Shown in pieces: positions 1 through 34,452 of a DNA stretch of 34,452 nt; the stretch's first letter is position 1; each line of letters opens with the position of its first letter. The notes under the pieces are model-generated. The model did not search any database. It was not told the DNA's origin and saw only the letters and a program-made list of their open reading frames with translations. The DNA comes from an uncultured Schlesneria sp. (GTDB taxonomy: Bacteria; Planctomycetota; Planctomycetia; Planctomycetales; Planctomycetaceae): contig CAIOKO010000109.1 of the NCBI GenBank assembly GCA_903858935.1, positions 1-34,452 of the forward strand, given 5' to 3'. The position numbers were made by a program, and so were the translations under genes.

Positions 1-2
1 CC

Positions 3-291
3 TATTTGGTAGTGTTTTACAGATGTCGAAGTCGGCCAAGTTGGCCAACATCGACCAGATCCATTCGTCTTACATTTTTGTAGGGTGCGGTCGAGTCTTC
101 GAGGCCCACCAATTCCAATTCTGGCGTGCCAGCGAGCATCACAAAAGAAGTTGGCCAGGTTGGTCGAGTTGGCCAACTTCGCTATTTCGTAGCGTTTTTA
201 CAGGCATCGAAGTCGGCCAAGTTGGCCACCATCTACCAGATCCATTCGTCTTACATTTTTGTAGGGTGCGGTCGAGTCTTCGAGTCCCACC
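3..291. repeat. 181-bp tandem duplication, about 1.6 copies
   Basis: Bases 3-110 and 183-291 are nearly the same, offset by 180-181 bases with one single-base indel and a few substitutions. The shared core runs from TCGAAGTCGGCCAAGTTGG to GGTGCGGTCGAGTCTTCGAG. The stretch between the copies (about 112-182) has its own run of GTTGGCCAA-like 9-mers. The left copy reaches the window edge, so the array may extend further left. The open frames across it are repeat-derived and show no protein-like composition. I see no transposase or integrase nearby. Confidence 0.85.
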
Positions 292-323
292 AAAACAATC
301 TAAAAAGTTAAAAATACAAAGAC

Positions 324-462
324 TTTTGAACAGAAGTTAACGAAGGAAACAAAGGAATTCAGAATAATGCATTCACCCCGAAGTCCCCCGACAAGTTCTG
401 ACAGCAAAATGCTTGTTTGCCCGTTTCTTCACTTCGTGACCTTTGCGCCCTTCTGTTCAAAA
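324..462. repeat. 13-bp inverted repeat around an intergenic block
   Basis: TTTTGAACAGAAG (324-336) is matched exactly by its reverse complement at 450-462. Inside each arm the sequence goes on with a loosely similar GAAGG/AAAGG-rich stretch. The loop of about 113 bases makes a simple hairpin unlikely. Two oppositely oriented copies of one short repeated element is more plausible. Confidence 0.5.
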
Positions 463-514
463 ATCTTCTCTTCCAATCTGCTGTAATCTCGCCATCACAA
501 AATTTGGTGTCAAA

Positions 515-630
515 GTTCGATCAAGTTCGATCGACTTCGACCATTCCTCGTAATTCATAGGGTTTTCGAAGCTGTTCTACCATTTTTTCGCCGTGTACGA
601 CTTCGATCAAGTTCGACCGAGTTCAATTTG
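515..630. repeat. Two clusters of 10-nt degenerate tandem repeats
   Basis: Units GTTCGATCAA, GTTCGATCGA and CTTCGACCAT start at 515, 525 and 535. Units CTTCGATCAA, GTTCGACCGA and GTTCAATTTG start at 601, 611 and 621. The period is exactly 10 bases, close to one DNA helical turn. Related units with a period of 9-10 (GTTGGCCAA, GTTGGTCGA, GTCGGCCAA) occur at 31-58 and 150-176. They could be phased protein-binding sites or a degenerate microsatellite. No function is shown. Confidence 0.6.
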
Positions 631-1138
631 CATTATTCCGACCAGGCAAACAACGAATCGTCCACAGGTTGCCCGCCGCCGATGCAAATGGACGACCCAA
701 GGTAATTTTATTCCAAGATGTCAAAGATTAATTGTCGTCGTCAGGTTTTGGTTTAGGAAATCCAGGCGACCATGGGATCGCAATCCACGGAACTGTCGTT
801 CGATGACTCGTTACTCAATCAAAACAACTTGCCATCCGCTTCGGTCCTCGCGGAATTCTTCGTCACTTAAAAAAAGACGACATGAAAATACCATATTATT
901 TGTCGCCTGTAAATAGAAGAACAAAGATACTTTCTTAACGTTTAGAATGTGCTGACGCGAATTGTCGTATTGAAGCCGAGTCAGCGATAAAAAAGAGGCC
1001 GATTTTCAGTTTTGGCGTCAGGTCTGTGAGGAATCGAAACGGAAATGAGTAAGGCGAAACGTCTTTACGGTTCCTGACATCTTTTCTTTTCCCGATACCA
1101 CTGGATGACTCGGCATTTACTAGTCGTAACAGGCCCGT
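631..1138. other. Non-coding gap, nothing recognised
   Basis: Both strands hold only short open frames of biased, low-complexity composition. I found no convincing ribosome binding site, RNA gene, strong hairpin or promoter. It continues the gene-poor left edge. Confidence 0.4.
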
Positions 1139-1363
1139 CTAACAACCAAACCATTCATCGTATTCAATCGGCAAGTCGTGTAAGCCTCGAAGGCTGGCTT
1201 GTTCGACGATATTTTCCAGGGCGAATTTCTGTTCGTTGTTGCGGAATGGCGTTCCCTGGCAGATCTCGATGTATTTGCCTTCGGAGACGTGAGACATCAG
1301 TTTGCCGACCCAACTGCTCTTGGCCTCGACCATCAGGATTTTGTAAGGCGAATGTTCGGTCAT
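1139..1363 (-). CDS. Small hypothetical protein, 74 residues
   Basis: I do not recognise this protein. The ATG is preceded on the minus strand by GAAGAGAG a few bases upstream, a usable ribosome binding site. The composition is protein-like: a hydrophobic start (YKILMVEA), charged helical segments and an acidic, aromatic C-terminus ending in WFGC. There is no signal peptide or membrane helix, so it is probably cytoplasmic. Plus-strand frames overlap it (1105-1476 and 1199-1519), but their composition is less protein-like. It stands alone, with non-coding DNA on its upstream side. Existence is moderately supported and function is unknown. Confidence 0.45.
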   Translation of the reverse strand: MTEHSPYKILMVEAKSSWVGKLMSHVSEGKYIEICQGTPFRNNEQKFALENIVEQASLRGLHDLPIEYDEWFGC

Positions 1364-1583
1364 CGGCGCTCTCTTCGGTTAAAAAACGGCGTTTGGCGGC
1401 TCGTCGACAATGGTTTCGATTGGCACTGGTTGAGGCGAGTGATGCGACGCAGCAGGACAGCAGCCGCGACTTTTAATTTTGCTTGCTTACAGATAAGTCT
1501 GAAATGGTTTGATCTCTGATTTTGATCCAGTGATGAGCATCCAGCGTTACGCGTGATAGAATTCCCCCAACCACTTTTTCTGT

Positions 1584-1588
1584 AAGGA
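1584..1588 (+). promoter_or_regulatory. Ribosome binding site of the 56-residue peptide
   Basis: AAGGA lies 7 bases before the ATG at 1596. It is one of the clearer Shine-Dalgarno matches in the window and is the main support for translation of the short gene behind it. Confidence 0.55.
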
Positions 1589-1595
1589 TTCCGGC

Positions 1596-1766
1596 ATGGA
1601 ATGGCTCGTCGTTTTCTTGATTACCTTAATGTTTCTCCCTTTTTTTCTGAGTTTGAATTCGGGATATTTACCTCTGACGCCGAAGCGAAAAGCAGCGATG
1701 ATTGTATGCTGCGTGCTGGCTGCGATCCTTCCCTTTACCCTTGCCGCAGTAATTTACTTCCAATAA
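1596..1766 (+). CDS. Small two-helix membrane protein, 56 residues
   Basis: This short gene begins MEWLVVFLITLMF and ends with TAA at 1764-1766. A first hydrophobic segment (about residues 3-20) is followed by a short polar stretch with a KRK cluster (about 30-32), then a second hydrophobic segment (about 35-55). This suggests a helical hairpin in the membrane with the basic loop in the cytoplasm. AAGGA sits 7 bases before the ATG. The next gene starts 69 bases downstream on the same strand and also encodes a membrane protein, so the two may be co-transcribed. I do not recognise a family. Confidence 0.55.
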   Translation: MEWLVVFLITLMFLPFFLSLNSGYLPLTPKRKAAMIVCCVLAAILPFTLAAVIYFQ

Positions 1767-1835
1767 TTGGATGATTCGGCGAGCGGTCTTAATATGACTA
1801 TCTTCTAATAAACTTAGAACGCTGTTGGGGGTGAA

Positions 1836-2253
1836 ATGGATACCCGGAAAAAATCCCTTGATCGCAATTCATTCGTCTGGAACGCTGGCGGCTGGTTTGG
1901 CAGTCAAGTTGGTGGATCGGTCTGGATGCTGTTCTGCGCTCTCACGGTGCTGCCCGCTGACGCGATCTCGGGTTTGGTTTGCCTCGGTAGCTTCGCTGTC
2001 ATTAATGCGGTCGGGTGTTACCTCTGGCAGCGTCGGGAAAAAAATCGATCCATACGTCGGACTCCAACGACTGTTTTTCACTGTCGCGGTGGTTTGCGCA
2101 TTGATCAGCTTCGTTCTGTTTCGTCGTGGATTTCTTTCGTCACGAGAGTCGATTCTTTTAATCGTTATCCCTGCCACTTTGATGACATTCCTGGCCTTTC
2201 AGAATTGGGCTATGAAGCGAGATTTAGGTGAGCAGCGTCTTGATGATCGTTAA
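1836..2253 (+). pseudogene. Frameshifted multi-helix membrane protein gene
   Basis: Two overlapping frames together make one sensible membrane protein. The first frame starts at ATG 1836, preceded by GGGGG at 1827-1831, and gives an N-terminus with WFGSQVGGSVWML, two hydrophobic segments and the end WQRREK. At a run of seven A (2038-2044) coherence moves to the next frame, which continues IDPYVGLQRLFF, two more hydrophobic segments and a stop at 2251-2253. Removing one A gives a 138-residue protein with about four membrane helices. After the A run, the first frame turns basic and unlike a membrane protein. The cause may be a real inactivating insertion, a homopolymer sequencing error, or transcriptional slippage at A7. 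The family is not recognised. Confidence 0.65.
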
Positions 2254-2697
2254 GCCAGATGTCTTTCAGCAAAACAAAGGAAATGGAACACTGGATTTCG
2301 CAGATTCGTGTTTACCAGAAGTGCCGATAGGTCTTTGCGAGGGACCACGCAGCACCGGTGCAAGTCGAAAATGCCCGCGTCAGCGGCATTCCTTTTCTTC
2401 AACGTGATGATTCATAAAAAAACGCGATCACTGAAGGCATTGATTCTGTCTAACAGTCTGTCAGACGCATCGCGGCACATCTTATCGTACCGGCTATGAT
2501 TGAGTACTCTTCGAGCAGCGAGGCGGAATTCGCCGATTGTCTGCTATTTACAACGCATTTTTTTCTCAAACTCCCTGAACCAAGTCCAGGCCGTATTGCT
2601 CAGAGGTTCAGGTGTCATTAAATATCGCAATTCAAGAATTCTGTCGTTTATTGAGCGACGGGATGTTCTGATTGAATTCGAACTACGAGAACGACGA
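2254..2697. other. Gap before the surface-protein gene
   Basis: A plus-strand open frame at 2308-2499 and a TTG-started upstream extension at 2500-2697 of the next gene cover part of this stretch. Neither shows domain-like or signal-like composition. I see no RNA gene or clear hairpin. It presumably holds the promoter and 5' leader of the gene at 2698. Confidence 0.35.
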
Positions 2698-3630
2698 ATG
2701 CGACGCCAACGAATTGGTTACATATCAGAAATTCTTGAATATCGGCTTGTGCCGACTTCAGTCGTTGCCTTTCAGCAACCTGCCGCAGCAGCGCCCGTTG
2801 AGCCTCCGCTGCTCAATCAGATACATCATGTTTTCGGGACGGTTCAAGGGACGTACAGCACGCCGAGCTTCTTCGGTATCGATTCCGGTGTGACGAATAC
2901 ATTTCAGGGACTCGGTAATTTACCCTTGTTTGGCCAGGTTCAGTTTCAAGGGACTCTCCAAGGCCCTGGCAACATTGCGTTTGGGCAGGCGAACGGCGAA
3001 ATAACGCTGTCGAACAGCCAGGGTACTCTCTCGTTGGAACTGGTCGGTCCGATTCAAAAGAGTTTTGCGCCACTTCCGCAAGACTTTCAGTTTTCTGTCG
3101 TCAGCGGGACGGGTGCATTCTCAAGTTTTCAGATGACCGGAACAATCCATCTGGTCGAGAATTCAAATAATCAGACATTTTCTGCGACGTTTCTTTCCGT
3201 AAAGATCAACGACACGGCTGCTCTTCATGGTACAGGGGCCGGAAATTTCACTTCGAATTCAGCGACGTACCGATTGACGGACGGAACTGCCTCGTTAGAG
3301 ATCATGGGTCAAGTGAATGTTACGGGGTCGATCAAAGGAATCGGGTTCGCGACCATTGGACGTGCGACCGGAAAGCTGACCCTGACAAATTCACAAGGGA
3401 GCGTCACGCTGAGTTTGACGAGCCCCGTCCGTCATGGGTTTGTCCCGTTACCGACGCAGTTTCAGTTTAAAGTCACCGGTTCGACAGGTGTCTATAAAGG
3501 TCTGAACAAGTCCGGATCGATCGATCTAACGTTCACTCCCACTTTGTGGGCGTCTTCGATCAATCCAGTCAACTCGCTGCCGATCCAGCCATTTTTTGCG
3601 GGCAGTTTCGCGATTGCAATCAATCCTTAA
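2698..3630 (+). CDS. Exported surface-type protein with two tandem beta repeats
   Basis: The 310-residue protein starts at ATG 2698. The open frame reaches back to TTG 2500, but ATG 2698 puts a basic stretch (MRRQRIGYISE) directly before EILEYRLVPTS (residues 11-21). That resembles the Arg-rich plus LExRxLLS/PTS N-terminus common on large exported planctomycete proteins. A Pro/Ala linker follows. Two repeats with a period of 125 residues occupy about 78-153 and 203-278. Matching pieces are ITLSNSQGTLSL with LTLTNSQGSVTL, and FAPLPQDFQFSV with FVPLPTQFQFKV. Alternating hydrophobic, Gly, Thr and Ser residues suggest beta structure. There is no catalytic motif. It is probably extracytoplasmic with an unknown role. 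It converges on the oxidoreductase gene with a 30-base gap. Confidence 0.7.
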   Translation: MRRQRIGYISEILEYRLVPTSVVAFQQPAAAAPVEPPLLNQIHHVFGTVQGTYSTPSFFGIDSGVTNTFQGLGNLPLFGQVQFQGTLQGPGNIAFGQANGEITLSNSQGTLSLELVGPIQKSFAPLPQDFQFSVVSGTGAFSSFQMTGTIHLVENSNNQTFSATFLSVKINDTAALHGTGAGNFTSNSATYRLTDGTASLEIMGQVNVTGSIKGIGFATIGRATGKLTLTNSQGSVTLSLTSPVRHGFVPLPTQFQFKVTGSTGVYKGLNKSGSIDLTFTPTLWASSINPVNSLPIQPFFAGSFAIAINP

Positions 3631-3660
3631 TAACGGAGGAATTGAGCGATCCGACGCGCA

Positions 3661-5094
3661 TTAACCGAATGTGCCGGGCAAATACTTTTTGGTCGATGGT
3701 TTCGGATCGATGATCGCATCGGCTTCTGGTAGGTTTTTTGCTTGACGTTTTTCTGCGTCCCAGTCGATCGGTTTTTGCGTACGTAACGCCAGGACGCCGA
3801 GCATACCGACTTCGGTAATTCGTGCTCCAATTTCGAATGGCGAGTAGGATTTGGCATCACCGGCACAGGCGAGGACCCACTCGAACATGTGCGAGTTATT
3901 CACCTGACTCCAGCGAGGCCGTTGTCCTTGTGCCGTTTTACGTGGGTCCCATTTGAGAACTTCGGTATCAATCCGAGGTTGTGTCTTCTCGATCCTGGCG
4001 ACTTCGGGCTGATCAGCACCCCGGAATTCCGTCGCACCTTTCAGGCGGATATTACAGTCGGTGTTCCAAAGTCCTGCCGAGAGTGTCCCTTCGCTTCCAA
4101 CGATCAGGCAACCTGTTGTCCCGACAGGGCCTTTCGTAATGTGTTCTGGCGGGAGATTGTTCTCTCCCGAATAGAAGTAGAGCTTGACGGGTCCTCGGTT
4201 CCCTTTGGCGGCAAAGTCAAACGTGATGTTACAGCGAGTTGGGAACGACTCGTGTCCCAGGTTGTCGCCTGTGGCCTCGATGCGGATGGGGGCATCCAGA
4301 TCGAGTGCCCGGAATGCGAGTTGAAAGCCGTGACAACAGAAGTCGGCAATCGAACCACCGCCAAAGTCGTACCAGCCGCGCCACTTCCCTGGATGGTAGA
4401 TCTCGTTATTGTACGGGCGTGCTGGTGCGGCACCGAGCCAGAAATCCCAGTCGAGCCCCTGTGGAACGGGATCACTGGTCGTGGGACGATCAACTCCGTT
4501 GGGCCAGGAATGTGACGGATGCCAGACGTGGATCTCAGTGATTGGTCCGAGCAATCCGGATTGGATGACTTCAAAACTTCGGCGAAAGCCTTCGGTCGAG
4601 CAGCCCTGGTTTCCCGTTTGCGTCGCCAGCGTGGGATGGCTTTTTGCCATTCTCTCCAAGGCACGACATTCGGCAACCGAATGTGCCAATGGCTTTTCGC
4701 AATAGACGTGTTTCCCGTTTGCTAAGGCCGCCTGACAAACAGGGACATGCCAATGGTCGGGTGTCGCGATGATCACCGCATCGACCCCCTTCTCTTGTTC
4801 GAGCAGCTCGCGGTAGTCGTGATAGACCTTGGCGCCGGCCAGACCCTTGATCTTCAGGGAGTTGTCGCACTGACGTTGATCGACATCACAAATTGCCACG
4901 ATTTGCTGGTCGATTTTAGAGAGTTCCGGAATCAGATAGCCTCGCATCTGACCACCCATCCCGATGCAGGCAAACGCCAGTTTCTCGTTGGGTGATTTTC
5001 CCGACAGAATTCCTGATGGAAGAATCGTCGGGAGGCCAATCCCAATGGCTGCCGCGGATTGAACAAATTGTCGGCGGGAAAGTTTGTGGCCCAT
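3661..5094 (-). CDS. Tat-exported Gfo/Idh/MocA family oxidoreductase
   Basis: This 477-residue protein has a twin-arginine signal (LSRRQFVQSAAAIGIGLP, residues 5-22), so it is exported folded, probably with its nucleotide cofactor. The mature part opens with a Rossmann fold (FACIGMGGQMRG, about 41-52) and an acidic strand end (ICDVD, 68-72). It continues with ATPDHWH (110-116) and the family signature EKPLAHS (133-139). A Gly-rich GGGSIADFCCH at 245-255 fits the substrate side, with D251 and H255 in the usual catalytic region. The family performs NAD(P)-dependent oxidation or reduction of sugars and related compounds, and planctomycetes carry many exported copies. The substrate cannot be told. 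The start is the ATG next to the Tat motif. Confidence 0.92.
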   Translation of the reverse strand: MGHKLSRRQFVQSAAAIGIGLPTILPSGILSGKSPNEKLAFACIGMGGQMRGYLIPELSKIDQQIVAICDVDQRQCDNSLKIKGLAGAKVYHDYRELLEQEKGVDAVIIATPDHWHVPVCQAALANGKHVYCEKPLAHSVAECRALERMAKSHPTLATQTGNQGCSTEGFRRSFEVIQSGLLGPITEIHVWHPSHSWPNGVDRPTTSDPVPQGLDWDFWLGAAPARPYNNEIYHPGKWRGWYDFGGGSIADFCCHGFQLAFRALDLDAPIRIEATGDNLGHESFPTRCNITFDFAAKGNRGPVKLYFYSGENNLPPEHITKGPVGTTGCLIVGSEGTLSAGLWNTDCNIRLKGATEFRGADQPEVARIEKTQPRIDTEVLKWDPRKTAQGQRPRWSQVNNSHMFEWVLACAGDAKSYSPFEIGARITEVGMLGVLALRTQKPIDWDAEKRQAKNLPEADAIIDPKPSTKKYLPGTFG

Positions 5095-5426
5095 GTTTAC
5101 GGCTGCTTCCTTGAGATCGAGATCGAACTTTTTTGAGACTCGGATGATGGCAAGTTGCCCGGCTTACGAGCCATCGAAGATCGATTGTAAAACGGCTTGA
5201 GAATGACGTCCTGATTTCGCGCGAGATTTCTGCAGGTTAACAAAGTGCCCATGTGAAGTTAACCGTCGTTGTCATTTGGAATGGAATCGATTTGTTGTAA
5301 TGGCTGGCGTTTGACTGCATATGTAAAATTTCTGAATTCCGCGTGGTGATGCCTTGGCGACAAGTCTGTTACGTAAAGAGGCCGTTGATAGAGAAGTTGC
5401 CACGTGTTTTCTGTAATATCATCAAG
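5095..5426. other. Divergent promoter region, oxidoreductase and sigma factor
   Basis: These 332 bases separate two divergently read genes and must hold both promoters. No clear sigma-70 boxes stand out, which is usual when reading planctomycete promoters by eye. A frame from 5343 leads into the sigma factor, but the family-like sequence begins only at 5427. Confidence 0.5.
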
Positions 5427-6029
5427 ATGAACGATGAACTTCAACGCCTGCGGGATGGTGGTGAGATCGCTCTGGCCGAGTTGTTTTCGCAGCATCGCGA
5501 CCGGCTCGTGCGACTGATCGACTTTCGTCTCGATCAACGATTGCAAAGCCGCGTCGATCCGGATGATGTCCTTCAGGAAGCGTATATCGATATCGCCCGC
5601 CGCATCAAAGACTATCTCGCATCACCCGAGGTTTCATTCTACGTCTGGGCGAGACAGTTGACGCTTCAGACTTTGATCGATGTCCAGCGGCGACATTTCG
5701 GGCAGAAACGGAGTCCTCAACGAGAAAGAGCTCTGCCATACAATCCCGTCGATGAAAGTCAAACAAGCGACTCGATTGTTCATGTCATGAGTGCTCAGCT
5801 CACGTCGCCCAGTCGAGCCTTAATTCGCGATGAAGAAATTCAACAACTTCATCATGTACTGAGTTCCATGGATGAAGTTGACCGCGAGGTTCTAGCGTTA
5901 CGGCATTTTGAGCATCTTGGGAATGCTGAAGTCGCCCAGGCGCTCGGTCTTAGCGTGACGGCTGCCAGCAATCGATATGTCAGAGCCATAACTCGACTCG
6001 GTGAAATCTTGCAGGGTCTTGGCCGCTAA
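5427..6029 (+). CDS. ECF-type RNA polymerase sigma factor, planctomycete type
   Basis: The 200-residue protein begins MNDELQRLRDGGEIAL at ATG 5427. The frame is open back to 5343, but those 28 extra residues do not fit the family. Region 2 covers about residues 8-75: LFSQHRDRLVRLIDFRLDQR, then RVDPDDVLQEAYIDIARR with the DDVLQE acidic core of region 2.2. Region 4 covers about 130-198: EEIQQLHHVLSSMDEVDREVL, then the helix-turn-helix EVAQALGLSVTAASNRYVRA. The layout fits the sigma-70 family variants expanded in Planctomycetes. It would bind core polymerase and direct it to a regulon. No anti-sigma gene is adjacent. Instead a Ser/Thr kinase starts 79 bases downstream, which suggests control by phosphorylation. 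Confidence 0.9.
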   Translation: MNDELQRLRDGGEIALAELFSQHRDRLVRLIDFRLDQRLQSRVDPDDVLQEAYIDIARRIKDYLASPEVSFYVWARQLTLQTLIDVQRRHFGQKRSPQRERALPYNPVDESQTSDSIVHVMSAQLTSPSRALIRDEEIQQLHHVLSSMDEVDREVLALRHFEHLGNAEVAQALGLSVTAASNRYVRAITRLGEILQGLGR

Positions 6030-6108
6030 GCGGTGGATTGTTGATCATGTTTTACGGTTTCATTGTCAGGAAGTTATCTGCGGCGAAGTTTTGTACTGAA
6101 ATAACATC

Positions 6109-9100
6109 ATGAGTCATCCAGAAAAGCATCAGGACGCATCTGTATCCCCCGATTTGTCGTTGACAGTATTGGGGATGTTGCCTGAAGACGCCTCTTCCAG
6201 TTCGGTTGGAGACGGATCAGACGCTGGAATTTCGGATGCAGGCGACGGTCGCAACCCCGTTGATGTGTTGGCTGATGAGTATTCGTCACGCCTGCGTGCG
6301 GGTGAAACTCCAACGATCGAAGAGTACGAAATGCGTGCTCCAGATCATCGATCAGCGATCCGAGCATTATTTCCGACGATCGCGATGATTGAAACGATGA
6401 CTAAACAGGCTCATTCTCCGGAAAAAGCGAAGCGACGTCTTTTGTTTGCTCAAGAAACCATCGGTGACTTTCACATCATTCGTGAAGTGGGTCGCGGCGG
6501 GATGGGAATTGTTTATGAAGCCGAACAGCGATCACTTCAGCGCCGCGTGGCACTCAAAGTCCTGGGCACTGGAATATCGAACTCACCTCACCAATTGGAC
6601 CGATTTCGACGTGAGGCCGAGTCTGCCGCGCGACTGCACCATACGAACATCGTGCAGGTCTACGGGATCGGTGACGAGGCCGGAATCTACTTTTATGCCA
6701 TGCAGTTTATCGACGGTATTTCGCTATCGGCCGCGATTGAATCCTACACACGACGAACAGCGGTCGATCCGACCTCAAAAAGCGTTTGGGAACCTTCGAC
6801 GAACGAACTGGCTGTTGCGCAGGGAAATACTGACACGAATCCTGGTCGCAGTTCATCTTCGGAGTTCGCAGGCAATCGGCCAAATGAAACGAAAAATGTG
6901 GCAGCGGGAATTCAAAATAAGAAATCCCGCGATGCGGCTCCAGATTCCATCGGGCCAGATCTGTTTGCCGATGTTAATTCGGCCGAGTTTTTCCGTCGGA
7001 TCGCTCGACTGGCGGCTCAAGTGGCCGACGCCTTGAATTATGCCCATGAACACGGGGTTCTGCATCGGGACATCAAGCCATCAAATTTGATGCTCGATCA
7101 TGCAGGCGACGTCTGGATCATGGATTTTGGTCTCGTGAAAATCATTGAGAGTCAGGATTTAACCAGAACGGGTGAGATTGTTGGAACGCTGCGATACATG
7201 GCTCCGGAGCAATTGAATGGTCAAGCAGATAGAACGACGGATATTTACAGTCTTGGGCTGACGCTTTATGAACTGTTGACGCAAAAGCCAGCGTTTGAGG
7301 GTGCGTCAACGACGATGCTTTCGCAAAGAATGCACGGCGGAGAGATACCACGACCTCGATCGGTCAATCGAGCGATTCCACTCGACCTTGAAACGATTGT
7401 CTTGAAAGCGACAGCGCGCGAACCCTCGGGTCGTTATGCAACGGCAGCGAATCTCGCGGAAGATTTGCGACGTTTTTGCGAAGATCGTCCGATCCTGGCG
7501 CGACGGTCGACCCTTGCCGAGCGGCTTTGGCGGTGGAGTCGACGCAATCCGGCACTCGCCTTTGCCACCAGTTCAGCGATCCTTCTGCTTGGTCTCGTCG
7601 CCGCCGTTGCGACGAGCGGACGATTGCAGGTCGAAGCGGCTCTGCGCGAGGCGAAATCTGCGCAACGGCAGGCAGAATCTAATCTTGATTCTGCGATCAA
7701 TGCGTTTGACAGTATTCTCGATAACGTAACGTCGCGCGGGATTCCTCGATCACTGGCGATTGATATTTCAGAATCAGAAGCGGGGCTGACACAAACTCCG
7801 TTATCCCCTGCGGATGCACTGTTGCTCGACCGGTTGCTCGAGTTCTACCGCGAATTTGCCAATCAGAGTGAAGATAATTCTTCGCGACGTCTTCGGATCG
7901 CGGATGCACATCACCGGGCCGGAACGATTCTTGTCCGATTGGGCCGACTGGCAGAGGCCGAGCAGGATTTTCGTCGGGCGATCGACCTGCTTGCCAATAC
8001 GCCGAAAACCGATCCTCATTATGCTTCGGTAATTGTTCAGTCGGCCTCGCTGTTCAATGAAATTGGTGAATTGCATCTTCGTCGAGGTGAATTTCGAAAA
8101 ACTTCCGATTCGCATCTTGAGGCGCGAGCCCTGTTGCTCGAACAGCCGGATAAAATTAAAGCGGACCCGTCGGTTCGTTTCGAATTGGCGCGTTCAACGG
8201 ATTTACTTGCTTCAATTGACGTTCGGAGTGGAAGTAACGAGGGTCCCGGTGCAATCCAACCCGGGCCTGCAGGTCACGGGCCACCACCACCCGGGCGCGA
8301 GCACCCGTCCCCATTCGGTGACGGACCGCCACCTGAGTTTCATCGGGGCGGTGAGCGTCCGCCTCGAAAGGGGCCGCCTGGTGGTCCATTCGATGAACGC
8401 AAGGATAAGCGGTTGATCAATGCTGAACCGGATGCGCTGAGAAATCGGGGGGTGACGCGGGGCGACCCGCTCTCGACAGTCTTGTTTGAGACCAGCAACG
8501 AATTCCGTTCGTTGTGTCGTGAATTTCCAGAGAAAACGGACTATCAATTCGCACTCGCCCAATGTTTGAGGCATCGGCTGGTTCATGCTGCAACGAGCGG
8601 TGATGCGGCTGTTGCGAGAGAGACGTTTTTGGAAGCGGTCGAAATACTGGATCGCCTGGCAAGCCGTTTTCCGACGGAACCGAAATATCAGTTTGAATTG
8701 GCAGACACGCTGACTCAAGCGTACCGTGCGCAAACGGACGTCGAATCAAGGCTGTCACTTGATCGAGCGATCGCAACTGCGAAGGAACTTGCCGAGCGAT
8801 TTCCGAGTGTTTCCGAGTACCAGTTATTGCTGGGGACCGCTTTGGCACGAAGTGCTGCAATCCATGCAAACAGCGGATCGGAGCGGGACGCAGAAAAATA
8901 TCTGGGGCAATCCATCGAGATTCTGGAAGGCCTGGCTACGAAATTTTCCGATCAAGCGATCATTCAAATTCCACTTGCTAAAACGCGCGAGCAACTGGGG
9001 AACCTGATTCGTACTTCCAGTGAAGGGAATTCCGATCCTTCATTACGACTGAAGCAATCACAGGCTGAGCTGGAAACAGCGATTGAACGATTTGAAACGT

Positions 9101-9270
9101 ACCTCTCGAAGACGCAAAAGCAGGGAAATTTCAACACTGCCACTCGATCCAGCCTCTATTCAAGCCTTGCGGAAACTCTGACTCGACTCGATCTTCCTGT
9201 ACGAGCAGAAGAGGCTCGGCGAAAAGCGGCACGAGAACGACGACCCGGTCCACCACCGCCACCAAAATAA
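6109..9270 (+). CDS. Membrane Ser/Thr protein kinase with C-terminal TPR-like region
   Basis: The 1053-residue protein has an acidic N-terminal region, then a Hanks-type kinase domain (about 120-460). It has the Gly loop GRGGMG (about 128-133), ATP-binding Lys150 (VALKVL), catalytic HRDIKPSN with D321, and DFG with D339. The activation segment ends GTLRYMAPEQ. All key residues are present, so it should be active. About 80 Ser/Asn-rich residues (roughly 213-292) are inserted ahead of the helix leading to HRD. One membrane helix (about 481-503, after NPALAFA) is followed by an extracytoplasmic half of TPR-like helical repeats. A Pro/Gly-rich linker lies at about 709-764 and the C-terminus is poly-Pro. 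Following the sigma gene by 79 bases, it probably senses envelope state and regulates that sigma factor by phosphorylation. Confidence 0.92.
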   Translation: MSHPEKHQDASVSPDLSLTVLGMLPEDASSSSVGDGSDAGISDAGDGRNPVDVLADEYSSRLRAGETPTIEEYEMRAPDHRSAIRALFPTIAMIETMTKQAHSPEKAKRRLLFAQETIGDFHIIREVGRGGMGIVYEAEQRSLQRRVALKVLGTGISNSPHQLDRFRREAESAARLHHTNIVQVYGIGDEAGIYFYAMQFIDGISLSAAIESYTRRTAVDPTSKSVWEPSTNELAVAQGNTDTNPGRSSSSEFAGNRPNETKNVAAGIQNKKSRDAAPDSIGPDLFADVNSAEFFRRIARLAAQVADALNYAHEHGVLHRDIKPSNLMLDHAGDVWIMDFGLVKIIESQDLTRTGEIVGTLRYMAPEQLNGQADRTTDIYSLGLTLYELLTQKPAFEGASTTMLSQRMHGGEIPRPRSVNRAIPLDLETIVLKATAREPSGRYATAANLAEDLRRFCEDRPILARRSTLAERLWRWSRRNPALAFATSSAILLLGLVAAVATSGRLQVEAALREAKSAQRQAESNLDSAINAFDSILDNVTSRGIPRSLAIDISESEAGLTQTPLSPADALLLDRLLEFYREFANQSEDNSSRRLRIADAHHRAGTILVRLGRLAEAEQDFRRAIDLLANTPKTDPHYASVIVQSASLFNEIGELHLRRGEFRKTSDSHLEARALLLEQPDKIKADPSVRFELARSTDLLASIDVRSGSNEGPGAIQPGPAGHGPPPPGREHPSPFGDGPPPEFHRGGERPPRKGPPGGPFDERKDKRLINAEPDALRNRGVTRGDPLSTVLFETSNEFRSLCREFPEKTDYQFALAQCLRHRLVHAATSGDAAVARETFLEAVEILDRLASRFPTEPKYQFELADTLTQAYRAQTDVESRLSLDRAIATAKELAERFPSVSEYQLLLGTALARSAAIHANSGSERDAEKYLGQSIEILEGLATKFSDQAIIQIPLAKTREQLGNLIRTSSEGNSDPSLRLKQSQAELETAIERFETYLSKTQKQGNFNTATRSSLYSSLAETLTRLDLPVRAEEARRKAARERRPGPPPPPK

Positions 9271-9300
9271 GGTGACATACGGGTGATTGGCTGTTTTTCA

Positions 9301-9804
9301 TCACAATTTCTTTTTAGGGGATGAGCCTTCATCACCCTTATAAAACGGATCTTTCGCCCAGTGGCCAGGACCGCGACTGCCGTCCTGGCGGGTTCGGCCG
9401 CGCACCCATTTATAACCGGGCCCTGGTGGTTCGGGACGTTCTTCTTCTTTCTCTTCAATAATTTCACGACTTTGCTTTTCGCCTACATTGCCGGGGCCTG
9501 CAATGACATGCGGCGCTGTCGCCTTGCCAACAAAAAAGCCCATGGTCAGACCCATCAGCAATCCGACCAGAAATGTCGCGGCTGCAATACCCAGCTTCAC
9601 AGTTTCAGGTAGGGCCTGCCAGACGCTGAGCGGACCCGCCGACATTTGTGTGAGACCACCCCCTGCCCCGGCATTGCTGCCGGTTTTCATTTTTGTCAGG
9701 CATGCTTCGCACGCAATCGGGTCAAGTTGAGTGACCGACAACAGTAGTTCATCGCCGCATTCCGGGCATTTCCAGCTTCGCTTGCCAGCAGGGACAGACG
9801 ACAT
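9301..9804 (-). CDS. Zinc-ribbon membrane protein, function unknown
   Basis: The 167-residue protein has an N-terminal four-Cys zinc ribbon (C13, C16, C32, C35 in CPEC and CEAC). A Gly-rich linker leads to one membrane helix with small-residue packing (about 70-93, GLLMGLTMGFFVG). The C-terminal tail starts with an acidic, charged segment (EIIEEKEEE) and becomes Pro/Gly- and Lys-rich. The order suggests a cytoplasmic ribbon and a tail across the membrane. It ends 30 bases from the end of the convergent kinase and is divergent from the glycosyltransferase gene. Zinc ribbons on membrane anchors are common in planctomycetes, but no defined role follows. It could be a small sensor or adaptor. Confidence 0.75.
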   Translation of the reverse strand: MSSVPAGKRSWKCPECGDELLLSVTQLDPIACEACLTKMKTGSNAGAGGGLTQMSAGPLSVWQALPETVKLGIAAATFLVGLLMGLTMGFFVGKATAPHVIAGPGNVGEKQSREIIEEKEEERPEPPGPGYKWVRGRTRQDGSRGPGHWAKDPFYKGDEGSSPKKKL

Positions 9805-9924
9805 CCGAACGCTCCATCAGTCAAGAAAAGGTGATCGTGACAATTTATCGACTCTGTTCGTAACGTGCTTCGGCATCTTCGTCAACTGGCGAAAGAGAAC
9901 TTCTGCCGCTTGCGGGAATTGACG

Positions 9925-11808
9925 ATGCCCGCCAAACTCATCACGCGTCTGAAGTCCCTGATTTTCCGGAACGCGATAGTCGTGATATCACCGGTCCAAA
10001 ACTCACTACCATTGTCAGCTCGAGTTCCCTTTGCGGTTCAGTTTCTCGCATGGATCTTGGGGCTGATCGCTTGTGTGGCGGGGATGTTGAACGAGATCGC
10101 TGAATGGGACCCCAGAATGGCGACCGTTCAGTTTCTGGTTCTTGTCGTTGCTCCTGTGATCTGGATGATCGAGCGGCGTCGTCCATCGCGCGTCCCCACC
10201 TCGGAAGTATCGCCAGCGGAGAATCTTCGGAGAGCCTGGTTATTTGCAGTTCTGATTGGTTTGACGTCGTGGATGACCTGTTTTCTACTTGGTCAGAGCA
10301 TGGTGAATCTCCCCCCTGCATACCACGATGAATACAGCTATGTTTTTCAAGCGAAGACGTTGCTGTCTAGCAGGTTTTCAGTTCCCAGCCATCCGACCCA
10401 TCCCGAGCTTTTCGATCAGATGCACGTGCTGAATGAAGGCCGGATGGCGAGTCGCTATTACCCCGGGACGGGATTGTGGCTGGCTCCGTGGATTCTTTTT
10501 GGGCATCCCTATTGGGGTTATTGGCTGGCCAGTTCTCTCGCATCAGTCTTTGTATTTTGGACGGGCTATGAGTTTGGGCGACTTCGCGTGGGAGCCGTCA
10601 GTGGTTTTGCGTGTGCACTATCGCCGGGGATCGCGTTTTTTTCGAATCTGTTATTGGCTCACCAGCCGACACTGCTGGGACTAAGTGTCTTTGTCTGGGC
10701 ATTCGTGAAATGGCAGCGAACTCGTATGGCTCGAGAGGCGTTTGTCGCGGGTTGTGGACTGAGCTTCGCGATGCTCTGTCGGCCGGCAACTGCGGCCGGC
10801 ATCGGTTTGCCGTTCGGCATCGCATTTCTTTATTGGGTGTTATTGGCTCGTGATTCCGGGAAACCGATCAACGCACGAATTCGACTTCGAAATCTTGTTG
10901 CGATGGGCTTACCCCTGGTCGTCGGGTGGTCCGTCATGCTGGCCTATCATCGGGACGTGACGGGGTCATGGAAAACGTCGCCTTACCAGCTCTATACGGA
11001 TATTTACTCTCCCCGGCATGTCTATGGCTTTAATAATGTGACTCGGGGCGAGCAGAAGTTGGGACCGAAGGTCATCAAGGCGTATGATGAGTGGGCGACG
11101 AACCTCACACCCGAACTTGCAATCATCAACGTTCGTGACCGATGGATTTCGAGCTGGCTGTGGACCATTGACCTCTTGCCATTGCTGATCAGTTCCGTCG
11201 TCGCTTTGGGAATGATGTTTCGGTGTGACCGCCGATGGGAGTTAATCGGACTCGCAATTCTTTCGCTGCATGCCATGCATGTGCCATACTGGTATGCAGG
11301 GATCATGGGTTGGCATTACGTTTTCGAATCGGCACCGCTGTGGTGTCTGATACTTGGGCTGGCAACCGACCTGCTGTTTCGCGACTGGTATTTGAGTGGT
11401 CGCTGGTTGATGCCTGGGTGGTGGTCTCTGCTGCTGATTGTCTCGTTGGCGGGTGATTATCTCCCCTTAAAATCATACGGAGTGGTCCAGTCGGGAATTC
11501 CGCGGATTTCTAACGCAATCGCGTCCGTCCGATACCCTCGCAGGAAATATGCCGAATTCGATCGTTGGTTGGATGCCCATGTCAAGGATCGCCCGGCCGT
11601 CGTGCTGATTGAAATCGACCCCGATGATCAACACATGGACTATGTCGTGAACTCTCCCGGTCTATCGGATGAGGTTCTTCGCGCACGTTTTCTTCGCAGC
11701 GTCACGGAAATGAAACAGGTTGTCGCTACGTTTCCTGATCGCTCGATCTACTACTGTGACCCGAAACGGAAACTGATTGATCGAGTTGACCCCGCTGCTG
11801 TCAGATAA
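9925..11808 (+). CDS. GT39/PMT-like multi-pass membrane glycosyltransferase
   Basis: This protein of 627 residues (from ATG 9925) has roughly a dozen hydrophobic segments. After two early helices comes PPAYHDEYSYVFQAK with adjacent acidic residues D135-E136. That fits the first-loop DE motif of dolichyl/undecaprenyl-phosphate-dependent transferases of the ArnT/PMT (GT39/GT83) fold. The C-terminal end (about 540-627) is soluble and likely periplasmic. The family moves a sugar from a polyprenyl-phosphate carrier onto a protein or lipid on the outer side of the inner membrane. The frame opens at GTG 9865, but ATG 9925 is preceded by GCGGGAA and starts a better N-terminus. It diverges from the zinc-ribbon gene, sharing about 120 bases. 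Donor and acceptor are unknown. Confidence 0.8.
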   Translation: MPAKLITRLKSLIFRNAIVVISPVQNSLPLSARVPFAVQFLAWILGLIACVAGMLNEIAEWDPRMATVQFLVLVVAPVIWMIERRRPSRVPTSEVSPAENLRRAWLFAVLIGLTSWMTCFLLGQSMVNLPPAYHDEYSYVFQAKTLLSSRFSVPSHPTHPELFDQMHVLNEGRMASRYYPGTGLWLAPWILFGHPYWGYWLASSLASVFVFWTGYEFGRLRVGAVSGFACALSPGIAFFSNLLLAHQPTLLGLSVFVWAFVKWQRTRMAREAFVAGCGLSFAMLCRPATAAGIGLPFGIAFLYWVLLARDSGKPINARIRLRNLVAMGLPLVVGWSVMLAYHRDVTGSWKTSPYQLYTDIYSPRHVYGFNNVTRGEQKLGPKVIKAYDEWATNLTPELAIINVRDRWISSWLWTIDLLPLLISSVVALGMMFRCDRRWELIGLAILSLHAMHVPYWYAGIMGWHYVFESAPLWCLILGLATDLLFRDWYLSGRWLMPGWWSLLLIVSLAGDYLPLKSYGVVQSGIPRISNAIASVRYPRRKYAEFDRWLDAHVKDRPAVVLIEIDPDDQHMDYVVNSPGLSDEVLRARFLRSVTEMKQVVATFPDRSIYYCDPKRKLIDRVDPAAVR

Positions 11809-11918
11809 AGCCGTTGCGATCCGAAAATGGAAACCCGCTGGATGCGATTAAGCCCGTGCGGAAAAACCGATTGATCAGGTTGGATTCCGAACGACAAGCC
11901 GTTGCCTCGCGTCGAAAA

Positions 11919-12830
11919 TCATTTTTCTTCGATTCGTCCAACGCGAACTACGCCATCAGTCAACGACCCGGCATGGTTTAAGAAGCGTCGATCAGCCACA
12001 GGAATGACTTCCCTTAGTCGGGTCGATAAGGGACCGGGCTGAGATGTCGTGCGCAACTCACGCAAGTAATTGGTCAGAACGGCATGCGAGTCTTCATTGT
12101 GCTGAAGCAGGAAATGGACCCACGCCCATGATTCCTGGTATTCGGGCTTGTACATCTGATCGACTGACTCTAACGATTCCAGGCGGTCAAGATTCGGCTT
12201 CCAGCCGGTCGCAATTTCTGCAGCAAGATTCATGGCGTATTCACGGTTCATACCCTGTGGTTGACTGGCTACTTCGAAATACTCTGCCAGCCCTTCATCC
12301 AGCCACAATGGAACATCCTTGAGCGTTGCATGAAGCACTCCGTGAGTGAATTCATGACGCAGGTCTTCCTGGATGCGATCTCCCCAATACGTGTAGACGG
12401 CTAGCTCTCTGCTCGTTCCGACAAAATACGCCCTCCGTGGAGGGAGCCTTGGATAACGCGCCTGAAGGTAATTGGCATACCGGGTTTCGTCGGCAAACAG
12501 GTAAACGACGACCGGTTGTTTTTGAACGGGAAGGTCCAGCGTCGAAAGAATCTGTTCCCGAAGCTGATCAAGATCCCTGATCAGTTCATGGTTGCGTGAA
12601 AGTTTAATATCGCTTTGAATAACCAGATGTTCGTTTTCCAGTGTGAACTTGGCGGGCAGGCCGCCAATCGGCGGCTGAGCGACTCGGCAGCCCGAATTCA
12701 TTAACAAGACTATCCATAAGCCTATATGTTTAATGTTGTTATGGAGAAATAGCGATCCCCTGAGCCACTTCGAACAAGCCGAAGCGGCCGAGTTGTCTTC
12801 CATGACAAAAGGAGTCGGTCTTTCGGTCAT
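11919..12830 (-). CDS. Gluzincin-like metallopeptidase, probable lipoprotein
   Basis: The 303-residue protein carries HEFTH at 159-163 followed by WLDEGLAEYFE (176-186). This is the gluzincin pattern of a HExxH zinc site with a downstream Glu, and E183 lies 20 residues after H163 as in thermolysin. It resembles DUF1570-type proteins, which are frequent in planctomycetes. A hydrophobic segment HIGLWIVLLMNSGC (35-48) ends in a possible but weak lipobox Cys48, so export and lipidation are likely. The 34 residues before it are unusually long for a signal peptide. ATG 12803 is another possible start. No substrate can be inferred. The next minus-strand gene upstream is 253 bases away. Confidence 0.8.
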   Translation of the reverse strand: MTERPTPFVMEDNSAASACSKWLRGSLFLHNNIKHIGLWIVLLMNSGCRVAQPPIGGLPAKFTLENEHLVIQSDIKLSRNHELIRDLDQLREQILSTLDLPVQKQPVVVYLFADETRYANYLQARYPRLPPRRAYFVGTSRELAVYTYWGDRIQEDLRHEFTHGVLHATLKDVPLWLDEGLAEYFEVASQPQGMNREYAMNLAAEIATGWKPNLDRLESLESVDQMYKPEYQESWAWVHFLLQHNEDSHAVLTNYLRELRTTSQPGPLSTRLREVIPVADRRFLNHAGSLTDGVVRVGRIEEK

Positions 12831-13083
12831 TCGAACGATGATGCCCTGTTAGCGTCTGTCGCCAGTTGGCACGGATTTGATTCGACTAATAGGGATAATC
12901 GCAGAATCTGCCGAACCCGCCTAGAGCTTTGTGAAACTTCTTAATTTGGCGTTTGTGCCACTGCTTTGTAGGTCACGGAGAAGCAGTGGCTTCATGTTTG
13001 ATGTGTCAAAGAGCACTTTATGACCGAAGACGGGCATACAGTGGCAACAGAAATCAAAAGACTGACAGCGCTACAGTGACGGC

Positions 13084-13353
13084 TCAGGCAAACGCCGATC
13101 GATCGGCCGTCTCAGAAAAATGAGGCGAATGTGGTACGCGTTGCTGTTTTTCGTGACCGGAAGCCTCTTCAATCAGGGTGATTGCCTCAATTTCCTGATC
13201 GCGGCACCGCATTTCGTCGAGGACGACCGGATGCCAACTCGCTTTACGCGATTCCGGCGGAACAAAATTCTGCCTGGCCCACTGTCGCAGTCTGAGTTCT
13301 CGGACGAAATCGACGACGGGTGTTTCTTCTTGGCGGTGGATTGAATGAGGCAT
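13084..13353 (-). CDS. Small conserved-looking hypothetical protein, 89 residues
   Basis: The N-terminal half reads like a real soluble protein: TPVVDFVRELRLRQWARQNF, then VPPESRKASWHPVVLDEM and RCRDQEIEA. The basic/aromatic helix followed by WHPVVLDEM resembles short planctomycete hypotheticals I have some memory of, but I cannot name a family. The C-terminus is His- and Ser-rich and looks unstructured. A GTG lies just before the ATG at 13353, and AGGGA is about 11 bases upstream, so the exact start is uncertain by one codon. The gene lies between two other minus-strand genes. No function is assigned. Confidence 0.55.
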   Translation of the reverse strand: MPHSIHRQEETPVVDFVRELRLRQWARQNFVPPESRKASWHPVVLDEMRCRDQEIEAITLIEEASGHEKQQRVPHSPHFSETADRSAFA

Positions 13354-13531
13354 CACAGCTTATCCCTATCGGCGTTTCCAATTCTGGTCCATCTGTCGAA
13401 ATGGTCCAAGGTTGGGAGATCGGCACTTTCAGCAGATATTGGAAATCGTTTTTCGATTTCTCATATCTGCCACTCGATTTCAAGTGAATTGACTGCCGAG
13501 CTTGTTGAAATTCTCGCTTTTGCGGCATGCA

Positions 13532-14119
13532 TCAGAACCGACGTGAATATCGATTGCAGAGGTTTTGCCAGGTAGACCTGGATCGGCGAGTTCCTTTTGG
13601 CACAGGGCTTAAACCGTCGGGCTGCAACAGAGTAAATGATGCCACAACGAGCATCGCCGCAGCGCCAAGCAGACTTATTCGCAGCTTGCTGTCGCTTGCC
13701 AGATTTCTCACAACAGGTTCGTACCACATATGTTCTGCCGTGACGTCGGGAAGTGGCGTCTCAACAACACGGGCATCCCGTTTCAACGGAAAATCAACCG
13801 GGATGACCTCTTCATCAGGCCTGGCCGCGTCGAATTCGATGCGAATGAGTTCCGCGGCGAATTCCTTGTCGTGCTGCATGGCATCGATCACGCGTTGAAG
13901 TTGGTCGGCTTGATTCTCCAGTGTCACCAGCTTTCGCTGGTTCATGTCGAATTGGCTGCGCAACTGGAGATACACAAGCAGTTTGGGGGACAGAGAAACC
14001 ACCCCGAACAAGACTGCGGCGACAATCATGCACAACCAGAAGAGCAACGAAATCACCAGCCCCGAAATGGTATCCGGCGACGGTTCATGGGCCGAGTAGG
14101 ATGGCGATGCGGTCAACAT
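13532..14119 (-). CDS. DivIC/FtsL-like coiled-coil membrane protein
   Basis: The 195-residue protein has a membrane helix (about 18-42), then a coiled coil (about 50-83) with a heptad-like pattern. It continues HDKEFAAELIRIEFDAARPDEEVIPV (83-108), which matches the septum-formation-initiator pattern of a coiled coil, then a short helix, then a P-x-E-E-V-I strand. A second hydrophobic segment (about 147-165) and a basic tail follow, which is unusual for that family. Classical DivIC/FtsL proteins have one helix and act in the divisome. GGAAGAG lies about 8 bases before the ATG. Only the fold-level resemblance is visible; a division role is inference, especially as planctomycetes generally lack FtsZ. 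Confidence 0.65.
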   Translation of the reverse strand: MLTASPSYSAHEPSPDTISGLVISLLFWLCMIVAAVLFGVVSLSPKLLVYLQLRSQFDMNQRKLVTLENQADQLQRVIDAMQHDKEFAAELIRIEFDAARPDEEVIPVDFPLKRDARVVETPLPDVTAEHMWYEPVVRNLASDSKLRISLLGAAAMLVVASFTLLQPDGLSPVPKGTRRSRSTWQNLCNRYSRRF

Positions 14120-15042
14120 GGGTCAGTTCTCTTCCATCGCAAAGCGATACGGTGACCGCCCGTATCGCGAAGGTTCCCAGCCCCCGTGCGTAAGGCCAAG
14201 GATTTGGATCACGTTGAAAACGATAGCTTGGTTCATGAAATTACATCGAAGCCAATTCATGCAGACTTGAGTCATCCTTCCTACGCAGGAATAGGCGAAC
14301 AGGTCCACGCAATTCGATTCAAATAAGCCTTAGTTTGTGGTCGTGCTAAGCACAAGCAATTTCCGGTGTCGTCATCGGGAGGGAGAGGCATCACACCACA
14401 AACCGACTTTAGTTGTCGTCCCAAACGTCGGGTTTGGAAGAGTCTTCGACACCCATTCGACCCATTCCGGCCAATTCTGTTACCACACAGACAAGAAAAT
14501 AAGAGAGTTTTTGGCCACTAATGACCGGTATTGACGCTGATAACGCCAAGATGCAGTTGTGGCCACCGCTTTTTCTCAATTTCACAATTCGTGTTTAAGG
14601 CCAGGTCGCTACGAAGCGAGGCCAGGCGCGAACCGGGTTAACGGCCTGGTGACGCCGACGGAGTTTGAGTTATTCAAGTATGCTTCATGGCTGGCCCATC
14701 AACGGGGCGGGCCACCCTTCAGTCCCCTCATTCGGGCCGCGTGAAATCCTGACATTTTGCCCTGCGCTCTCTGCCACAAGTTCTTACCTATGGAGCGACA
14801 AAAATAAGTTCCCTGGTCTCGACAACTTTCTATAAAAACCAGCTAATGTTACCACGAATTAGTTGCTTGGGTTTGATGGCGGAGTTGTTTAGACTCCGTG
14901 TCGCATTCCGGTGTAGATTCGCACCAAGTCACCGTCTTTCAACGCTCCTCAAAAATGTGGGTGGCCGTTTGTGTGCCACCGCGATCGGAAAACAGCGGTC
15001 AGATCTCATCAATATCGATCACGAAATGAGGCAGGTAGCGAA
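14120..15042. other. Long intergenic region upstream of the second kinase
   Basis: These 923 bases carry no convincing gene. The small open frames at 14337-14534 and 14559-14744 have biased composition and overlap hairpins. The region contains a 9-bp inverted repeat (GTTTGTGGT 14333-14341 with ACCACAAAC 14395-14403), a REP-like hairpin cluster (14600-14714) and a small CGGAG/CTCCG hairpin near 14880-14898. Promoters for both flanking divergent genes must lie here. Confidence 0.5.
14600..14714. repeat. Cluster of three short hairpins, REP-like
   Basis: Three inverted repeats follow each other: TCGCT (14606-14610) with AGCGA (14615-14619), CCAGGC (14622-14627) with GCCTGG (14644-14649), and TGGCCC (14692-14697) with GGGCCA (14709-14714). 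GC-rich arms and short loops in a non-coding gap fit a repetitive extragenic palindrome or a structured leader. No U-tract follows, so a terminator is unlikely. Confidence 0.5.
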
Positions 15043-18000
15043 ATGGCGAAGGAACCGGAAACCGAACAGAGAGTCGAGTACCTCCGGCAAGCGCAGGCTG
15101 AAAGCTGGAGAAAGGGAGACTGTGAATCTGTCGAAACGTTGTTCCAACGATTCAGCGAGCAGACCATTACCGACGATCAGGTCTTGAAACTGGTTCTTGG
15201 CGAATGGGAGTTGCGAAAAAATCGTGAGCAGAACCCTACTTTGCAAGAGTATTTCAAGCGATTTCCGCATCTGAAACCTCAGCTCGAAGCATTGCTCGCA
15301 CCTGATTACGCTGCCGTTGGTGAAACGATTATCCCCACAGCTGAGGAGCCTGTCAGGCAAACAGCATCGAACCAGAGACAATTCGGCGACTATGAATTAA
15401 TTCAGGAAATCGCTCGTGGCGGAATGGGAGTCGTTTTTCGTGCCAGGCAAATTAAGCTGAACCGCATCGTCGCGGTCAAAATGATTCTTTCCGGAAGTCT
15501 TGCATCAAGTGACGACGTTCGACGGTTCTATTCAGAAGCCGAAGCGGCGGCGAATCTGGACCATCCAGGAATTGTCGCCATCTATGAAGTTGGCGAGGTC
15601 AACAACCAACATTTTTTTTCGATGGCTTATGTGGAAGGTGAAAGTCTGGCCGCCCGCTGTTCTCAGCGAATAATCCCGGATAAAGAGGCCGCAGAAATCC
15701 TGCGATCAGTTTCGATAGCGGTTCAATACGCCCATCAAAATGGAATAGTCCATCGCGACCTGAAGCCGCAGAATATTTTAATTTCCAAGACGGGAGAGCC
15801 TCGAGTCACTGATTTTGGTTTAGCGAAAACGTTGACTGCCGATGAAGGCCTGACGGCGACGGGACAAGTTCTCGGGACCCCTGGATATATGCCGCCGGAG
15901 CAAGCCTCAGGGCGACTGAAGGATATTGGACCACGTTCCGACGTCTATTCTCTTGGTGCCGTTCTTTACAGCATGCTGGCTGGCCGCCCTCCGTTTCAAG
16001 CCGCGAATGTACTCGAAACATTGAAGCAAGTCGTTGAAAAGGAGCCCGTCGCTCTTCGTAATATGAACCCGTCGGTCAGCCGTGATATCGAGACAATTTG
16101 CCATAAGTGTTTAAATAAAGACCCGAATCAACGGTTTGGTTCGGCCCAGGAACTCGCTGACGAACTTGACCGGTTTCTTCAGGGCATTCCGATCCGATCA
16201 CGGCCGATTTCCGCCTATTCCAAAGTTGTCCGATGGTGTTGGCGAAATCCCCTTGGGGCGGCACTGACCGGAGCCATTTCGCTAGTTCTGGTATTGGTTG
16301 CCGTTGCCGGTTGGATCATGCGCGAGTCAGATCGGGTTCGATACCTTTCCGATGTAAGAAATCAATTTGAAGAACAGCTCGACCGCCCTTCGATTGACAC
16401 CGAGTTTCTCGACCGAGGGGAAGCTTTGTTATCGAAAATCGGGCAAATAAAACCGGAACTCGTCAACTCGGAACGCCAGCGGCTCAATACCGTTTTTGTT
16501 AATAAAATAGAGTCTCTTCTTAAACAACCAAGGTTAACTGACGATGACACGCGGCAGCTGAAAAGTGCCCTCAAGCGGCTGACGACGAGTCAAAAGGATG
16601 AAGCCGATCGATTACAAAAGTCGCTCGACGCACGATTACTGACCTGGCAACCGGTCATCGAGCTTTCGCGGCCGTTTCAAAACATCAGCGAGGTTCTCCC
16701 TGGCACGGCGATCAAGCAGACCGCAGACGGCATGATGCGGATTAGAAATGTTGATGGTTCACAAAGCCCCCCCCTGGCTGAATTCGCCGAGGTGATCGAA
16801 ATAAATCGACCTTTGCAGGGTGGAATTCTCTGTGAAATGGAACTTGGTAACGATTGGTCATCCGCTCAAAACGTAGGGGTTGAATTCCATTACGAAGACA
16901 GCCATCGCTATCAATTTGTCGTTTCAATCGCACGCGCAAAGGCGGAAAGTGTACCTGAGGCTAACGTATCGCTGGATCAGTTTGCGTCGCAGACTCGAGC
17001 AACATTTGCGATCTTGCGAGACAAGACCCTTTTGCGAGAAGGACCGATCGAATTCAATCGGATCGCGAATCAGTCGTTGTTGATTGTTGCCTCTCGAAAG
17101 GACAATTTACTCGAATTTCGAATCGGAAATTCAGGCGGAGTCAAATTCGACGACCCCTTTCCGATTTCTGCCAAGAATTCGGCACGGTGCGCCCTGATAT
17201 GGCCTGAAAACGTCACAATCACGCGACTTACCGTTTCGCGATTCCCGGAGGTCAGCAAAGACAATCCGATGGAGTTTGCCGACGATCTTGTCGTGAAATC
17301 CAATTTCACAGATGCACTTTCGAGATACACGGAGATCGAGCTTAACACAAAAGACGAACAAGTACTTCAAGAAGCCAAGTACAAGCGCGCGATCTGTCTT
17401 TTAAAGATGGACCGATTAGACGAGGCAAAAAGCTTGTTCCAAGAGGTTGGTGTCAAGCAAGGTGAACGTTGGCCGGCGCTGGCATTAATTCAACTCTTAA
17501 TCGCACAGTTGCGCGATTCCGAATTTAATTTCGATAAAGTCGATGAAACATTAGACACAATCGAGATTCGATATAAGCTTGAGCAGCTCATGACAACAAT
17601 TCCTGAATTTGATCGTCAACAGATCATCAAGCTCTATCAGCCACCGGAACGTGGGCGGACGCTGTTCTCTTTGTTTAAAGATCCATTGCGTGTATCGCGC
17701 TGTGAAAAGATGCGATCGCTTGCGAAACTATTTGGTAATCGCCAAGACCAACGTATACGAGATTTAGCGTTGATTCAAGCGGTTTCAGAAGCTGGTGATG
17801 AAACTCGTGTTCAGCCGTTGATTGATAACCTCACCGTGGATATTGAGAATTTCGATTTAATGGACGTTTATTTCACGTCGATGATCAAGCGAGGTCTTGC
17901 TCCTCAAGTGATCCAGTTTGTCGATGAGAAATTAGCATCGCCGACTTTCACTAGTTTTCGCTACTGGATATGGCGAGCTAAAGCACACGCCAACATGGAA

Positions 18001-19077
18001 CAGTGGGAACAGGCCGAATTGGATTTGAAACAACATGAACAGTGGCTCACGAAAGTGATGTCGCTCACGACATCGCATGGCTTGGCGGGATATTATTTTT
18101 ATATGCCGGAAGCGGTATTACTCGAAGGGTTTCTTCGGCTTCGTATTGAAGGTGAAGCGGCGGCCAAGGAATCATGGAGGCGAGGCATCTCTGATGATCC
18201 TCGATTTAAAGAAGAACCATCAAAGACAGGTGAATATTGGATTTTGAAGTCGATTTGCGAAGATTTGTCAGACAGCGATGTCAGTGTGATTTTGGAAAGA
18301 GCGGGAATTTCATCTGCTGCTCCAGGCACGATCCAACAATCACTGAAGAGCCTGTCGGAATCAAAAATCTTCGGAGACATGATGCGAAATCTATTACGGT
18401 CAGAGCATGGAAGAAAGCATGCCGAGAGGTTTGCGATGGGGCAGATTTACCGGTGGGAGGCTCGAAATGGAATTCTTCCAATTGCAATTTACGAAATGAT
18501 TCATCAAGCCGCCTGTAATGGGGTTTTCTCTGAAGAGCAAGATACGATTTGTTGGGAATTGGCAGAGCGAATGATTTATGCCGTTTCACGTGAAGGAACG
18601 ATTCAACTTCCGCAGATCGGACTACTTGGGGTGACGTTTCGGCGCGGCGAGATGGGATTTTTAGGGTGGTCGGGTGTCGCACTTTCTTTGAAGAACGAGG
18701 TGCGGTGGCCCTTTGCTTACTTTCTTTCCCATCGTCTGCTGAATCTCAATAGGGTCAAAGATGCTGAAAATCTGATGAAGTCGGTTGTCAAGAATTGTGA
18801 ACCGGATTCTAAGCTTGGGAAACTCGCGAAGAGTGACCTCGAATTATTAACAAACAATCAAGGGATTTTGATTGTTCAATCCAAAACCGCTAATTCCAAA
18901 TCGCTGCAAATTGTCAAAGACGGCCAGGTGGCTCAAACTGTGATGATCGAAAAGTTGGTCGAAGTTCGAATCGACGCTGGATTGTATCAATTGAAGATGG
19001 AATCTACGGACGGCCAGCTATCGTCTGAGAGCGTTGAAATCAAACTCTGCCAACGAATTCTCGTCGAAGTGAAATGA
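15043..19077 (+). CDS. Very large membrane Ser/Thr kinase with sensor and TPR region
   Basis: The 1344-residue protein starts at ATG 15043 (CAGGT 7-10 bases upstream; the frame is open back to 14971). A helical N-terminal segment (about 1-95, with PTLQEYFKRFPHLKPQLEALL) precedes the kinase domain (about 114-385). It shows GGMG near 126, ATP-binding K146 (VAVKMI), HRDLKPQN with D239, DFG with D257, and GTPGYMPPEQ. All catalytic residues are present. One membrane helix lies at about 404-425. The outer half has a beta-rich segment (about 540-740) resembling a jelly-roll sensory domain. TPR-like helical repeats follow from about 745 to beyond 1150, and the C-terminus is again strand-rich. It likely senses an envelope ligand. 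The FHA-cyclase gene begins 114 bases downstream on the same strand and is the obvious partner. Confidence 0.92.
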   Translation: MAKEPETEQRVEYLRQAQAESWRKGDCESVETLFQRFSEQTITDDQVLKLVLGEWELRKNREQNPTLQEYFKRFPHLKPQLEALLAPDYAAVGETIIPTAEEPVRQTASNQRQFGDYELIQEIARGGMGVVFRARQIKLNRIVAVKMILSGSLASSDDVRRFYSEAEAAANLDHPGIVAIYEVGEVNNQHFFSMAYVEGESLAARCSQRIIPDKEAAEILRSVSIAVQYAHQNGIVHRDLKPQNILISKTGEPRVTDFGLAKTLTADEGLTATGQVLGTPGYMPPEQASGRLKDIGPRSDVYSLGAVLYSMLAGRPPFQAANVLETLKQVVEKEPVALRNMNPSVSRDIETICHKCLNKDPNQRFGSAQELADELDRFLQGIPIRSRPISAYSKVVRWCWRNPLGAALTGAISLVLVLVAVAGWIMRESDRVRYLSDVRNQFEEQLDRPSIDTEFLDRGEALLSKIGQIKPELVNSERQRLNTVFVNKIESLLKQPRLTDDDTRQLKSALKRLTTSQKDEADRLQKSLDARLLTWQPVIELSRPFQNISEVLPGTAIKQTADGMMRIRNVDGSQSPPLAEFAEVIEINRPLQGGILCEMELGNDWSSAQNVGVEFHYEDSHRYQFVVSIARAKAESVPEANVSLDQFASQTRATFAILRDKTLLREGPIEFNRIANQSLLIVASRKDNLLEFRIGNSGGVKFDDPFPISAKNSARCALIWPENVTITRLTVSRFPEVSKDNPMEFADDLVVKSNFTDALSRYTEIELNTKDEQVLQEAKYKRAICLLKMDRLDEAKSLFQEVGVKQGERWPALALIQLLIAQLRDSEFNFDKVDETLDTIEIRYKLEQLMTTIPEFDRQQIIKLYQPPERGRTLFSLFKDPLRVSRCEKMRSLAKLFGNRQDQRIRDLALIQAVSEAGDETRVQPLIDNLTVDIENFDLMDVYFTSMIKRGLAPQVIQFVDEKLASPTFTSFRYWIWRAKAHANMEQWEQAELDLKQHEQWLTKVMSLTTSHGLAGYYFYMPEAVLLEGFLRLRIEGEAAAKESWRRGISDDPRFKEEPSKTGEYWILKSICEDLSDSDVSVILERAGISSAAPGTIQQSLKSLSESKIFGDMMRNLLRSEHGRKHAERFAMGQIYRWEARNGILPIAIYEMIHQAACNGVFSEEQDTICWELAERMIYAVSREGTIQLPQIGLLGVTFRRGEMGFLGWSGVALSLKNEVRWPFAYFLSHRLLNLNRVKDAENLMKSVVKNCEPDSKLGKLAKSDLELLTNNQGILIVQSKTANSKSLQIVKDGQVAQTVMIEKLVEVRIDAGLYQLKMESTDGQLSSESVEIKLCQRILVEVK

Positions 19078-19191
19078 TGATATCGATGACGGCTGTTTTA
19101 TGGGGATGGTGGCCTCGTCGTTGTGACCCACTAATTGTCGTCATTTTTCCTTCACATTAAATGGTTCCATCTGTTTTCGTGAGATCTGCGC

Positions 19192-21078
19192 ATGCCCCGG
19201 CAACTTGTGATCGATGTCATTGAAGGCCCGCATCAGGGGGAAACATTGATTGTCCCTGAAAACGGGTCTCTCCTCGTAGGAAGGCTTCCTCATTGCGGAC
19301 TGTCTCTCCCAACGGATTTAACGGTTTCACGAGAGCATTTTCGGATTGAACTTTCTTCTCAATGGACCTTGGTTCATTTAAGCGACACGCGGTTTACACG
19401 GGTTACTAACAACTCCACTGGATCGACCGTTGAGCTGACGGTCGTTGGCTCGAAGGCTCAACTGAACCCGGGCGACGATATCTTGTTTGGGCTCTTAAGT
19501 GTGATTCGTGTCAGATGTGAAATGGACTCCTCGCAACGAGTTCCTCCACTTCACGACATCGCCACCGCGATGCCCAACCAATATGTCGCCGTTACGGGTG
19601 ATGACGGCCAGAAATTCGAATCGTCACCGCCGATTCCGCAATTCTTCAAAGCGGACATTCGCACCCACGAAAGAATCGACTCGATCGTGAATTCGGAATC
19701 ACTGGGTGCTTCGATTCGGAATTTTAATTCTGAAAACATGTTCGATCGATTAGGAAAGCTCGTATCTGTGATGCAACAGGCTGCGTCGACGGCAGACTTC
19801 GCGAAAGACATCGCAACAGCGGCATTGGAGATGGTGCAACTCGATCGAGCCGCCGTGTTGGCTTATAACGGATCGTCCTGGTCAACCGTCGCTCTCGCCG
19901 AACAACGTCTGATCACTTCCGAGTCTAACTGGCAACCAAGTCAAAAGCTTCTTAACCAATTGGTACGTGATCGGAAGACTTTATCCGGAAAACCCGGCAA
20001 GATTACCGCTGCTTCGTCAGCGAGTATGTCTAATCTGGTGGCCGTGGTGGCGGTCCCGGTGTTCGATCTTAATGAGAATATTATTGGCGCGGTCTACGGT
20101 GATCGACGAATTGACCTGAACCGACCGCAGATCGATCGCATTGATACGAAGTTGATTGAAATCATGGCTTGCGGCGTCGCTGGCGGTTGGGCACGAATCG
20201 AACAAGAGCAGGCATCTTTGGCACGAAGAGTCCAGTTGGAAAGATTCGTCACCAAGGAAATTGCTCGCCGGCTTGAGGAAGACCCCGACGTATTAAATGG
20301 GAAATATGCCGAGGTCACTCTGTTATTCTGCGACATTGCCGGTTTTAGCCGAATCTCAGAAAAATTAACTTCGAAGAAGGTGTTTGAATGGATTAACGCC
20401 GTCATGGAAGAGTTAACACGCTGTGTCCTGGCAACGAATGGGACGCTGGTTGACTATGTTGGGGATGAACTCATTGCGATGTGGGGGGCCCCTTTAGCCA
20501 CAGAAAACCACGCCGCTGCGGCTGCCGAAACTGCCCAAATGATGGTCAGGGCGCTGAAAAAACTTAATGAGGAGCTTGTGTTGCCGCCGGGGGAGACGAC
20601 ACAGGTTGGTATCGGTTTGAATTCTGGCTCAGTACAAGTCGGGAACACGGGATCGAATCACAAAATGAAATATGGACCGCTTGGTTCGCCGGTCAACATC
20701 GCCAGTCGAGTGCAAGGTGCGACCCGTTACCTTAAAACGCCGACCCTCATTACAGGGGAAACAGCTGCACTTCTCGGCGATCAATTCAATACACGACGAC
20801 TTTGTTCTGTGCGACTTAAGAATATTGACACACCGATAGATCTTTTCGAATTGAGGGCTGATCCTGAGCCATCGTGGGGGGATCTCCTCTTGCAATATGA
20901 ATCGGCGTTAGAGTCATGGGAGTCGTTGGATTTACAGGCCGCGCTCACCTCGCTGATCCAGCTTGCATCACAGTTTAATGGTGACGGCCCAACCATGGTA
21001 CTCCTTTCTCGGGCGGTCGAGAATTGGTCACAGCAACGGGAAATTTATGATCCCGTGTGGACGTTGCCTACTAAATAG
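19192..21078 (+). CDS. FHA-GAF-class III nucleotide cyclase
   Basis: The 628-residue soluble protein has an FHA domain (about 5-105) with the phosphothreonine-reading residues G30-R31 and S46-R47-x-H49. A GAF-type sensor follows (about 184-330) and then a class III cyclase domain (about 370-560). The metal-binding Asp residues are present: D381 in LFCDIAGFS and D425 in YVGDELIAMWG. The transition-state pair N502/R506 in VNIASR is also present. The substrate-selecting position four before D425, normally Lys in adenylate cyclases, is D421, and the partner position seven before N502 is G495. Product identity is therefore open. About 50 helical residues end the protein. It follows the kinase by 114 bases, so a phosphorylated kinase or substrate may recruit it through FHA. 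Confidence 0.9.
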   Translation: MPRQLVIDVIEGPHQGETLIVPENGSLLVGRLPHCGLSLPTDLTVSREHFRIELSSQWTLVHLSDTRFTRVTNNSTGSTVELTVVGSKAQLNPGDDILFGLLSVIRVRCEMDSSQRVPPLHDIATAMPNQYVAVTGDDGQKFESSPPIPQFFKADIRTHERIDSIVNSESLGASIRNFNSENMFDRLGKLVSVMQQAASTADFAKDIATAALEMVQLDRAAVLAYNGSSWSTVALAEQRLITSESNWQPSQKLLNQLVRDRKTLSGKPGKITAASSASMSNLVAVVAVPVFDLNENIIGAVYGDRRIDLNRPQIDRIDTKLIEIMACGVAGGWARIEQEQASLARRVQLERFVTKEIARRLEEDPDVLNGKYAEVTLLFCDIAGFSRISEKLTSKKVFEWINAVMEELTRCVLATNGTLVDYVGDELIAMWGAPLATENHAAAAAETAQMMVRALKKLNEELVLPPGETTQVGIGLNSGSVQVGNTGSNHKMKYGPLGSPVNIASRVQGATRYLKTPTLITGETAALLGDQFNTRRLCSVRLKNIDTPIDLFELRADPEPSWGDLLLQYESALESWESLDLQAALTSLIQLASQFNGDGPTMVLLSRAVENWSQQREIYDPVWTLPTK

Positions 21079-21452
21079 CCGCAGAAAAAGTAGAGACATT
21101 TGAAACTACTTTAAGTGGATGCGGTACGACTTATCAATCCGTAAATCAAATCCAGCAACATTGAGGTCGTTGCGCCATCATGTTCCAGATCTCTTAATTC
21201 CATGGCGAAGCATTCGCGAAACCCTGTTGAAACTCACATTCGTTGAATTGTTTGTGGCAGGAACGGAATCGGATCCGTCGTCTCTCATTAACAATAACAA
21301 TGCAAATCGCATGGAAATTGCGATTCGAACAGAACGGTTTGACACGCGGGTTGGTGCCGCCGACGTCTGCGGGTTAAACGAGAAATTCGTGTATTCCGTA
21401 TTTTGCTTCTAAAACTCCGTTGTGACGGAAGCACAAAAACTTTTATTGCCGT
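21079..21452. other. Gap between convergent genes
   Basis: These 374 bases lie between the ends of the cyclase and DUF4432 genes. A weak hairpin (AAAGTAG 21087-21093 with CTACTTT 21106-21112) follows the cyclase stop but has no U-tract. The 97-codon plus-strand frame at 21119-21412 has no recognisable domain and is probably not a gene. I see nothing else. Confidence 0.4.
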
Positions 21453-22622
21453 CTATTTGCCGGAAAGTCGGGGGACGGTCTCGCGATGGATTGTGGGGAC
21501 GGTTGTTCCCTGGATGTGGTTGATTCTGTCCTGGATCTGGCGGACGGATTCGAGAGTGTCGGCGACTTCGAGTGCAAGTTCGCTGCGATAGGAATGGCCG
21601 GGCTGAATCTTTGGCAAACGGCCTTGCTGACGTTCGGTCGCTCGGAAGTTTGGAAAATTGATGCCGGGTTCCAAGCCTGTTACGTAACCGTCCGCTTCGG
21701 CAACGGTGTTTTTCCAGACGGTAAACGTTGGTAACTGACGGGTCTGGAAATGGACGGCAAAACCGGCATGGCCGCTTGAATTCGCCAACAGGGCCGTTGA
21801 CCAGCCGTCGGCTCCGCCGAGTGGCGTATGGAAATAGGCTTGTTCAGCAAACCCTGCAACGGGTGCTCCATAGATGTTGTAGTTGTCGATTCCTTCTGCG
21901 GCACGAGGATCGCGCGGGGCGACTTCGACACTTGGTACCGAATAGGATGCGTAGGGTTCGAGAAATGGTCTGCCGATATTGATGTGATAGAGCAGCGAAA
22001 GTTCGGCGGGTTGGCCTCCGAGATTGGTGATGTCATCAACGATTGAACAGCGATTCGACCCGGCTTCCAGGCGGAATGTGGACGTCATCCTCCATCGTGG
22101 TCCGAACATCGAACATTCGTCGACAATCCCTCGAACCTCGAGTGAGCCTGCTCCAGATGTGTCGACTTTGATCTCAACTCGATGAGCTGGCGTATTAGCG
22201 ATTCGGCCATGGAGAGTTAGTTTTTCACCTTGATCGTCGCCCGGTGGGCCGTTAAAGCCCAGTCCGCAGCGACAGAGAAGTTCGTTGAAACCATGTAACC
22301 AGCCGAGGCCGCCTCGATCAAGTTGATTGACGAACGAAGGATGAACGGGTCTTTCGACGGGCGATTTCCACTCCAGCGGCAGATCGTGGTATCTCCCCTT
22401 CCAGATTCCCATTCCGCGCGTGGGAAGAATGGAGAGCGACAGGTGGCCATTGTCCAGTTCAACAACGTCAACACCCTCAGAAACGCCTCCACGTAAGGTT
22501 CGCCATCGAATGGACCAATTTGGCGAGCCTGGTAATTCCAACAAGCCGTTTGGTCGCAGCTCGCCATGATCAAGATGAACTCCCGCGTCCGCGTCCGTCA
22601 AAACAAGCGTCTGGATCGTCAT
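21453..22622 (-). CDS. DUF4432 family protein, aldose-1-epimerase-like fold
   Basis: The 389-residue protein has the features of DUF4432, a beta-sandwich group in the galactose-mutarotase superfamily. These include an early strand-rich region with LSILPTRGMGIWKGRY, then WLHGFNELLCRCGLGFNGPP, TLHGRIANTPAHRVEI, LLYHINIGRP, and VTGLEPGINFPN near the end. The family binds sugars, and His and Glu residues in the pocket could support mutarotation or isomerisation, but its reaction is not settled. The start is ATG 22622; no signal peptide is visible, so it is probably cytoplasmic. It diverges from the GT2 gene across a 252-base region containing a long palindrome. The length is normal for the family. 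Confidence 0.85.
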   Translation of the reverse strand: MTIQTLVLTDADAGVHLDHGELRPNGLLELPGSPNWSIRWRTLRGGVSEGVDVVELDNGHLSLSILPTRGMGIWKGRYHDLPLEWKSPVERPVHPSFVNQLDRGGLGWLHGFNELLCRCGLGFNGPPGDDQGEKLTLHGRIANTPAHRVEIKVDTSGAGSLEVRGIVDECSMFGPRWRMTSTFRLEAGSNRCSIVDDITNLGGQPAELSLLYHINIGRPFLEPYASYSVPSVEVAPRDPRAAEGIDNYNIYGAPVAGFAEQAYFHTPLGGADGWSTALLANSSGHAGFAVHFQTRQLPTFTVWKNTVAEADGYVTGLEPGINFPNFRATERQQGRLPKIQPGHSYRSELALEVADTLESVRQIQDRINHIQGTTVPTIHRETVPRLSGK

Positions 22623-22701
22623 GTCTGCCTCAAAGGTAAGATGTCGGGTGACAGCAACGCTTCCAGAATGTACAACAACAGACCAGTCTTCGCGACGACG
22701 C

Positions 22702-22808
22702 TGTCAGCTTTTGTCGGCTTCCAGCCCGCGCAAGGTGTTGTGTCGCAGGGGCTAAAGCCCGTTCTACCTACTTGCGTCGGCCGGAAGCCGACACGATGAA
22801 AACTGACA
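22702..22808. repeat. 107-bp imperfect palindrome with nested hairpins, REP-like
   Basis: The left arm 22702-22726 (TGTCAGCTTTTGTCGGCTTC and following bases) pairs imperfectly with the right arm 22779-22808. Inside it CGCAAG (22729-22734) pairs with CTTGCG (22771-22776), and the centre holds the small hairpin GGGC-TAAAG-CCC near 22748-22760. The nested order makes one long cruciform or RNA hairpin. It lies between two divergent genes, so it is not a shared terminator. A REP/BIME-type element is the best guess. No RAYT transposase is visible. Confidence 0.75.
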
Positions 22809-22865
22809 AACTTGACGCTTCCTGATGTTGGCATTGCGGATACAAATATTCGCGACTTGAGGGAT

Positions 22866-22869
22866 GGAG
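22866..22869 (+). promoter_or_regulatory. Ribosome binding site setting the GT2 start
   Basis: GGAG lies 5 bases before ATG 22875. The alternative TTG at 22812 begins directly after the palindrome and has no such site, so 22875 is preferred. Confidence 0.55.
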
Positions 22870-22874
22870 CCGGA

Positions 22875-23714
22875 ATGATATCAGAGGAATTTGACTTAAA
22901 AGTACTTCCCTATTCAGAGAAGTGGTTCGAAACTCTCAAAGCGACACTGGGTAAGGCGGCGTGCCGTCAATTGGGAATTTACGCGATACCTGACAAATTC
23001 CTCTTGTCTGTTGTCATCCCGATCTACAATGAAGAGCGAACATTACGAGTTCTGATTGATCGGGTTCGTGCCGTCCCCATTCGAAAACAACTGGTTCTCG
23101 TTGAGGATTGCAGCAAGGACAATACGAAAGAGATTTTGAAGCAATTGGAAAAGGAAAGTGCGGCGAATCCCGACCCGATGAATTCTATCATCGTTTCTTA
23201 CCACGAGGTCAATAAAGGTAAGGGAGCGGCGGTTCGTACCGGATTTTCCAAGGCGACTGGCGATGCGATTGTGATTCAGGATGCGGACCTTGAATACAAT
23301 CCCGAAGAATATCCTCGACTGTTGCATCCGATTATCGATGGGTCTGCCGACGTGGTTTATGGCAGCCGTTTCCTCGGAGGACACGAGCACCGCGTGCTCT
23401 ATTTCTGGCATTCTATCGGTAATATGGTTTTGACAATGATTTCAAACGGGTTCACGAATTTGAACCTGACAGACATGGAAACATGCTATAAGGTGTTTAC
23501 TCAAAAGGCGTTGGCAGATATTTGGCCGACGTTGAAACAAGACCGGTTTGGCATTGAACCCGAGTTGACTGCAAAAGTTGCCCGCCGCAGACTGCGCGTT
23601 TACGAAATGTCGATCAGCTATCACGGTCGCACATACCAGGAAGGTAAGCATATTGGCATGAAGGATGGCTTCCAGGCACTCTGGTGCATTGTCAGGTACT
23701 GGTGGAAAGATTGA
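22875..23714 (+). CDS. GT2 glycosyltransferase, polyprenyl-phosphate sugar synthase-like
   Basis: The 279-residue protein has about 44 leading residues, then a GT-A fold starting [21 protein letters not shown]. The loop [13 protein letters not shown] follows, then [12 protein letters not shown] and [12 protein letters not shown] with the metal-binding D136-A-D138. [10 protein letters not shown] and DMETCYKVF later in the domain match the dolichyl-phosphate mannose synthase (Dpm1)-like branch of GT2. There is no clear C-terminal membrane helix pair, so it is a catalytic-only form. It would load a sugar from a nucleotide donor onto a polyprenyl phosphate, and such a product could feed the GT39-like transferase in this window. 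The sugar is unknown. Confidence 0.88.
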
Positions 23715-23870
23715 CTCAGGTTCATTTGGTGGTTGAATAAAGATCAATTAACGTCTCGTTGAGCAGCCTTTCCTGATACAAAGTTTGTTTCGCCAGCATC
23801 GCCATTAACGGTAAACTGGCTACAATTCCCAGAATCATTAACCGCGAATTGCCTTCACCCGGATTAACGC

Positions 23871-25823
23871 ATGACCGATGACTCATCGAACAGTAGTTCA
23901 GACCCTTCGTCTTCTCGCCGGGATGTCCGTCGTGACGGCGGTGGTGGGTCGATGTTCTCGCCCTCGTGGGGCATGTTGCTATTTGCGTTCGTGTTGATTG
24001 CTTTCATCCTATTCAATCTTTCCAAACAGATGGGTTCGTCCGTCGACTATGTTTTCGTCTGGAAACAAGCCGAAAAGGGCAATATCGAGTGGGTTGAATA
24101 TCAAGGGGACCATATCAAAGGGCACTGGAAGAAAATTCCCGATTCCCCTGATCCCAAAATTCCGAAGTTGACGGCCGATTTTGAAATGGTTCCTCCAGTT
24201 CAGATGGATCATGAACTGAAGAATCATTTCATGGCGAACGGGGTTCAGATCAAGGCTAAGTCTGCAGATGGGGCGTTTACGTCCCGCGATTTGCTTTTTC
24301 TTTTGATTCAGATCTTGCCCTTCGCGTTCCTGTTCTGGTTCCTGTGGACGATGATCCGAAAAAACAGTGATCCATTTGGGTCGGGGCCGTTGGGAAGCTT
24401 TATTCGCAGTCCAGCCAAACGATTCAAGCCAAATGAACAACAGACGACATTCGACGATGTTGCGGCAATGGAACATGCCAAACAGGATTTGCAGGAAATT
24501 GTGGAATTTCTGAAGACACCCGCAAAATTTCAGCGTTTGGGTGCACAGATCCCCAAAGGTGTGTTGCTGATGGGGCCACCAGGGACGGGAAAAACACTGC
24601 TTGCCCGAGCCACTGCTGGCGAAGCGGGGGTTCCGTTCTTTGCGATTAATGGATCTGAATTCATCCAGATGTTTGTGGGTGTCGGGGCGAGCCGGGTTCG
24701 AGACATGTTCCGCACGGCAAAGGAAAGTGCTCCCTGTATTCTTTTTGTTGACGAAATCGACGCCGTTGGCCGCATCCGGGGGGCGGGCCTGGGTGGTGGA
24801 CATGATGAACGAGAACAGACGCTGAATCAGATTCTGAGCGAAATGGACGGATTCCAGCAGACTGAAGCGGTGATTGTCATTGCCGCCACAAATCGTCCCG
24901 ACGTCCTTGATCCGGCGTTGTTGCGACCTGGCCGATTTGACCGACATGTGACAGTGGACCGTCCGACGAAAGTTGGCCGTGCGGCAATCCTGAAAGTGCA
25001 TAGCCGTAAAGTCCCGCTGAATGACAACGTTGATTTGAACACCGTAGCCGCAGGATCAATCGGATTTTCCGGTGCGGAACTAAAGAACCTCGTAAACGAA
25101 GCCGCCTTGAATGCTGCGCGAGCAAATCGAGATAACGTGACGGCGGACGATTTCGATCAGGCTCGAGATAAGATCCTGATGGGACCAAAACGAGAAGAAG
25201 TTCTCGGACCCAAAGAACGCGAAATGACGGCCTATCACGAAGTCGGCCATGCATTGCTGGCCTGGTTGTTGCCCGAAGTCGATCCGGTACACAAAATCAC
25301 GGTTATTCCACGTGGACGCGCACTTGGTGTGACGCAGTTGATGCCGGACGAAGACCGGTATAACGTCGGCGAAAAGCGGCTTCATTCGCAACTTGCCTTC
25401 ATGCTCGGCGGGCGAGCGGCGGAGAAACTTGTTTTCAACGAATACTCCGCCGGTGCAGAAGACGACTTGAAGCGAGCCACACAGATCGCCCGCCGCATGG
25501 TCACTCGTTGGGGGATGAGCGATGCGATTGGTCCCGTTGCATTTCGTGACGGAGAAGAGCACCCGTTTCTGGGCAAAGAAATGGCCACTGACCAGCGTGA
25601 ATATAGTGATGACACGGCTCGCGTGATCGATGCTGAAGTTCAGCGGTTTTTGATTCAGGCGAACGATCGTGCCGTTCAGGTCCTGACCGAACACCGCGAA
25701 AAACTTGATTCACTCACGGCTTCACTTGTTGAAAAAGAGTCGCTTGATCTGGCAGAGATCACGGCCATTATTGGTCCTCCAGTCAGTCGGTCCGGTGATG
25801 CGGTGGTGTTGGCCGACGGGTAG
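23871..25823 (+). CDS. ftsH: ATP-dependent zinc metalloprotease FtsH
   Basis: The 650-residue protein has a Ser/Arg/Gly-rich N-terminus, a membrane helix (about 34-50), a periplasmic domain (about 51-138) and a second helix (about 141-162). The AAA+ domain has Walker A GPPGTGKT (235-242), Walker [12 protein letters not shown], and the second region of homology [18 protein letters not shown]. The M41 protease domain carries HEVGH with H456, E457 and H460, and the third zinc ligand is in EDDLKRAT (about D532). FtsH is a hexameric membrane protease that removes damaged or unassembled membrane proteins and some regulators. All catalytic residues are intact and the length is normal. It starts 157 bases after the GT2 gene, and the next gene begins 36 bases after its stop. 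Confidence 0.97.
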
Positions 25824-25858
25824 ACTGATCGACTTGCGAAACAACAGAGAGAGCTGAT

Positions 25859-26512
25859 TTGAACCAGATTGTGCCACCTCGGTTTCTGTTTCGCTGGTCA
25901 TTTAGCGTACACAAAATCGAGAAGATTCCCCGAAGCTCCGGTCGATTGCTGGATTTGCCTGACAAATGTCAGTTGCCATCACTGGCCGAACTGGACCAGA
26001 GTGCAAAATTCGCAGGCGTCAAATTGGCCTGGAACCCCGAGGGGTTTGCGATCAGTGTCGAAGTCTCGGGGCGGTCAAAGCGTCCTGAGACCGCAGTCGG
26101 CGATGCGCGTCCGGACGGAGTCTGGTTATGGTTTGATACGCGAAACACTCAGGCCGTCCATCGAGCAACCAGATTTTGTCATCACTTTATTCTGCGTCCC
26201 GTTGGTGGTGGGCCAAAGGGTGATTTACCGATCGTCAGGGCACTTCCGGTCGCACGTGCGCGTGAAGAAACGCCGATACCGAATGCAGAACTGGTTAAAA
26301 TTCATTCTGAAATTACTAAATCGGGCTATTGGCTTGATGCCTGGTTTCCCGCCGAAGTCTTCACAGGCTTCGATCCCGCGACAAACAACCGTATCGGTTT
26401 TCATTACCAGATCTACGATTCCGAGTTAGGGGATCAAACGCTTGCCGTCGGAAGCGAGTTTCCGTTTGAATCGGACCCAAGCTTGTGGCAAACTGTTGAA
26501 CTCGTTCAGTAA
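25859..26512 (+). CDS. CBM9-like beta-sandwich protein
   Basis: The 217-residue protein starts at TTG 25859, preceded by GAGAGAG about 6 bases upstream; no ATG gives a fuller N-terminus. There is no signal peptide. The body is beta-rich: VKLAWNPEGFAISVEVSGRS, then DGVWLWFDTRNT, a HHFILRP strand, SGYWLDAWFPAEVFTGFDP and RIGFHYQIYDSELGDQ. This pattern resembles the carbohydrate-binding family 9-like (DOMON-related) domain found in many planctomycete hypotheticals. Those domains bind sugars or haem, but the ligand here cannot be inferred. It sits between ftsH (36-base gap) and the thioesterase gene (63 bases), so co-transcription is likely. Confidence 0.6.
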   Translation: MNQIVPPRFLFRWSFSVHKIEKIPRSSGRLLDLPDKCQLPSLAELDQSAKFAGVKLAWNPEGFAISVEVSGRSKRPETAVGDARPDGVWLWFDTRNTQAVHRATRFCHHFILRPVGGGPKGDLPIVRALPVARAREETPIPNAELVKIHSEITKSGYWLDAWFPAEVFTGFDPATNNRIGFHYQIYDSELGDQTLAVGSEFPFESDPSLWQTVELVQ

Positions 26513-26575
26513 GAAAACAGGATCGTTTGAGCAGCGTCCACAGGAATCAATGGACGCCAAATTGGAAAAACGTCG

Positions 26576-26962
26576 ATGCTGATGGAACATGCGATTCAGA
26601 TTCGTGTTCGATATTGTGAAACTGATGCGATGGGTTTTTTGCATCATTCGCAGTTTTTTAATTACTTTGAACAAGGTCGAACAGAGTTATTACGGTCTCA
26701 AGGGGGCTGTTATCGAGATATTGAAGAGGCTGGCCTCTTTCTTGTTGTTGTGCGGCTTCAATGTAACTATCACTCCCCGGCGCGGTACGACGACGTCCTG
26801 ACGCTGACAACCAAAGTCGAAATGATCTCGGCAGTAAAGATTGAACACAGCTATCGACTGCATTGTGGTGATAAATTGCTCGCGTCAGCAACAAGTACCC
26901 TGGCTTGCGTGGACCGCGCGGGAAAGATTCAGCGTTTGCCCGATTCGATCACGTCAAACTAG
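26576..26962 (+). CDS. YbgC/FadM-like hotdog acyl-CoA thioesterase
   Basis: The 128-residue protein has the 4-hydroxybenzoyl-CoA thioesterase-like hotdog fold. It begins IQIRVRYCETDAMGFLHHSQFFNYFEQGR, with the catalytic-position Asp17 in ETDAMG and HH at 23-24, followed by ELLR. YHSPARYDDVLTLTTKVE is the next conserved strand pair. Such enzymes hydrolyse acyl-CoA thioesters, and in Gram-negative bacteria relatives sit near envelope genes such as tol-pal. No tol-pal gene is seen here. The start is ATG 26576, with ATG 26582 as an alternative. GGAAAA lies about 8-9 bases upstream. The next gene starts 57 bases later. Confidence 0.85.
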   Translation: MLMEHAIQIRVRYCETDAMGFLHHSQFFNYFEQGRTELLRSQGGCYRDIEEAGLFLVVVRLQCNYHSPARYDDVLTLTTKVEMISAVKIEHSYRLHCGDKLLASATSTLACVDRAGKIQRLPDSITSN

Positions 26963-27019
26963 ACAACATCGTTTGTCACAATTCATTCCCGAACGGTTTC
27001 CGTTGCCCATGGAACGAAC

Positions 27020-28963
27020 ATGTCCGCTTTGTCTGAATTCTGGCATCTGACGAAATCGTGCGGGAGACCGATGGCAGCTCGGGTTTCGCGGTGGCGTAGC
27101 CTGGCTCAACGGATCATGACACTTTCCGACACGTACTCGAGCTGGAGTGACGAAAAGTTGCTGGAGTTGGCGAAAGATCTGCGATGGCGATCAAAGTCAG
27201 GGACTTCACTCAGTGTACTGATGCCGGAAGCATATGGACTGGTTCGCGAAGCGTCGCGACGGGTGATCGGTCAACAGCACTACCTTGTGCAGATTGTCGG
27301 TGGAATCGGCTTGTTTGAAGGTGGGCTTGCCGAGATGCAGACGGGTGAAGGAAAGACGCTGACCGCCACGTTACCCGCGTTTTTAAGAGCTCTTCCGGGA
27401 CGCGGCTGTCACGTCGTCACAGTGAATGACTATCTCGCCAAACGCGACTGCGATCACATGGGAGCCATTTATGAAAAGCTGGGACTGAGTGTCGGTTGTG
27501 TCGTTTCGGCGAGCGAACCGGATGAGCGTCGGCGGGCCTATTGGAAGGATATCACGTATGCCACCAGCCGCGAAATCGGCTTTGATTTCTTGCGTGATCG
27601 TCTCAAAGTCGGCGCGAAGCTGGACGAAACACATCGCCCCCATCTTTTTCAAACGGATGGAATGTCCGACGATGGGCCGGTGCAGCGGGGACACCATTTT
27701 GCGCTTGTCGATGAAGCCGACAGTGTTTTAATCGACGATGCGGTGACGCCACTGATCATCGGGCTTGAACGAGAAAGTACTCCGGCGATTGAGGCGTTAT
27801 TGGGATGGTCGCGTGATCTCGTGCCTCAATTGACCGCAGCTGTCGACTTTCTGTTTGACCCGGGCAAGCGGACCGTCGAACTCACCAACGCGGGGACTCG
27901 CAAAGTTGTGCTGGCGAGCAAGCCGCCTCTTTTGAATTCATTCGATTCTGAGAAGCTCTATACTCATGTCGAACAGGCGATTCGAGCGAGGTACGCATAC
28001 GAACGAGGTCGTGACTACGTCATCACGAAAGAAGAGGAAATTGCGATTGTTGACGAAGGAACGGGCCGTGTGCTTGAAGGACGGAAGTGGCAAGCGGGAC
28101 TGCACCAGGCGATCGAAGCGAAAGAGTCGGTACCGATCACCGCAGAAACCGGTGAAGCGGCCCGGATCACCGTGCAGACGTTTTTTCGTCGATACGAGAA
28201 TATCGCCGGGATGACAGGGACCGGTATTCAGGCGGCTCGGGAATTTCAGGGGACATATGGTTTAGGCGTGACTACGATTCCAACCCATCGCCCCTGCATT
28301 CGTGAAGGTTTGTCGCCACGTATTTTTATTACTCAAGATGCCAAGCGGAAAGCGTTAGTCCCCGAGATTGTGCGGCTGCACCAGGCGGGCCGTGCCGTGC
28401 TGATCGGCACCCCCTCCGTCGAAGCATCGGAAATTCTGGGCAAAGATTTGCGGGCTCGCGATATCGATTGCCAGATCCTTAATGCTCTTTTCCACGAAGC
28501 CGAAGCCGAAATCGTCTCCCAGGCAGGTCAGCCGGGTCGCATTACGATTGCCACAAACATGGCTGGTCGAGGAACTGACATTCTTTTGCACGATGATGTT
28601 CGAAAGAATGGTGGACTGCACGTCATTGCGACCGAAATGCACACAAACCGTCGGATCGACCGTCAGCTAGTCGGTCGATCGGCACGGCAGGGTGATCCCG
28701 GTTCATTCCAGTTCTGGCTTTCGCTCGAAGACGAACTTTTTCGATATTTGAAGCTCGAAAAGCTCGAAAGGTTGCGAGCGAAAGCGATTCCGGATGCAGA
28801 CGGCGAACTTCCGCCAGGATGGATTCGAACATTCCGCCACACGCAGCGAGTGATTGAAAATCATGAACGCAAGCAGCGGAAGCAATTGCTGAAGCAGGAA
28901 CATAGCCGGGAAAAAATGTGCAAAGCGATGGGGTTGGACCCCTACCTCGAATTGGCAGAGTAA
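27020..28963 (+). CDS. SecA-type translocase ATPase paralogue, short SecA2-like
   Basis: The 647-residue protein carries all core SecA motor motifs: QTGEGKT (Walker A, 107-113), VTVNDYLAKRD, DEADS at 231-235 (Walker B) and IAGMTGTG. It also has the second ATPase domain with TNMAGRGTDI and RQLVGRSARQGDPGS. The preprotein-crosslinking segment (about 235-360) is present. Canonical SecA is about 850-950 residues. This one stops soon after the last motor motif, at EKMCKAMGLDP, and lacks the full wing domain, the C-terminal linker and the Cys-rich SecB/zinc motif. It is probably a second SecA that drives export of a subset of proteins. A housekeeping secA is expected elsewhere. GGAA lies 5 bases before ATG 27020. 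Confidence 0.88.
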   Translation: MSALSEFWHLTKSCGRPMAARVSRWRSLAQRIMTLSDTYSSWSDEKLLELAKDLRWRSKSGTSLSVLMPEAYGLVREASRRVIGQQHYLVQIVGGIGLFEGGLAEMQTGEGKTLTATLPAFLRALPGRGCHVVTVNDYLAKRDCDHMGAIYEKLGLSVGCVVSASEPDERRRAYWKDITYATSREIGFDFLRDRLKVGAKLDETHRPHLFQTDGMSDDGPVQRGHHFALVDEADSVLIDDAVTPLIIGLERESTPAIEALLGWSRDLVPQLTAAVDFLFDPGKRTVELTNAGTRKVVLASKPPLLNSFDSEKLYTHVEQAIRARYAYERGRDYVITKEEEIAIVDEGTGRVLEGRKWQAGLHQAIEAKESVPITAETGEAARITVQTFFRRYENIAGMTGTGIQAAREFQGTYGLGVTTIPTHRPCIREGLSPRIFITQDAKRKALVPEIVRLHQAGRAVLIGTPSVEASEILGKDLRARDIDCQILNALFHEAEAEIVSQAGQPGRITIATNMAGRGTDILLHDDVRKNGGLHVIATEMHTNRRIDRQLVGRSARQGDPGSFQFWLSLEDELFRYLKLEKLERLRAKAIPDADGELPPGWIRTFRHTQRVIENHERKQRKQLLKQEHSREKMCKAMGLDPYLELAE

Positions 28964-29045
28964 GGTCGGTCGCGCGGCGCTAGCTTAAGTCCCGTTGATA
29001 ATGGTAGCATTCTTCGTCCACGCCATCCAAGGCGAGCCTACCGCG

Positions 29046-30902
29046 TTAGACCTCTGCGTGAGTATTTCTTGCCAGCCTTTGGAGTTTGTGGACTCGCTGT
29101 TCGTAGTCACCAAATTCTCTAAGGACGTGACGAATAAATGGGCCATCATAATTCAAGCAATTGTACTCTTCACCGGTATAGCATTTGATAAAGTGAATTC
29201 TTCCAGACGCATCACGTTTGTCGAACAGCCATTTATGCATGTGCCTCTGATCGCTGTGGAACGAAGTATTTCCAGGGTCAATTCGTTCGCAGGCACGAAT
29301 GCAGAATTCAACGATGTCACGTGCTAGTTGGTGACGAAGATTCAACAGAAATACGCCATTATTAATGTCGTGGTCTCCATCCATTGTTCCTCGACAAGCG
29401 ATAAGCAATTTGCTTGAGTTGTGATTAATGAATTGTTCAAGCAAAACATTATCGTCTATCACAATTGCATCGGCGTCCATCCACAGCGCCCAATCATGGG
29501 TGCCCGCTTCGATCTCTTGCCGCAGCAGATAATATCGATTGAAGTTGCTGGTATTTGCGACGGCCGCCAGATTTCCCGCGACCGATTGATATGTGTAACC
29601 ATGCCGTGCGGCGTATTTCTCGTTCACATTCGCGGTTATCGCCAATAAGGGGGCATATGTTTCATCACAAGATTGCACGATTACAATCCGTGGTTTGTTT
29701 TGCAGCGTATGATCATTACTTCTGGTCTGAATTGATGGAGAGTTCTGGTTGCAGTGTTGAGGGGCATCCGTGTTCGTAGGCCGTTCAACTCGGACTGGTT
29801 TTTGACTTTGCAAGTCATCAGGTGAGGCTATCGGAGTGAGTGATGTTTGAAGGGGCGGAATCTCAGGCCTGCGTCTTGCGACCCGGTTCAGGAAATCACG
29901 CCATTGAATCCCAATAGGCTTTGCATCAAACAGCCGTTTTGCAGTCTCGCGACCTTTTCCAGAGATATCCCTCGCGAGATTGTCGTTTTCCAGTAGTCGA
30001 CGGATAGCGGATTGTAATATTGAAATATCATCGCTGACAAAACCATCCACGTTATGCGTGATCAAGTCTGGAACTTCGTAAAGGGCCCCCCGTCCGTCGC
30101 CGATTTCCCACAATTTACGACCGATTGCAACAATGGGGATTCCAGACAACCAGGCTTCCATGAAGGCGAGCGTGTAACTGGCCGGATACGTACCGGTGTA
30201 AACAAAAACTCGATACTGACTCAGAATTTGCAACTGCTCCGCATATGGCACTGCACCCTTGCCAATATCGGAAACATCATCATTGTCTGCTCCATAAAGG
30301 TCGCATTTAAATGGATCGACGATTGCCCTGAATGTGGCGTAGGAGCAATGTCGGCTTCTCCCTCGCATACGATTTGAAAATGTAACCGCTCTGAGGGTGT
30401 TTCCCGTCCATTTTTCGAAGTGATTCAAAGATTTTCCAAAGCGGATTAATGCGTCTTGTCCACAATAATGTTGAAGACGTTGCTCTAGCGGAGAGTACCT
30501 GATGATCTTCAATCCTCGTTGACGAAACGCGGACATTCGAAGTTCGGTTGACGGTCTCGATTGGCCAATTGTCCGCCAAATAATCGGCGTCGAAGAATTG
30601 GCTTGAAAACATGCTTCGACCCAATCAGGTTTGTGCATCACGATAACCGCATCGAAACGATTCAGGAAATCTCTGGTGAGGCATTTCCGATTGTCATCAC
30701 CCGGCCGGACCAGGTTCCGAAATGCTGCAAGATCGTCCGCATCTGCTGTCGCATCATTAATCGGCGGGCGTAACCGTTTTCCATTTGTTGTGTTTGGAGT
30801 CAAATACGCGCCGACTGAAAATACGTCGACTCCAATTTCACGAAGTAACGAAAACTCGTCGTATTCAAGTATTGCGTGACAAGAAAGATAAAGTACCTTC
30901 AT
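29046..30902 (-). CDS. Two-domain glycosyltransferase: GT4-like plus GT34-like
   Basis: The 618-residue protein starts at ATG 30902 (MKVLYLSCHAILEYDEFSL); the frame is open back to 30938, but 30902 starts exactly at the first GT-B strand. The N-terminal half is GT-B-like: VFVYTGTYPASYTLAFMEAWLSGIPIVAIG resembles the nucleotide-sugar binding region of GT4, and LLENDNLARDISGKGRETAKRLFD the usual tail. A Pro/Ser/Asn-rich linker (about 345-400) follows. The C-terminal half begins PRIVIVQSCDETYAPLL, continues ARHGYTYQ and WALWMDADAIVIDD with D476-x-D478, and later NNGVFLLNLR. This matches GT34 (GMA12/MNN10) type galactosyl/mannosyltransferases. It likely adds two sugars in turn, in the cytoplasm. 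Confidence 0.8.
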   Translation of the reverse strand: MKVLYLSCHAILEYDEFSLLREIGVDVFSVGAYLTPNTTNGKRLRPPINDATADADDLAAFRNLVRPGDDNRKCLTRDFLNRFDAVIVMHKPDWVEACFQANSSTPIIWRTIGQSRPSTELRMSAFRQRGLKIIRYSPLEQRLQHYCGQDALIRFGKSLNHFEKWTGNTLRAVTFSNRMRGRSRHCSYATFRAIVDPFKCDLYGADNDDVSDIGKGAVPYAEQLQILSQYRVFVYTGTYPASYTLAFMEAWLSGIPIVAIGRKLWEIGDGRGALYEVPDLITHNVDGFVSDDISILQSAIRRLLENDNLARDISGKGRETAKRLFDAKPIGIQWRDFLNRVARRRPEIPPLQTSLTPIASPDDLQSQKPVRVERPTNTDAPQHCNQNSPSIQTRSNDHTLQNKPRIVIVQSCDETYAPLLAITANVNEKYAARHGYTYQSVAGNLAAVANTSNFNRYYLLRQEIEAGTHDWALWMDADAIVIDDNVLLEQFINHNSSKLLIACRGTMDGDHDINNGVFLLNLRHQLARDIVEFCIRACERIDPGNTSFHSDQRHMHKWLFDKRDASGRIHFIKCYTGEEYNCLNYDGPFIRHVLREFGDYEQRVHKLQRLARNTHAEV

Positions 30903-30951
30903 AAATGACTCAACATAATATTGATATGTTTCGATCACCAGGCTACAGGGA

Positions 30952-33090
30952 TTACAAATATGGTGAATACAATACGATTTGACTTGGGTTAAGAAATTGC
31001 CTGTTAAATCCTGCTAGCCGAAGCTGATTGTGGAAAACAACGTGCTCGCAGTCGCTCCCCCCATATTCAGCAGCACTCATGCAGGCCGTGCGATAAATTC
31101 CAAGTCCACCGAAGCTCGATTCGACGGGAATCATCGGATCGCCTCGCCGAAAAACGAGATCGTTGTGGTTCACGAGCTCTCTGGCTGCCGTACCAGCTGC
31201 AGGGTGAAACGCCCATGTGTCAAAATGGGTATATGGGAATTCATTTGGTTCATGTGCAGATCGTCGTTGGATGCCGTATGACCCTATAACGTCCCAATTG
31301 TCATGCCCGAAGGTGTGAGCAATACCATCAAAACTCCACCCTCCCGGTAGATCCGTATCCACAACCATCGTATAGTCGAAGTCCTGGTATTTTTCGTTGA
31401 CTCGCTCACGATAACGGTTACGACATCGAGCCATCCAAGTTGCGCGTTCGAGGCTGCGATTCTTGAGATGTAACTTTGCGGATAGTGTTTCGCTAATCAC
31501 TTCGAGTCTTGGGTTCTGCGATGCCCAGTCAGTAAGGAATTCACGCGTCGCATCGATAGAATCGTTTTCATATAGGATGATTCGATAGTCGTGAAACATG
31601 CTTCCAAGTTTTTCGATCCTGGCAGCCGTCCGAGCCAGGAATAACCGGACATTGCGGCACAAACCACATATCACAACGGAAGATTTTCTCATCAATTCAT
31701 TTCCACGATCGACACGATTAAGGTAGGACTCGAGGGTCGATTGATCGCAGGGAAAGAGGAGTTCCGGAAAGTCAGAAAGAGTTTCTTGCGTCGTGAAGGT
31801 GGTTTCGATTGAACCACAGTACCATGGAGCCCGGCGTCCCGCAGTCATCGCTGCATTCGCCCAAATCGTGCTCGTGTTACCAATGTGCTGAGAAAGGCTG
31901 GGATTAGTAAACCAGACTTCGACTTGATTGCGAGAAATCCATTCAGACATCGCGGTCGGAATTGGAGTGTGCTTTGAGGCCGATGCAGCCAAACATGTGC
32001 GAGTGAAATCGACGTCGGAGATCATTGCGCGTGCCATTTCAGGTGGGAAGATAAATCCTTGTGCACCCCAATGCCAGAAATTTTGCATTTGGCGCCATCC
32101 TGCTTGTGGCGCCGGGTCAGTGGAGAATAGCGACACTATCGAGGGCCGATCACCAGGCCATAGCTTACGCTCTAAATATTCTCGCAATGATTCACGGTCA
32201 TACAAAACCACGTCGTCCTGCAACAGAACAAAAGCGTCAGATTCAGGCTGCTGGAGAACCAGCTCTGTAAGCGCCAGGTACCAGGCGGGTAACGCACCGA
32301 TCAGGTCTTCACGCCATGTCACGATTAAGTTGTTGTATCGCGACGGTATGGGGCAAGTTCCGTCCAGAAACAACCTCGGATTGTCCCAGCCGCTTCTAAC
32401 GATCGAGTCCAGGCAAGACTCAAGTGTTTGTTGTCGCCGCGATGACGTCGTAACACCGATTGCCCATCTTTTAACTGCCGGGCCGCAACGGCGCTCAGAA
32501 GAGGGAATCATTTCGTCTAACGATAATAAACGGGAAATCGGTGGGCGGATCGACCAGTCTCTGCACATTCGACACCCGGCAAGAGTTGTCAAGTTATGCG
32601 CAGGATGATGGCACGAAAAACGTAGCTCAGATTGATTTTCTGCGGACGGATGAGCGGTCCCAGTTTCGGGGGAGTGATCACGATGGTGATCTACTTCGTG
32701 CTGGTTTCCAAGCCAGCAGCAACCTTTATCACTTCGGGATGGCATCAGCTGGAGCTGTTTTGGGTGAATCAGGTCTAATGATTGTTCAGCCTGCTGGCGA
32801 GTCCTTTCTAACAGTTCCTTATTGGTTGCTGACGCACTGGCCGTTTTCAGAAGCCGTGACGCTGCCTTATAGAGAATGCTTGCGACAACAGGATTCAATC
32901 TCCGTGGCGATGGAGGAAAGGAATTGCAACAAGCGACACAAGTTTCCAGTGATATTCTCGAGGACTCGGTCGAATCTGGTCCAATCATTGATCTGATCAG
33001 CCCGCAGTCGGCCGTGCCATCGAGCTGCGGGGCCGAGCGCCAACGGCAAGTGTCAACCGTCGGTAAATTCAGTTTTGGTCCGCTGGCCAT
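30952..33090 (-). CDS. Double glycosyltransferase with N-terminal Cys clusters
   Basis: The 712-residue protein begins with about 200 residues holding Cys clusters: C15, C29, C51-x2-C54-C55, then C160, C173-x2-C176, which may bind metal. A first transferase-like domain (about 205-450) has RWAIGVTTSSRRQQTLESCL and FVLLQDDVVLYDRE with acidic D292-D293. A second domain (about 468-712) starts SSVVICGLCRNVRLFLARTA, continues YRIILYENDSIDATREFL, and has MVVDTDLPGGWSFDGI with the metal-binding D578-T-D580. The second part resembles Anp1/CAP59-type transferases. It likely makes a surface glycan or glycoprotein with its neighbours. The gene upstream of it ends 75 bases away and the gene downstream starts 49 bases away. 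Confidence 0.75.
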   Translation of the reverse strand: MASGPKLNLPTVDTCRWRSAPQLDGTADCGLIRSMIGPDSTESSRISLETCVACCNSFPPSPRRLNPVVASILYKAASRLLKTASASATNKELLERTRQQAEQSLDLIHPKQLQLMPSRSDKGCCWLGNQHEVDHHRDHSPETGTAHPSAENQSELRFSCHHPAHNLTTLAGCRMCRDWSIRPPISRLLSLDEMIPSSERRCGPAVKRWAIGVTTSSRRQQTLESCLDSIVRSGWDNPRLFLDGTCPIPSRYNNLIVTWREDLIGALPAWYLALTELVLQQPESDAFVLLQDDVVLYDRESLREYLERKLWPGDRPSIVSLFSTDPAPQAGWRQMQNFWHWGAQGFIFPPEMARAMISDVDFTRTCLAASASKHTPIPTAMSEWISRNQVEVWFTNPSLSQHIGNTSTIWANAAMTAGRRAPWYCGSIETTFTTQETLSDFPELLFPCDQSTLESYLNRVDRGNELMRKSSVVICGLCRNVRLFLARTAARIEKLGSMFHDYRIILYENDSIDATREFLTDWASQNPRLEVISETLSAKLHLKNRSLERATWMARCRNRYRERVNEKYQDFDYTMVVDTDLPGGWSFDGIAHTFGHDNWDVIGSYGIQRRSAHEPNEFPYTHFDTWAFHPAAGTAARELVNHNDLVFRRGDPMIPVESSFGGLGIYRTACMSAAEYGGSDCEHVVFHNQLRLAGFNRQFLNPSQIVLYSPYL

Positions 33091-33165
33091 TTTCGTCAGA
33101 TCGCCTGAATAAAGAGTGTTTACGAGATCTTTAGAGCTTGATGTAATTGAAGTACCTTTCAGCTT

Positions 33166-34212
33166 CTATTCGGAGTCAAGGCGATTGACCGAATCTCTGG
33201 GCGTGGTCGAGCTGAAAAGCTTTTGTATTTGTAACAAAATCTTTGGGGCTGCTGTGATCCAATTATGCTCCCGCTCAATGAATCGCCGTGCTTTCCAGCT
33301 AGCGATACCAATAAATCTTCCGTAAATATTCTGCATGAGCTTGGCAAGCTGTTCTGGCTGGATTCGAGCGTAGGGAATGAAAATGTCCCGAGAAACGCCA
33401 GCCATATCTTGCCGATAAACGGGGATGCGTTTCCAAGGATTGTGTTCATTCATCGGGGCAGCATCGGTCGTAACAAGGGGCATCCCTGCAGCTTGACATT
33501 CAAGAAGTGGCAACCCAAGCCCCTCCCAATGGCTTGGCAGAACACATACGTCGCCGTTGCGGTAAAGCACGGTATTATCATCAGGTTGGGGCCTGATTTT
33601 CAAATTCGGTGGCAAATCGTCCGGAAGATTCTTATCAAAGGCGTACACCGTAATCGGGATATGTGGTATCAGTCGGGCTGCGGAGACCAGAGCATCGAAT
33701 CCTTTTCGTCGAAATTCCCTGTAGTCCGCATTTCGGGTGGCTCCGATGGCACCACCCGATCCATGGATATAAACAAAATTGCGGCAGAACCAGCGTTGTC
33801 GAAATTGGAGTCGAGTCTGGTCGACCGGCCATGATATGTAATCAACGTTCCATTCAAACCGAAACTTCGACTTCCACGCTGATAATATATCTTCGGTATG
33901 TCGAGTTGGGCACAACATCAGGTCGACGTCCTTCAACCAATCCATACCCGGATGAAGCCATTCCCACATTGGCACGCAAACGACGCGGATTCCAAGCTGT
34001 TTCGCCACGGAAGTCAGTTTGAAATAAAGCGGGTTTTCAACGAACAGCACAACATCGAGACCTTTCATCCATGCGGCCAGTTCTATCTGGCTCATCGGTC
34101 GTGCAACGGTATCTATTCGCCACCCGGCTAGCGCCTTCGAAGTATCACGAGTCGGCGAAAGCCATCGGTCGATTCCGAGGTGAAAAGCGATATCGCGATT
34201 CAGGTAGTTCAA
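33166..34212 (-). CDS. GT4 family glycosyltransferase, N-terminus uncertain
   Basis: From TTG 34212 the protein is 348 residues. The first Rossmann-like half (about 1-150) ends VYIHGSGGAIG. The second half carries the GT4 signature VLPSHWEGLGLPLLECQAAG, with the E-x7-E pair E230 and E238, followed by MPLVTTDAAPM. It transfers a sugar from a nucleotide donor with retention of configuration. The same frame stays open upstream to a TAA at 34369-34371. That part encodes REKLRIGLVGFNSGYG just before the TTG, exactly the first strand and Gly loop expected of GT4. No ATG, GTG or TTG exists in that upstream part, so the true start may be a rare codon, or a frameshift has cut off the ATG. Confidence 0.8.
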   Translation of the reverse strand: MNYLNRDIAFHLGIDRWLSPTRDTSKALAGWRIDTVARPMSQIELAAWMKGLDVVLFVENPLYFKLTSVAKQLGIRVVCVPMWEWLHPGMDWLKDVDLMLCPTRHTEDILSAWKSKFRFEWNVDYISWPVDQTRLQFRQRWFCRNFVYIHGSGGAIGATRNADYREFRRKGFDALVSAARLIPHIPITVYAFDKNLPDDLPPNLKIRPQPDDNTVLYRNGDVCVLPSHWEGLGLPLLECQAAGMPLVTTDAAPMNEHNPWKRIPVYRQDMAGVSRDIFIPYARIQPEQLAKLMQNIYGRFIGIASWKARRFIEREHNWITAAPKILLQIQKLFSSTTPRDSVNRLDSE

Positions 34213-34452
34213 TCCGTAACCGGAATTAAAGCCAACTAAACCGATTCGAAGTTTTTCTCTTCTATTCGAAGGTTTTATTGGCGACGCCGATATCTCGTGT
34301 CGAACTTTCCGTTGGTTCCCGTCGCTTCGGTGGCATCCCAGGGCAATCGCATCTAAACCATCGACACTTTAGCAACGGGTCTTTTCGAATCAATGGGTGT
34401 TGACTGAATTCCTTCGTGTTCTGTTCCCTTCACGGAGGCTTTTCGATGACTC
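34213..34452. other. Region upstream of the GT4 gene, window edge
   Basis: Bases 34213-34263 very probably encode the missing start of the GT4 domain. An ATG in another frame at 34350-34352 (minus strand) opens a 25-codon frame, MRLPWDATEATGTNG and onward, that stops at about 34276. A single frameshift would join it to the GT4 frame. Beyond 34371 nothing is recognised. Confidence 0.5.

Follow-up and report, generated by a model that had tools for sequence, protein, structure and literature searches.

The window, a stretch of 34,452 nucleotides from an uncultured Schlesneria sp. (contig C109), encodes a protein in which an FHA domain and a GAF domain precede a class III cyclase domain. The gene follows that of a protein kinase on the same strand, and the features at the locus are:

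14971..19077, + strand: Ser/Thr protein kinase gene, a possible partner (PF00069, 189.6 bits), ending 114 bp before the cyclase gene
19192..21078, + strand: CDS of 628 aa with an ATG start, FHA-GAF-class III cyclase with a C-terminal helical tail
19273..19491, + strand: FHA domain, residues 28-100 (Pfam PF00498, 26.4 bits against a cut-off of 20.7)
19699..20226, + strand: GAF domain region, residues 170-345 as modelled (model and Foldseek; PF01590 in relatives)
20137..20241, + strand: long signalling helix, residues 316-350 (secondary structure of the AlphaFold2 model)
20293..20868, + strand: class III cyclase catalytic domain, residues 368-559
20875..21075, + strand: three-helix C-terminal tail (model), residues 562-628, whose last residue is an invariant Lys

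A promoter and terminator scan of positions 18900-21500 returned sites no more numerous than in shuffles. FHA domains provide a phosphothreonine input and GAF domains a small-ligand input. Both had been proposed in an earlier note made from the sequence alone; the Pfam score confirmed the FHA domain, and the GAF domain was supported by its modelled fold. Pfam called no GAF family in the window cyclase's own sequence, but in a Foldseek search the AlphaFold2 model of residues 170-345 (mean pLDDT 88.5) matched best to the GAF domain 3cit (E 9.7e-08), and in alignment A2 PF01590 was matched by 23 of 71 members. The catalytic domain matched PF00211 at residues 371-543 with 66.6 bits (cut-off 21.9); this domain and its fold, together with the metal-binding Asp pair and the Asn/Arg pair, place the protein among class III nucleotide cyclases. 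The note had also called it an unusual signalling protein, which is right for the FHA domain, found at a Pfam E of 0.01 in only 2 of the 71 aligned members, this one included, but not for the rest of the architecture, as GAF-cyclase relatives are common in the phylum. A paralogue in the same genome (L001, contig C106) has no Pfam-recognised FHA domain. PF00072 receiver domains were matched in 5 of the 71 aligned members; in two proteins (L029 and L031) with the same catalytic triad as the window cyclase, an N-terminal response-regulator receiver domain replaces the FHA-GAF region. D598 and K628, the last residue of the tail, are invariant in all 71 members, those with receiver domains included.

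Alignment of the window cyclase with Cya2 and CyaC assigned the following active-site residues, for which conservation is given over the 118 rows of the clade defined below:

20332..20334, + strand: D381, metal-binding Asp (alignment; D in 118/118)
20452..20454, + strand: D421, base-selecting position 1 (alignment; D in 106/118)
20464..20466, + strand: D425, metal-binding Asp (alignment; D in 118/118)
20467..20469, + strand: E426, clade-typical acid next after the second metal Asp (E in 95/118)
20668..20670, + strand: K493, coupled to D421 (K in 106/106 D421 rows and 0/12 others)
20674..20676, + strand: G495, base-selecting position 2 (G in 115 and S in 3 of 118; Gly in Cya2 too)
20695..20697, + strand: N502, ribose/transition-state Asn (alignment; N in 116/118)
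20707..20709, + strand: R506, transition-state Arg (alignment; R in 118/118)

Position 421 is Lys in adenylyl cyclases and Glu in guanylyl cyclases, and position 495 is the one taken by Asp, Thr or Cys. The earlier reading of intact metal and transition-state residues, with Asp at the first base-selecting position and Gly at the second, was thus reproduced. An alignment placing Lys and Asp/Thr at these two positions, the canonical adenylyl pattern, was looked for because the note had named it as the result that would speak against its reading; D421 and G495 were found instead. The canonical guanylyl Glu421 is likewise absent from the window cyclase and occurs in 5 of the 118 clade rows. Guanylyl-type features, a basic residue 493 and a small residue or Cys at 495, are present as K493 and G495, as they are in Cya2. 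The non-canonical pocket is therefore real, but K493 had been missed, and the Gly at position 495 is not without parallel, as an E-G base-selecting pair is reported for Cya2 (PMC4215837).

A family search with the window cyclase gave a match in 167 of 170 genomes, ordinary Lys-type cyclases included, and a first genome-contig scan with the window protein as single query gave none. A scan of named genomes used a pattern including DY[IV]GD, which favours D421, and the best 80 of 296 relatives were kept. Within these 80, the nearest relatives were Schlesneria MAGs; judging by titles, 76 came from what we take to be planctomycete genera and 4 were labelled 'bacterium' only. The cultured carriers include Lacipirellula limnantheis I41, Thalassoglobus neptunius KOR42 and Adhaeretor mobilis HG15A2. 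Where match lists were long, the loci were drawn from among the matches listed and only fetched loci were counted. Pooling gave 237 rows, reduced to 178 by a 95% identity filter. Residues 421/495 were D/G in 109 of the 178, K/T in 41, E/G in 6 (Cya2 among these), D/T in 6, C/G in 4, D/S in 3, K/S in 3, S/T in 2, and N/G, T/G, A/S and S/G in 1 each. The 118-row clade set, from which K421 rows, Cya2 and one A421 row (L145) were excluded by definition, had D421 in 106 rows, E in 5, C in 4 and N, T and S in 1 each. The pattern scan contributed 58 of these rows (57 with D421, 1 with N421), and the 60 rows from other searches, free of the pattern, had D in 49, E in 5, C in 4 and T and S in 1 each. 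Among the matches listed, the Glu421 rows belonged to seven genomes sharing the genus code g61. A plasmid search gave 464 records, and the three fetched among those listed were K-type with Ser495. Viral spread was rejected, as no relative came up in a scan of viral contigs. A lone mutation in one gene was also rejected, because many members of a large clade share D421 and G495. Searches of one open-access library listed no paper on this planctomycete clade, which is no proof of absence; it is a conserved and apparently uncharacterised clade of class III cyclases with a charge-swapped pocket.

This conservation bears on whether the domain works at all. The earlier note had allowed for a degenerate sensor; a related reading is a catalytically dead domain serving as a dimerising or nucleotide-sensing module alone. 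The non-canonical pocket would fit such a role, as would the loss of Lys543, a residue present in 32 of the 44 Lys-type rows and replaced by Val in 87 of the 118 clade rows. The window cyclase itself, however, keeps both K543 and R541, and 175 of the 178 non-redundant rows in the full alignment of cyclases retain the metal Asp pair together with the Asn and the Arg. With D421 in 106 and G495 in 115 of the 118 clade rows, decay is unlikely. We therefore rejected a decayed pseudo-enzyme, found the degenerate-sensor idea poorly supported and regard a dead domain of any kind as very improbable. Catalytic activity of the window cyclase is, conversely, highly probable.

Position 493 followed position 421 closely. 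K493 is present in all 106 D421 rows of the clade and absent from the remaining 12, of which those with C, S or T421 have His and those with N or E421 have Met. The 44 Lys-type rows have D (22), E (11), N (6), S (4) or A (1) at 493. Over columns 372-555, normalised mutual information with 421 was highest at 493, both within the clade (0.856, the runner-up 0.376) and across the 178 rows (0.594, the runner-up 0.460). On a quick tree, the clade required three changes at each of 421 and 493, and the perfect association means that changes at the two positions coincide. In a test by independent pairs, a single pair fell on branches with good support and three when every branch was allowed, numbers too small to reach significance. 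Uncoupled rows occurred outside the clade: two (L165 and L166) combine D421 with T or A493, one (L145) is A421-K493, and two are S421-D493. As judged from the alignment, the charge pair of the pocket is swapped and not lost, from K421 with a mostly acidic 493 to D421 with K493.

We built a careful tree of 107 rows, thinned from the 178 with 3 long or odd rows dropped and with columns 421, 493 and 495 left out. Its bootstrap was not fully settled, and the support values are to be read accordingly: Cya2 was placed within the Lys-type clade with 100/98 support, and the D421 clade enclosed the Glu421 rows (99/97). The window clade of this tree (64 rows) contained no K421 row. A close tie by descent between the window cyclase and Cya2 was therefore rejected, and on this tree a proven guanylyl cyclase acquired its acid-Lys-Gly pocket independently. 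The nesting of the Glu421 rows indicates that Asp was replaced by Glu within the clade, where K493 was lost to Met.

Comparison with enzymes of known specificity suggested a direction for the pocket. The triad at 421-493-495 is D-K-G in the window cyclase, E-K-G in the Synechocystis guanylyl cyclase Cya2 (PDB 2w01; in fusion 6fht) and K-D-T in the Spirulina adenylyl cyclase CyaC (PDB 1wc0-1wc6). Cya2 also differs in its input, being described with CHASE2 and a membrane region (PMC5995499) where the window protein has FHA-GAF. Eukaryotic guanylyl cyclases (sGC beta1, RhGC and the receptor enzymes) share with the window cyclase an acid at 421, a base at 493 and a non-acid at 495, but have Glu-Arg-Cys in place of Asp-Lys-Gly and other regulatory domains. 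GC-C and ANP receptor chains have R493 and C495, and Glu is reported at 421 in both (PMC2576301, PMC3591389). With the same charge sign at each position, the D421-K493-G495 triad most resembles that of guanylyl cyclases, as far as sequence comparison can tell. The earlier suggestion of another nucleotide or relaxed specificity is in this respect possible, though the closest triads belong to guanylyl cyclases. We propose that the window protein is a working class III cyclase with FHA and GAF input that prefers GTP and produces cGMP, a reading to which we give about an even chance of being right; the preference for GTP, taken by itself, is equally balanced.

In the proposed mechanism, the enzyme would be soluble and homodimeric, and phosphothreonine binding by the FHA domain and small-ligand binding by the GAF domain would act through the long helix on the catalytic domain; both dimerisation and control by these domains are presumed. 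D421 would take the part of the guanylyl-cyclase Glu and bind guanine at its N1/N2 edge, K493 would hold D421 and partly neutralise its charge, and the small G495 would leave space for the base. These three contributions together would make GTP the preferred substrate and cGMP the product. In RhGC with GTP, Glu is reported to make the sole base-specific bond, the second residue perhaps serving shape (PMC7384201), and the K101E/D157G substitutions in Ma1120 raised guanylyl cyclase activity (PMC4215837). Other observations count against a preference for GTP. Asp is shorter than Glu, and the natural Glu421 rows carry Met, not Lys, at 493. A Tyr in Cya2 is thought to serve the guanine amino group (PMC4886424); the window cyclase has Ser505 at this position (Tyr505 in Cya2), and Ser is found there in 117 of the 118 clade rows. 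In Rv1625c, replacing the equivalents of 421/493/495 (KFD) by ERC, an attempted switch from ATP to GTP, gave an inactive monomer, and F363R alone lowered activity 3000-fold; a guanylyl-like triad is thus not sufficient (PMC4174876). More generally, motif logic has exceptions: XC_0250, a proven guanylyl cyclase, is described as being without the Asn/Arg pair altogether (PMC3770947).

The swapped charge pair could equally be read in favour of ATP, since K493 binding adenine is allowed by the same pocket. If the enzyme were an adenylyl cyclase whose lysine has been relocated, K493 would make the adenine contact, D421 would position it, and ATP would be converted to cAMP. The counts are those expected of a pair that was exchanged, with K421 and D, E, N or S493 in 43 of the 44 Lys-type rows against D421-K493 in 106 of the 118 clade rows. 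In the Rv1625c F363R structure, the side chain at 493 is in contact with the Lys421 backbone and forms a pair with Asp495, which makes 421 and 493 neighbours and puts 493 at the pocket (PMC4174876). Yet Cya2 has K493 and is a guanylyl cyclase, and its E488K variant, which puts Lys at 421, is reported to shift it to ATP (PMC5995499). G495 moreover lacks a side chain with which the adenine amino group could interact, and K493 was lost in the Glu421 subclade. We consider a relocated lysine unlikely.

In a third reading, the pocket would have its own specificity, either relaxed among purines or directed at a pyrimidine nucleotide, with E426 assisting near the metal. E426 occurs in 95 of the 118 clade rows against 1 of the 44 Lys-type rows, and ATP and GTP are reported to bind Cya2 about equally (PMC4215837). 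The PADLOC models of the Pycsar cyclase PycC, which shares the class III domain, also matched the window cyclase (best 67.4 bits). Five ordinary Lys-type cyclases scored higher on the same model (89.8-107.3 bits), so the match is not specific. Counting by offset from the metal Asp, residues F60, K104 and F109 described for AnPycC (PMC11224242) correspond to F379, V423 and I428; F379 is also usual in Lys-type rows (43/44). A neighbouring CNB effector, expected of PycC, was looked for, and no CNB protein was found on contig C109. On these scores and this neighbourhood, membership of Pycsar on the strength of the PADLOC match was rejected. A specificity of its own for the pocket is improbable on this evidence, and we give the same low weight to the wider idea that the planctomycete clade evolved a D421-K493-G495 plus E426 pocket of neither classic adenylyl nor classic guanylyl specificity that feeds CNB-domain receptors. 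The GDE motif that includes E426 recalls GGDEF; the Pfam GGDEF family matches 47 of the 71 aligned members weakly, and Lys-type enzymes have Ala or Gly at 426.

Genes next to related cyclases were examined for receivers and breakers of the product. CNB open reading frames lie within 60 bp of 5 of the 80 named related loci (L042, L044, L052, L053 and L083). A planctomycete sister clade with the motif DFQGD, present in the same genome (L003 and L244), resembles the window cyclase in having D421, K493 in 10 of 12 rows and G or T495, and differs in forming a separate clade (100/100) with A426, A477 and F497. In the DFQGD/DFLGD sister clade, a class II phosphodiesterase adjoins 4 of 20 loci, all of one genus, and an MscS-CNB channel 5 of 20. 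Together, the CNB and phosphodiesterase neighbours suggest that D421-type enzymes make a cyclic nucleotide, without naming its base, and they add to the arguments against a dead domain. Within the window, phmmer found no CNB domain, and the 10 PF00027 matches of the genome were all on contigs other than C109. The phosphate-binding cassettes of the neighbouring CNB proteins and of those in the window genome include both R-S-A and R-T-A, a mixture that does not distinguish a cAMP from a cGMP type.

Proven bacterial guanylyl cyclases are few. Base choice by class III cyclases is debated, and the published accounts that we draw on disagree on what the second residue contributes. A large clade in which the charges are naturally swapped, and in which Glu, Cys, Ser, Thr or Asn variants occur at the key position, would make base selection testable on native enzymes and not on impaired mutants, and would reveal the messenger in use in these Planctomycetes. 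Were the pocket to have a specificity of its own, much of planctomycete cyclic-nucleotide signalling would run on an undescribed type of enzyme.

Kinase open reading frames were found within 500 bp of 16 of the 80 named related loci (the best 80 of 296), with 6 more at 1.0-4.3 kb; the other 64 have no kinase neighbour within 500 bp, many flanks being cut. Across the 7.9 Mb of the window genome, the kinase domain was matched 51 times. Kinase adjacency looks enriched, with the reservation that the loci are related and many flanks are cut. A second kinase-like open reading frame lies at positions 6109-9270 of the window; its kinase match falls in two pieces (6469-6753 and 6997-7323) within one open frame.

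The CNB neighbours are of two kinds. Three are large proteins that combine a CNB domain with a ferredoxin-like Cys motif, recognised by eye (L042:7548-10361, L053:7414-9936 and L083:7351-9879), and stand tail to tail with the cyclase gene, 18-58 bp apart. The other two are small proteins directly upstream on the same strand with two apparent membrane helices (L044:4573-5421 and L052:4520-5377), possibly co-transcribed receptors. The window genome encodes a second FHA-cyclase, which belongs to the DFQGD clade (L244:684-5059, contig C164). A class II cyclic-nucleotide phosphodiesterase gene lies 26 bp upstream of it on the same strand and an MscS-CNB channel gene is convergent with it, an arrangement of maker, breaker and receiver that was also seen in three congeneric genomes (L258-L260).
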